DNA from: Triparma columacea
Taxonomy: Eukaryota; Sar; Bolidophyceae; Parmales; Triparmaceae
Length of the DNA: 64,000 nt
Reading direction: 5' to 3'
Assembly (NCBI GenBank): GCA_030267965.1
Contig: BRYA01000748.1
Coordinates: forward strand, 1-64,000
Under the pieces are notes generated by a model that searched no databases, was not told where the DNA came from, and saw only the letters and a list, made by a program, of their open reading frames with translations. Positions 1-64,000 of the stretch are shown here, one piece after another (within the stretch, counting starts at the first letter, position 1; the number at the start of each line of letters is the position of its first letter). Position numbers and translations under genes: made by a program.

Positions 1-3000
1 AAGCTTTTTCTGGAAATACTTTATCATCTCCTTGAAGGCTGGCCTCTCCTTAGGATCTTTATCCCAGCATTTCCTCATGATGTCAGCAAGACCTTTATCT
101 TCAGCCTCCACCAACTTTAAATCAGGTCTCCATCCGTTAGCCACCCTGTTCATCACAACCATTGGTCCCCACCCCTTCCTGAAGGCCTTCTTGATTTCTC
201 CATCATAAAAGATTTCTAACAGCAGCATACCATAGGAGTAAATATCTACCTCTTTTGAGTACATCCTGTCAACATCATCAGAACTGAAGACTTCTGGAGC
301 CATAAAGTAGGGCGTTCCTACAGTAGTCATGGTTTTCTCTTCGTCCTCCTCGCTACCAAGGTGCCTGCTTTCCCCAAAATCAGTAATCTTTGCGGTGAGA
401 TCATCGCTGATCAACACATTTGCGCATTTCAAGTCCCTGTGCACAATTGGAGGATTCTTCCCATGAAGGAAGGCACAGCCCTTTGCTACCCCTAAAGCCC
501 ACTTTGTCTTCAAGCCAATCCCTTGGTTGATGAGAATGGAAAGGGTTGATCCTTTCTTAATTCTTGCAGTATCAACTTTGTCATGGGCATCTAAAACCAC
601 TGGGGTTTTCTGCCAGCTAAGCAATTGAACATGTTCTTTTTGTCCCTTGAGAAAGTCATCAAGGCCTCCATTCTTACACAGCTCAAACATGATGCCGTGG
701 TCTTCTAGCTCCCACACAACACCAAGACATTGAGCGATGTTGGGATGTCTCAGAGTTCCAATAAGCTTTAGCTCAAGGAAGAACCTCTCTAGAGTCTCTT
801 GTGAGAGTGATGATGGAAGGATCTCCTTGTAAGCACATTTTGTCCCATGGTAGTCTGCCAAGAGCACATTTCCAAACGCACCCTTGCCAAGGGAAACTTT
901 GTCTCCCTTCTTATCTCTCTCAAACTCCAGCTCAAAGCTGTCAACCAGCAGAGAAGGCTCAATGTTACTCCTGTGTGGGGGTGTGTTGATAAGGTTAGAG
1001 ATTACAGAAGAGGTTATGAGATTGTCTCCACTTCTTACCTTGAAATTTCACCTGCTGCCACACCCCTGCTTCTGTATGCTTCGATCTCCTTACTCTTGTC
1101 AAAATGTTCTCTGAGGGAAGAGAGTTTCATGAGGAATTTGTAACCGAACAAATCGACAATTGCACTTGGAACATTTCCTCCAAAGTCTGCTTTTGATACC
1201 AGTGTTACTTTTGTTTGTTGGATATCTCCAATAGGCTCCAGAGCCTCAAAAATATAGCATGTGTAGACAACACACCTTACAAAGGCTGGATTAAGAGGAA
1301 ACTCTTGCAGTAATTCATCTGTGTCAGCAGCGTCAATGATGATTGTGCCATTTGACTTCTTTTCCCAGATGACTCTACACCTATTTTGTCTTGGACGGAT
1401 CAAAGAAGAACCAATTTGTCTTGATGTAAAGTAGTAGAGACAGTGATCACTCTCTCTTTTTGTTTGCAATTCAAAAATACCATCATCTTTTGCCTCCTTT
1501 TTCCACCTTCTGCTGTAGAGTTCCTGAAACTCAAAAGCAGCACACTCCACCAAGCTTGCATCAACAGCAGTGGTAGCTATTCCTACTGTAAGTTTCTCTC
1601 CTTCAAGATTAACCCCTCTCATTTTAATTTTTCCATCTGGACTATTCATTTCTTTTGTCTTGTGCTTGCTATCTATGCAATCCAAGTAAATCTTCTCTCC
1701 ATTTGCCAAAGCTTCCTTCTCCTCTTTGGAATAATGTTGGGGAGTGTTCTTCATGGTGGCTGCAAGCAAAAAGATTTCAGCTTGATCGTCTTCTTTGTCC
1801 CTCTTGGTGTATTCGTTGTTCAAGTTGTCTGCAGGGGAGACTGAGGCCAAAGTATTTTGTGCCTTTGCCTTATCAGACTGCTTGTAAAAGAAGAAGAAAA
1901 ATGTAAGAACGGCAATAAATAACACACTGATAGCAATGCTGGCAAGAAGGATAGTATGGTTGCTGTCAGATTTGTCTTCATTTGCGTCAATTGCCATAGA
2001 TGCAATTTCATTGCAGTGCACTCCAGCAAACCCAGAGTTACACTGTGTGCAGGTGCAGTTGCCTGTTGTGCCTCCAATTGTTCCATTATTGGTGCAGTAG
2101 AAATTCCCATCTTCCCCCATATCAGCAGGGTTCCAAGAGTCTACACAGACAGAAGGAGTCTCGCAGTGAGGACCTTCAAACCCAGGGCTACACTTGGTAC
2201 AGGTGCAATTTCCTGCAAACCCACTGACTGTCCCCTCATTGATACAGTAGAAGTTTCCTTGATTTTCAAGAGACCCATCATCAGCAAGATCAGAGGTGGC
2301 ATTACAGGTATGGATGCAAGCTAAAGCATTAGCACTGTAGCCTTCTGCACAGGTAGCGCAATTTGGGCCATCAAATCCTTCATTGCAGGAAGTGCAGGTA
2401 CATTGTCCTGCAATTCCTCCTACAGTTCCTCCATTCATGCAGTAGAATTTCCCATCACTCTCCAGAGAACCGTCATCAGAAGGATCAGCACTAGATACAC
2501 AATTAGGGAAACACCAGGGGGCATCACCAGTGTAACCTTCTGCGCAGGTTTCACAGTGTGGACCGCCAACACCATCATAGCAGGAAGTGCACGTGCAAGA
2601 CCCAACAATACCACCAATGGTTCCTCCATTTATGCAGTAGAAGTTCCTATCATTCTCCAGAGAACCATCATCAGAAGGATTTACACTAGCTACACAGTTA
2701 GGGAAACACCAGGGGGCATCACCACTGTAACCCTCCGCACAGGTTTCACAGTGTGGACCACCAACATTATCGTAGCAGGAAGTGCACGTGCAAGACCCAG
2801 GCAGTCCGCCAACCTGCCCCCCATTTATGCAGTAAAAGTTTCCGTCTGATCCATCGTCTGTTGGTTCTGATGTTGCTTGGCAACTCTCGGCTATCTCACA
2901 GTGTGTACCACTGTAGTAAGTGTCACATAAAGTGCAGGTGCAAAATGAGGCAAATTCGTTCCAATTACCACCAATGTCCCCCCCGTTAATGCAGTAAAAT

Positions 3001-6000
3001 TTCCCATCGGAGCCATCATCAGAGGGGGAGCTACTGCCAACACAGGGAACGGCAAAACAGCCAGAGTACGAGTATGTATCGCCCCCTACAGTGCCATAAT
3101 AGTCCAAAGCGGACCCTAAGAAAGGAGAGACAAGGAATAGGAATTGTTGCAGCGGTAGCGTATAGTGAGTTGTGGGGTTGGGAATGGTTCTACAGACTAC
3201 ACAATCCTCATTCTCGTCTTACCTTGGATTGGAGTTGTGGAGGAGTAGGGAGAAGGGCATGTATTGTGGATGGTGATGAATCCACGATCACTTGGGTTGT
3301 TAGAAATATCATCACTATTTCCTGAGTCTGCTATGTTTCCAGTGAAGCTTGTTGAGTAGATGTTGACAGTAGTTTCACTACCATGAACATAAATTGCTCC
3401 ACCTCCCAAACTACTAGCTGTAGCTCTATTGTTGGAGAAGACTAAGAGCTCCAAGTCCACTATGGCACCATTAATAATGTAAACCCCTCCACCATACTCA
3501 GCAGACCCCTTGTCTAAGGTGAGAGCGCGGAGAATAAGTGTTTCACTCCCAGTTCCCTCCACTTCCATTCCTCTTCTTTCATTCTCTCCATCCAACACAC
3601 AGCTTGCACTGTCCTCCAAACACTTGACCTCTCCATTCAAGTCATCTGTCCACAGCATGCTAGAACTACTTGCACAAGTCCCCTCTGAGCATTTATATGA
3701 CCCACCAGCTAGAATCACAGTGTCACCATTCTCCATGATGGGGTTGCCAGTGTTAACACCGGTATCTGCATAATTACTGACCGTGTTGAACAGCCCGTTC
3801 ATACCCGAGACCTGAAGAAGTACACATCTGGAGTATGAGTATTCATTGCCGTTGATGGTGCCGTAAGTGTTCAAGGCGGACCCTGCGAAAGGAGAGAGAG
3901 ATAGGAATAGGAATTGGTGCAGCAGTAACGTAAAGTGAGTTGTGGAGTTAGGAAAGTTTCTACAGACTACACCACCATCCTCATTCTCGTCTTACCTTGG
4001 ATTGGAGAATTGGAGGAGTAGGGAGAAGGGCATGTATTGTGGATGGTGATGGTTCCACCATGCCTGTAAATATCATCACCATTTCCTGAGTCTGCTGTGT
4101 TTCCATTGAAGGTTGTTGAGTAGACATTGACAGTAGTTCCACTTCCCCAAATATAAATTGCTCCACCTCCATAATCACTATTTGTAGCTCTATTGTTGGA
4201 GAAGACTAAGAGCTCCAAGTCCACTTTGGCATCATTAATAATGTAAACCCCTCCACCAACAGTACCAGACCCCTTGTCAAAGGTGAGAGCACGTAGTATA
4301 AGTGTACTACTCCCAGTTCCACTCACATACATCCCTCTTCTTGCATTCTCTCCATCCAACACACAGCTTGCGTCGTCCTCCGCACACTTGACCTCTCCAT
4401 TCAAGTCTTGTGTGCCCAGCATGCTAGTACTACTTGCACAAGTCCCCTCTGAGCATTTATACGGCCCAACAGCTAGAACCACGGTGTCACCATTCGCCAT
4501 GATGGAGTTGCCAGTGTTGGTAGTTGCATAATTACTGACTGTGTTGAATAGCCCGTTCATAGTGACCACATTCACCTCAGCTCCTGTGCAGCCAGTGTAC
4601 GAGTATTTATCGCCCCCTACAGTGCCATAAGTGTCCAAAGCAGACTCTGGGAAAGGAATAGGAATTGGTGTAGCGATGCGTATAGTGAGTTGTGGGATTA
4701 AGAATAATTCTAAAGACTACACATCCTCATTCTTGTCTTACCTTGGATTGGAATTTTGGAGGAGTAGGGAGAAGGGCACGTATTGTGGATGGTGATGGTT
4801 CCACCACTGTTCTCAATATCATCACCATTTCCTAAACAACCCAAACAGTTTTCATTGAAGCTTGTTCCGTAGATGTTGACAGTTGTTCCACCAACAGAAA
4901 CATAAATTGCTCCACCTCCAAGAGCACCTATATTGTTGGAGAAGACTGAGAGCTCCAAGTCCACTGAGGCACCATTGTAAATGTAAACCCCTCCACCAGC
5001 AGTAGTACTATACCCCTTGTCGAAGGTGAGAGCTCGAAGAATAAAAGTTCCACTACCAGTTCCCCTCACACTCATCCCTCTTCTATCAATCTCTCCATCC
5101 AACACACAGCTTGCATTGTCCTCCACACACTTGACCTCTCCATTCAAGTCGTCTGTCCACAGCATGTCATTACTACCTGAACAAGTCCCGTCTGGGCATT
5201 TATACGACCCAACAGCTAGAATCACAGTTTCACCATTCACCATGATTGAGTTGCCAGTGTTGGTAGATGCATAATTACTGACCGTGTTGAATAGCCCGTT
5301 CATATTGACCACATTCACCACAGCTACTGTGCAGCCAGAGTACGAGTATTTATCGCCCCCTACGGTGCCAGAAGTGTCCAATGCGGACCCTGAGAAAAGA
5401 GAGAGTAGGAGTAGGAATTGGTGCAGCGGTAAAATAAAGTGAGTTGTGGGTTAGGAATGGTTCTACAGACTACACCACCATCCTCATTCTCGTCTTACCT
5501 TGGATTGGAGAATTGGAGGAGTAGGGAGAAGGGCATGTATTGTGGATGGTGATGGTTGCAGAATAGTCTCTGTAAATATCATCGCCATTTTCTGAGCCAG
5601 CAATGTTTCCATTGAAGGTTGTTGAGTAGATATTTACAGTGGTTCCACTATCAGTAACATAAATTGCTCCACCTCCATGATAATTATTATAATCATCATC
5701 AAAAGAAGTAATCCTACCTACGGCACCATTGTTTGAGAAGACTAAGAGCTCCAAATCTGCTATGGCACTACTAGTAATGTAAAGCCCTCCACCATTATAC
5801 ATAGTATACCCCTTATCAAAGGTGAGAGCTCGGAGAATAAGTGTTCCACTCCCAGTTCCACTCACCCAAATACCTCTTCTGTCATTCTCTCCATCCAACA
5901 CACAGCTTGCGTCGTCCTCCACACACTTGACCTCTCCATTCAAGTTTTTTGTGTAGAGCATGTTCTCGTTCCCATCAAAACCACCTGAACAAGTCCCGTC

Positions 6001-9000
6001 TGGGCATTTATACGACGCAACAGCTAGAGTCACAGTGTCACCATTCGCCATGATGGAGTTGCCAGAGTTACTACCGCCTTGCACTCCATTACTGACTGTG
6101 TTGAATAGCCCGTTCATATTGACCACATTCACCTCAGCCAACGACCTCCCTCCAACTACGACTAAGAAGGTCCCAAAAATTAGGCTCATCATTATCAAAT
6201 ATTTCGGAAAAGTTGTCATATGTGCCTTCGCTCGGCTGCATTTAACTAGGGAGGAACATTTCTTGGATGGATTCATGATCATGATCAACGCACTTTTGGC
6301 CCCAGACCTTCCAGTCGGCTCAATCTTAGATCCTATCTTCAGAAGGGCACAACCGCCCACACTGACAAGAAGGGAGGAAAACAATCCAGCAGCGCAAAGA
6401 AGGTAGCTTATGGTCGTGCTCCAACTTGTACATAACGAGATGATCTTATTCATGTCGAGTCCGTCGCGCAAATTGAAATCAAGGGTGTTGTCCCCTCGTT
6501 GGAAATTACCACCATGGTGTGCCTCTTCCCCTGACCTCTCAACGTTGCAGTTGTCGTAGTTCCCGTCGTTGTTGCTGCTGCAGTCATGAGTTGTCCCGCG
6601 CCAAAAGGATTGCGCGCTCTCTGTTAGCGTCGATGCTGACTGTGACAATGGCGGTGCTTTTCCCTTTGAGCATCGAGAAGCTAATCTTGCCTCTTCACCC
6701 ACTTTAAAGTTTAGGTGTAAAATCGGTGCAGTGCTCGTCTCACGTTCGTCGGTCGTCGTCGAGTTGCTCCTTTTAGTCCTATCCGCTATTCGACCGTCCA
6801 TGAGACCTATCGGTCGTTGCGAAACAGGGGGCATGATGAATGCTGCCTCGCACTTGGTCAAGTTGAGCTTTGAAAGTAGCCCATCGCCGGTCATGCGTTT
6901 AGCGGGCCGCAGAGTAGCCGGTAGCCTGGTGATTCTAATACCATCCTCCTTTGTGACCAGACCGCCAACGAAAGCGTCAAAAATGCTCAAGTTGAATATT
7001 TTGAATCCAGCATGAGGTTGGAAGCCAGAATTTTCTGCCTTGTTTTCTGAGGCTGTGAAGGGTGTGACCGAAAAAGTGAGAAAGTTTTCAAATTTTACAA
7101 CACTCCCGCAAAAAAATCCTTATCAACCAACAAACGACCAAAATGCCTGCATACTACTCTGCCTTTCGCCGAGTACTCACCTCGTCCTTCCCCTCGACCA
7201 ACCAATTCCTTCAACATTAACTTGACAATTTCTCGCCTCACACTCCTTTCAAAAGCAACGAAGGCGCCTATTTTGGCGTTATCTACTCTTGATGGGCAGG
7301 AGAGTTTATTGGTAGATGAAAAGGTACAAAGCTCTCCAACTTCCGAAGCTTGCATTAAATCGTGCATCGTCTTTAGCTTTTGTTGCCCAAACTTTGCAAT
7401 GCCTCCGTCGAGAAGTATCACGCCTCCTTCTAAGATCCCGTCCTTTCCGCTTTCAAGAAGCTCGTAGGACTTGCACTGTACGTCACATGCCGTCAGTGCT
7501 TTAAATTCCTTCGCCTTCTTCTCTTGATCTGTGGGGAGAAAAGCAAGGAGCGAAGCAAATCACGATTTGATTTCATTAGTTTGCGTTACAGTCGCATCGG
7601 GACAGCAGTAGTGTGTTTTTGAGGAAGACATAGGGGTGATCCGGCCTTGCTCCGTCATCATGGTTGCATTATTCATGACGCAATTGAACTTCTCCTCAAT
7701 GCTCACCTTCATAAACGAGAATAATCTGCTCTGCTGCATTCTGCCCACACTTTTCAATTTCATTGTTGAGTGGTGTCAACTCGTCGTCAAGCAGGAGCCC
7801 GCCCATCCCCTCTGCTTGGAGGGCGTCGTAGACATCGCATTTCGATAATGCTGCCCTAAAGGCCTTAACGTCCTTGACATTTGTTTCTGATGAGCGAAGC
7901 GAAATGAGTTGGATTTGAGGGTTAGCGTCCAATGAATTGCTTTTTCGATAGTCCCGCAGGGGTCTTTAATAGCGCTGAATGATCTCCTTTACCTTCTGCG
8001 TACTCACCTTGTCCTTCCCCTTCACCGGCCCTTTTCCAAGACACGTTTTCTCGGTGCTCGTTGCCAAAAGCAGCACCGACGGCGACACCAGGAGCTGCAG
8101 GTCGTTCCTGCGGACATGGCGACGGGGGAATAGAGCTCAAGTGAAGGCACCCCGTCACCTCAAAGCCTGGTAGCGCTTTGTACTCAGGTCTTAAACCCGC
8201 GCAACCTCCGTCCTCGATCCTCAGTTGCAAGGGGGGGGTCACTTGAATGAGTGCAGTATCCCCAAGCAAAGCAGAGACTAGCTGTGGTCCGTGAACCATT
8301 CCAAGCCTTGAAGCGCTCACTCGTAAAGCCTGGTCGAGACTGAGCTCATTCAAAGCCCTGCTCTTGTCCAAGCAGCTGTCCCCCTCCTCATGACGCACTA
8401 CAAGTTTGGGTGCAGTGAGGCGCCCATACTCTTGCTTCGCAGTCTCAATTTTGTGCTGCAACCACTCGGAGGAGTCAGTCGGAGCAGCAGCAGCGTTGAG
8501 TTCCGCCTGATCCTTGTTGAGAACGCTGTAGAGAGGAAGATTGTTCTTCACGTCAGACATGCCGTGGAAATGTTCGTCACACACATCACCCTGGCATGTG
8601 TTTACGTGAATAGCTTCGTCGGCCAAACAGGGGGAGAGGACTGTGGAGCGGAAGGGGGTTGTAAGGTAGGTGGAGTGCGGGGGTTGCGACATTCGACGTG
8701 GGTGAGAACATGAACGTTAAGGAGGACATGAACAAGGACGTGGATGAGGATGTGGACGAAGATGCGGGACAGACGAGGATGTGGACGATTTGTAAAGCAC
8801 AAGCTCCTCCCCCCTTCCCCATTTCTCACCTCTCGAAACCTCCGCAGCCTCCTCGACCGCGATATGTTTCGCCTTGCCCACCTCGACGTCGACATCAGTC
8901 TCCTCCACATCGGAACTGCTGTCTTCTCCTAACCCTCCACAATGTGCTTGACGGGGTCGACCGAGACTAGCTCGACGTGGGATTTGGGCGGCCATGACTT

Positions 9001-12000
9001 GGACGAAAGTAGTTTGACAGGTGTTGTTAAGAACGCCTGTCCTCCTCTCCTCGAAGTCGCGGGGTCCTTTTCTTTGAGAGTAGTCGTTCTTGACTTGATG
9101 ATCAACAAGGTATTTGTCAATCACATTGTGGAGGCTAGTGTTCATGGGGACGGTCTCGTCAACAACTGGGGGATAAATGGCTGTTGGTGGTCGGAGAGTG
9201 AAATGGGGTTGGTGGGGGGTCGAGGGGGGTCGAAGGGGTTAGAAGGTGAAGGTGAGGGTTAATGAGGGCATGCAAAGATACAAGCTGTCGACCCCCCCCT
9301 CATCGTCAATTGCTGCCTGTCCAACAGGTCCTCCAGACTGGCCTCCTTGTCGGCGGTTGCGTCCAAGACACCTTCCAAGTCAACCCTTCTCCCCTCTCCC
9401 CCTCTCCCCCTCTTCTCACCTTTCACGGCCTCCTCAGCCTCGTCGGTAACGAAACGATCCGCCTTGCACATACCTACGTTGACAGTGGGCTCCTCTACGT
9501 CCGAACTACCGTCCTCCCCAAACTCTGCAAGGAGCGAAGCAAATCACGATATGTTTTCATTAGTTTGCGTTACAGTCGCATCGGGACGGCAGCAGTGTTT
9601 TTTGAGGAAAATATCGAGGTGATTTAGCCTTGCTCCGTCATCATGGTTGTCATTATTCATGACGCAATTAAACTTCTCCTCAATGCTCACCTTCATAAAC
9701 GAGAATAATCCGCACTGCTGATCTACAATCTCCGTCGTCAAGAAGTGCCCGCCTGTCTCGTAAAAGGTCGCCATCATTATTAGCGAGACCCTCGCGTGCT
9801 GTCAGTGCCTTCGATTCCTTGTCATTCTTCTCTTGATCTGCGGGGAGAAAAGCAAGGAGCGAAGTAAATCACGTTTTGTTTTCATTAGTTTGCGTTACAG
9901 TCGAATCGGGTCAGCAGCAGTGCTTTTTTAAAGGAAGCCATCGGGGTGATCTTGCCTTGCTCTGTCATGGTTGTCATTATTCATGACGCACTTAAACTCT
10001 CCCTCGATGCTTACCTTCATAAACGAGAATAATCTGCACCGCTGATCTACAATCTTCGTCGTCAAGAAGTGGCAGCCTGTCCCCTGAAAGGTCGCCATCA
10101 TTATTACCGAGGTCGGCAACAGTCGCGTCATAAGCATCTCCCGTCGATGGTAAGTCTGATGCCTTGACAGTCTTGAAATTATGACCGTCCTTCAGCCCAT
10201 AAAGAAGCTGTTTGCAACCTGCGCGGTCGCCAAGTATCAGCTCCTCGCGCGAAAGCTCGATCTCCCCGTTGCTTAGATCGGCATAGACATCCTCTTGAGA
10301 ATATCTCGTCGAAAGCGCTCCGGAATCTTCCTCAACTTGCTTCAAGTCACAAGCACCGAGCAGCCAAGGAGACGGACTTTCGCCACTGCCATCGAAAAGA
10401 GCCAGCTCACCTCCTCGAAGTTCCCAACAATGATAGGTGTGGAGGGCAAGGGGCTTGGTGTGGCCACCTATCGTCGGGAGGGCCGTAAAGGCTAATTCAG
10501 TCTCGTCGTTTCGTGTTTTTGACAGAACTTTCGGCATTCCCAAACAACATCTGTGGTCGTGAAGTATGGAATTTCCTTCGAAAAGCTTGTCCATCTCCTC
10601 CTCGTCGAATATGTCGGAGGTATATCGGTCGGCCGTCGTCGAGAGTACTCCAGATGCCTTCCATTCCCACATGAGTGATGGTCCACCAGGAGTGTTAGGT
10701 TTCTTATCAACAGCGGCTCTATTCAGGACACCCTTCATGGAGCTTCCGTTCAGAATGTCTTCGTCGTCCTTCCTGTTCGTACCCGCGACGACCGAAGCAT
10801 CTTGGCCAATTGCAATGCCTTCGTCAGGAAGTAACACCCCTCCTTCCAAGAGTTCGAACTTTCTAACGTTGAATAGCTCGCAGAGCTTGACGGGTCCACG
10901 ATATGCCGTCAGCTTCGTACAGTGCTTGTCGTCCTTTTTATTATCTGTGAGGAGCAAAGCGAAGAGCGAAACAAATCGCGAACATTTTCATTAGTTGGGT
11001 TACAGTCACATCGGGACGGCAGCACAGTTCTATTTTGGGAAGAAATTGTGGGGGTGCTTATCTTGCCGCACTGTGTGATAGCTGTCGTTATCCATGCCGC
11101 ACTTGAACCTCTTACCTTTCTCAACAAGAATCAACCGCACTGCTCTACAATATTCGTCGTCAGGGGGTGTCAGCTGTTCCCTTAACAGCTCGTCGCGCGC
11201 TATATTAGGGTCTACATTGGTGTCCTTTGGAGCAGCGGCCGTCGAGATCGGATCTGACAGATTATACAGGACAGTGTTCCCCAAAATTCTTCTCCCCATA
11301 TGTGCCTTGGGACTGCTTGAAGGTTCCGAGTCTCCAGCTAGGCTGCTGGTACAATCGGGAGCCGAGCGATCTGAGCGATCTGAGATCGAGGCACCGAGAC
11401 CGTTCATATCTTCCTTCACGTTGCTATCAAGGCCCCCCATTCGACTAGTGCTATTGAGGGGGGTGCTCTTCCTCCTCGAGTACCTCTTCTTCTCCCCCGT
11501 CTCCGCCCAGAGAGGCATAATGTTGTGGTCTACAGTAAGGGTTCCACCCCTGCTAGCGACGTTTATCACCCCATTTTTCTGCGTGGTCTGCTCCTTGATT
11601 TCAAAGACCCTGTTGAAGTCTTTCTTGAGCGTGTTATTTGTGCACCCCCCCATCCAAGTTCTGTAGAAAGAAGTCATCATCTCATCATCGCTAACCCCGA
11701 AGAGGGGGGCGAGCGAATCCTTGGAAGTATTGAGTTGGCCCATCTTGTCTAGCGCGATGATGTAGTTTGTTATGCTCTGCAACGTTCCTTCGACCGTGTC
11801 GTTGTGCTGCGAGTGATTGAATCAGAAGGGAGGGGTTAATTAACAGGTGGATTGTTGATTAGAGAATTCTTGACGGTGCGTATCGCAGTCTCACCTGCTC
11901 AAGCTCATTATAGATGAAACTGAGGTCGCCATCATTATTACGCAGGTCGGCAACAGTCTCGCCATAAACATCTCCCGTCATTTGCAAGTCGGATGCTTTG

Positions 12001-12749
12001 ACAGTCTTGAAATTATGACCGTCCTTCAGCCCATAAAGAACCTGTTCGCAACCTGCGCGGTCGCCAAGTATCAGCTCCTCGCGCGAGAGCTCGATATCCG
12101 CGTTGCTTAGATCAGCATCGAAACCCTCTTGAGAATATCTCGTCGAAAGCGCTCCGGAATCCCACTCAACTTGCTCCAATTCACAAGCACTGAGCAGCCA
12201 AGGAGACGGACTTTCGCAACAGCCATCGAAAAGCGCTAGCTCGCCTCCTCGAAGTTCCCTACACTGATGGGTGTGGAGGGCAAGGGGCTTTTTGTGGCCG
12301 CCTCTCTTCGGGAGGGCCATAAAGGCCAATTCAGTCTCATCGTTTCGTCGTTTTGACAGGACTTTCAGCTTTCCCAAACTACATCCGTCGTCGAGAAGTA
12401 AGGAATTTCCTTCGAAAAGCTTGTCCACCCCCTCCTCATCGAATGCATCAGAGGTATATCGGTCAGCGGTCAGCGAGAGTGCTCCAGATGCCCTCCATTT
12501 CCACATGAGTGATGGTCCACTAGGAGCGTTAGGTTTCTTGTCAACAGCGGCTCTATTCAGGACGCCCTCCATTGAGCTACCATTCAGAATGCCTTCGATG
12601 TCCTTGCCGTTGATACACGCGACGACCGAAGCATCTTGGCCAACTGCATATCCTTGTTCACGGACATGCATGAGATCTTCATGCTGAAGACTTTCAAACA
12701 CGTATAGCGCGATGAACGCAAGATAGCTTATGAAGATAACGCTCATCAT
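1..12749 (-). CDS. Giant receptor-like kinase: repeat modules, beta-helix, EGF, START and TKL kinase (C-terminus off window)
   Basis: Fifteen exons join in phase: 12749-11895, 11806-11116, 10944-10015, 9837-9691, 9524-9420, 9165-8830, 8640-8008, 7886-7707, 7528-7181, 7052-5499, 5389-4742, 4646-3996, 3882-3223, 3115-1039, 970 to the edge (about 3595 codons). Most junctions are phase 1. Order: hydrophobic N-terminus; repeat modules of no recognised family; two membrane segments in the 7052-5499 exon separated by a Lys/Arg-rich loop; four beta-helix-like modules; six Cys-rich EGF-like repeats; a membrane segment near 1960-1890; a START-type domain (about 1560-1040); a kinase with GKGAFGNV glycine loop, HRDLKCAN catalytic loop, DFG and CWDKDPKERP. 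Known of the families: START binds lipids and TKL kinases are Ser/Thr or dual-specificity signalling enzymes. Inference: a lipid-responsive surface receptor kinase. Alternative: two genes, the kinase starting at ATG 6219 with a signal-peptide-like segment; continuous phase and module homology across 7052-6220 argue against this. Confidence 0.68.
2003..3115 (-). repeat. Six EGF-like Cys-rich repeats
   Basis: Inside the exon 3115-1039 a motif of the form FYCxNGGxxGGxxGxCTCTxC followed by GxHCE occurs six times, joined by acidic spacers (DDGS) and ETCAEGY linkers. The exon begins with the same SAL-YGTVGGD-YSYSGC leader that opens the beta-helix exons, so the EGF block was joined to that leader. 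The repeats end just before the membrane segment, as expected for a receptor ectodomain. Confidence 0.75.
3223..6132 (-). repeat. Four homologous beta-helix-like modules, one per exon
   Basis: Each unit is about 215 residues. It opens with MNGLFNTVSN, continues through a Cys pair (YKCxxGTC), NGEVKCxEDxASCVLDGE, then LILRALTxDKG and VDLELLVFSNN, and ends at TIHNTCPSPYSS before the splice site. The stacked N- and V-rich short turns resemble right-handed parallel beta-helix (pectin-lyase-like) proteins. The four exons have symmetrical phase-1 borders, so they can be added or lost without breaking the frame. Their introns and splice flanks are also alike, indicating tandem exon duplication. Confidence 0.75.
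7529..11115 (-). repeat. Duplicated exon-intron units with four related introns
   Basis: The introns 7529-7706, 9525-9690, 9838-10014 and 10945-11115 are recognisably the same sequence (donor-side GTGAGCATTGAGGAGAAG or a variant; near the acceptor GCTTCGCTCCTTGC). The exons ending at three of them finish with the same residues (IILVYE) and two of the exons that follow begin DQEK. Exons 12749-11895 and 10944-10015 are long paralogues (shared LNGSSM-GVLNRAAVDKKPN, LSREELILGDRAGC). The region grew by repeated duplication of exon-intron blocks. Confidence 0.8.
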
Positions 12750-13552
12750 ATGAATAGTAACTGTGTTTCTTGTGTAAGATCTCTGAAGCCTGTCAAACCA
12801 TGGTGGAGCAATCAGCGAAGGACGAGGTTGGGGGGGTTGGGGGGGTTAGACTCGCGTTTCTCATTAAACTGCGGATGGTAAAGGGCTAAAACTACGTCCG
12901 TATTCCGTCTCGGGAATATTGCTACTTGTTGTCGATCAACAATCCCAATTAACCCTATTTGCTAGTAAAAACACACACACAGCCCTAACATGTCCTTGTA
13001 ACATGAGCCACTGCTGACCCAAAATGTTCGTTTCGAGCCCTCCTCTCACTCAGGGGGGTCCTTCGATCCCGGCCAACGGCAGGATATTGCGTACCTTTCC
13101 TTGTTATATCTTGCTAAATTTGTTCAACTCTAAGGATTACCGGGGGAGGAAACCGAAATTGGGTGCTGGACGAGAAAAATAAGGTAGAGGTGAACGAGAT
13201 TAGGTTGAGGGGATTTGAGCTTGTTAGGAGACGGCATACTTACAAGAACAGGGCGGAGGCAATCGTGGATGCAGTGGAAAAGGTGGCGAAGGTAGCGAAA
13301 TGACCTTGTTTATTATTTTTAAAACTGTGTTTGTCTCATTTTAGAGAGTCAATCATTTCTCCGATCTAGCCCCATCACAAAAGAAATGTACGCCAGTTTG
13401 GTCTTCGTTAGAACTCACTATAATCCGATTAGTTTAAAAAACTTGAGGCCCCAGCGTCTCGACTGCTCCACGAGTCGCTAAGCCTCAGATCCTGATTTCA
13501 CGTTTTGCCAAATTCCCCTCATCCCCGATCGACTGATCCCTCCGACCGCCTA
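12750..13552. other. Intergenic stretch, 5' side of giant gene
   Basis: About 800 bp between the start of the giant receptor gene and the end of the glycosyltransferase gene. It holds short G-rich (GGGGGGTT) runs near 12825-12850, an AC run near 12971, and a short open stretch on the plus strand (about 13130-13303) described separately. No other gene or RNA was recognised. A promoter for the minus-strand gene should lie near 12750-12900, but no clear element is visible. Confidence 0.5.
13130..13303 (+). pseudogene. Possible orphan coding fragment
   Basis: A plus-strand frame reads open for about 57 codons and ends at a TGA. It encodes a charged, helix-like tail (NWVLDEKNKVEVNEI, then RNRAEAIVDAVEKVAKVAK-like). 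There is no obvious ATG and no upstream exon could be assigned. It could be the last exon of a gene remnant or a chance open frame in a purine-rich strand. Confidence 0.2.
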
Positions 13553-16027
13553 TCAAGTACAACCCTTCTCCAACAAAGATATCTTTGAATCTTTGAACGT
13601 TTGAAGCACCTTACCTTGGAGAGAGAGTACCTCAACGCCGGACTCTTCACGGACCAGTGGCACCCAAGGTAGCGCGGAGCACTCAATTTTCTGGTAGGCA
13701 TTACCGTCTCCGACACTGGCGTCCCTCACTTTCTCGTGCTTGTGGTCCCAGTTGGCCTTAACACACGTCTGACGCCAATTTGCCCCAAGCCGAATCTGCA
13801 GCATAGCGTCGCCGTCATGTGGTGCGCTGACAACAAGTTTTCCGTACGGTCGCAAGGATGGCGGGGATAGAATCGAGAGTGGGTAGACGTTCCCCGCATA
13901 CTTAGCCTCAGCGGTTCGTAATTCCCACGCATGTGTAGCATTAGAGTCCAACCATCCCAAATCAACAAATGGCCAGTTATGGGTTTGGCCGTTTGCAACT
14001 CTAGGCATTTTTTCGTCCCACATCTTGGAATATAACCCATTGTACGACGGCTGGACTGTAAATCCGTCCGTGCTCAACGCCTTGATCACTGCTTCCCGGT
14101 CCTCGACCCAAAAATAGACATCCATATCGTCGTCCCACGGGATTCGTCCGTGGTGCAACAACGAGCCAATCAGGGTCCCACCATCAATGAAGTAGGCTAT
14201 GCCCGCTGACTCGCAAACCTCGTGGATGTGGCTTAACAGGCGTTCGGCTTTTTTGTCGTCTTCTGTTGTCATGATGTTGCGAAATTGCCGTGCTTTCTTG
14301 GCCGTACTTTTGATCTCGTCCATTGCCGCCACCGCTAGCGAATTATCCCCGGTGTGTACGACGTACGCCTCCTCGTGGGAAAATTCTTTCGCTACCTTCA
14401 TCGACAGCACAATATTATCCTCGAACTTCCAAACGATCGGCTTGCGTTGATCCCTATCCTTCTCATTCCACGTGCGAACGAGAACATTCAAAACTCCTTG
14501 GTCATTACATTCTGTTCTTCGTAATTCTTGGTTGAAAGTCTTTAAGAAGCGGAGCATCTCGCCCTGCGTTCCAAATATTGTTCCGGCGCATATCATGCTA
14601 TTTTCCTTGATCAACTCCCATATTTTGTTCCCATACGAAGAACACCCATGAATCCATCGTTTGTGCCACACGTCTATGGCCATGGGGTGATGCTCTGGCT
14701 CGGCAACGACATAAACACCATCATCTATGAGCTTGAACAAGTCGTCCTTGAACCAAATGTCTGTTCCGTCAACCAAGGCAACCTTCGCATCTGGAGACTC
14801 TTCTAGCAACTCATCTTCGTAACAGGCGAACCGTGTTGTTACGTATGGGGGCACCAACTTATCGCATCCAACGACCACAACTGAACCCATCCAATCGAAC
14901 GCAGTCTTTGTCTCGGCTACCACATCTGATGAAACGAACAGCTTTATTGTTGCGTCCTGTACGACTCGTCGCATGGTGTACACGTTGTTCTCAAGTGGCG
15001 GTCGTTTCCCTCCGTACGCCACGTATATAAGCTTGGCTGGAGATGGAGGTCGTTCTACGAATAAGTGGTGCACTCCATTCTCATATTCAGGACGACCACA
15101 AATCTCGTATTTCAACGAGTTTAGCCCATCCGTCTTCCATCGTGTGCTGCCACCACTCATTTTTTTCAACATCTGCAATGTCGTAGAGTACTGTTTCTTA
15201 GGGCTAACCCGTTTGGTGTGGTCTTCGTCGTGCCACTCACTGAACTGCCCCATGCCTTTCTTCGGGCGTCGAAGCAAACCAGACGGTGTGAGCAACCCGT
15301 TTGCCTGTAAACGAAAGAACAGATCGTCATCCTCGCCACCCCAACCATGGTAGTCGTTGGACATCCCATTTATCAGCTTCCAGTGCTTGGGGGATAAGGA
15401 GACAACTCCACCTGCGTAGCGGTCATACGGCAAGCCCCCATTGAATTGATCGTTCTCCGCACTGAGTTGTATTGGGGTTTCACAATCCTTGTAGTCCACG
15501 TAGTTCTTAGGGAAACGATCGACATCGTGCTGCACGATGCATTGAACCCCAGGTAAAGTCTTCATCACTTCCGTGATCCCCACATTTGTCAACCAACCCC
15601 TGTTGAACAGATTTGAATCGTGCTGCTCAATCCCCCAAATCGTCATGTTGACGTCAATGTGGTGCTCTTGCACGTACGTCGCCATGTACTCCTTAAATCG
15701 TCTCAGGTGGACTTCACGGTCACGATATGGGATAATGATGGCAATCTCAACCAACCTAGTTGTGGGCATACCGGTTGGGAGCAGGGGGACTGGGGGAGCT
15801 ATGCGGGGCAGAGCTGAGCTTTCGACCTCGCTTTCGACCTCGCTTTCGACCTCGCTTTCGACCTCGCGGAGGTTCTTGTACGAGTCGACAATAGAGTCGA
15901 CGTTGGAGTCACTGGTAGAGTGAAACATTTGTCTTGATAGCGAATTCAAAACCAGTGAATTGAAGTATAGGTTCAATGATACAACGCCGGCGAGCAGAAG
16001 AAGTGCACTCGTCCTTAGATGCGGCAT
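13553..16027 (-). CDS. Trimodular glycosyltransferase: B4GalT (GT7)-like, second GT-like, LicD-like
   Basis: 824 residues from ATG 16027. Residues 7-29 are a hydrophobic signal anchor, so a type II Golgi protein is likely. A short ESEV repeat (56-69) precedes a beta-1,4-galactosyltransferase-like domain with the metal-binding DVD (168-170) and the family signature GWGGEDDDLFFRL (228-240). A middle domain carries DGTDIWFKDD (420-429), a DxD-like site resembling PLOD/GT25-type glycosyltransferases. The C-terminal part has GGTLIGSLLHHGRIP followed by WDDDMDV (616-637), the LicD/fukutin-type phosphosugar-transfer motif. Three catalytic modules in one Golgi-type chain suggest stepwise assembly of one glycan. 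A GTAAG close to the C-terminus (near 13611-13617) could be a donor, so the last ~20 residues are uncertain. Confidence 0.85.
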   Translation of the reverse strand: MPHLRTSALLLLAGVVSLNLYFNSLVLNSLSRQMFHSTSDSNVDSIVDSYKNLREVESEVESEVESEVESSALPRIAPPVPLLPTGMPTTRLVEIAIIIPYRDREVHLRRFKEYMATYVQEHHIDVNMTIWGIEQHDSNLFNRGWLTNVGITEVMKTLPGVQCIVQHDVDRFPKNYVDYKDCETPIQLSAENDQFNGGLPYDRYAGGVVSLSPKHWKLINGMSNDYHGWGGEDDDLFFRLQANGLLTPSGLLRRPKKGMGQFSEWHDEDHTKRVSPKKQYSTTLQMLKKMSGGSTRWKTDGLNSLKYEICGRPEYENGVHHLFVERPPSPAKLIYVAYGGKRPPLENNVYTMRRVVQDATIKLFVSSDVVAETKTAFDWMGSVVVVGCDKLVPPYVTTRFACYEDELLEESPDAKVALVDGTDIWFKDDLFKLIDDGVYVVAEPEHHPMAIDVWHKRWIHGCSSYGNKIWELIKENSMICAGTIFGTQGEMLRFLKTFNQELRRTECNDQGVLNVLVRTWNEKDRDQRKPIVWKFEDNIVLSMKVAKEFSHEEAYVVHTGDNSLAVAAMDEIKSTAKKARQFRNIMTTEDDKKAERLLSHIHEVCESAGIAYFIDGGTLIGSLLHHGRIPWDDDMDVYFWVEDREAVIKALSTDGFTVQPSYNGLYSKMWDEKMPRVANGQTHNWPFVDLGWLDSNATHAWELRTAEAKYAGNVYPLSILSPPSLRPYGKLVVSAPHDGDAMLQIRLGANWRQTCVKANWDHKHEKVRDASVGDGNAYQKIECSALPWVPLVREESGVEVLSLQGKVLQTFKDSKISLLEKGCT

Positions 16028-16360
16028 TTTGGAGAGCTAGGAGGCTTTTGGGGGAGAAAAGTAGGAGAAAAGAGGAGAAAATTAGGAGAAAAGGAGGAGA
16101 GTCGAGAGGATTAGAGTTTGACACAGAAAATTGGGCTGTGTGTGGGGTTAGGGTTCAATGGGATGCGAAACTTGTATAGGACTGAGGGTGTATGACTGAG
16201 GTTTTGTATAAGTATTGATTACGGTAGTCGCAGGGGTTGTTGCAGGAGTGGGTAAAGTTTCCTTCAAAATGACGATTTGTGGGGACTGAACAATTGAAAA
16301 GGTTGACGATCAATCGCCGAGGACCCAATTTTGTCCACAAACTAATTCTGATTTATTGAT
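16028..16360. promoter_or_regulatory. Divergent intergenic region
   Basis: About 330 bp separate the start codons of the glycosyltransferase (minus) and the membrane protein (plus), so both promoters must lie here. The minus-proximal half is purine-rich on the plus strand (AGGAGAAAA-type repeats, 16060-16100), a likely 5'UTR. No TATA or other defined element is evident. Confidence 0.45.
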
Positions 16361-17221
16361 ATGGCAAGAACACGAAAGCAAGCAAAAGCGAATGCCTCGC
16401 CTACTACTCCTCCGACTACTTCCGGAGGTCCTGATGACAAACTTTTCAAACGCTTCATAGCTCTTCCTGCTGGAGCCCGCAGGACCTTCTTTGAAAAAGT
16501 CAAGAGAAAGATTCATTCTAAATCCAAGTCGAGTCGACGTGCGGCGGCTGCGGCGGAAGAGTTTGCTTTGTCGCGCCCCTGGCATTTGTGGACTTTTCTT
16601 TCTGCTTCTGCTGGAATTTTTGGGCAACTCTGCAGTCTCATGGGCTTCTTTGATCCTCCCCCCCACAGATACAAGTACTGGTACGAGACGGACACACACT
16701 TCGTCTACAGCCAAATCACATTTATTACATCAACGCTTTTTATCTACAATAACTTTGCGCTGACTACGAACCGCCCGAGCGGATCAATGCCTCGCATGCT
16801 ATTGATGTACCCAGTGGTCACTTTTGCTTACTTCACCATCTTCACCGGCGGTGTGGTTTTCGGCCTCACTCCCACTGAGTACATGAATCATGTTTTGAAC
16901 CAGGTCCTGCACCAGTACTCTCTTCTATTCTGCCCTGCGATTAGAAGGTACATTCTGCGCGGTGGGATTGGTCTTTGCTACAAGGACATTACGTTCTTTG
17001 TCATCGCTTATTACGCATGGATTTGGCAGTGCTTCATGAGCCTCGGCCGCTGGCCGTACGATTTTCTAGACATGAGGGAGCGAAAGGGAAACATCATATT
17101 TTTTGGGGTGGTCGTTGGTTGTTACGTCATGGTCACCGTTAACTTTGCTCTTTGCAAGCTTTCAGAGAAAACGTTTGGTGGCTTTTCGGAAAACATTGGA
17201 GGCAAGAAGAAGCAAAACTGA
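16361..17221 (+). CDS. Multipass membrane protein, unrecognised
   Basis: A single-exon gene of 286 residues from ATG 16361. The first ~70 residues are basic (many K/R) and low in hydrophobics. At least five hydrophobic segments follow (about 74-97, 117-131, 146-170, 207-228, 244-264), and the C-terminus is Lys-rich (GGKKKQN). The basic N- and C-terminal regions probably face the cytosol. No catalytic motif was recognised. The gene diverges from the glycosyltransferase and converges on the PHD gene, only 100 bp away. Confidence 0.75.
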   Translation: MARTRKQAKANASPTTPPTTSGGPDDKLFKRFIALPAGARRTFFEKVKRKIHSKSKSSRRAAAAAEEFALSRPWHLWTFLSASAGIFGQLCSLMGFFDPPPHRYKYWYETDTHFVYSQITFITSTLFIYNNFALTTNRPSGSMPRMLLMYPVVTFAYFTIFTGGVVFGLTPTEYMNHVLNQVLHQYSLLFCPAIRRYILRGGIGLCYKDITFFVIAYYAWIWQCFMSLGRWPYDFLDMRERKGNIIFFGVVVGCYVMVTVNFALCKLSEKTFGGFSENIGGKKKQN

Positions 17222-17321
17222 GGCCAACGACGTCTAGAACAAACATAATGAACAGTTCACATGGAAAACATGCCAATTAGGCCTTGCCACGCCCCCCCTT
17301 CCCCGACCCCCCTAACCCTCC

Positions 17322-20300
17322 CTACGCATCAAAAAACTTCTTGGGCTTCTTCACCCTCCTTCCTCCCCCCCCTAAACCCCCCTCCCCATCGTTCGCCTCC
17401 TCGTCTCCATGCGTACCCTCCTCAGACTTTCCCTCCTCAGACTTTCTCTTCTTATCTTTCGCCCGCTTCCCGCCAACCATCTTCGGAGACTTCTTGCTTC
17501 CTGGTTTAGGGCCGGGCTTCTTTCTCCCCGGGTCGGACTTTATGGTTCGCTTGCTTCCTGGTTTGGGGCCGGGCTTCTTTCTCCCCGGGTTCCCAAAGCC
17601 TCCTATGCCGTGGAAGTCTAATCCAAAGCTCCCAACGTCGAAATCGTCCGTTTTGACTTTCTTGGGCGTGCACTCGGCGATGCTGCTGAATCCAAAAGGA
17701 GGCCAGGTGAGTTTTGGGGCAAAAAGCGTCGCGCTCCCTTGTCCAACCATGCCCCCATCGTCATCATCCTTGGACTCCTTCGTGTCTGTCTCATCCAAGG
17801 CCCCGGCCTCACTTGAGCTCCGAGCCATCCTCGTCTCGCGCCTTTCCAACCCGCTTTCATTGTTGTCGAGGTTTCCAATGGTCTTCAAGCTCTTCGCCTC
17901 CCTTTCCCCCCCAGCTTCGACCTCCTCGAGCAAATCATCTAGAACTTCCTCGACAACCTCCCTTTCACGGCCCTTTTCTTCCTCCATCGCCTGGAGATTG
18001 TTGTCCTCCTCCTCCTTGCAGAGCTCATAAATTTTGTTCGACTCCCGGTTGATGTTGACTCCACCTCTCCTCTTCACCTTGTTCCAGTCGGGGTACTCAA
18101 TGTCACTGAGCTCGCAGCACCCCGAGCAGACCCACTTATCAATCTCTTCTGCGACCGCCTCATTGACACTCATACAATTTCCATGGAACCACTTCTCGCA
18201 GAGCTCGCAGCAGAGCATGTGGCGCCCGTCGGCTGGGCCGCCGCAAATGCAGTAGCGGTTGCCCTCGTCGTCGATGCAAGCCTGACCTTTCGCGACGACG
18301 GGGATGGTGCAAGGAATGTGAATGGCGTGCTTGCAGACAGACTGGATAAGAGGAAGGTCGAACTTTGCGGTTGACTTTGGGTCGCTCGCGAGGGCCTTCT
18401 TGAGCTTTTCTGACGCTGCGTCGGCCCTATGGAGGACATCCTTTATGGCCTTAATGGCCTTCTCGTTGGAAAACTCGATCCCCTCAGCCTTTTCGCACAG
18501 GATTTTAAGCATCTTATGGGAGGGCCTCCTCAGAAGCATGTCGTTCGCCAAGAAGCACCAGGAAATCTCCCTGAACTTGCTTTCGACGGTAACGACATCG
18601 AGGTACTCGCTGATGCCATTCTTTGCAGCGAGGGCGATCATGGCCTCCATATTTTTGGACATTGATCCGTCTTTCAGCGGAATGGCGTCATTGGCATCCT
18701 CGGGAGTGAGTGGCTTGAAAACCTTCCCTTTGACCTTGGAGAAGTAGTTAGAAAGTGTCTCCCCGTTTTCATTCTCAATGACCATCTCCTCCTTCAGGGT
18801 CGTCTCTTCCAATTCGTGGCCCACAATCTTCTTTCTGCTGGCCTGAACAATGTTCTGACTCTTGATCATCTTGTGCTTGGCTGACTTGATCTCATTAATT
18901 TTTTCTTGCTCGACTTTCTCGCCAACCATTTTCTTGTGCTGCTCAGCCTTCCTTGCACGTTCCTGTTCGCTTAGCGCCCCAAGATTGCCAAGGAGTCCAA
19001 GATTAGCATTCTCATTATTTGTAATTCCCTTCTTCTTAACATACTTCCTCTTCTTCTTTTTGGCACCTTGTGAATCGGCACCGGACGCCTCACTCGCGGA
19101 ACTAAGTGAAGGTGCCTTGGGTGCAGATGGGGGTGGCAGAGTCCTGGAGAACTTGGGCTCAGCCTTTTTGGCGGAAGATTCGACGGCGGTCTCGACAGGG
19201 AGCTCAACTGGGGGCTCCGCAGCCTTTACCGAAGTCTCAACTGAGGGCGTGATGGTGGGAGCTGTCACAGGGGCAGCCACGAGCTCCGCAAGAGCCTTTG
19301 CAGAAGTCTCAACTGAAGGCGTGATGGAGGGAGCTGTCACAGGGGCAGCCACGAGCTCCGCAAGAGCCTTTGCAGAAGTCTCAACTGAGGGCGTGATGGT
19401 GGGAGCTGTCACAGGGGCAGCTGCGGGCTCCGCAAGAGCCTCTGCAGAAGTCTCAAGACCCTTTGCAGAAGTCTCAACTAAAGGCGTGATGGAGGGAGCT
19501 GTCACAGGGGCAGCTGGGGGCTCGGCAAGAGCCTTTGCAGTAGTCTCAACTAAGGGCGCCATGGTGGGAGCTGTCACAGAGGCATCTGCAGGAGTTGACG
19601 AGGCAGTTGATGAAACAGCTGACTCAACACCAGATTTATCCACAGGCACGACCAATGGGTCAACCGCCGCCGCAGCCTCTACGATTGCAGCAGGATTTAC
19701 TTCCACTCGCTCGCTTACTGCGCCTTCGTTGGCCTTTTGTTCAACAATTTTTATCGCGCCCTCCAGTGCACCAACTACCAGCTTACTAACGCCCGTTTCC
19801 CCCCTCCCCTCTTCCACTTTTACCACCTTCTCTGCTTCGTTGGCCGTAGCCATAGGTCCGGCCGAGGTTTTTGTAGCCGTACTTGAGACCGCCCCATTAG
19901 AACTTGCTACTCTGATCTTCATGGTCCTATCTTCAGCTAAATCTGCCGGCACAGTAACCAGGATAGTGCTTCCTTTCCAGGAGAAGTTGAAAGTGTCCCC
20001 CTCCTTGAGCCCTTCAGGGACGACCGTCTGAACATCCTGCGTTTCTCCCTTCCCTTCCTCCGCACCATCCTGTTGAGCCCTTCCCTCGAACATTACCTCC
20101 TGCCCCGGTGCGGGTTTGTCGATTCTGCCGCCCATTACCCTGACCTTTATTAAGTGGGGCGTCCCGTCTATGCGGCTCACGGTCGCGTCGAGTTTGATGT
20201 CGCCCCAGGGCTCAATGGGTCTCGGTTTCTTCCCGAACGCAAGGTACTCGTACTTCATTATGGCCTCATCCGATTCAATGATCTTCTTGAAGAGTTCCCT

Positions 20301-23300
20301 CTGGTCCTTTCTCCACTTCTTTTGGAGTTTAGCGTGCTGGAGGTTCCTCTGCTTAACGAGTTCCCTCCTACTGAGCCACTTGTTGCATATATCGAGGCCA
20401 CAGGCGGCCCCTTCCTTGAACGTCTTGGCGACGTTGCATCTGATGCAGACAAAGTTCACAAGTTTCTCGCCCTGGCTCTCTGTCAGTCCCAGGCACGGCC
20501 CATGGTACCATTCTTCGCAGCTGTCGCAGCCAATCATGAAGCCCGCGTACGGCTTCCTGCAGAGGCAGTACCCCGCGGTGGCATTGTTCACCATCTCCCT
20601 CTCCTCCACCATGTCGATGCAGAAGCCTTCCATATCAGCCCTGACTTCCTCCATGTCGAGGCCGTTGGTGTCCCCCTTGGAAAGCCCGGACTTCCTGATC
20701 TTCTGAGCCCAGACCCTTGCCGCCTTCATGTGCTGCTTTAGCATCTTGTGCTGCTCGCCGTTAGGGCTCATCCTGAGGAGTGTGCGTTAGTTTGCAACTT
20801 TCATTTTTTGTCGTCGTCCAGGCCCCTCAGCATCGCCCCCGATTTCTTACCTGTCGCCAATTGATATGAGCCTCTTAGCCTCGTCGTAGGAGATTTTCTC
20901 GGTCCAACTTCCGTCTTCGGCAACGACCTGACCGAGCCTGCTCATCCAGTGCTGTATCGCTTCGGCCTCCTTCTGGATCTTGACCACGCAGGGAACGTCC
21001 TTTGGAAAGCACTCGCCGGCTGCGGCGACTATCTTGAGCATCTCCATGGTCCGGTTGTTGGACCTGAAGAATTGCTGGACCTCCTTATCGTACGTCTCGT
21101 ACTCGGCCTTGCGGTCGCTGAAGCTTTTAATTTTGTTGAGGAGTGTCTGGACCTTCTCCACCCACCCTTCGTTGACAAGGTCGATAATGACCTGGTCGCT
21201 CTCCTCCTTGATATCGCTGAGGATATCCTCAGCCTCATCGATACTGTCTGCAAGGGAACTGTGGCGCTTGTTCAGGCACTTTGCGCTGTCGGGGTCGAGG
21301 TGTTCAAGTTTAATCGAGTTGCAGAAGTCAAATATGCGGAGGAATATGTTGGCGATTCTGAAGAGGGTGGAGAGGGATGGAGGGCGGGGAGAGGGAGGAT
21401 GGGGGAGTGAGAACCCTGTATGAATTCGGCCTCCCCCTCAGCCCCTCAGCCTTCTTCTTTCATCTTCCTCATCAGCCTTCCGTTAACGTAGACGTCACTT
21501 ACCTCTCCTCTTTCGTCTGTACCTCCAAGTTTTCCGCGCTGTCGATGATACCCTGAAGTGTTTCCTGTACCTCTTCAGTCTTTGCAGCCTCCTCGAACAA
21601 CATGTTGGCTTCGGCCGAAACGCACTTCTGCGTGATGGCCCTGAGCTTCACCAGGGCGGCGGCCTGCCATTCTACCACCTTGCCCTTCATGAGACGGAAA
21701 GTCTTGAGGTTCGTCGTGTAGTCGATAGGGAGAGTCTCGCCCTCGGCGATGAGGTTCACCATCTCGTCGAAGTCTGGCTTAGGGGGGGCTTCCGCTTCGT
21801 TTCTCTCCTCCTCCTCCTTCCTCGCTTTCTCGTCCCTCTCGTCTTCGTCTTGGCCAACCTGCCAGCCGTTTCCGCTCCTGCTCGTCCTCGGGATGACTTC
21901 CTCGTCCATCTTCTCTCCTTCCTCCTCCTTCTCCGCCACCACATTATTAGGGTCGTCCGCCTTGACATCGCAGTTAGGGAACACGACCTTGGTCCTCCTG
22001 ATCCAGAGGTCGATCTTCTTCACGATAGCCTTGATGCTCGTGGCCTCGTCGAGGTCGACCTTGGAGGCCCTCTGCGACGTCTCCTTGATGACGGACCTAA
22101 GCAACTTGAGGCTGATGCTGTCGAACTCCCTGGGAGTAAGGTCGGGCTCCTGCGCCCCTGGCGGTACGCTCTCTGCCACCCTCCTAGTATCCTCCTTTTC
22201 TGTAGTCATCTCGACTCCCGACTTCACAAGAACATCCCAGTTCTTGATGAGCCAGCTGGATGGGGCAAAGCGAAGGAGGTTGATGGGGGGGGGGGGGGGG
22301 TGTTGGCGGTGAGATTTANNNNNNNNNNNNNNNNNNNNNNNNNNNNNNNNNNNNNAGGGGGGGAGGGGGGGGGGAGGTTAGACCAGCCAGGGGAAGAGGT
22401 TGAGGTTGAAAGTCACATAATCTTTGTCTCGATTCTCACCTCTCAAGCCAGCTCTCCGCCTTCTTGCTAAGTTCAATGACCTTTTTCTCCTCCTTGACCT
22501 CCCATTGTTCTCTCAGCTGTTCGTTAAGCGGTAGGTTCTCCCTGACCTTCTCAAGTTCATCCAGTGCTGTCAGCAGTCTCCCCTGCTCGGGGTTGGATTG
22601 TAGCATATCCCTCGCCCAGCCCTGCCACTTGCGCGCGTACAGCTCCCCCTGGAGTGAGGTGTGCTCCTTGACGGCGCAGGGGAGGGACGAACCAGCCAGG
22701 AGGAGGGAGTCGAGGGAGGATACGGCGGAGGGGCCGCCGGTGGTGTACATGCTTCGGATGGAAGACATGAGGTTGACGACGTACAGCTGCGAGAGGGGGG
22801 GAGGGGGGGAGGGGAGGGGGGGGAGATCGAAAATGTGTTAGGTGTACATTCCCACGCTTGATGGCGGGCAACTCTGTGCATCTATATCTCACCTCCTCCT
22901 CCGTTGGGGGTTCGACCTTGATCTCCGTATCCTCCCCCTCTACGTCCATCCCTTGCACGTCCTCGTCTGCGCCTTGTCCGCCCTCCTCAGGAGGAGCCTG
23001 TTGTGGTAGGCTACCGGAGGCAGCATGGGAACCGACTTTTTGGACCTCTCCCAAGTCAACTGCTGCGGCTGCTTCTGCTTCCTTTTTGGCTGCTGCTGCT
23101 GCTTTGGCTGCAGTGGCCTTGATATCGTCTACAGGTACGATGGACTTGAGTTTACCGATCCATACATTGCACTCTTCGACGTCGCTAGCTAGACTTGAGA
23201 CCTGAGAGCTGAAGTCGATCCTGAGGTTGTTGCCCTCTCCCACTAACTCCTCAACCTCCCTCAGGGGAGTCGTCGAATCATTCTTAGCCTTGACAGCTTT

Positions 23301-25332
23301 ATCATTCCATTCTTCCCCCCTTTCAACTTCCTTCCTAAGTTCCTTCAATGCCTCAAAGTTAAGTCCTGTTTTCGTCCCTTCCTTCAGAAGCGCCTGTGCG
23401 CTCACCAACGAAGTCTTGGGGCAAGAGGAGGGGGGGGAGAGGGAACTTGAAGGAGTACCTATTCCCCAACGCGCAACCTTGTGGGTGCACTCTAGAGCAG
23501 TCTTAACCTGCGTGTGTGGGGGGGGGGAGGTTGTTTTGCGGAGGATATATACACCATGTAAATAGTCAGTATGGAAGTCTTATCTCCGAACTCCTTCCCC
23601 TCCCCCCTCTCCGTTTTCCCCCATACGTTAAGGGTTAACTTTCCCTTCCCCTCTCACCTTTTCCTCGAGTTTAACCTTGCTCTTAAGTTTAACCTTAAAC
23701 CCTTCCCCCTTCAGCAACACTTCCCTAACCTCCTCCATGTTCGGTCCCTCCTCCTTTTTCCACATTTCTTCCAATTTCTCTTCCCATTTCGTGGCCTTAT
23801 CGATGACGTCTGCGAGGTACCCAGTCTCCTCGACTTGTAACGCGAGTTTATCACCCCTCTCAAGCAGTCTCCTTAACGGGGGCAGCGTACAGGCCGCCCC
23901 GAACTGGCTCAGACTATCGTGCACCTTCGCCAAGTACGCCCGAGTTTGCTGCACGTATAGGAGGAGGGCGCAGAGGGTTTTGTTTAGGTTGTCAACGAAC
24001 TCTTCACCCGGGCCTTGTTCCGGGCTTGGCATTTCCCTAGCGTCTTGGAAGATCTCTAAAAGGTCAACGAACGTCGGTCGACCCGCGAGCGTGCCGTCGT
24101 CCGTCTCGATTTCTTCGAGCATGGCGTCGGCGTCGAGCATGATGGACCTCCACCTTGATCGGATTTCGTTTTTGTCCTTACCTCTACCTCTGCCTGTGAG
24201 GTTGTCGATGTTCATCTTGCCGGCGTCGGAGAGGAGGGCGCGGAGGTCGGCGTTTGCGCCGGACTGACGCTTCTTGCGACGCTTCCGAGAACGACCATCT
24301 GAGGGGGTAGGGGACATTTCCTCCTTGGTTTTCCAGTAGGCGGTGGGGGGAGGGGTGGGGTGGGGGGGTAATTCAGTTAGTAACTTGAGTTTTAGCTTTG
24401 TTGTAAGCTTGCCCAACCACACAGAGCCGTTTTCTCTATATGTGTGTTGCTCACCTCTATCTCTTCCTCTTCATCTTTCCTTTCCTCATCTTCAATTAGT
24501 CTTTTCCTTTCCCTTTCATCCTCTTCCTCCCTTCTCTTCTTGCTCTCCTCCTCTTCCGCCATCCTGCTCTCCTCCTCCTGTTCCTTCTCCATCTCTTCCT
24601 TGCTCTTAACAACGTCCCTACTAACCCCAACATCAGGGTAATCCATACCCCCCCTACCACCCATACCTGCAGCAGCGTCAAAGTTCTTAGGTCCGAATAT
24701 ATCGTTCTCCCTCCTCTCATAAAGCCCCCTCCAGCTCTCCCGTTCAGTCGTGGCGCGGGCGTGGTACTTCTTCTCCCAAGCCGCCTGCCACCTTCGAGCG
24801 TTCTGGGATACAGACACACCGAAATCACAGATTATCGAGAAGAGGGCAGAGGAGGGGGAACCGTTGTGACGCCTTAGGTAAGCCAGGGCGGCCTCATCGC
24901 TCTCTAAAGGCACGACAGTACGTGAGTCACCCCCAGGAACTGGGATGTGGTCTTTGGCACTTATGGATGTTGTTGTAGTGACCGCATCTGCGCTGTAGTT
25001 CACAGGTACCCTCCAAGTGAACCCCTTGTTGTCCGCGTCAGCGTGGTTGAAACTAGGCCGGAACTCCGACCTCTCGAATAGGTTCCTAACGAAGAGGAGG
25101 TAGTCCTGGACATTTATTGAACGGGACTGCTCCTGCTGCTCCTTCTTACCCTTCCTGGACTTACGACCTTGACGCTGGATCTCGAGGTCGGATTGGAGGT
25201 AGGGTGACCAGAGGAGATTCTTTGAGGTTGACTGGGCGACACCAGAGGAAGTGAATGGGGCAGGTTGGGAGGAACGTCTGTACTTGGGGTTAAGGTTTGC
25301 TAGGATTTGAGAGGTTGAGTGACGGCTCTTGG
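17322..25332 (-). CDS. PHD-finger, PLU-1-like, AT-hook chromatin protein (5' end unresolved)
   Basis: Eight exons join in phase: 25332-24455, 24323-23658, 23507-23478 (ten codons), 23414-22893, 22786-22440, 22255-21503, 21357-20851, 20772-17322, over 2380 residues. The middle exons give helical Trp/Leu/Glu-rich repeats like the PLU-1 region of KDM5 demethylases. The last exon has PHD finger 1 (YCLCRKP to FVCIRC; its residues 68-112), alanine/proline repeats (VTAPTITPSVETSAKAL type), PHD finger 2 (RYCICGG to WVCSGC), an acidic coiled coil and two AT-hook-like copies of GRKKPGPKPGSK. PHD fingers of this kind read histone tails; AT hooks bind the DNA minor groove. No JmjC catalytic domain is visible, so it is probably a reader or scaffold. 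An in-frame ATG is missing upstream of 25332, so a further 5' exon is expected. Confidence 0.78.
19224..19570 (-). repeat. Coding minisatellite in the PHD gene
   Basis: Units of about 66-70 bp repeat around five to six times and encode Ala/Pro/Thr/Val-rich peptides (ETSAKALAE, APVTAPTITPS). Between 19300 and 19440 the copies are nearly identical, so the tract probably varies in length between strains. It falls in the linker between the two PHD fingers. Confidence 0.85.
22319..22355. other. Assembly gap (37 N)
   Basis: A run of N flanked by long G runs on both sides (22286-22300 and 22356-22378). It lies in the intron between exons 22786-22440 and 22255-21503 of the PHD gene, so no coding sequence is lost. 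Confidence 0.98.
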
Positions 25333-25843
25333 CTGTGGGAAGAGTGTTTTGGTTGGGAGAATGTCGATGGTTGTTGATGGGTATTGATGGATGGGTTAGA
25401 AAAGGGGTTTGAGGTAGGGTTTGGGGTAGGGTTTGAGGTTGGGTTCGAGGTGTGTATTTTGAGGGGTGATTTGTATGTTATGGATGATAGTTATGGGGTA
25501 TATGATGTGTTTTTGGGTTAGTATATCTTTATGTGTGTGTATATATATGAGTGTATGCGTATATATGTGTATATATCTAAATATAATCTCCTCACAAAGG
25601 ACATTCCGGGCAAGTGTTGAGAAGTGTTGATGCTATTAATGGCAGTATTCTACTCAATTACGACTATATTATATGATTACGTGTGTATGGATACCGTATT
25701 TATAATCATATTTCACCCTAACAGTCATTAATATGTTATAATAACGTCATTGTGGAGAGGAAAAGATACTCAAAGTCAGGACAGCCGAACCGAGGGTGGG
25801 CTATATACTTCATTTTACCACTAAAACTGCTAAAAACAAGTAC
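25333..25843. other. AT-rich intergenic stretch
   Basis: The minus-strand PHD gene must start in or beyond this stretch. It contains GGGTTTGAGG-type direct repeats (25405-25450), TATATGTGTATA-type repeats (25530-25580) and AT-rich DNA. A minus-strand ATG at 25604 is followed nine bases later by a GTGAG donor, but its phase does not fit the 25332 exon. Nothing else was recognised. Confidence 0.5.
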
Positions 25844-25933
25844 CTACTTACACGTCTTGGGCTTTGGAGTTTTATTAAACTCCGCTAATGATGTTATGCC
25901 TACAGCCTGATAGGCATCACCCACTCTTGACAT
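25844..25933 (-). CDS. Possible micro-ORF
   Basis: From ATG 25933 about 30 codons are open (begins MSRVGDAYQAVGITSLAEF). A GTAAGT donor follows near 25853, so a short second exon is possible. The longer frame to 26071 lacks an ATG. It sits head-to-head with the small coiled-coil gene at 26140. Too short to identify, and it may be chance. Confidence 0.22.
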   Translation of the reverse strand: MSRVGDAYQAVGITSLAEFNKTPKPKTCK

Positions 25934-26139
25934 CCTGGCCAGGAATGAAGGAAGAAAAGCGAAAGAGAGCCCAAGAGCAGGAGGAAGGAGAGTGGTTTTT
26001 GGGTTGGTGGGAGGAAAATGCAATTGGGCTTTTTCTGCAAATATTACACCCACTACACACACTACACTCACTCACTACACTACACTCACTCACTCACTCA
26101 CTACACTACACTCAATTTCTCTCCTAGATCCACACAACT

Positions 26140-26409
26140 ATGTCAAAGGTTGGATCGGAGGGAGAAAAGGAATTGGCAGACAAAATCAACAATAAGGAGA
26201 ATAACGAGGACGACAATTGCGATTATAAACACACCACAGCCTCCAACATCACATCCAACGACGATAAAAACGATCAAACGCCCATTATCAACAAAAAACC
26301 AACTCCAGAAATGAATGCAATGTTACAACAGGAAATTGCTCTTCTACAGGCGAAGTCTGCTCTTCTAGAGAAGAAGGAGGAAGCTCTGAGGAGGGAGCTC
26401 GGAAGGTAG
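26140..26409 (+). CDS. Small coiled-coil protein
   Basis: An 89-residue ORF from ATG 26140. The first 60 residues are polar and Asn/Asp/Lys-rich with low complexity; residues about 62-88 form a heptad-like helix (MLQQEIALLQAKSALLEKK). A GT follows the last codons (GAAG|GTAGCT), so the chain may continue by splicing. The upstream region has CACTA/CTCA direct repeats (26040-26112), a likely 5'UTR or promoter shared with the minus strand. It may be an adaptor or a dimerising regulator, but nothing specific is recognised. Confidence 0.45.
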   Translation: MSKVGSEGEKELADKINNKENNEDDNCDYKHTTASNITSNDDKNDQTPIINKKPTPEMNAMLQQEIALLQAKSALLEKKEEALRRELGR

Positions 26410-26647
26410 CTCACTAACTCCATTCTCTCCAAAGTGGAGAGCTCAAGGTTGTTTCATACGTTTTTTACTGCTGGGAAGCCGTCGGTACCAGGTCAAGATT
26501 GCGTTTGCCCGCAAATGAGGGGGGACATGATGGGGGAAATGCTGGCAGGGTTCGTTCTTGTTGATAATTTATTGTTGTTACATTGTATTGTTGTTATTGT
26601 TGTTGCTAACGATGATGATAAGGGTAATGACATTTTCATAATTCTCC

Positions 26648-27550
26648 TCATCCCACCAAGCACCTCAGTCCCTCTAAAAGTACGTCCCTATCAGCTTCCT
26701 CAGTGAGTTTAACCTGCACGATCCCTCCTCCCCCCTCCCCAATCTCCACCCCCTCCTCCCCAAGTTCCTCTACCCTTTCAACCTCCTTCATGTCGACGAC
26801 AAAGTCCTCCCCCTCCTGTCCAACCTTTTCGAACTGCACCATCCCATGCTCCTCCCCTTCCCCCCCCCCCCTTGTTGCCAGCATTACAAAAAGTTTATAC
26901 CTCCCCTCCCCCCCCCTCCTACAGTAAACGTAAAGCCCCCCCCTCAAAACCCCCAGGAACTCCTCCCTCAATCTTTCCCTTTCCCCCCCCCCCCTCAAGT
27001 CCTCCTCTGACCACGATTCCGTGAGGTCACCTAAACTGTCGCTTGCCTTCCTACTCCTCCCTCCTAACCCATCCTCCTGCTTGACAATGTTTTTATGGAA
27101 CCCCGATAACTTCCACATGAATATCTCCCTTATAACTCCGCCTATAATACCCTTAACCATACCCCAACCTTTGTTAGCGAAGTTGTCAACATCCCTCTCG
27201 ATCGAACCGTTGTAACGCTTTATCAACAACTCTGATACTACCATCTCACCACCACGAGTCGTTGGGTGGGTTAGGTAGATTGTTATGCAGGTCTTTATTA
27301 TGAAGTTTGTGAAGGTACCGGGGGGATAGGGGGTTAGGGATAATGCTGGGTATAGGGTGAAGGATAATATCGTGTAACATAACCAGTAACTTAACCAGAG
27401 AGAAGCTTTAGAGTATGATGAGGGGGGGAGGGATGTTAAGGGAGCGTGGGGAGGTAGGGAGGAGAGGTGGAATATCGACTTGGAGGTTAGGAGAGATGGG
27501 ATTAAAAGGGTTGTTAGAGAGGTTAGGAAACGGAGGGTTAGGGAGAACAT
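26648..27550 (-). CDS. HVA22/REEP (TB2-DP1)-like membrane protein
   Basis: A 300-residue single-exon ORF from ATG 27550. An N-terminal hydrophobic helix is followed by the block SLWLSYWLCYTILSFTLYP, a second hydrophobic stretch, then LTHPTTRGGEMV and LLIKRY. This order (WL-YW pair, then hydrophobic hairpin, then P-TRG--) is that of the TB2/DP1/HVA22 family, which shapes tubular ER. The remainder is a charged cytosolic tail of about 170 residues with Gly- and Glu-rich low-complexity segments, longer than in plant HVA22. The assignment rests on the short hairpin block only. Confidence 0.55.
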   Translation of the reverse strand: MFSLTLRFLTSLTTLLIPSLLTSKSIFHLSSLPPHAPLTSLPPSSYSKASLWLSYWLCYTILSFTLYPALSLTPYPPGTFTNFIIKTCITIYLTHPTTRGGEMVVSELLIKRYNGSIERDVDNFANKGWGMVKGIIGGVIREIFMWKLSGFHKNIVKQEDGLGGRSRKASDSLGDLTESWSEEDLRGGGERERLREEFLGVLRGGLYVYCRRGGEGRYKLFVMLATRGGGEGEEHGMVQFEKVGQEGEDFVVDMKEVERVEELGEEGVEIGEGGGGIVQVKLTEEADRDVLLEGLRCLVG

Positions 27551-28191
27551 GTTGGGAAGGGAGGGAGGGACAGGAGAGGGGAGTTTGGACTATTATATCG
27601 CAGCAACGAAGAGGGAGGGAGTAGCACGAAGGGTTTTGACGACTGGGTGAGGGGATATTTCAAAGTTTCACAGAAGTTGCGAGAGGTGAGATGGAAGTTT
27701 GGAACCTGATGGACGTCACGGAGACTTATGGTGGTATCTACGGATTTATAAAGACTTGTTATAACGACTTGAGTATTTTTGTAGCGTTTTAAGGCGGTAA
27801 AGAATGTGAAAATGGCAAGTTCTCTATTTGCTCAATTTTTGCCTCAAATTTTGCTTTTTTGCTTTTTTGTTCTTGTTCGTGTTAGCAATCTTAGACTTGA
27901 ATTAATGGTGCCCGGGCCTCACCTCAAGGGCAAGCTTGCGAGATCTCAGTCAGGAACCTTGGTTTCAATGTTTAAAGCATTGAAACTTATCAACAAGCTA
28001 TGCTTACTCACACCGCACTCAATCCACCGCGCTGACTGCAATCTCACTCTCAACGCCGCCCAACATCGCGCCGAAAATTCCCCCGCGTTAAACGCCCCAA
28101 TTCTACCAAAAACTTGCCTTTTTCAATTCACTGTTCCATACTTTCCATCCATCTTTTCTTTACCCCAAACCTCCACATCTCTCCTCTAATA
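27551..28191. promoter_or_regulatory. Divergent intergenic region
   Basis: About 640 bp between the start codons of the HVA22-like (minus) and 2OG oxygenase (plus) genes. A plus-strand frame of 127 codons (27806-28189) is open, but its composition is T-rich and unlike the neighbouring genes, so I do not call it. The last 100 bp are C/T-rich, as in a 5'UTR. Confidence 0.45.
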
Positions 28192-29413
28192 ATGAACCTC
28201 CCCTCTCCCCTCTCCCCCCCCCTTCTTCTCGTCCCTCTTCTCTCCGCTCTCCTTCTAGCCCTGATCCTTCCAGGCTCTCCATTAAAAACATCCTTGGCCT
28301 CCTCCCTCGATGGCAGCAATCCTTCTGCCTCTACCCAGCCCTCCATTCCCATCGTCGATATCTCCGCCCTCCGTTCCTCCGATGTCGCCGCGAAGTTGGA
28401 GACCGTGTCGAAGATAAAGAAAGCTTGTGAGGAAATAGGTTTCATGGTCATCACATCGCATGGTGTCCCTGAGGCAGTTGTTAGTGACGCTTGGAAGTCG
28501 GTGGGGGAGTTCTTCGACCTCGAGGAGTCCGAGAAGGAGAAGCTCTCCAACATGTCTGCCGACTACCCGTACGGCTACGAGAAGGGGGAAGTCCTGGCAG
28601 CAGGGAAGGACAAGGAGAAGGGCAAGGCCCTCTCGACTGCCCCAGATATCAAGGAGACCTTCACAATAGGACCGAACAACCCCGCCAGTGGGATGCCTGC
28701 CCCCATTATGCCCTCCACCCCCGCAAACTTCGAAGCCCACTACGCGGCCTACTATGCGGCCATGGAGGACCTCGCTGATACACTCCTAGAGTCCTTTGCC
28801 CTCGGGCTCGACCTCCCCGAGGACTGGTTCAAGAGCAAGGTGAGGGATCGTCGCCCCGATTAAACCTCGCCCGAGTAAGATTCTCAAGTCTGACCACCCC
28901 CCACCCACCCTCCCCCCGCCGCCTCACTAGACGGACCATCACCTCTCCGCCCTCCGCTCATTAAACTATCCCGACCAGGCGGGGATGACCCCAGAGCCCG
29001 GTCAGCTCCGCGCCGGCGCCCACACCGACTACGGTTCCCTAACAATCCTCAAGTCCGGCGGTCCCGGTCTCCAGGTAGCCAAGGATGTTGACGGCGAGCC
29101 TTCCTGGGTGAACGTTCCCCACGTACCCTCAGGCTTCGTCATCAACCTCGGGGACCTGATGAGGAGGTGGACGAACGACAGGTGGAGCAGCACGCTCCAC
29201 CGTGTCGTGAACCCTCCGCAGGACGGGAGGAACCACAGGAGGCAGTCGATTGCGTTCTTCCACAACATTAATGGGGACGAGGTCGTTAAGACTATACCGA
29301 GCTGCCTGGACAATGGAGAAAGCAAGTACGAACCGATCGTGGCGAAGGACTTTTTAATGATGAAACACCTAGCGAGCGTCAAGGGAGTCATTGAGGAAAA
29401 GGAGGAACTTTAA
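28192..29413 (+). CDS. 2OG-Fe(II) dioxygenase, isopenicillin-N-synthase type
   Basis: Two exons, 28192-28839 and 28931-29413, give 375-376 residues; the intron begins GTGAGG and ends CACTAG, phase 0. An N-terminal hydrophobic segment (about 12-30) suggests a signal or membrane anchor. Residues 55-160 match the DIOX_N region (IPIVDISAL; GFMVITSHGVPE). Exon 2 has the iron ligands HTD (in AHTDYGSLTIL) and the distal His of LHRVVNP, plus the 2-oxoglutarate-binding RxS (RRQSIAFF). Such enzymes oxidise small molecules using O2 and 2-oxoglutarate; the substrate cannot be told. ATG 28192 is preferred over 28114 because the signal-like helix starts there. Confidence 0.85.
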
Positions 29414-29474
29414 TTCGGGGAAACTCAACCAAAGCAAGCGTTTTCTTCTTTACCATCTTTAGTTTTTTTTACCC

Positions 29475-31145
29475 TTACCCGTACCTAGCATCACCCTCAA
29501 TGAACCAATCGAAGGGAGTGTCGTCGAATCCCACCACCACCGACCTCGTCTGCGTGTACTCGTGAAGTGCCTCGATCCCGTTCTCCCTCCCCACCCCGCT
29601 GTCCTTCATCCCTCCCCACGGGCTGCTAGGGTCGTTCCTGTGGTGGTCGTTCAACCATACGATGCCGACGTCGAGCCTGTCGGCGACGCGGTGGGCGCGC
29701 TTGATGTCCTTGGACCAGACGCTAGCGGCTAGGCCGAAGTCAGAGTCGTTGGCCTTGGCGATGGCGTCTGCCTCGTCCTTAAATGAGTACGCGACAATTA
29801 CAGGCCCGAACACCTCCTCCCTGACGACCCTCATGTCGGGCGTGCAGTCGCCGATTACGGTGGGCTCCCAGTAGTAACCGTTGGAGATCTCGGCACCCAA
29901 ACCGTCGGGCTGCTTACCACCGCAAAGCAACTTACCACCCTCCTGAACGCCTAGAGAGCAAAACTCACGAACCTTGTCTAGCTGACCCTGGTTTATGACG
30001 GGACCCATCTGGGTGTTGGGGTTCTACGATAAGCGGACCGAATCGCAAGCGAAAGGTGTTGAGTAAGGAGGCATTTGGGTTTGCAGAGGTGTGCCATTGT
30101 GCGTTTGTACACCGAAAACCTCACTTGGCCCCCTACCCATTCTCACCTGAGGATCTCCGATCCCAATCTTCTTGACCTTCTCCACGTAACGAGCGACGAA
30201 CTCGTCATAGATGTCCTCCTGGACTAGGAGCCTGGTACCTGCGATGCAAGTCTGGCCAGTGGCGATGAAGCTGCCGAACACGGTGCCGTTTATGGCCTGG
30301 TCAATGTCGGCGTCGTTGAAGACGACCATCGGGGCCTTTCCCCCGAGCTCGCTAAGCACGGTGCACAGGTTCTCCCCAGCGGCAGCGTGGACCTTCCTAC
30401 CAGTAGGGGTACCGCCGGTGAGGTCTACCATGTCCAAGTCGGAATGTCCACTCAGAGCGGCACCGCAACCACCTTGTCCAGCAACGCAGTTAAAAACGCC
30501 GTTGGGAAGTCCAACCTCCGTCATAAGCTTAGCAAACTCTAGCACGGTAATTGGAGCGAATTCGGAGGGCTTTACAATGATGCTGTTCCCGGCTGCGAGA
30601 GCGGGGGCAATCTTCTTGATAGCGATAAGCATGGGGTGATTCCAAGGCGTAATGAGGCCGGCGACCCCCAAAGGAACTCGCTTCACGTAGTTCACATAGT
30701 TCCCTTTGAAGGGGGGGCAGGTTCCCTCGTGCGTACGGATCATGGCCGCGAAGTACTCGAGCCACTCGGGGAGGCGGCCAAGCTGGGCGTTCATCTCCCT
30801 GATGGCGCGACCAGTCTGGATGGACTCGACCTCTGCAAACTCAGGAACCCTCTTCCTCAGCGCCCTGGCACCCTCATTGAGAATCTCAGCCCTGTCCCTG
30901 ACGTCCATCCTAGACCATGATCCAGATTCGAATGCGGCTCTGCTTGACTTCACAGCTTTGTCGACTACGGCGGCATCAGCATCGAGTACAGTGCAAAGCT
31001 TGGTCCTTCTGGCGGGATCCTCGACATCATAGGTTGCAGCATTGGGTGGGTTGAACTCTTTGCCGTCGATCCAGGCACCGTAGTGGGACTGGAAAAAGCG
31101 TGATCCCGAACGAGGCTTTAGGAATTGGCGACTTGCTGCAAGCAT
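29475..31145 (-). CDS. Aldehyde dehydrogenase (NAD(P)+-dependent)
   Basis: Exons 31145-30147 and 30023-29475 join in phase 0 to 515 residues, the usual length of the family. The N-terminus is basic and Ser-rich (MLAASRQFLKPRSGSRFF), like a mitochondrial presequence. Catalytic residues are present: N169 (TPWNH), K192 (IIVKPSE), E266 (LSELGGKAP) and C300 (GQTCIAG). Exon 2 holds EVFGPV and the C-terminal oligomerisation strand region. The sequence style (betaine-aldehyde or aminoaldehyde dehydrogenase-like) suggests oxidation of small aldehydes, but the substrate is inferred only. It diverges from HslV, 390 bp away. Confidence 0.93.
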
Positions 31146-31535
31146 GTAGTTTAAAGTGCTGTATTTTGTGGAACAGCGTTTGGGGTGTTTCTTGGTGACT
31201 GGGTGAGATCCAGGTTAATGCAATTAAGGCCAGTTGCTGTGAAAGAGAAAATCGTGCGTTAAGTTGTATAACACGTTCCTGATTTTGGTTTTAACAATGG
31301 GCGTTGCAGTTGTCGCCTCGCCAGCCGTCGTCAAGCAGACATTTTCATATTAGATTCATGAAAAGATGAAATCTGCGCAGTGTCTACAACTAAGAAGGGG
31401 TAAGCAGATGCAACAATAGTAAGCCGCTGCATGGAAAGAATTATCTCTCGCGGCACGTGGATTTTCAACGATTCAAAAGATGCAAAAGGAGTGGCCTGAT
31501 CAAAAGGCATTTTTTTACCCTAACCCTTAAATAAA
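31146..31535. promoter_or_regulatory. Divergent promoter region ALDH/HslV
   Basis: About 390 bp between two start codons on opposite strands, both of genes with organelle-type presequences. The sequence has no ORF or repeat. It contains the run TTTTTTACCCTAACCC just before the HslV ATG. No defined element was recognised. Confidence 0.45.
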
Positions 31536-32429
31536 ATGCTGAGTCTCGCTACCCGCCAATTTTCTCGCCGACTATACAGCTCGACAGCGCTTCGGGCTTC
31601 TCCTGAAATGCATGGAACGGTGAGTCGCCTCCCTTACCCCAAAAAATGTAACCCTCCCCGACAACTCCGAGTCGCTCCACCCCAAAAATTCCCTTCCCTC
31701 ACACTTATTTTCTCGCCCTACTCCTACGTCTCCCAGACTATCCTTTGTGTAAAGCGAAATGATAAGCTTTGTATGATTGGAGATGGTCAGGTTTCCCTTG
31801 GTTCTGTTGTTGTTAAGCCTAATGCCAAGAAGGTTCGTGTGATGCGTGAAAAGGACGGTGAGCCTCAGATCGTTACCGGGTTTGCAGGGTCGACTGCCGA
31901 TGCTTTCACTCTGCTTGAGCGCCTTGAGTCCAAGGTTGAGGAGTACGAGGGTCAGGGGATCACGAGGCCCTGTGTGGAGCTTGCCAAAGCCTGGAGGACG
32001 GACAAGTACCTGAGAAGGCTCGAGGCTGTCTTGCTGGTTGCAGATAAGAAGAGCATGTATGAGTTGACTGGAAACGGCGACGTCCTTGAGGCTACCGATG
32101 GCATAATGGGTGTTGGTTCAGGGGGAAGGTGAGAAGGAGAGGGCTGCAATGAAACCTTTTTCGCTCGCCTTCAACAAACTAATCCCCTCCGTTTATCCTC
32201 ATACTATGCTCGTGTTACCCAACCACCCCTTAGCTACGCCCTTGCGGCCGCTAGGGCGCTCGCCACTGTGGAGGAACTGTCTGCTGAGGAAATAGCTAGA
32301 AGGAGCATGGAGATTGCTAGTGATATGTGCGTGTACACCAACAAGAACTTCGTCGTCGAGGTCGTGGATTGCTCTAGCGGGGATGATGATGCCGACGATG
32401 ATGACCAAAAGGAGAAGAAGGAGGATTAG
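31536..32429 (+). CDS. hslV: HslV/ClpQ proteasome-like peptidase, organellar
   Basis: Three exons (31536-31619, 31737-32128, 32234-32429) give 223 residues. Residues 1-25 are an Arg/Ser-rich presequence ([10 protein letters not shown]). The mature enzyme should begin at T28 of HG|TTIL, the N-terminal nucleophile threonine of HslV. Intron 1 falls directly after the T28 codon. Family blocks follow: [52 protein letters not shown] and, rebuilt across intron 2, [16 protein letters not shown]. The C-terminus has an acidic tail (DDDADDDD). HslV forms two stacked hexamers and works with the ATPase HslU, which is not in this window. Organellar HslV is known in several protists and algae; location here is inferred from the presequence. 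Confidence 0.93.
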
Positions 32430-32522
32430 AAAGCTGCCTGCTTCCTCGCACCAATGGCTATAATACAAACTGAATCCGTAAACGTAAATTATGTGAAAAC
32501 GATACATTCTTTTTGCCTGTCG

Positions 32523-34841
32523 CTACCACCAACTCCCGCTCATGGTGCTCATTCCCATGCTTTGCCCCCCGGTCATCATCTTAGTCCAAACATATGTGAA
32601 CCCTTCTGCGATTAGCGTCTCCAATTTGTCCCCGCAGTCGTTGAGCTTGCAGACGCTCGCGCTCTTGGCCCTGATCTCCTTCTTGAGCTTCGCCGACATT
32701 TCCTCCCGCTGCTTCTTCCCCAGTTCCCTCCTGTCTGTGATCGGGACAAACACCCCGATGGCGTTATTCAGCTCGTCCTCCTCCTCCCCCTCTCCCCCCT
32801 CCTTTGTTAGATCCGTGTCATAAACCTCCCTATAAAATCCAAGGACGTTGAACATATTGTCGAAGGCTGGGAATCCGTATGCGATAGCGTTACTCCCCTG
32901 CTCGCCGGGCTCCCCGCACCAGAGCTTCGCCAGGATGTAGTAGACAGAGTTCTGGATGACCGTGGACTCCGGTACCTTTGTTCTGGGGGGCCGAGAGGCT
33001 CCTATGGCTAGCTCGGTGGAGGGGAACTGGGAAAGGGTTGAATTCAAATTCGTCGTCTCCGTCCTCCTGAGGTCCTTGCCCGGCCCGATGTAGTGACTGC
33101 TGACCTTGTTGGCCAGCCCGGGGTTCTGGGGAGGGGGTTCTTCGTCTGGATCGTAGGGCTCCGTTTCCGAGATTGGTTGGACCCCGTACTCCCCCCCCTG
33201 CTCCATGATCTCGTTGAAGAGTGAAAGGTTCATAGACAGGCTCTGGTGGTTCTTGAGGGAGGGCGCGGTCGGTGGTGGGGCCAAACTCATGGATGTCGTT
33301 TCATCGTGCGAAATTTCTCCTTCGTCGAGAACCTTCGACTTCTTGGATGATGAGGGGGCGTATTCATTCCACGGCATTTCCACAGCATTCCTCTTCCCTC
33401 CCCCCCCGGCTGCCCCTCCGCCCCCTACCGTCGCTTGTCTTGAGCCTTTGCCCTGAGAGGAGGCCATCTCCAGGGCAGATATGGAGTCGTACAAGTAAGC
33501 GTACGAGCTGAGCACGGTGGAGCTGTACTCCTTGAGCACCTGCTCGCATTGTCCGTGGAGAGCACTATTTGCTTTTCCTCTGTGGTATTCTTGGAGCAAC
33601 GAAAATGCCTGCAGGTGGGCCGACTGGATGGTCGCGAGGCTTCGGGGGGGGTAATTGAAATGAGTAAGATACGAAGCAGGGTTAGAAATACCGCTGTGCA
33701 CTCACCTCGCCTTCATCAAATACGCTGGCGGCAAATTTGTGACCTGCCCCCCCCCCGCCACCTTCTTCATTGCCTTCGCACTGCCTCCAGCAGCCGCCTT
33801 TGCACTCTTGCTAATTTTACTCTTCACGTAGATCCTCCTAGTCTGGCAGCTTCCTACCTCAAACCCGTTGATGGTGGCGTCCGTGTTCATCCTAACCCTG
33901 AAGAAATTCGACTGGTGGTTCTTGCTCACCTCCTCGATCCTTATCCTTGCAAAGGGCTTCCCCGCTTCCGCATCGAAATCTCCCTTGATGCCCTTGGCCA
34001 TCACATTCATTATAGTCTGGTCGCCGACCTCGGTTAAAACGTCGCTCCTCGTGCACTGGCCGACGCCCTCCCACTCATCCAGATTACCCCCGCTCCCTGA
34101 CCCTCCTGTGATGGCATTCTTCTTGCCCATAACGTCACCCTTGCCCTTGTTGATACTCTCCTCCCTACAATAGAAGAGCACTGCGCTGAGGCTAGAAACA
34201 ACGTCGCCATGGTCTGCATATTCCCCGTGGCTGTCTACGACACTGAGCTTGCACTCAATAAAATTGCTCTCCTTCCCCTTCTCGTCTTTGTACCATGTAA
34301 GATTCGGGTACTTGAGCCCAAGCTGGTCGCGATCGTCGTTGTTCTTTGTGTCTTCACAAAGGTCGCCCAACAACCTCTCGCCGTTGCTTCTGTACTCAGT
34401 CGCTCTCAGCAGATACTTGTAGGACTTGACCACAATCCCAGGCAGAGCCAGGGATGCATCGAGGTGCTCAGGGTTATGAGTGCTCCTCAGAGAGATATGG
34501 AACTCCCCGCCTGCGGAACTGTCCATAAACTTAACCTTGAACCCCATTATGGGGCTGCTCTCGTCAACAAGGGAGGTGTTGACCACGCTGGAAGGGACCT
34601 CCTTATTATTCTTATCTCGGACCAGTAGAGTGCAACTTTGGATAGCCCGGCCGATATTTCCAACAATCCTCTTCCCGTAGCCCTTAGTCCCGCTCGGCTC
34701 AGTGCTTGAGCTAAGCACCTTGTTCTTAGAACTGAGCACCATCACAGGAAGCTGGTATTCAGCCCCTGCAAGGACGTTGGCGGGAAGGTTCTCGTTCAGC
34801 CTAACGATCAGAAGCCGCGGGGTGGGCGTCTCGTTTTGCAT
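32523..34841 (-). CDS. Unrecognised two-exon protein
   Basis: Exons 34841-33706 and 33639-32523 join through an AG|C serine codon to about 750 residues. I chose ATG 34841 because the longer frame upstream lacks an ATG. Exon 1 looks globular with mixed beta content (begins MQNETPTPRLLIVRLNENL) and ends with a Lys/Ala-rich linker. Exon 2 starts with a helical segment (LATIQSAHLQAFSLLQEYH), then a Gly-rich and disordered region, a putative nuclear-type basic cluster (SSKKSKV), and a C-terminal folded part with FDNMFNVLGFYREVYD. No family or catalytic motif was recognised. Convergent with HslV. Confidence 0.75.
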
Positions 34842-34914
34842 TCTGCTCGGCAAGCTGTGTGTCAAGGGAAGGCAGGGAAATTTCCGGGGAGGGAGCAGAG
34901 AAAGGGCTGCAAAG

Positions 34915-35040
34915 GGTTTTAGTGGTTTGTAGTGGTTTTAAAAGGGTTTTTAGTGGACTGTAGTGGTTTGCAAAGGGCTTTTAGTGGGAATTGTAGTCGG
35001 TTTGTAAGGGTTTTAGTGGTTTTTGTGGCTTTTGGTTTAG
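34915..35040. repeat. TTTAGTGG-type short repeats
   Basis: The motif TTTTAGTGG/TTGTAGTGG recurs about eight times with small spacing changes between the divergent unrecognised gene and the hydrolase gene. It probably belongs to the shared promoter or 5'UTR. Confidence 0.7.
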
Positions 35041-35108
35041 GATGAAATCTGAGCAGACCGAGACAATCGCAAAAGATCTGCTTTACAACAGCAGCTCTGT
35101 TAGGCCCT

Positions 35109-37935
35109 ATGCGCTTCATTCCCTTCTGTTTCGCTGCTGCGGCGGGTGTAACTGCCGTCAGTGCTACACGACCTGCGCCTGAAGATTGCTCTGCGGGCGT
35201 AACTCCTGCTAACTCTGCCTGGCACACTCTCGTGTGTCCTGAACGGACGAGTAATGTCGATTCCAAGTGTTATAGCACGAACTGGCAGCCTACTGGGACG
35301 GCAAAGGGATTAGTAGTGCTCATGCACGGCTACACTGCGTGTCCTGAGTCCTTCGATGATTTGGCATCAGCATTTCAAGAGGAAGGATATGCAGTCTTCA
35401 ACGTTCTCACAGTTGGCCATGGGAAGACTTATGATGCGTGCCCGACGGCCGAGGATTGGTGAGAACACATAATGAACTACTCATAGCAATGAACTACTCA
35501 TAGCACAAGGAATCCCTAACACACACACAAACATTCTTTCTCCGCAGCGTCAAAGGCGACCCCATTTACGAGCTTCCAACACATGCCGACGAGTATCTTT
35601 CGTGGGTCGACGACGTCAACGCTGCCGTTGCTGAGGAAGCGACGAGATTGGGGGTCTTGGGGAAGGTTAACATTATTGGCCTCTCCCTTGGCTCTGCTCT
35701 TGCCACCTCAGCTCTCGCTCGCAACTCTGCCAAGTCAATTCCTTACCCGGATGGCTCATCGAACAAACTATACAATCGTGCGGTTGTATTTCCTCCATTC
35801 TACGGGGTCTCGGTCCCTAACCTGGACCGCGACGCTCAGGAGTGCGCGGGGTCAAAAGATGAGTGCATCGCCGCCTTTGCCAAGTCCATCGCTGGTGGAA
35901 CCTCCGACTCCGGCTCCAGCGCAGACGAGACCGAGGCATCTGGTTTCGAGGAGTTCTTAGAATCCACCCTTAACCATTTCATTTCCGCCAACACTATCGA
36001 TGGGGGCTACCAGGAGCTCCAATCCAACCTTCGCTACGCGCTCTCCGCAATTGCTGGAGCCTCTGATGACTTCTACTCTTTCCTCTTTAGTCCCTTGACC
36101 TCCATGGAGTTCGGCTGGGGTGATCAGTGCGAAGATGACCGAACGAATCTCGGGCGTGGAGGCTACTGCAACTTCAAGATCGCCAACCTTCTCGCAGTCC
36201 ACGCGCTCGGGGAATGGTCTCTCGCTGCTGCTCTCAACCGCGAGCTCCAGGTAGATGACATTCAGTTCATTCCTGTTGAAAGGGATGGTTACTCGCGTAA
36301 CGGCATGGTCGTCGAGGCCGCTATTGCCACTGCCCAAAGCAACTTCATCAACACCAATTTGTGTATGTATAGGGTCTTGCAAGGGTGCGACCCCGACGAA
36401 AAAGGAAGTGAGTGTGGCGTCCCGCATTCCTGTATCGCTCCGGGGGACAACCTCGGGATCAAGCCTGCCTCGGATCTTGCTTGCGCAGCTACTGGGTCCT
36501 GCACCGCTGATGACATGTATTGGTGGCCAGGAATGAAGGCTGCGACCATTGAGTTCGTCAAGAATGGAACTCCTTTTGGCGATGGCACTACCAACTGGGA
36601 CGGAACGTACGACAATTGCCAGAACCTCAACATCAACCAGGTTCCCAGTTCCTTGGCCTCCCTTCCCAAGTCACTGCTGTCCGTCGTGCTAAACAAAAAG
36701 GTCGCCGATATGAGCGACGAGGATATCCAGAAGGTTGCAACATCTATCGCTGCTACGATTGGCGTTCCATCTTACCTCGCTGAGCCCGTTGCGAAGAAGA
36801 ACATGAAGGACCACACTAACGACGAGAACGAGCTCTTCCTCTTCGTGACCCCCGAGGTATGCGCCCCTGCTGTTGATCTCGTCAAGACCAGGGAGATCGC
36901 CTACATTGATGGCCTCGCGTCCGTCTACGTCCGCTCCGCTACGTGCAAGAATCACCTCGGAGACGTTGTCTCTGACACCTGCCCCGAGGGCGTCAAGTGG
37001 AGCACGGAAGCTTCCATCCTTGCAGACTACAGGCCCGCCCCAATTACCAGCTCCAATGGCGATGGCGATGTCACCTACTTGGGCTTTAAGGATGAATACA
37101 CAGCAGCTTGCGAGGAATGCGGCTCCTCCTGGCAGAGCGTGGATGGCGTGTCTGGCATCAGGACGTGGAACTACAACTATGCCTGGAATGCAGGGGTTGG
37201 CATGCGCTCTTTTTGGGAACAATCTTCGAAGGGCTGGGGACAGGTCAAAAAATGGTACCAGGTAAGGATGTTAGGCGCCAAACGTGAGGGAAAGTATCCA
37301 ACCCTTCGCAACAATATTCTAACTCATTCGCATCCACACAGAGCTGCCCTAGTGGCTACGAGAGGGAGAGCTGGTGGAGGTGGTCCTCCAAGTGCGTCAT
37401 CCCTTCCTCAGCAAAGTTTCTCGGCGAGGGTTGCTCCAAGAAGTCCCAGTGTTCCAACGATTTCCTCTCCGGCTACGTCGACACAACGTGTGCCCCAACC
37501 AACAACGATAAGGACGACCCTCAGTGGAAGTGCGTGCTCGACGAGGAGTCCAATGCCGTATCTCCTTACGCCAGCTCGTGCTCGTGCTTCGGGCTGATTT
37601 GGTGTACTTCAAGCGACTGCGGGGGGAACCAGTGCGTGTTGTCTACGATGGATGGGAAGAAGCACTGCAAGTACGCGGACGAACCGCTCTTCAAATGGGA
37701 TCAACTTGTAGGGGGGAAAGGAGACTGCTCCAATTGCAGGGCGAGCGACAACTCGTGCCAGGCCTACGGATCGGCCGATAAGTGGGGCACTGACACTTCA
37801 AGGATTGCGTTTTTGAGCGGAGCCATTGGACTCGGAGCTGCCGGTGTGATAGGGGTCAGCGTCACTATGAAGAGGAAGAAAATGAGGGGCGCCGGAGGGG
37901 ATTCGCTTGAGATGGCCGGGAAGACGATGGTTTAA
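35109..37935 (+). CDS. Secreted alpha/beta hydrolase with C-terminal membrane anchor
   Basis: Exons 35109-35458, 35548-37261 and 37342-37935 join in phase (Cys codon split at intron 1) to 885 residues. The N-terminus is a signal peptide (MRFIPFCFAAAAGVTAVSA). The oxyanion loop is HGYTACPESFDD (73 on) and the nucleophile elbow is GLSLGSA with Ser163. The region after it is Cys-rich and holds possible N-glycosylation sites. The C-terminal part has further Cys pairs, one hydrophobic segment (LSGAIGLGAAGVIGVSV) and a basic tail (MKRKKMRG), so the enzyme should sit outside the cell or in the lumen, tethered by the C-terminus. The family includes lipases and esterases; the substrate is unknown. Most of the chain beyond residue 170 is not typical of small hydrolases. 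Confidence 0.82.
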
Positions 37936-38075
37936 AGGTGTCGTTTGGTGGCGTTTGGATTGTTTTTTAGACGTCTTGGTATTTTACAAAATGATGATAA
38001 TAACAGAAAGAGTTCAATATTTGGGAGATGCGCGCCATTAACTATTACAATAACGCCTTGTCCTCCCCCCCCCGC

Positions 38076-40410
38076 CTAATCAAACGTGATCTTGGTAGCC
38101 TTCTTCATAGGTCCCCCTCCCCTCGGTCCAAAGGAACCATAGAGTTTATGCTCCTTCTTCTTAATGGTGCTCCCGAACTTCATGAGTTCCTCCGGAATCT
38201 CCTGCCCAGCCTGTCTCATGACCTGCTGCAGCTCCCCCGCGTGGCTCTTGTCCCCTGGCTGGAAGAAGGTGTAGCTGATGCCTGTCTTCCCCGCCCTCCC
38301 CGTCCTTCCGATCCTGTGGACGTAGTCCTCGATGGTTAGGGGGAACGTGAAATTAATGACGCACTCAACGTCTGGGATGTCCAGCCCCCTAGCCGCGACG
38401 TCCGTCGCGACGAGGAGGGGGCACCTGTTGGTCTTGAAGTCGTCGAGCGCCTTGTTCCTCTGCTCCTGGGACTTGTCGCCGTGGATGCTGGAGCACTTCC
38501 AACCCTTCTGCTGGAGCATCCTCTCGAGCCGAGCGGCCTCCTTCTTGTAGAGGGCAAACACGAGGACCCTGTTGTCCCTGTTGCCGTGGAACTTCTTAAG
38601 CAGCTGCAAGACCCTGTAGTTGGAGCGAGGAGGTGATAGAAGGGGTTAGAGCCTCTCAATGAAATTTCTGCACATAACCTCATTTCTAATCTCTTCCACC
38701 CCCTCTCAGCTCCTCCCCTATCCTCACCTGTCGTCCCTAGCCCTGTCCTCGATAACCTCAACGGTTTGCGTGACTCTCTTGTTAGCACTCAAGCTATCGT
38801 CCACCTGGTCCTCCCCATTGCTTCCCTTGATAGCGTTGAACCCAACATATATCTTCAAAGGGTCTTCCATGAACTCGCTCGCGAGCTTCTGAATTACCGC
38901 CGGCCAGGTGGCCGAGAACATGGCGGTCTGCCTGGTACCGACTGGGAGAGTCTGACCGATTATCTCCCTAACGTCCATCTCGAAACCCATGTCAAGCATA
39001 CGGTCAGCCTCGTCGAGCACCAGCATGGATACCTGGGATAAATCGCACGCTCCCTCCTGGCATAGGTCCTTGAGGCGGCCGGGGGTTGCTACGATAATCT
39101 CAACCCCCCTGGTTAGGGCCTTCTTCTGCTCGAATTTCGGGACACCTCCGAATACCACCATGGACCTGAGGCCAATCGGTTCCCCGAACTCCTCGAGTAC
39201 CACGGCCGACTGCTGCGCGAGCTCCCTGGTGGGTGCGAGGACGAGCATGCGTGGTTTACGGTTGTTTTTAGGGGTGTCTTTCTTCAGCTTTTCAAGGGCT
39301 GGGACGCTGAAGGCTAGGGTCTTTCCTGACCCTGTCTCTGCGATTCCAACAATGTCAGAACCGCTCATTAGGACTGGCCAACACTGGGCTTGGATGGGGG
39401 AAGGCTTTACGAACTTCTTGGTGGTGAAGAGATCCTTGATCTCCTGCCTGATGGGGGCGTCGGCAAAGGAAAAGTAAGGGGCAGTGGGAACGCCCTTGTT
39501 GGTGTCTGAGGTGTTGACGACGATCTTGTTTTCTGTCCTCCACGTAGCGAGGTCAGAGGGTGGAGAAGTAGAGGCGGCAGCAGGAGGGGAGAAGGGTGGG
39601 GGGGTCTTTGATTTCTTCGCCTGCCAAGAGATGAGCAATGAAGGTTGAGCGGTTAGCGATGAGCGAGGAAAACAGGGTGGGAAGCAACGACAATGCGATG
39701 TTTGTGAGTTAGTAATGTCGCAGTTGGTTTGGGTGTGTGTTGGTGACTTCAGTTTGAGGCTAATACATGTGTGTGACAACTAATATGTGACAACTAATAT
39801 TATTCACTTCTCATGCTGTCCGACTCACCTTCTTATCCTTCTTCTCTTTCTTCTCTTTCTTTTCCTTTTTCTCCTTCTTGCTCTTTTTCTTCTGTGGTGC
39901 GATCGTCAGGGGCAGGGAGGTGGGGGAGGGATGGAGAGTAGTGTGTGTATGTGTGAGCGTATGTGTGAGCACCAAAAATATAAGAGCGTCGGGACTCCTC
40001 TTTGACGGTCACAAGCCATTCCCATCGGCCCCATCATCCGAGAGGTAAAAACTGGCACCGCCGTTGACCCCACCGCTGACTTTAATGAAATTGTCACCAG
40101 AGCCAACCACCAGCGAATGTTTACAAGGAGTACTCACATTTTGGGATTCGGCATCTACGGCAGTCTCCTCGGGGGCGCTCAGGTCCTCTGCCTTCCTCTT
40201 CTCAGGCTTAGGACTAGCATTTGGGCTAGTAGTCGGTGTAACGTCTCCTTTTAGCTCTACCTTATCACCGGAGATGCTGAACTTTTGTTCATTTTTTGAT
40301 ATTACACCTCTTATAGCTTCCTCAGTACTGGAAAGGGTGGCAATGAGGCTAGCGATGGTCTGTGGGCCGCCAGATTTTAGCGCTTTTTTCAATTGCTTCT
40401 TCAGAGCCAT
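38076..40410 (-). CDS. DBP3: DEAD-box RNA helicase, DBP3-like
   Basis: Four exons (40410-40138, 39891-39829, 39620-38728, 38613-38076) join in phase to 588 residues. Exon 2 is a 21-codon Lys/Glu block (KKEKKEKKEKK), a nucleolar-type tail seen in yeast Dbp3. The core shows the Q-motif region PSPIQAQCWP, motif I AETGSGKT, PTRELA, TPGR, DEAD, SAT, and in the C-terminal lobe VATDVAARGLD and HRIGRTGRAG. The end (FGSTIKKKEHKLYGSF) also matches the Dbp3 style. Known Dbp3 acts in 60S ribosomal precursor processing; by inference this protein is nucleolar. It diverges from Prp18 over 127 bp, a shared promoter between two RNA-processing genes. Confidence 0.88.
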
Positions 40411-40537
40411 TGAGAAGGAAAATGGAGAAAGTGCTTTGTTTTGACCACACAGCCAAAGCAACTCAATCTCCTCTTTAATAACACTTACGACGTTGATTTA
40501 GACTTCAGACAGATAAACACATCATAAACACCTATCC

Positions 40538-41776
40538 ATGGACTTTTTAGCATCTGAAATCGCCAACAAGAAGTCAAACCTCACAGCAGCGTCTTCGGCA
40601 AAGAAGAAAAAGAGAAAATATCTCACCAACGGCGCAATCAGGGCCAAAGAGGACGAGCTTGAAAGAAAGAAGGATCTTGAGAAGAGGAAGAAAGCCAAGT
40701 CTAGAGCAGATGAGACGGCAGGGAGTGAGAAACAGACAACAGAGGAACACTTAGAAACAAATGTGGCAGTAAATGGTAACGTGTCAGGTCGTCACGATGG
40801 TGTCTCGAGCGTGTCCATATCAGACCAGCTCGAGCTCGAACGGATGAAGTCTTCCGGTTCAACCTTGTCCAGCGTACAGCGCAAGCTCCGTCTCCTAAAC
40901 ATTCCCGTACGCCTTTTCGGGGAGTCTAATGATGCTGTCTTCCTCAGGTTTATCGGGATAGAGAGACAGAGGATTGACGAGGGTGCCGATGAGTTCGCAC
41001 TTGGTAAAGACAACGTTAGGAACGCCGAGGGTGAAGGTTTCAGCAAGCCTTATGTTCTCGGTGGGGAGGAGATTGGGGATGGTAATAAGGGGATGAAGGA
41101 TGAAGAGAAGGAGGAGAAGGAGAAGGACGATTATATGGACGGCGATTTTAAGGACGACCCGCATAAGGAGATTTACAGCTACTTCAAGGGACTTTTAAAG
41201 CAGTGGTCGGCAGAGGTGAGGGATTAGGATGCAAAGTGGCGAGCAAAGAGTTTGTCGCGGAGAAAGGGTTGCGATGAAAACATATTTCATCGACTCAATC
41301 TCCGCTCCGCCTGCCAAAAAAATCGTCTCCTAACCCCCCTCCCCTCATCCGTTTCTCCTTAGCTTGCCGCCCGTCCTGATAATGTATCCCGAACAGCAGC
41401 CGGTAAGACTGAGTTAAAAACCCAGAAGCAGTGCAAGGACTACATCAAGCCCCTCTTCAAGGGCTGCAAGTCCCGTACCCTCGACGATGGTCAAGTCGGT
41501 GGTATTCTAAAGATGGTCCACTTCTGCAAGGCCGGTGAGTTCGTAAAAGCCAACGACTGTTACATTGATATCGCCATAGGCAGGGCAGCTTGGCCCATAG
41601 GCGTTACCATGGTAGGCATCCACGCTAGGGCGGGGAGGGAGAAGATCAACGACAACAAGGTGGCGCATGTTATGAACTCGGAACTTCAAAGGAAGTACTT
41701 AACCAGCGTTAAGAGACTCATGACTTACGCGCAGGACAAGAGGACTGATGTTGACCCTAGTAAGAAGGTTAGATAG
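40538..41776 (+). CDS. PRP18: Pre-mRNA splicing factor Prp18
   Basis: Exons 40538-41215 and 41363-41776 join in phase 0 to 363 residues, close to human Prp18 (about 340). The N-terminus is Lys-rich with a KKKKRKYL basic cluster; a PRP4/SFM-type motif lies at 113-142 (QRKLRLLNIPVRLFGES). Exon 2 carries the helical Prp18 domain: CKDYIKPLFKGCKSRTL, then AAWPIGVTMVGIHARAGREK and YLTSVKRLMTYAQ. Prp18 acts with Slu7 in the second step of splicing, and the long conserved loop in this domain (here around the AIGRAAWPIGVT stretch) stabilises the U5 snRNP contact. All key parts are present. Confidence 0.95.
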
Positions 41777-42043
41777 GGGATTGTTGAGAGACGAGGGACT
41801 TACAAGCAGGAAATGATGAGGACTGACGTTGACCCTAGTAAAATGGTCAGATAAGGGAGCGGGCCCCCTGAGGGTGAGGAGGAAATAAGAGAGAGAGACC
41901 TCAAAAGAGATAATATTCTGTTTTCAAAGTGAATGTGTTGCAAACGCGTTTTGGTTTACATCATCTCTGTACATGGAACCCTAATGATACATTCTCTGGG
42001 TGGTTGGGTATCTCTCTCTCTGTCTCTCTCTCCCTCTCTCCCT

Positions 42044-42086
<43 letters not shown>

Positions 42087-42089
42087 TCT
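41777..42089. other. Convergent 3' regions with CT tract
   Basis: Between the stops of Prp18 (plus) and the C9orf85-like gene (minus). At 41803-41855 a piece of the Prp18 end (GACTGATGTTGACCCTAGTAA) is imperfectly repeated downstream of its own stop, a local duplication. A (CT)n microsatellite fills 42011-42090, reaching into the 3' end of the minus-strand gene. Nothing else was recognised. Confidence 0.7.
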
Positions 42090-42800
42090 TTAGAACTTAA
42101 ACCTGGCGTCATTTCTACTGCTACCGCACCCGAACATGTCATGTCCGTTGCCGAAGTGTTGTTCCTCCTCATCCTCCTCCTCCCCATCACGTTCGTCCTC
42201 ACAGTCACCCTTACCCTGAACTGAAACCTCACCGCCTACGACAAGTACACTCTCATCCTCCTCATCTTCCCCCTCACTGTTATCATCGTCGTCGTCAAAC
42301 TCGTCAGCACTTTCCATCCCCCCCTCCTCACCCTTTACCCTCTCCCCCCCATCCTTAACATCCTTCTCCTTCTCCCTCTTCCTTAATACCGTTCTCCTCT
42401 CCCTCTCTCTCATACCCTTAAGTTCCTTCTCCTCTTCTTCATCCGGGGAAGTAGACTCATCAGAATCTCTAGGACCTAAACACATTTCACAAACGATAAA
42501 CCCAAGTTTATCACCCTTGATTCTACCACAAGGTGTACAAACAACATGATAAGCCGCTTTAACTTTCTTCCCCTTACAACTCTGGCATGTCTTAGGTTGT
42601 GTTAGGGGTTTGTATTTCCGGTATTTTTTACGCCACTCTAGCTTTTGTTTACATTTTAAGCAGACGTTGTTTATGGGGAGGGAGAGGATCTTTGCTGTTT
42701 TTGTTGAGTTAGGGTTATGACGGAACGTGAAGTTGTTTTGATGACGTGGGGCGCGGGAATGGGTACCGCTGGAGAGAGATCCTTTGGAGTTTCTAGGCAT
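42090..42800 (-). CDS. C9orf85/DUF2039 family zinc-binding protein
   Basis: 236 residues from ATG 42800, single exon. Residues 1-110 have the family signature: NVCLKCKQKLEWRKKYRKY, then PLTQPKTCQSC and KAAYHVVCTPCG, with Cys pairs (CxxC ×4) that should bind zinc. The N-terminus (MPRNSKGS, RAPRHQN) also fits human C9orf85. The C-terminal half is acidic and disordered. Function of the family is not established. The (CT)n tract lies just past its stop. Confidence 0.88.
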   Translation of the reverse strand: MPRNSKGSLSSGTHSRAPRHQNNFTFRHNPNSTKTAKILSLPINNVCLKCKQKLEWRKKYRKYKPLTQPKTCQSCKGKKVKAAYHVVCTPCGRIKGDKLGFIVCEMCLGPRDSDESTSPDEEEEKELKGMRERERRTVLRKREKEKDVKDGGERVKGEEGGMESADEFDDDDDNSEGEDEEDESVLVVGGEVSVQGKGDCEDERDGEEEDEEEQHFGNGHDMFGCGSSRNDARFKF

Positions 42801-43400
42801 TATTTTGGATTAGTGGTGAATGGCGAGGAGGGCTATGTTTTTATGAGGGTATTTGTTGCGCTTTGTTTTTGTGTGATAAGTCAGTTATTGGTGTTATCGT
42901 GGTGATTTGGTGTTTTTTGTGGGCGTAGATAGTCTTGTTGTTGAGAATTTGGATGTTTGATGAAATGTCCTGGAAATTGGGGAATTTGGGGAGAATTTCT
43001 TTGGTCTGGTTGGGTTTTGGGCATTCTTTTGCTTTTTTTCAGAGAAGCGTGTTTCGGACACCTTCGGCGGCGCTTGGACTGACAATAAAGTGCAGTGCGT
43101 CTAATTTGTAAAATGTCTTTCGCCCAATTTCATCAAATTAATTATCTTCTCAACACCTCTTTTTCTCCTGGGGCCTCCAATCCAGACACAATCTTCACTC
43201 TTCTTTTGGTAGCCTTTTCATCCCTTTTCAGGCACTCATTCGTACATACATACACACGCATACACACTAGATACTCATCATTGCACGTAATTGGTAACAA
43301 GATAGAGAAAACAAGGTGAGATTGAGGAAATATAATGGAGATGTGCATGACATCTCGCAGACAAATCCAGATTGGAGAATATTCAAAGGGTTGTTGCTTG

Positions 43401-43533
43401 TTTGTTCCGCTGATGTAAAAATACCACCATTTGTTGAAGGCTATGATATGCGACGTGCATTTCGGAGACACGCGCAATGATTAAACGCCAGCAAACGCGA
43501 AATGGCTGCCAAACGACCATACTGAGGAACAAA
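43401..43533 (+). ncRNA. Box C/D snoRNA-like element 1
   Basis: Terminal stem TTTGTTCC (43401-43408) pairs with GGAACAAA (43526-43533). Box C TGATGTA at 43411-43417, box D CTGA at 43522-43525. It contains the conserved core (GATATGCGACGTGC to GACACGCGC) and ends 46 nt before exon 2. Confidence 0.72.
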
Positions 43534-43699
43534 CACATGACAACAACAACAACAACAAGTGTGACAAGGACGGTAACAGCGACGCATTACACAGCCCTAA
43601 CACAAACCACATTCGCCCTTCGCAATGGCTGACACTATGGAACATAGGTAAGATGAGAACAGGGAAAGGAGATGGAGAGAGGTCTTGTTTTGTTGTGGA

Positions 43700-43830
43700 C
43701 GTTTCGCTGATGTAAATTTACCACGAGCTTTGGCATGGTATGATATGCGACGTGCATTTCGGAGACACGCGCAATGATATAACGCCAGCAATAGATAAAT
43801 GGCTGCCAAACGACCATACTGAGGAACAAA
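43700..43830 (+). ncRNA. Box C/D snoRNA-like element 2
   Basis: Box C TGATGTA at 43708-43714 and box D CTGA at 43819-43822. The 5' stem arm is GTTTC rather than GTTCC, which still pairs with GGAAC through one G-U. The conserved core and the CGACCATA segment before box D are intact. Confidence 0.7.
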
Positions 43831-44030
43831 CACATGAAAACAACAAGCTGTAGCAGGTTGACACTTTTCCATCCTGCGCAAGAGTGACCTAACACCAATC
43901 TCCGATCGCACTCGATATCCGTCGTTATTCTGCCCTCCTCGCAAACACATCCGATGATGCAGGTAAGGAAGGAAGGAAAGGAAGGAAGTGCAGTGTGGTA
44001 TCGCAAAGTTGTTGGAGACGTTGAATGTTG

Positions 44031-44159
44031 TTTGTTCCGCTGATGTAAATATACCACAAGTAGCAGGCTTATGATATGCGACGTGCATTTCGGAGACACG
44101 CGCTATGATTAAACGCCAGTTGGCGAAATGGCTGCCAAACGACCATACTGAGGAACAAA
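44031..44159 (+). ncRNA. Box C/D snoRNA-like element 3
   Basis: Stem TTTGTTCC (44031-44038) with GGAACAAA (44152-44159); box C TGATGTA at 44041-44047; box D CTGA at 44148-44151. The possible C'-type motif here reads ATGATTAA. Confidence 0.72.
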
Positions 44160-44358
44160 CACAACCCAATGACAATCTGTTATTACTTGACAATTTACCT
44201 CCTGTTTCCTGTCGAAGAGTCGCCTAACACCAATGTTCAATCACACTCGATATCCGCTATCCCCCCTCTCCTCCCACACACACACACACATTCGACGAAG
44301 CAGGTAAGGAAGGAGAGAAGGAGAGGTATCACAAAGTAGTTTGAGACGTTAAATGTTA

Positions 44359-44489
44359 TTTGTTCCGCTGATGTAGATAACCCACAAGCTCGTATGTCAT
44401 ATGATATGCGACGTGCATTTCGGAGACACGCGCAATGATATAACGCCAGTATCATAAATGGCTGCCAAACAACCATACTGAGGAACAAA
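44359..44489 (+). ncRNA. Box C/D snoRNA-like element 4
   Basis: Stem TTTGTTCC (44359-44366) with GGAACAAA (44482-44489); box C TGATGTA at 44369-44375; box D CTGA at 44478-44481. The segment before box D is CAACCATA instead of CGACCATA, a single change relative to the other five. Confidence 0.7.
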
Positions 44490-44685
44490 CACATGAAAAC
44501 AAGAAGCTGTAGCAGGTTGACACTTACTTTTCCATCCTGTGCAAGAGTGACCTAACACCAATCTTCAATCGCACTCGATATCCGTCGTTATTCTGCCCTC
44601 CTCGCAAACACATCCGATGATGCAGGTAAGGAAGGAAGGAAAAGAAGAAGAGGTATTGCAAAGTCTTTGAGATGTTGAATGTTGT

Positions 44686-44816
44686 TTGTTCCGCTGATGT
44701 AAATATACCAACGTAAAGGTAGATATGATATGCGACGTGCATTTCGGAGACACGCGCTATGATTAAACGCCAGCAATTAGTAAATGGCTGCCAAACGACC
44801 ATACTGAGGAACAAAC
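44686..44816 (+). ncRNA. Box C/D snoRNA-like element 5
   Basis: Stem TTTGTTCC (44686-44693) with GGAACAAA (44809-44816); box C TGATGTA at 44696-44702; box D CTGA at 44805-44808. It ends 41 nt before the next exon. Confidence 0.72.
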
Positions 44817-44975
44817 AACAACAACAACAACAACAAGTGTGACAAGGACGGTAACAGCGACGCATTACACATCCCTAACACAATACACATTCGCCCTTCG
44901 CAACGGTTGCACTATGGAACATAGGTAAGATGAGAACAGGGAAAGGAGATGGAGAGGTCTTGTTTTGTTGTGGAT

Positions 44976-45102
44976 GTTCCGATGATGTAAATATACCACA
45001 ATCCAGCTTTTTATATGATATGCGACGTGCATTTCGGAGACACGCGCTATGATTTAACGCCAGCAAAGGCTAAATGGCTGCCAAACGACCATACTGAGGA
45101 AC
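44976..45102 (+). ncRNA. Box C/D snoRNA-like element 6
   Basis: Shorter stem GTTCC (44976-44980) with GGAAC (45098-45102); box C TGATGTA at 44983-44989, preceded by GA rather than GC; box D CTGA at 45094-45097. Core and CGACCATA segment are intact. Confidence 0.7.
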
Positions 45103-45246
45103 AAACAACAAAAACAACAACAAGAAGTGTGACAAGGACGATAACAGCGACGCGTTACACTTCATTTGTTGAGATCCTCTTTAAATCCTCTCTTTAAGCC
45201 TTTACGACATCATCTTACACCAACTCCCACTCACTTAAATAGCATT

Positions 45247-46913
45247 ATGGAGTCAACGCATCATCCTATCCATCATCCTATCCATATAGCAACTGCTGGT
45301 GTATTCCTTGTGTTATCTATCGTAACACTTTCTCTTCAAAAGTCTAAAACTAGTACAAATGGCGCTATGAATGGAGCTACAAATGGACCTACAAGCGTAA
45401 CCACAAACTCAAACACATCCACGTACGCATACAGCCCTTACAAAGGAAGAACCTCTGTGTCTCCAGCATCATTAACATACTCCACTTCCATCAACAGTGG
45501 AACATCAGAGCCAGCAAACGTGGTGAGGATTGGGTAGGATTGGAGAGGATTGGAGAGAGGAGAGGAGGGAAGGAGAAGGGAAAGAAAGTGGAATGAATGG
45601 ACTGAAATAGAGGAACCCCAAACATACACCACTTACTCTATTCCACATACTTACTCTACTCCACATACTATCACCACTCCACATACTTACACACACACCG
45701 TCCCCTACTCCTTCCTCCCCCCCCCAACCCACACACACACCCGCAGTCCCAGTCACTCAACTCAATACACACAGCAGACTCAGAAGCCTCCAATGCCGCA
45801 TCCACCACCAACAACGGAAGCGGCAGCAACAACGACCTCGATGCGACCCAACAGCACACAAACCGCACGCCCAGCCCCTTCAATCCCATCCCAGTAACCA
45901 AAATGCCCTCCTTCGTATCCTCCTTCTTCTCCCCCAAAGCTGCTCCCCCCAACCGCACCCACTCCACCTCCTCCACCACCTCCTCCTCTCCCCTCTCCCC
46001 CGCTGGTTCCACCTCCAGCGCCTCTAACCGCACAGTGTTCCTCCGTCTCCTATCCCTCTCCCTCTTCCTCCGTTCCCTCTCTATCCTCCTCCTCTCCTTC
46101 GTACCCCCCTTATCCCCACCCTCGCTTCTATCAACCCTCCAAACCAACGTCTCCCTTACAACCTTCATAAGGACAGCCCCGGACATTACCTTCTACTGGT
46201 GCTACAGGGTCCTACTAAACCTAACCTACAGGTCCGTCACCTACGGTATCTCAGACAGTCCCACCTCAAGTGTAATGATAAAGCTCTCCACATCATTAAC
46301 ATTAACAATCCTCTACCTCTCAACATCCCTCCTCCCAACAATCCTCCACCTCCCCCCTACCCCTATAACCGTAGCTGTCCCAACGGGTATACTAGTAATA
46401 ACGTACTTGAACTTATGCACGAGCACATGGCAGGTTATAAAACTGGTTAAAACCAACATACCTAACACACGCAACAACACATCAGACCCCGAAACACCGG
46501 TCACTGATTTAAAACAAAGGCTAACATTAACGTTATCCGTAGTTCTAATCGTATTAATAGTCCAAGCGGTGGATTTCGTGACTGCTGTTCTAGCTGACGT
46601 ATCTGGGGAGAATGGAGGTGCGTTAAAGGTAGGACCTAGGTGGTTTGATGTTGTTGTTTATTACGTGACTGAGTTAGTACCTACTATCGTCGTTGTTATT
46701 ACAATGAGGGGTAGAGGGAAAAGGAGGAGGAGGGAGGGGGGGAGTAGGAGAGGTAGTAAAGATAGGAGTGGGGATAATCATTTAATGCAGCAAAGGACTA
46801 GAAGCGTGGACAGACATAGTGGGGGGAACCATGCTAATGTTATCATGGGGGTTTATGGGGCTATGGACGAAACTAAGGGACTTCTGGAGGGTGGAGGGAA
46901 CATTAAGGTGTAA
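45247..46913 (+). CDS. THH1/TOM1/TOM3-like multipass membrane protein
   Basis: Exons 45247-45522 and 45747-46913 join in phase 0 to 480 residues. A first hydrophobic helix (HIATAGVFLVLSIVTLSL) is in exon 1; a Ser/Thr/Asn-rich loop follows; six more hydrophobic segments lie in exon 2. The last one has the form YYVTELVPTIVVVITMR followed by a basic KRRRR tail, like the closing YY-L-E-LP--LVLFILR block of plant THH1/TOM1/TOM3 proteins. The overall seven-segment layout fits that family, which is of unclear cellular role. Other seven-helix proteins remain possible. Its 5' leader may include the snoRNA array. Confidence 0.55.
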
Positions 46914-46941
46914 ATGGAGATGAGTAAGGAGGCATGGTTTA

Positions 46942-47056
46942 GACGTAATAAACAAACCCTGTGTCAAACACAACACAACAACTAAAGTGCCGTTTCCTTC
47001 TTACACGTAATAAAAAAGCCTGTGTCAAACACACACAACAACTAAAGTGCCGTTTC
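46942..47056. repeat. Tandem duplication of about 55-60 bp
   Basis: A segment running from ACGTAATAAA to AAAGTGCCGTTTC (46942-46996) is repeated at 47004-47056 with small changes. It lies between the convergent ends of the THH1-like and Sfi1-like genes, in their 3'UTRs. Confidence 0.85.
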
Positions 47057-47073
47057 ATGGCCCCCGCTTGAAT

Positions 47074-50000
47074 TTAATACCCGATATCATCCCAGTCCTC
47101 CTCCTCATCGTCATCTCCCAAAATGTTAGTGGCCTCCATGACACCCCTCTCGAGCATGGCAAGCGCCTGGCTCGCCTTGGTGACGACTAACTTCCTCTCT
47201 GCCAACTTCTGCTGCTTAAACTGTTCCTCCTTCCTCCCCACTTCAAGCCACTTCCTGAAGCTCCTGTGCAGGTGAAAGTTCCTCATCCTTATAAGGCTGT
47301 GCACCACCATCCCGCAGCACTTCTTCAGCTTCTCCGTCCTCTCCCTCGCGAAGACCAGCCACTTCCTCCACGCCCTGTGCTCCTGCTGCCGAACGTGCCT
47401 CATCAGGGCCAGCCTCATTACCTGCCTCGCCCCGTTAGCGGCCTTCCATTCTTCAACCACGCTCTTCCACTTCGTCAGTGCGTCCCGACCCAATCCTTGG
47501 TACACGTCCTTCCATCTCCCTAGAACCTTGTAACAAACATACTCCTTCTTGACTTCCCGTAGAACCTCAAGTTCCTTCCCCATCGCTTCCACCTTTACCT
47601 TGAGCCTCTCCACTGTCATGCTCGCCTCCTCCCTCCTCATTCTTTCAACGTTTCCTCTCCAAAGTTCGAACCCATCCCCCAGCAGCGCCATGTAGCTCCC
47701 CCCTACGCACCTCCTCATCAAACCCCTCAACCACTTCCTTACCCTCACGCTCTCCCTCCAGCTCCTAATACACTTTGCCGCCCCCCTCATGTTCATGTTT
47801 CTTGCGAACTTTTCCATGACACGTTCCCTCCTCCTCGTCTCGTCCTCCTCCTCCTTCATCCACCTAATAGTGCTTGCCCACTTCCCCCATCCCCCCGCCA
47901 ACTTTCCGTTTACGCACCTCATCAAGAGTCCCCTGCACCACTTCCTCCTCCCCACGAATCCCCTTCACCCCCCGAATCCCCTCGCCACCGTCATGTTCCC
48001 CCACCTCCTCCTGAACTTGTCTAGGACCACCCTCTCCCTCTTAGCCTCCAGTGCGAACCTAGCAAAACCGTCGAAGCACATGGCTACGAACCTCATCTTC
48101 ATCCTGCTGACAAAACGGCCCACGACGCTTCTATACCTCTTGTTTTCCGACACGTAACTGACCCAACTAACCCAACATCCATTTACCGCGAGGTTCTTCC
48201 ACCTTTTGACGAATCTTTCCATCTTAACCCTGCCCTCCAATTCGCCTCTGCTCCAGTCCCTCCAAGCCCCGAAGACACGAACCACGACGCCGCTCTGCCA
48301 CTGCTGTACCATCCTCTTCGCCGCCGCCATTGCCCTGTCCTTCCCCGCAGTCTCTAGCATCTCCAACTTGGCTTCAAGTTCCTCTACCCTCCTCGTCTTC
48401 TCCTCAAGCAGTCCCTTCGTCTCCTCCCAACTTCTCTCCCTCACGTTCCCCCTCCATACACCCCACGCCTCCTTCACCCAGGCCTCGTCCATTCCCCCAA
48501 TCATCCTCCTGACGATCCTTCTAACCCTCTTCCTCGTCTCGACGAACTCCCTCCAACCCCCGAACCCCTTCATAACCTCTCTTCTCAACATCCTCGCACT
48601 GAACCTCTTCAACACACCCTCCTCCCTCCTCCTTTCTCTAACCCACGCCTTCCACGTGTCCCACCCCTTCCCTACCTGTTTGTTAATAGCCCTACCAAGT
48701 ACCTTGAATGCCCTAACCTTCCTCCTCTCAATCTCTTCATCCCCCAAGCACCCTGCCCAGATATGGAATGCCTCAGCCTTGACCCCATGAACGAGTCTCC
48801 CGAAGGCTCTCCGAGCGACCTTCCGAGCGTACCGACGAGAGTCCCTGAACTCAACCCATGTCCTCAAGCTCTTCCCCAACGTCACGTTTAGCATCCTGGA
48901 CCTGAATCTACCTATGACAGAACGGTTGTGTTTCCGTAACTCCACCACCTCAACCCACCGCGCAAGGGCCTTGAACGCTATGCTGTTGTTTATCCGGCCC
49001 ATGAACCTGAGGACCAGGACCTTGTACCTCTTCTCCTCAGCCACGTGCCTCTCCCAAGCCATGAAGCACTTGCTGACGCCCTGTTTCTTCCACTTGGCCA
49101 AGAACCTCCTCATCTTAACCCTCTCCTCCTTCCCCCCCCTCGTCTCCCCCCTTATCGCCTCGAAGCACCTCCGAGATAGATCCCTATCCCTGTAGGTCGC
49201 CATCATACCGACCATCCTCTCCCGACCAACTCTAACCCTCTCGTGGACCTCGCTAGCGAACCCGCTCAACATCCCGCACTTTCCTTCCAGCCTCTCCGCC
49301 CTGATCTTCTCCCTCTCCAACACCTTGACCATGTCCTGGAAGGACTCTTTGTCCCTCTCGTTCGCTGCCGTTAGGTCAGAGACCTCCCTCTCCATCCCAG
49401 CAACTGCAGCCTCTAGCTCCTTTACGTACTCGGCTTGAGCAGGTAGCACGTTACCGTAAACCTCCCCCTGCCTCTCTAGCTTCTCTTCCAGCGCCGCGAT
49501 CCTGTATGCTTGATCTCTCACTACCTTTTCAAGCACCTGACCAGGGTCTACCGTCGGGGCGAGGGAACCGGGTACGCCGGAGGTTGAGGAGGACTGGATC
49601 TCACGGAGACGGGAGAGGGAGGCTAGGCAAGACGACTGTAGGACGCGGAGCTTTTTAAGCATCAAGGGTGAACCGGAAGTTACTCTGGAGGTTGGAGGGG
49701 TTTGAGAGCTGTGCATGGGTGTGTTGCCCCTTCTTATAGACCGGGGGGGGGGTTGAGGGGGGGGGGCAGATGTAGAAGTGCAGTCAGGCGCGCCTTCACC
49801 CTCTAAACCTTCCATAATCTCCTGAGTAAGGCTTGTCACCTTGCCTCTAACCCACTCCCCGTGACCATCATCAGGCTCCCTCCTCACTTCGTTAACCGAA
49901 TGATTCGACGCCTGCGTCATTGTGGAGAACGCAGACGGACTCGGAGGTGGCATATTAACGTTGCCCCTATCCTCCCTTTCGGTACTTGTAACCCTGCCAG

Positions 50001-50142
50001 TTCCATACACAAGGTCCTCAACTATGGAAGACTGAAATCTGTCTCCCCCCGGCATCGGAATGTAGTCTCGATTGCCACCCTGGGAGTAAGGCGTAAAATA
50101 TGTAGGGGTCGCTCTAGGTGTTGGGCGGCTGTGCGTGTACAT
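47074..50142 (-). CDS. Sfi1-type centrin-binding repeat protein with an in-frame TGA
   Basis: One continuous frame from ATG 50142 to the stop at 47074 encodes about 1020 residues, broken only by TGA at 47965-47967. Residues 1-200 are disordered; 210-300 form a coiled coil; the rest is built of helical repeats with a central Trp and following basic residues (e.g. GFGGWREFVETRK, GKSLRTWVEFRDSRR, EAWGVWRGNVRER). That pattern is typical of Sfi1-like proteins, which bind centrin along a long helix at centrosomes or basal bodies. The TGA stands in GFGG-stop-RGFVGRRK, exactly where the repeat Trp belongs, and the repeats resume in the same frame for about 290 residues. Hence either a TGG-to-TGA change or a base error. 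Confidence 0.8.
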
Positions 50143-50422
50143 ATTGATTTAAGGGAACCTTGTGCTCTGAATAACCTCAGGGTTGAGTGCACCAAATAAA
50201 ATATGGGCCCAAGGTGAACGTCCGATTTTTGGCCCGGGTTAGAAGCGGCGGATAATTTCTGGGCGTTCTGGCAGTTATGCTGTGGGATCCAAGGATGGAG
50301 GACTAAATTCTCACTTTGACCCACCCCACCCCAAAACCCCTTCCTGTCCTTTGTTTCTCTGTCTCCATTCAAATAACGCTTTTTGCAACCACATCTCCAA
50401 CCAAACTTTCATTCGAAACACC
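50143..50422. promoter_or_regulatory. Divergent promoter region
   Basis: Some 280 bp between the Sfi1-like start and the plus-strand membrane protein start. Contains no ORF on which to rely. Both 5'UTRs and promoters should lie here. Confidence 0.4.
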
Positions 50423-52060
50423 ATGCCCCCCATGCAGGGGGAAGAGTCTCCCGTAGTGTACTACACTCCGGACTCGACAGCCTTCTTCACCTCTCTTCCT
50501 CCCCTCTTGTCGCTCGTTTTTGGTTGCACGTCCTTGGTTCTTGTGATTATCCTCTCGTTCACCAGGTCGCGCGCGAAGAGGAAGGAGCACGATCTACAGT
50601 GCCTCCTCGTGAGCGACGGGATCCTTTTCGAAGGTGTTATAAGCAAGGCAAATGCAACTTGCCTTTCCACAAACACGACGGTCCAAACATCGCACTTGGA
50701 AACCAAGTGCCAGATCCTTACTCTCAAGAAGAAAGAGACCTACAGGACGTGGTATCTGTGGCAGAAGAATGCGCCCATGTGGATGGTGGAGAGGGTGAAA
50801 GAGGAGAGGAAGGAAGATGGAGGTTACGGGGACAGTAGGAGGAGAGATCATTGGATCGTAGAGTGGGTGGACGAAGGTGAGTGGAATTTGGAGCGCGCGG
50901 CTTGTTGCAGCTTGACCCAAGGCCATGACGAAGAAACATGAATCTCATTATCTGATTTTTCTTGAAGATAAAACATAATCCATAAACTTCCGGAGCCTTG
51001 TGCATTGAGTGAACGCCGTCCTCTGCCTCCTCCCCTCTTCCGCCCCCCCCCATCCTCTGAACCCCCCCCTCCCCCCTCCCTCCTCCCCCCTGTCCCCTCA
51101 GGCCCACCCGTTGTGGCGACCTCGCCACTGACGCTGTCCCTAGAAACGTCGCAGCCCAAAACCTTCTGCCCTCCTACACCCCAAATGAACACAATCTCCC
51201 TCTCCTCCCTACCGCACCACCCTGTCCTGTCAACCTTCGCGTCTACAAACGTTGTAACGGGCGTTCAGGAGGCCGTGGGGTACACAAACAGCAAGGAAAC
51301 GAGAGGGGCAAAGGTGGGGGACAGGAGATGGTGCTTCAGGACGGGTTACATGGAGGGGGACAAGCTGGCGATCGTGGGAGCGGGGAAGGATTCGAAGGCA
51401 TCAAGCAAGAAGAGCGTGCCCGGTACCCCTGTCTTTCACTTTGAAACCAAGGGAATGGAAAGCAGCATCAACCAAGACAACGAAGAAAGCGTGAACGAGA
51501 ACACCCCTCTATCCATCTCTATGGACATTGAATACGGGGGGACGAGGAGGACAAGCGTCCAGGAGGAGATCCTTGAGGCACTTAACAGTCCTCTTAAGTT
51601 CACTGGCGCGGAGGTCGCACCTCTTGTGTCACCTGACGAAGAGGGGGGGGAGGTAGTTGATGAGAGAGTCATCAAGGGGATAACGACGAGAGAGGGTGAG
51701 AGAGTGATGGCTATCGAAAAGTATGAGAGGGATGAGGAAAGGACGAAAGATAAGTTGGGCGTCATCGGGCGCTTCGTGGGCTCTGAGGGGAGTTGTAAGA
51801 CCTTCCTGAAGGGCCTGCTCCTGGCGGCTTGGGGCATCGTTGGGGCTGGTTGTGTCGTGGGCGTGACCATGCAGGCCATCGACGAGAAAGAAACGTTTCC
51901 CCAATGGTTCGTGGATGCTGTTCTCGGAAGCCCAGAGGTCACCACCCTCTACGTTGGAATTTCGGCGTGGATTCTTGGCAGCTCCCTGGGATGGGGAGGG
52001 CTGAGGGGAGTGGTTGGAGTCCTCTCAGTTGTCGGGATAGCGTTCGCCTTCATTGCATGA
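50423..52060 (+). CDS. Two-exon membrane protein, unrecognised
   Basis: Exons 50423-50876 and 51102-52060 join through a split Gly codon to 470 residues; the acceptor is the strong CCCCTCAG at 51094-51101. A hydrophobic helix lies at about 25-48, followed by a folded region rich in beta strands (LVSDGILFEGVISKAN, KKKETYRTWYLW, GDRRWCFRTGYMEGDKLAIVG). Three further hydrophobic segments are at the C-terminus (GLLLAAWGIVGAGCVVGVTM and two more). Helix, then a beta domain with an EG-I and YxxGDKLxIVG pattern, is reminiscent of GIDE/MULAN or TMEM43-type proteins, but no RING is present. I cannot assign it. Confidence 0.7.
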
Positions 52061-52148
52061 GGCGGGAGGAAGGAGGAGGATGGATTAGGGAAAGGGGGAG
52101 AGAGAGTCTCTAAACAAAAGTAAATTTGTCCGTGTCAAAATGTGGTAT

Positions 52149-55100
52149 TTATACCATGTCGTTTTCGTCGCCTCTTTTTCTCTTCTCTTTCTTGGGAATT
52201 GCCCCCACTTTACCTTTTGTAGAGTTCCTCTTGGGCCCCGTAGTCTTCCCTGCCTGCATCTTTTTGAGGACGTCGGGAGTCTGCGATGAGGGCACGGTAA
52301 GTAAAGTGGATGCTATCAGAATACAAGCGATGCTGAGAGGCTTGCATTATGTCGCTCTTTCATTGTTGTATCCTTACCTTGGACAAGCGCTTTACTGAGT
52401 TCCTCTTCTCTGGTCTAATTTCATCTGTGAAGTCGTGGCCGTGCCCTAGTTTGACCGTCTTTCGCGTCTTCATCCCCCTTTGGGTCCTTTTGACATTTTC
52501 CTCTTCGTCCAGGTCGCCGTTCCAGATCTTTAGAACAAACTGGACTATTGCCTGGACGGTCCTGTTGTAGAAGAAGTTGTTGAAAATGCCACCAACCTCT
52601 TGTTTCGCGGTAACCCAAAGGATAACGAGGGTAAGGAACATGTAAACGCCGTACTGGTACAACATAAATTTCTCCTTGTAGTCTCCTTCCAAGTCAACAG
52701 CAAATTTGGCCTCGGCGACTTGCTCGTCCGAAAATATATCCATCTCACACTTCGAGTAACCCTTTTCAGCGAGGGCGCCGAAGACTGCGAGAGTGACGTT
52801 CGAAGGGCAAAAGGTTATTATTTGGTAGAAGATAGATATATCCTCGCTCCGCCTTACCTGCGTCTAGGGATGCCTTGTACCCACTTGAGGCGCCGCGAAG
52901 GTACAGTGCCCCCATTGCAAATGGACCATAGGTGAACTTCGTCATGGCCAAACCCACCAAACTCTTTTCAAGTTCCTTTAAGGTTGGATTTCCACCACTG
53001 GTCATGATGGCAATCAAGCCAAAGACGACACCGGCAAGTTGGGAAGACTTTTGTGTAGTAACCGTAGAAATGAAACACCCGATTCCAGTCGCAGAGAAGT
53101 TGATGGCAACAATGATTCTGTAAAGCTCGATTTCATTGCACTCTGGGGCGCCAAGCTTGTAAAATGAGGCGAGGAAGAAGAGAGGGTTAAGAAACACTAT
53201 TGGCACATACGCCAGCGCCTTCCCTAACCAGTAAGAAAAGGAGCTCATCCCGGCTTGCATCTCCCTTAAGTAATTTGCCCTCTCGGAGCCGTAAATTCGG
53301 AGAGCAGACATGATGGACATGATGCCGTTGACGCACACGGTGAAATTGTTTCCAACGTTTACCGATGTGGCGACAAACCCTGCAAGCCCCCCTGCGAAGA
53401 AGAGGATGAGGGAGTCCACTAGGAACGCTCTCTGCGATTATGTGATAGAAAGTTAGTATCGAGCTATATCCTATATCTATATCTCTATTTAGTCCATTAT
53501 TCACCTTGCTGTTAATAATCTGCTGAAGGGACCTTTGAAAGAAGTGCTTGACCTGAGTGATGCGCCAAGGCCGCCTCGACGGGGGGATCCTTCGCAACTT
53601 CAGGTCCTCACGCTTTCTTGCCTTCTTGGGGTTGAACTCGTCAAAGGCTGACTGGGAGTTCTTGTACTTGATGAAGCACTCCGTAAGGTCGCCATAGTCA
53701 AAGGTCTGGGTCTGGTTGGCTGTAATGACGTCTAGGAAGAAGTCCGCGGTCGAAGTGGCGGGAGGGACTTTACAGCCAAGTACATCCTCGAAGTAGGGGA
53801 GGGCGCTCTTGGTCGGACCAATGAAGACGGGGAATCCTCCCCTCTGCAGGAGCATTAGATTGTCTATCTTGTCTAGGACCTCCATTCTGGGCTGGTGGAT
53901 CACCATCGCGATCGTAAGGCCGAGCTCTGCTAGTTTCTCTAAGGAGTCAATCAACTCCATGGTCGTGGTTGCGTCCAAACCGGAAGTCGGCTGTTGCAGT
54001 GAACGAAGCGAAGCGGGCGAAGTGGGCGAAGAAAAGGTGTATGTCAGCGCTTATGGGCAGCTGGTGTGATGTTTCTCGATTCTCACCTCATCGAGGAAGA
54101 GGACAAGCGGCGATGACATAAGCTCGATGCCAATGTTAACGCGTTTTCGCTGCCCTCCGGAGATGCCACGAACGAACTCATCCCCAATCAGTGTATGTTG
54201 GACATGCGTGAGACCAAGAACGTCGAGAACCTCATTAACAAACGCGCGTCTTTGAAGTTTCGTCAAATTCGGGTTGGCCTTGAGCTTGGCTTGGAACCTC
54301 AGAGTCTCTCGGACGGTCAGGTCCCTGTGCATGATGTCGTCCTGGGGAACAAACCCAACTAGGTGCTGGATGGTCATGAGATGCGTCTTTTTCTGGTTGA
54401 TCAAAATCTCCCCAGTCACCTTCCCGCCGTTCTTAATACGGTTTGTTAGAGCAGATATGGTAGTAGACTTCCCGCATCCCGATGGTCCCATGATCGCCTG
54501 TGAGGAGAGAGTGGGTGGGGGATAAGGTAAGAGGGAGGACAGTTGGCGAAGAGACCATTGCATTAATTCTCACCGTCATGGTTCCGGACTCTAACGTCCC
54601 GGAAATGTTGTCTAGGATCTTTCTGCCGTCGCGTAAAACGACGCTCATGTTGATGAACTCAATGTCGATCCTGTGAGTGGCTTCGTCCTGATTCACGATT
54701 GTAGACTGCCTCCTCTGGCGACTCGGCAAAGTGTCCATCCCCATGAAAGAGTCGTTCGAATTCCGACCAAGGAAACGCTGGGAGTCGTTGTCTCGACTTC
54801 GGTTGAAAGCAAAGGGGTTACGGAACTCAAACTTGATTGAGGAGGACACGTTGTCCGCGAGCTTCGGGGATGCGGCCGGAAGCTCCTCCCCGTCCACCTC
54901 AACCATTTCCAAATGCGATCCCTTAGAAGAGCTCGATTGGCTCTTGTCGCTGAGGGAAGCGTTTTCATTGAATGCGTTGAAGCGAAGGTTGGCCGACTTG
55001 TCCAAAAGGCGCCTGGAATACTTCTCGTACTGCCTGTTCATGAATACCGCGATGGCGAGACCTACTGACACACAACTAACCATAAAGCCTGCGTACATGA

Positions 55101-57747
55101 GACTGGCGATGGGGTGGGCACGCTTCATCCCCTCCTGCATACAAAACTCCCACCATAAGCATCTCCTAGGGTGGGTGCTGCCCAGTTCACAAATAAAACC
55201 CTTTGGACAAATAACTTTCTCCCCCGGGGTTTCGCAGTAGTATCCTTTTTCGCACGTAGTTATGTTGTCCGGGGTACACGCATAGCCCCACTTCTCGGGG
55301 CAGGGAATATCCACCATTAAATCGGGGCAATATGAGCCCGAACGGCAACAAAAGCTGCAGGAGGAGCGAAGCGGTAGGGGCGTGAAGAGATGACCACAGG
55401 GTGAGTGTAAGTGCCTAAAATTTTCATGAATGGCTTGCACATTCAACCATTCTCACCTGGCACCATTAAGTACCATCTCCCCCGTCTGGTTCTTCTCGTG
55501 TACGCCCATGCACTTGTAGAACGGGTCCTTGGGGGAAGGCCTCGAAGGTTTTGAAGTCGGGGAGACGAGGGGTTCCAAGTTACTACGTCCAGAGGGGGGC
55601 AACGACATCTTGTAGATATTGTTGAACTTCGCGAACTCCCCACCGGCGTAGATTTGGCCGTCAGGAGCCCTTGTGGCATAGTTCACCGAGGTGAGGACAT
55701 CTGAGTCCGTCCTGTTGAGGGCAATATCGGGGAAGGAGTGGTTAGAGCTGACGGGGGAGGGCAGGTACTTTTCGTGCTCCCAGTCGTACACGAGCCTGGC
55801 GATCCCCTGCTTGCAGGGAAAGGTCGCAGTTTCGTTTAATACCGTCTGCATGGTCGTTTCGTTCATGTAGTACGCTTCCCAGCTGTTGAAACGGCCTGCG
55901 ACGAGCACTTCGGTGCAACGCCAGCTGCGAGTGCGGTGAGCAAAGCGAGCGAGCCGCGAAGAGGGGGTTAATTTTGGCGTTTGTAGATAAGTAAAAGGGA
56001 GCCTTGTCTTTGTCTGTTCTCACCTCTTCACTAAGTCATTCTCCCCGTAAGGCTCGATCATATGCGTCACGTTGTTCGTTGTGCTCAGGCACTTGACGCT
56101 CATGACTTCCCCGTTCGGTCCCCCCGTCATCTTCGCCTTGTCCTTGATCTCGCTTGCGTGCCTCTTCGAGACCTTCCCGTTGCTTAGGAGTCGAGGGACG
56201 AAAAAACGCTGCAAGTTCTGGTAACCGGTTTCGCTCTTCGGCTGGACGGCATCTTGCTCAGCCGGGTCGGGCTGAGCGGGTGGTGAGGTCGGGTCAGTCG
56301 GTGCCTCTGTTTCGGCTTCGAACTTCATGCTCACGCTAGCCGCAAACTCCCCGCCAACCAGGACCTCGTCGTGGGAGACTTGGAGGACAGCGTGAGCGGC
56401 ACCGTGGATACCCTCGCAGCAAGCAGAGGGCGTTGAGGGCATGAGACAGGCGTTCACGGACATCATGTCGGTTGAGATTATGCAGCGGGTGCTTTGGACT
56501 GGGGATTGTGGTGTCGGAGGGTAAACTATCTTGGCAGGGTAGGGGACGTCGTCAGTGGATTCGTCGTTGGCGACGGTTTTTTTGGACTTGTCGGAGGGGC
56601 CGAAAATTCCACCAACAACGACTGGGGAGGTAGGGATGGAGGGGTTTGTTGCAACGGACATTGCGACTCCACTGTCAGAGAGGTCCATTATCTCCTGGAG
56701 GGAGGTCAATGGAGAGTGGGGTTGGGATGAAGAAGTCGAAGGTGAAGAGAAGGTCAGCTTAGCAAGGCCACCGGCCTGAGGGGGGGGGGTTGGGAGGGTT
56801 GGGGGGGTTGGGGGGGTTAGGGGGGTTGGGGGGGTTGGGGGGAGGGGGGGTGCAAAGAGTGCTTGGAACATGTTACATATTTGCCTCACCTTTATTCCGA
56901 AAACGTTGGTAAATGAGCCCCCCAAGAACATAGTATCGCACGTGGTCCCATTGCCCCCGGTGCACTTGATGGTCCTCACGAGGCCAGGGGACTCGTGAGT
57001 GCTATTTTTGTTCACGACCCCAGTGGAAAGGGGCGTGGCGGTGGAGTTCGACACGAGAGCGTAGAAGGTGGAAGTTTTGATGATAAACTTTGCCACATTG
57101 TTGAAAATCTGGGTGTGTGCGAGGGAAGGTTTTTGGAGAGGGCGGTGGTGGGAAGGAGTCAGCGCCTTCATACCCTAAAAACCTTCGTCGTTATGCTCTC
57201 GCTGCACCTTCATCGTTATGCTACCCACGCCCTCGCTCCCCCCCCTTCCGCGCGCGCTCACCTCTTCCCTCGTCTCGTGTATCCTGTCAACCTCATGCAT
57301 ACTAACAGCGTTCCCCCCCTTGTCAAAGTGCTGAGTAATGTTCCTGAACATCCCGCCAAGGTAAATGAACGGCTCCCCCTCGGGACAGTACATCGTCTGA
57401 ATAGTGGAAAGGAAGTTCCCCTCCGGGTCCCTCTTGGTGTCCTCCAGCAACGACCTTGCACCAATTTCTCCAAGGAATGTCACTTCACCCGTGGGAATGT
57501 CGACGACTGCAAACGATGATGCTGAGAGGGACGAGTACCTGTTGAACTGGCCGGCTACGTAGAGGCTGTCGCCGCGGACACAGAGAGCATTCACATACTT
57601 TGTTACCACTGCGGTGGAGGTGAGACACACTTTGGGACCTTGTATGGTCATTGTGGTCTCGGTTTCGATAGATAAGGACGGGGAAGAGGAGAGAAGAAGT
57701 AGCAAAACAGCAAACGTATATGCAAGCATGCTCATGGTTGGGAGCAT
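52149..57747 (-). CDS. ABCG-type half transporter with beta-propeller-like ectodomain
   Basis: Ten exons join in phase to 1571 residues: 57747-57262, 57108-56890, 56775-56024, 55924-55457, 55354-54574, 54497-54087, 53990-53505, 53431-52858, 52784-52378, 52280-52149. A signal peptide (LAYTFAVLLLLLSSSPSLS) leads into an extracellular part with repeated strands such as LYVAGQFNRYSS, FLGGSFTNVFG, LVGGEFAAS, LVAGRFNSWE and IYAGGEFAKFNN, a propeller-like pattern. A Cys-rich block (CCRSGSYCPD to CMQEG) and a membrane helix follow, as in plant ABCG24/28. The nucleotide-binding domain has Walker A GPSGCGKST (906-914), signature ISGGQRKR (1014-1021), Walker B LVLFLDE (1033-1039) and the H-loop His1071; the C-terminal half holds the transmembrane helices. 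Known ABCG proteins export lipids or small molecules as dimers. The propeller fusion is unusual. Confidence 0.88.
56780..56858. repeat. G-rich (GGGGGGTT)n tract in intron
   Basis: About nine units of GGGGGGTTG with occasional GGGTTAGG-like variants. It falls in the intron between exons 57108-56890 and 56775-56024 of the ABCG gene; on the transcribed strand it is C-rich and precedes the acceptor as a polypyrimidine tract. It could form G-quadruplexes on the plus strand. Confidence 0.85.
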
Positions 57748-57986
57748 GGGCCTGGCAACTAACTGCAGGGAGGGCCCAGTGTGCGGATTCGAGGATTCGA
57801 GGATCCGAGAATCCGAGGATTCAGGGTGGAAAATAAAGCTTCTAAAGTCATAAAGATCCAAGTCTCGAACCACAACTTCCACAATCGTTCCATATTGGGA
57901 TCAGCATTGTTTGAAAGTCCCCGTTCCTATCTCTCTTATTCTCTACCTTCATCTCAATCTCTCATTAAGCGTCTCCCCCTCTAATA

Positions 57987-58742
57987 ATGACAACTCGTTT
58001 GATCTCTCCTTCTTCCTACCTCGTCCGTCGTCTCGGTACCACCCTTGACGCTAGTATCCTCCAGCTGTGCGTGACTGACAAGTGCGCTTTGGGTTCACGT
58101 AGACTTTTCGACGCCTTCAACCCACCTCCGCAGGACACAGGCCTACTAGGACATGTCATTGAACCATACGAATGCGGGAAGGGGGAGGGGGGGTGGGGAG
58201 AAAGGACGCCAGATGAGCTGGTGCAGGTGGTGGAGATGTTCTACGACAACACTGCTGTGGTTAAGGGGATGGGGGAGAATGACCTAGGGGTTACATTCGC
58301 CGGATGCGAGGGGGACCCACTGTATGATGAGAGGAGCAGGGGGGTTGTAAGGGAGGTGGTGGACGGGGTCAAGGGGAGAAGCAGGCACGGGGTCCCCTTT
58401 TACGTCAGGAGCAGCGGGCTAACGTTGGACCCCGAAGACGTTAGGAATGGATGCTTGGGGGAGCTGGGGGTGAAGAGGGTAGAGTTCTTCCTGTTCGGGG
58501 GATCACCGCCCAGTTACAAGGAGTCTTGCGGGGCCCTGAGCAGCGGGGAGGACGGGGGTAGGGCATTTGGGAGGCTTTGCGAGGTTATTTCATCTGCCGC
58601 TGAGAGAGGGGGACTGGGAATTGATGTGGGGATAAAGAGGGGGGACAGGATGGCGGGGGAACTAGCGAGGAGCCTAGGGGCGACTGGGGTGCACGAGTAC
58701 CCTACGATGCATAGTAATATTAGCGGGGAGACCGGCTGTTGA
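57987..58742 (+). CDS. Unrecognised protein, TIM-barrel-like
   Basis: 251 residues from ATG 57987, single exon. Pattern GVTFAGCEGDPLYDE, then a helix, then PFYVRSSGLTL, then VEFFLFGGSPPSYKESCG and GLGIDVGIKRG resembles the order of strands in a radical-SAM barrel (acceptor G-GEP, TNG, and S-D strands), but the CxxxCxxC iron-sulfur motif is absent, so it is at most a degenerate relative. The start lies next to the ABCG gene, head to head with 239 bp between. The gene ends in the first copy of a 44-bp duplication. Confidence 0.6.
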   Translation: MTTRLISPSSYLVRRLGTTLDASILQLCVTDKCALGSRRLFDAFNPPPQDTGLLGHVIEPYECGKGEGGWGERTPDELVQVVEMFYDNTAVVKGMGENDLGVTFAGCEGDPLYDERSRGVVREVVDGVKGRSRHGVPFYVRSSGLTLDPEDVRNGCLGELGVKRVEFFLFGGSPPSYKESCGALSSGEDGGRAFGRLCEVISSAAERGGLGIDVGIKRGDRMAGELARSLGATGVHEYPTMHSNISGETGC

Positions 58743-58818
58743 CAGGGAATTTTGTTTTTCAAACTTCATATGTTACCGGCTGTTGACAGGGAATTTTGTT
58801 TTTCAAACTTCATATGTT
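58731..58818. repeat. Exact tandem duplication of 44 bp
   Basis: ACCGGCTGTTGACAGGGAA... at 58731-58774 is repeated without change at 58775-58818. Copy 1 contains the stop codon (58740-58742) of the plus-strand gene; copy 2 reaches the stop codon of RPC8 on the other strand (58817-58819). Confidence 0.97.
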
Positions 58819-59726
58819 AATCCATATCGTCCTCGCCGTCCTCCTCATCTTCGTCGTCGTCGTCGTTTTCCCACCACTCATTCTTCCCAAGTCCGTCCGA
58901 CCTCATAATCCCAACGACCTCCATGGTCGTGCTATTGCTAATCCTCTCCCTACGAAGGTTCCCCCCCTCCTCCCAGCTCCTCCCCTTATCGAAGCTCTGG
59001 CTACGCTTACGGACAGGGGCGCCGGCGGCAGAGGCGTCAACCTTCGATTCCATAGTGTGGACGCCCTTGACGGAATAGGTCTTCCCGGTGAAATTGACGT
59101 CGTGGACTTCAAAGTTGATCATGTCCCCCTTTTGGATAGCCAGAGGCTCGTCGTCGTCGTCCTCCTCCTCATCCTCATGACTATCATCCCAGACCCATGT
59201 CTTCTTGGCTTCATCGAAGCTGCTCGGTTCGAAGAGGTGGTAGTAGGGGATGAAGCAGTTGGTGAAGAAGTCCAGCCCCACCTTAATGCCGTCCTTGCTG
59301 CACTCAAGAACCTTACCGGAGATTACCTCCCCAACGGACGGCTTGAACACGACTAGCCGGAACACGACCTCGAAGTGAGCGCCTCCGTCGGCGGGGTGAA
59401 TGAGTGAGGAGCCCACCTAATTAGGAGGAGGTGGTTTGTTCAAGGGTTGGGACATGGTTTAGGACATGGTTTAGGACATGGTTTTGGACACGAGTTCCTC
59501 TTCGTCGGCCGTAAAGACTTAAAAGTGATATCAGCTATGAAATGCTGCCACTAATTCAATCGCTTACCTTAATAATATCATACAATGTCATCACCAGCCC
59601 CACGTCCATCAGAACCTTCTCAGGGTACTTTGCATTAATTGCCCCAATTAAAGCTAATGAGTCACCAGATTCGTACTGCTCTGGAGTCAATTTTAAAGTA
59701 TCGGCAATTGTGCTAAGGAAAAACAT
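58817..59726 (-). CDS. RPC8: RNA polymerase III subunit RPC8 (RPC25/POLR3H)
   Basis: Exons 59726-59568 and 59416-58817 join in phase 0 to 252 residues. Exon 1 is the N-terminal Rpb7-like part (MFFLSTIADTLKL, AKYPEKVLMDVGLVMTLYD). Exon 2 is the OB-fold: FRLVVFKPSVGEVISGKV, then GIKVGLDFFTNCFIPYY, FDEAKKTWVWDD, and the family ending GLGKNEWW. An extra acidic tail (DDDDEDEEDGEDDMD) follows the usual end. RPC8 with RPC9 forms the Pol III stalk used in initiation and transcript binding. It faces the plus-strand neighbour with 74 bp between stops. Confidence 0.95.
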
Positions 59727-61150
59727 TGAGGAAGCCTACAGAAGGAAGATTTAGGCACCCGAGCCGATGATGGGAAGAATCGGAAGCCTGGAAAATTACT
59801 ATGGAGGGCGCTATGGTGAAGTTGGTTAAGGAGGGGTGGATGTGTGTGTTGGTGGGGGGGTGTACAGGAGGGAACTACTTTTGTGGGAAAGGATTCGTTT
59901 ACAAGGTGAGAGAATTTGAGGTGCTTTGAGCTTTGAAGAATAGGAAGGGAAGGTTGTTGACAGGAAGAGGAAGAAGAAGAGTTGGCAACCTGCGTGTTAT
60001 CGTAAAAATAAAGGTACTAGGAATGGGCTTCATTTATGACGACGCTTCCGGGGCTATTTTACCTACCCTCGACTGCTTCGTAATCTCAGGGGGGGGAAGC
60101 AGACTCGTCTTCGTCGGTTAACACCAACCCGTTAGAGAAGGTTCAGCAATATTATATTGACGTAAGAAATGATAAGAATATTGACTGCTGTACGCTCTTG
60201 ACGATAAAAACTACGTTTGTTTGTCATCAAAAAATCGCCTTTGTTCACAACATTTTTCAAAAGTCTTCTAAATTCTTTACTGATATCTCAATATCTTTAT
60301 GTTTGTATCAAATCTACTCAATTGATTTTAAAATGTACAACAATCCATATAGCAAAATATTTTACACCTGAGAAATTTCAAATATTTATTTAGGTTATAT
60401 GAATATACGAAAAGATTCAAAATACAATGTTTTAATGATAATTGCATATATTAAGTTACATTTGAGACATTACTAAAATTATATTCTTGAGATGTCAAAA
60501 AAAGTTTAATAGTATCAAAGATACTCAATTAGTTTATATTGTCGATTGTTACTAATAATTTATATTTTGTAGGTATAAAATAGACAATTCAATTTTTCCG
60601 ATTTTCGATTTGCAAGTGCACATCCTTAACCACAAAATTAATCTAGTGTACGACTACCTAACACCAAATTAGGAGCACCTCAGCTCTTCTCGACATCGAA
60701 GTCGACGCAAAACCTTCCTCGTTGAAGCGAAACTTCCCCTAGGCCTCCCCCAACACTCCCCCCTCGCCGCAACTGCTCTTACTGGTTTTGGTGATCTCCC
60801 CCCAATAGGACCTCTCGCACTCCGTAACTCACCTTTTGCATTCATCTAGGACTCCCACCAGAACCTCATTACATATTTGACTCCCCCGCCGTCCAACAAC
60901 CACGACATTGTCCACCCTGACCTGAGCCCTCCTACTCAAGGCTCATTTCTAAGCTTGCGGACAGCGTATTCGTCAAGGTAAGTGACGCAGAGGGGATGGG
61001 GGGGTAATATGACGAGAAAGTGATGCTTCGAGACCTTCGCAAACCTTTTCATTGTGGAGATCAATGATGGAAGAACACAGCAGATGGCAAGACTGTTGGG
61101 GCACAAGGGGGCCTTGTTGGCAATTTCTTGGAACTGGTCGTAAATAGCAT
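59727..61150. other. Long noncoding stretch with AT-rich island
   Basis: About 1.4 kb between RPC8 and the START gene. A short plus-strand frame from ATG 59801 (35 codons) ends at a clear GTGAG donor (59906) and could be a first exon, but no convincing continuation was found. From about 60130 to 60650 the DNA is strongly AT-rich, with many short T and A runs and no ORF. From 60660 to 60978 it returns to GC-balanced and ends in a CAAG|GTAAGT donor (near 60978), so it may hold an untranslated exon of the START gene. Confidence 0.5.
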
Positions 61151-64000
61151 ATGAAGCTCGACTTACCTTTCACTAAGCTCACCGCACCTAGTTATCCGCC
61201 CTTGCACGCGTTAGATACCAAGAAAGCCAATTTTAGTGAAAAAATGAGCACTGCAGCGAGCCCCAAGCTGGAGGACGAGCACATCATTGCCGCGACCGAC
61301 GTCAAGAGAGGCACCACTGACCAAGCACAATTTGTCGACGTCGAGAGCGCTGTAAACGGGGAGACTGTTGGTGCTGCCGAAGACATTGTAGCCTCAATTG
61401 ATGACAATGATGTGGAGAAGGAATGCGTTACTCGCGTCGACGATCCTCCCGACGGGCTTGACCTTGACGGAAGATTGTTAGAGGGAAAAATAGAGGGGAG
61501 TCATGCCTCCCTTGAAGTCATCGGTGACATCGAGTGGACTGACAACGAGATTGACCAAGCTTTGCTGAAGGCTGAGGTAAGTTGGAGTTCCCAAATAGCC
61601 CCAAAAATCGACGGCCATCGTTGGAGACCAATTACATTAGGCCGCTATCCATCAAATTTTCGGCCATCCCGCAAATCGCTTGAGATGTACCGATTCACCT
61701 CTCTCTCTCGTGCTCACCTGAATTAACCGATAATCCCACGCTCCATTATCACCAATTGCAGGCCTACCACGACGGCATGGACATGAAGCATCCTTCAGCA
61801 AGTGTCCCTCTTCCATCTGCAAGCAACCCAGAAAGCGAGGAGCAGTACGAGCTTATCCACGATGAGATCTATGATGCTTTAGTTTTTAGAGGCGCAGTGG
61901 AGGGGCAGCTCGACCTTTCCAGGGACGATATTGTCAAGGAATTGAAGCAGGGCATATTTATCCATGATTTACCTGACAAGGTGCTGAATTTTCTTCTTGA
62001 AGAGTGTGCAGTTGGAGTGTGGCGCAGGCACATCCTAGATCCCCTAGAGGAGGAGGGGGGCACGAAGCTAGCGTTTTGGCGGCACTACCTCACGGGGGAC
62101 AAGGTAGTGGAATATGTCCTCACATTACAAACAACCCACAACCTTTACAATCAGGCCCACACCATCACATTGACGTCCGTCAGGGACAAGGATTTAACCA
62201 GTGTGGCTATGAAGAAACTTACGGACCAAGACCAAATTCGGAAGAAGGCTAGCAGGAGGGCTAGACTCGAAGGAAAGCTGCACCTTGAAGCAGCTCAGTA
62301 TGGGCAGACCAGGCTTGTCATTACTGGAAAGTTTCAAGCAGAAGAGACCACCTTCTCTGCTGTAAAGAAATTGGACATAAATTTCCTTTATTCCTCCCTC
62401 AAGGGTATAATTGGCCAGATTGAGAAACACTTCCACAAACCCGGCATTATTGATGAGAGAAAGAAAAGGCACTTTGTGGATGAAATCATGCCAAGTCCAC
62501 CTCCCCTGACAGTAGAGGAGGAAAGCATGCTGGAAGGAGTTGAAGGGTTGGAGAACGAACTTTATGAGAAGGGAAAAAGAGTCAAGGGGACATTGAAGGA
62601 GGGAGTTGACAAGTTCCTGTGGAGAGAGAAGGACAAGGTGTGGGCAGCCTTTGGGGTAACTGTGGACAAGTCAGCAAAAAGTGTATTGGCAGAGCAATTT
62701 CTGCTTGACACATTTGCGCGATCTGAGAAACACTTCAAAAATAATGGGAACTTACCAAGGGTTATCAGGAATGATTTTGAGGGTACTAGAAGCATGCACT
62801 ATTATTTGGGCGTGAAGGTCCCTGCCGCCACCAATCGACTATTTGAGAATTGGTATGTGTGGAAAGAGGTCAAACTTGCAAATGGACAGACTTCATACAT
62901 GGTAGCTTTTGTGCCACTGACAGAGTACCCTGGAGGAGGCTTCAAGGACCTCAGTAAGGAAGGATTTGTGCTAGCAGAGTCTACAGGTGCCTACTTCTTC
63001 AATGAGATTGCCTCAAATGTCTGTAGGGTGACACGCATTCAGACTGGCGATCTTCAATTCCAAGGCCTTCAAAAGACACTGATGGACAAAGCAATTGATT
63101 ACCTTGCAAAGAATCAACTTGCTGAGGCCAACATGTGGCAGGAGAAGTTCAGGAGGAGCGGGAAGAAGGTTGATGCTGAGGTCAGGGGGGCCTTGGTGGA
63201 GAGGATGAGGGAGGGCGTTGAGTTGGAGGATGACCAGAAGATGGTGTTTGGGGAGTTGGAGAAGCTCTTTGGTGGGGAGAGGGAAGGAGAGTGGAGGCCT
63301 TTGGAGTCACCTCACGAGGGAGTGAAGATGAAGATCAAATACCAGCAACAGGTACAGGGAGAGAGGAGCCTTGCTCTTGGACAAGGGGAAAGTACAGCAG
63401 ATTGCACTGCAGAGGAGGCAACTGCATGGTTCTTTGAGTACTGCAGCAGGGAGAGGACGCAAATTGACAGGGAAGAGGGAAATCCAGCAAGATTCGAGAT
63501 TAGAAAGGCAGATAATAGGATAAACGAGAAGCTCGTCGCCTTCATCAAGAAGATGCCAAAACTTCTCAACAACCGTGACTTTATGGTCAAGTTCGTTTGG
63601 AGGAAGGAAGAATATGATAGTTACACTGTAGCAGGGATATCAGTGGACGGGAACCCAGATTACGGAGAAAATACAAGAAAGCTGGTGAGAGGAACTACAA
63701 AGTTGCTTATCACTGCAACCAACATAAAGAGTGTAGGGAGCATACCTCAGTGTAATATTAGGATTCTCCAGTACTTTGACCTTGGTGGATATGTTCCCAC
63801 ATCCGTTTTGGACAAAAGAATGCCTAAGGCTCTGAAAATTTTAGACAGCATGTCAAGAACTTTTGATCAGAGCAAGGAAGTTGATAAAGCTGCACTGGCC
63901 TCTCTTGCCAACATCATCAAGAATGAGCCCCAAGATTATACAGATGGGGAGAAGGTCGCAATCAGGAAAGGGAAGGAGTTTTATGAAAAGTGCAAGGAGG
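61151..64000 (+). CDS. Tandem START-domain protein (3' end off window)
   Basis: Exons 61151-61576 (or from ATG 61244) and 61762 to the edge join in phase 0; at least 888 codons are visible. The first 130 residues are acidic and disordered. Two or more START-like domains follow: the first region around YDALVFRGAVEGQLDLSRD to VWRRHILD with WRRHYLTGDKVV-type segments, later WKEVKLANGQTSYMVAFVP and AFVPLTEYPGGG, then RLVRGTTKLLITATNI with CNIRILQYFDLGGYVPTSV, which parallels the VTLVSKADFGGNVPSAIV strand-helix junction in the START domain of the kinase gene at the other edge. A catalytic domain may follow outside the window. Function inferred: lipid-sensing signalling; not proven. Confidence 0.72.

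Follow-up and report, generated by a model that had tools for sequence, protein, structure and literature searches.

We analyzed a stretch of 64,000 nucleotides from the alga Triparma columacea (contig BRYA01000748.1, positions 1 to 64,000), referred to here as the window. A group of six related elements, each 127-131 nt long, was found between positions 43402 and 45104. Each element is closed by a stem in which GTTCC pairs with GGAAC. A box C-like sequence (CTGATGT or ATGATGT) adjoins the 5' stem arm and CTGA the 3' arm, as a preliminary description of this locus had proposed for six elements of about 130 nt. That description had also pointed out a C-to-T change in the stem of copy 2, which does keep a G-U pair.

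The six elements appear to lie head to tail in one compound intron, which probably ends just before the start codon of a gene (Table 1). The model for this gene is based on an open reading frame at 45903-46913 and an in-frame exon, read by eye, with an ATG at 45247. The sixth unit has no CTAAC within 100 nt of its box D and no AG/GTAAG. The window also contains an aldehyde dehydrogenase gene, whose product showed 80% identity to proteins of Triparma strigata and Tetraparma gracilis, 76% to Triparma retinervis and 97% to the best-matching ENA protein.

Table 1. Predicted features of the six-element array, in window positions. A slash marks a splice junction; HVS1 and HVS2 are the two addresses of an element.
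Feature	Positions	Strand	Remarks
Compound intron	43316-45242	+	six units head to tail, ends just before host ORF; 5' splice site GTGAG at 43316; AG/GTAAG junctions
Last acceptor of compound intron	45242	+	AAATAG/CATTATGG; predicted by eye
Intron unit 1	43316-43647	+	CTAAC branch-point A 43600; end CATAG/GTAAG
Guide-RNA element 1	43402-43532	+	box C 43410-43416, D' 43443-43446, C' 43477-43483, D 43522-43525
Element 1 HVS1	43430-43441	+	address 1, 12 nt
Element 1 HVS2	43495-43499	+	address 2, 5 nt
Intron unit 2	43648-43962	+	branch-point A 43892; end GATGCAG/GTAAG
Guide-RNA element 2	43699-43829	+	box C 43707-43713, D' 43740-43743, C' 43774-43780, D 43819-43822
Element 2 HVS1	43727-43738	+	
Element 2 HVS2	43792-43796	+	
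Intron unit 3	43963-44303	+	branch-point A 44227; end GAAGCAG/GTAAG
Guide-RNA element 3	44032-44158	+	box C 44040-44046, D' 44071-44074, C' 44105-44111, D 44148-44151
Element 3 HVS1	44058-44069	+	
Element 3 HVS2	44121-44125	+	short-loop form
Intron unit 4	44304-44625	+	branch-point A 44555; end GATGCAG/GTAAG
Guide-RNA element 4	44360-44488	+	box C 44368-44374, D' 44401-44404, C' 44435-44441, D 44478-44481
Element 4 HVS1	44388-44399	+	
Element 4 HVS2	44451-44455	+	short-loop form
Intron unit 5	44626-44924	+	branch-point A 44878; end CATAG/GTAAG
Guide-RNA element 5	44686-44814	+	box C 44694-44700, D' 44725-44728, C' 44759-44765, D 44804-44807
Element 5 HVS1	44712-44723	+	
Element 5 HVS2	44777-44781	+	
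Intron unit 6	44925-45242	+	acceptor only predicted
Guide-RNA element 6	44974-45104	+	box C 44982-44988, D' 45015-45018, C' 45049-45055, D 45094-45097
Element 6 HVS1	45002-45013	+	
Element 6 HVS2	45067-45071	+	
Likely host protein gene	45247-46913	+	3' of array; probably two coding exons; inferred gene model

The elements share a strongly conserved core, and a genome-wide search confirmed this feature of the preliminary description. A 20-nt core pattern, with at most 3 mismatches allowed, was found 373 times in the 37.85-Mb genome of 789 contigs (212 forward and 161 reverse), while the reversed pattern gave 0 matches in the same genome. Core-bearing places lie on at least 96 contigs. The longest array that was read, on contig C66, contains 41 copies (at most 3 core mismatches), the final one less than 200 bases from the contig end; because the array reaches the end of its contig, the copy number of 373 is a lower bound. 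We read 191 distinct copies on 42 contigs (at most 4 core mismatches), and all copy statistics reported here come from these copies or subsets of them. The parser accepted only copies that closely matched both the core and the segment that ends with box D, which left 181 of the 191; the 10 that were dropped include the truncated copies C58:16741 and C58:19095.

The copies occur one per intron-like unit, and box C/D-type anatomy together with an intronic position, as originally described, holds. Other statements of the preliminary description had to be revised. It had given a spacing of 49-66 nt between box D and each 3' splice site, whereas with the acceptors assigned in our analysis the distance is 117-152 nt in copies 1-5, and the tight spacing is that to a CTAAC branch point. 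Its short host exons are instead predicted to be the 3' ends of introns, which hold the branch point and the acceptor tract. A splice-site fusion of the form [CTA]AG/GT[AG][AG]G was found in 137 of 141 stretches between neighbouring copies, with exactly one in 135, and nearly all of these fusions read [CT]AG/GTAAG, i.e., a zero-length exon. Finally, instead of a non-coding host of the UHG/GAS5 type, we found a chain of introns that apparently lies upstream of a protein-coding ORF, with single copies elsewhere in the introns of protein genes. The array junctions agree with the recursive splice-site consensus, (Y)nNCAG/GTAAGT, given in PMC5126111. Thus, the arrays are predicted to be chains of introns joined by zero-length exons, with the use of these sites in splicing likewise a prediction.

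The distance to the branch point is nearly fixed. CTAAC follows box D in 136 of the 139 copies that have both box D and a junction, at 50 nt minimum, 69 nt median and 79 nt maximum (60-79 nt in 135 of the 136), and is absent behind box D in the other 3. From box D to the acceptor there are 106-194 nt, with a median of 132.5 (136 copies). The optimum for C/D snoRNP assembly is placed ~50 nt upstream of the branch point in PMC8162545.

A closing stem was readable in 179 of the 181 parsed copies, and its first five pairs are formed in 98-100% of the 179. The stem barely covaries (7.59, against a mean of 7.34 and a maximum of 7.57 in 300 shuffles); being near-invariant, it offers little covariation support. 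Box C reads AUGAAGA in 73 and CUGAUGU in 70 of the 179 copies, with variants in the rest, and these main forms deviate at one to two positions from RUGAUGA. Box D' is AUGA rather than CUGA and lies within TATGATAT in 161 of 181 copies; a 7-bp hairpin with one bulge separates it from C', which is ATGAT[TA] in nearly all of the 181. A hairpin between C' and D has a stem of GCCA paired with TGGC, shortened to GCC with GGC in 32 of the 181 copies. Of 181 D-region strings, 180 have CTGA as box D, a count that arises partly by construction because the parser demanded a near-match to that segment. Folding of single sequences was modest (z from -0.38 to -2.63 for six copies). The genome has one gene match for fibrillarin and no match for a Piwi domain, a search that matched 1 of 14 control genomes. 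Altogether, box D, the terminal stem, the internal C' and D' and the branch-point spacing all agree with what is expected of a box C/D snoRNA, and the elements may be a form of box C/D-type guide RNA.

Two hypervariable segments inside every copy had been missed in the preliminary description. Across the 181 parsed copies, a near-invariant scaffold is interrupted by two windows of maximum entropy, one of ~12 nt just upstream of D' (HVS1) and one of 5 nt in the loop of the hairpin between C' and D (HVS2). Each of the 12 positions before TATGATATG carries 1.84-2.00 bits, and TAT 0-0.25 bits, in the 110 copies with modal spacing. For all 181 copies the 12 columns of HVS1 give 1.9-2.0 bits and the next ones, TAT and the core, 0-0.3 bits; columns upstream of HVS1 give 0.7-1.4 bits, at least partly from length differences. 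HVS1 was 12 nt long in 83 of the 114 copies with both anchors matched, 11 nt in 18, 13 nt in 8, 10 nt in 4 and 14 nt in 1. Similarly, the 5 positions of HVS2 between CAA and AAA carry 1.9-2.0 bits and their direct neighbours 0-0.1 bits (144 copies); the loop is shorter in 36 copies and longer in 1.

HVS1 occupies the site of the box C/D D' antisense element, and 179 distinct HVS1 sequences were found among the 181 parsed copies. The idea that the elements form a new snoRNA family thus stands with respect to their absence from Rfam, and it was understated with respect to their number (at least 373 core copies) and the diversity of HVS1. In the 64-kb window Rfam gave 0 matches, and a loose threshold yielded weak matches far below the gathering cut-off; no family reached its cut-off in the covariance check proposed earlier. 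Neighbouring address positions are correlated (mean mutual-information z at lag 1 of 2.0 for HVS1 and 2.4 for HVS2, and at most 0.56 at longer lags). Compared with all 300 column shuffles, all 300 within-guide shuffles and their own reversal, the addresses agreed better with the word usage of the genome, as sampled in the sequence read; this suggests native sequence or a native mutation bias. Pairing of HVS1 with HVS2 was rejected, with a complementarity of 2.26 compared to 2.29 after shuffling.

To assess how the addresses change between similar introns, we compared copies with one another. Pairwise HVS1 distances among the 181 copies follow the expectation from column composition, save for 3 of 16290 pairs with at most 2 of 12 mismatches. 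In 117 nearest-neighbour pairs whose flanks are at least 85% identical (mean 91.3%), 29.5 of 30 scaffold letters were identical, compared to 3.43 of 12 HVS1 letters (3.28 expected by chance) and 1.18 of 5 HVS2 letters. When 78 pairs were chosen by shared flank words, at most 6 of 12 HVS1 letters were identical in 76 of them, and the pair with the most similar flanks (98.1% over 324 letters) shares 3 of 12. Neutral loops or free spacers were rejected as an explanation, since HVS1 is randomised while the flanks are still 90-98% identical.

Retention of the addresses after duplication was seen in two pairs only, one of them with a wholly identical element; both have all 17 address letters in common although their introns differ. 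The introns of the pair on C66 are identical at 108 of 117 upstream and 183 of 201 downstream letters, and the element between the stem arms is identical, so it may have been copied whole. Those of the pair on C87 match at 91 of 103 and 121 of 150 aligned letters, with downstream halves of different types; 5 of the 126 element letters differ, all of them outside the addresses. The C87 pair speaks against a hypermutable window, although not strongly: with five changes in 126 letters, the 17 address letters would be spared in about half of all cases. Another pair has 11 of 12 HVS1 letters in common and a different HVS2. The chance-level HVS1 identity in similar introns, together with the intact address pairs, suggests that new addresses appear whole, either through selection on old guides with homogenised flanks or through replacement at birth.

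Where contigs hold few copies, many of these lie, as judged by eye, in introns of coding genes. In-silico splicing gave output for 23 copies, and eight with plausible sites were picked by hand for Pfam. A match was obtained for 7 of the 8 spliced hosts, and in 6 of the 8 a domain extends across the predicted junction: molybdopterin oxidoreductase, PALP, aldo-keto reductase, chlorophyll-binding (which crosses by only ~3 residues), short-chain dehydrogenase and DNA polymerase subunit B. The intron of the aldo-keto reductase host (C45) ends in ACGTAG, which recurs in arrays before GTAAG. On C13, reading by eye placed the intron end at GACGATGCAG, with coding sequence behind it, and the script chose an acceptor further downstream. 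A few types of whole intron recur at many places, some of them in coding genes, and recurring 5' and 3' intron types are differently combined in at least 22 of 181 copies. Many singletons, by eye, have only the ~130-nt element in common and not the intron.

We searched for targets of the addresses in several ways. For cis targets on the sense strand within 3 kb, the mean complement was 6.95, only marginally above five shuffles (6.81-6.94), and the longest was 10. Complements of 10 nt in the ~300 kb read numbered 347, without clear excess over the shuffles (mean 301, range 195-445). Bipartite genome matches, sought for two addresses in one order with a gap of 0-30, numbered 0 for each, as in the controls. 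The plain 12-mer of one address occurred in its own two copies and at 4 other places, only one of which lies in sequence already read; ~4-5 such places were expected, and the reversed control gave 0. A test for the mRNA-sense strand looked positive before the reversed control was applied, as the addresses scored 32.5, true sense words 30.9 and non-coding ones -2.3. It then failed this control (31.7 bits versus 34.3 for reversed letters), and 31.7 bits was reached by 8 of 300 column shuffles and 13 of 100 within-guide shuffles; the test was dropped because the reversed letters scored higher.

Several known systems resemble parts of this arrangement. Box C/D paralogs of the canonical kind normally have a common guide, whereas the algal copies differ from one another at precisely the guide position. 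The SNORD115 and SNORD116 clusters carry one snoRNA per intron. These clusters, at the Prader-Willi locus (PMC8162545), are like the algal arrays in being tandem, intron-encoded C/D RNAs that are orphan of rRNA targets; they differ in occupying introns of exon-bearing spliced host transcripts, whereas the alga has no exons between units, many loci and D' addresses that differ by copy. The boxes, the closing stem and the near-fixed branch-point spacing are common to the algal elements and canonical intron-encoded box C/D snoRNAs as covered there (PMC8162545). Zero-nucleotide recursive splice sites (PMC5126111) have CAG/GTAAG without an exon between, as do the algal junctions; the known sites subdivide long introns, whereas the algal sections are tandem units of ~300 nt with one RNA element each. 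Introner elements of Micromonas, Aureococcus and Amoebophrya are likewise repeated introns dispersed in protein genes (PMC7789003), but the algal introns carry a conserved guide-RNA-like gene with private addresses. As an analogy only, CRISPR arrays also combine a constant unit with a unique address in each of many arrayed copies, while the algal units are eukaryotic, intronic and, by prediction, spliced. We know of no protein or mechanism related to CRISPR for the algal arrays.

Among the matches listed from open-licence PMC articles, none, as judged by its title and the opening of its abstract, dealt with intronic snoRNAs of a hypervariable family or with recursive arrays that contain snoRNAs. 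Neither snoRNA nor intron occurs as a word in the main text of PMC10328945, the article on Parmales genomes, and in that of the recursive-splicing article PMC5126111 the word snoRNA is likewise absent. A viral or prokaryotic origin was rejected, as the exact 23-nt core is absent from IMG/VR and prokaryote contigs, collections from both of which very near records may be missing; one element gave no match in phage records.

The constant parts of the elements argue for one RNP, and the private parts argue for many partners. In our judgment, the balance tips slightly toward guide RNAs of the box C/D type, encoded in introns and forming a very large family with private addresses, each with its own endogenous RNA target. 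Each intron would be excised, in arrays by recursive splicing, and the RNP would assemble at a near-fixed distance before the branch point. The trimmed RNA would then base-pair through its 12-nt address with its own endogenous RNA target, the 5-nt address perhaps making a second contact, and the pairing would most likely direct 2'-O-methylation or mask the target.

Under a different explanation, which we consider unlikely, the intron itself is the spreading unit: in such introner-like mobile introns the core would aid propagation or splicing, and the variable windows would be tags or spacers without targets. The whole-intron types that recur at many places are consistent with this, as are their recombined 5' and 3' halves (at least 22 of 181 copies) and the occurrence of introners in a stramenopile, Aureococcus (PMC7789003). 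It accounts poorly, however, for the many singletons that share only the ~130-nt element. Furthermore, free spacers should diverge like their flanks, whereas HVS1 is randomised at 90-98% flank identity, down to 3 of 12 common letters in the 98.1% pair, and the C87 pair, although not strong evidence, has 5 scaffold changes and none in its 17 address letters. Alternatively, the element could be a structured guide RNA of another RNP, box C/D-like only, with addresses that recognise foreign or selfish nucleic acid as an immune repertoire. A large diversified library on a near-invariant scaffold would suit such a role, and the absence of a Piwi-domain match from the genome was counted in its favour; we nevertheless regard it as distinctly improbable, because all four boxes and the branch-point spacing fit a C/D RNA and the word usage of the addresses resembles the alga's own genome.

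A third alternative, in which the elements are common C/D snoRNA paralogs that occur in clusters and guide the methylation of rRNA, agrees with the box anatomy, the intron position and the single fibrillarin gene, yet we give it very little credence. A 10-nt match to a generic 18S rRNA sequence was found for the constant segment that precedes box D and was reached by 3 of 200 shuffles, although two of these letters belong to box D itself. When G-U pairs were counted as well, 77 of 181 addresses reached 10 pairs with generic rRNA, compared to 62-74 in four shuffles. True rRNA guides should form 10 Watson-Crick pairs in large numbers; against 2197 nt of generic conserved rRNA, at least 10 such pairs were found in only 3 of 181 addresses (0, 0, 2 and 1 in four shuffles). 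The 373 members would also be nearly three times the 131 snoRNAs, in three classes, given for Ostreococcus tauri in PMC7671301. The targets are thus probably not conserved rRNA, as judged from a generic sequence covering ~2.2 kb.

A further proposal may be made, with rather low confidence. The alga would possess a eukaryotic repertoire of several hundred programmable RNAs with bipartite (12 + 5 nt) addresses, renewed in new copies and mass-produced by recursive splicing. As an address book spanning the genome, this repertoire could direct the modification or silencing of RNA in an organism in which no Piwi-domain protein was detected. Should the addresses be guides, this one alga would have nearly three times as many private box C/D-type guides as there are snoRNAs in the whole set reported for Ostreococcus tauri (131; PMC7671301), and the targets of orphan C/D RNAs could be put to the test, since hundreds of addresses would be available for comparison with mapped 2'-O-methyl sites. 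Finally, the arrays predict recursive splicing as an exon-free way to many snoRNA-like RNAs.

The constant segment upstream of box D contains CGACCATACT, a 10-nt complement to AGTATGGTCG of 18S rRNA, although two of these ten letters belong to box D itself, and the complement was equalled by 3 of 200 shuffles. A six-frame search of the algal genome for the Piwi domain (PF02171) returned no match. At locus L041 on contig C175, two element arrays on opposite strands both lie inside a 6-kb stretch.

Coordinates of the constant segment (example) and of the paired arrays
Feature	Sequence	Positions	Strand
Constant segment upstream of box D	window	43500-43525	
Element array, L041	C175	10251-11354	+
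Element array, L041	C175	14366-15581	-

Four incomplete copies, truncated or chimeric and missing part of the element (C117:46047, C58:16741, C58:19095 and C104:27167), are possibly dead. At least 22 of the 181 copies, at loci among L002-L048, have the element flanked by different pairings of the intron types that recur on its 5' and 3' sides, suggesting recombination within the element. The adjacent copies C769:42146 and C769:42471 have the same HVS1 (variable address upstream of D') at 11 of 12 letters but different HVS2 (hairpin-loop address): the pair of addresses is separable.
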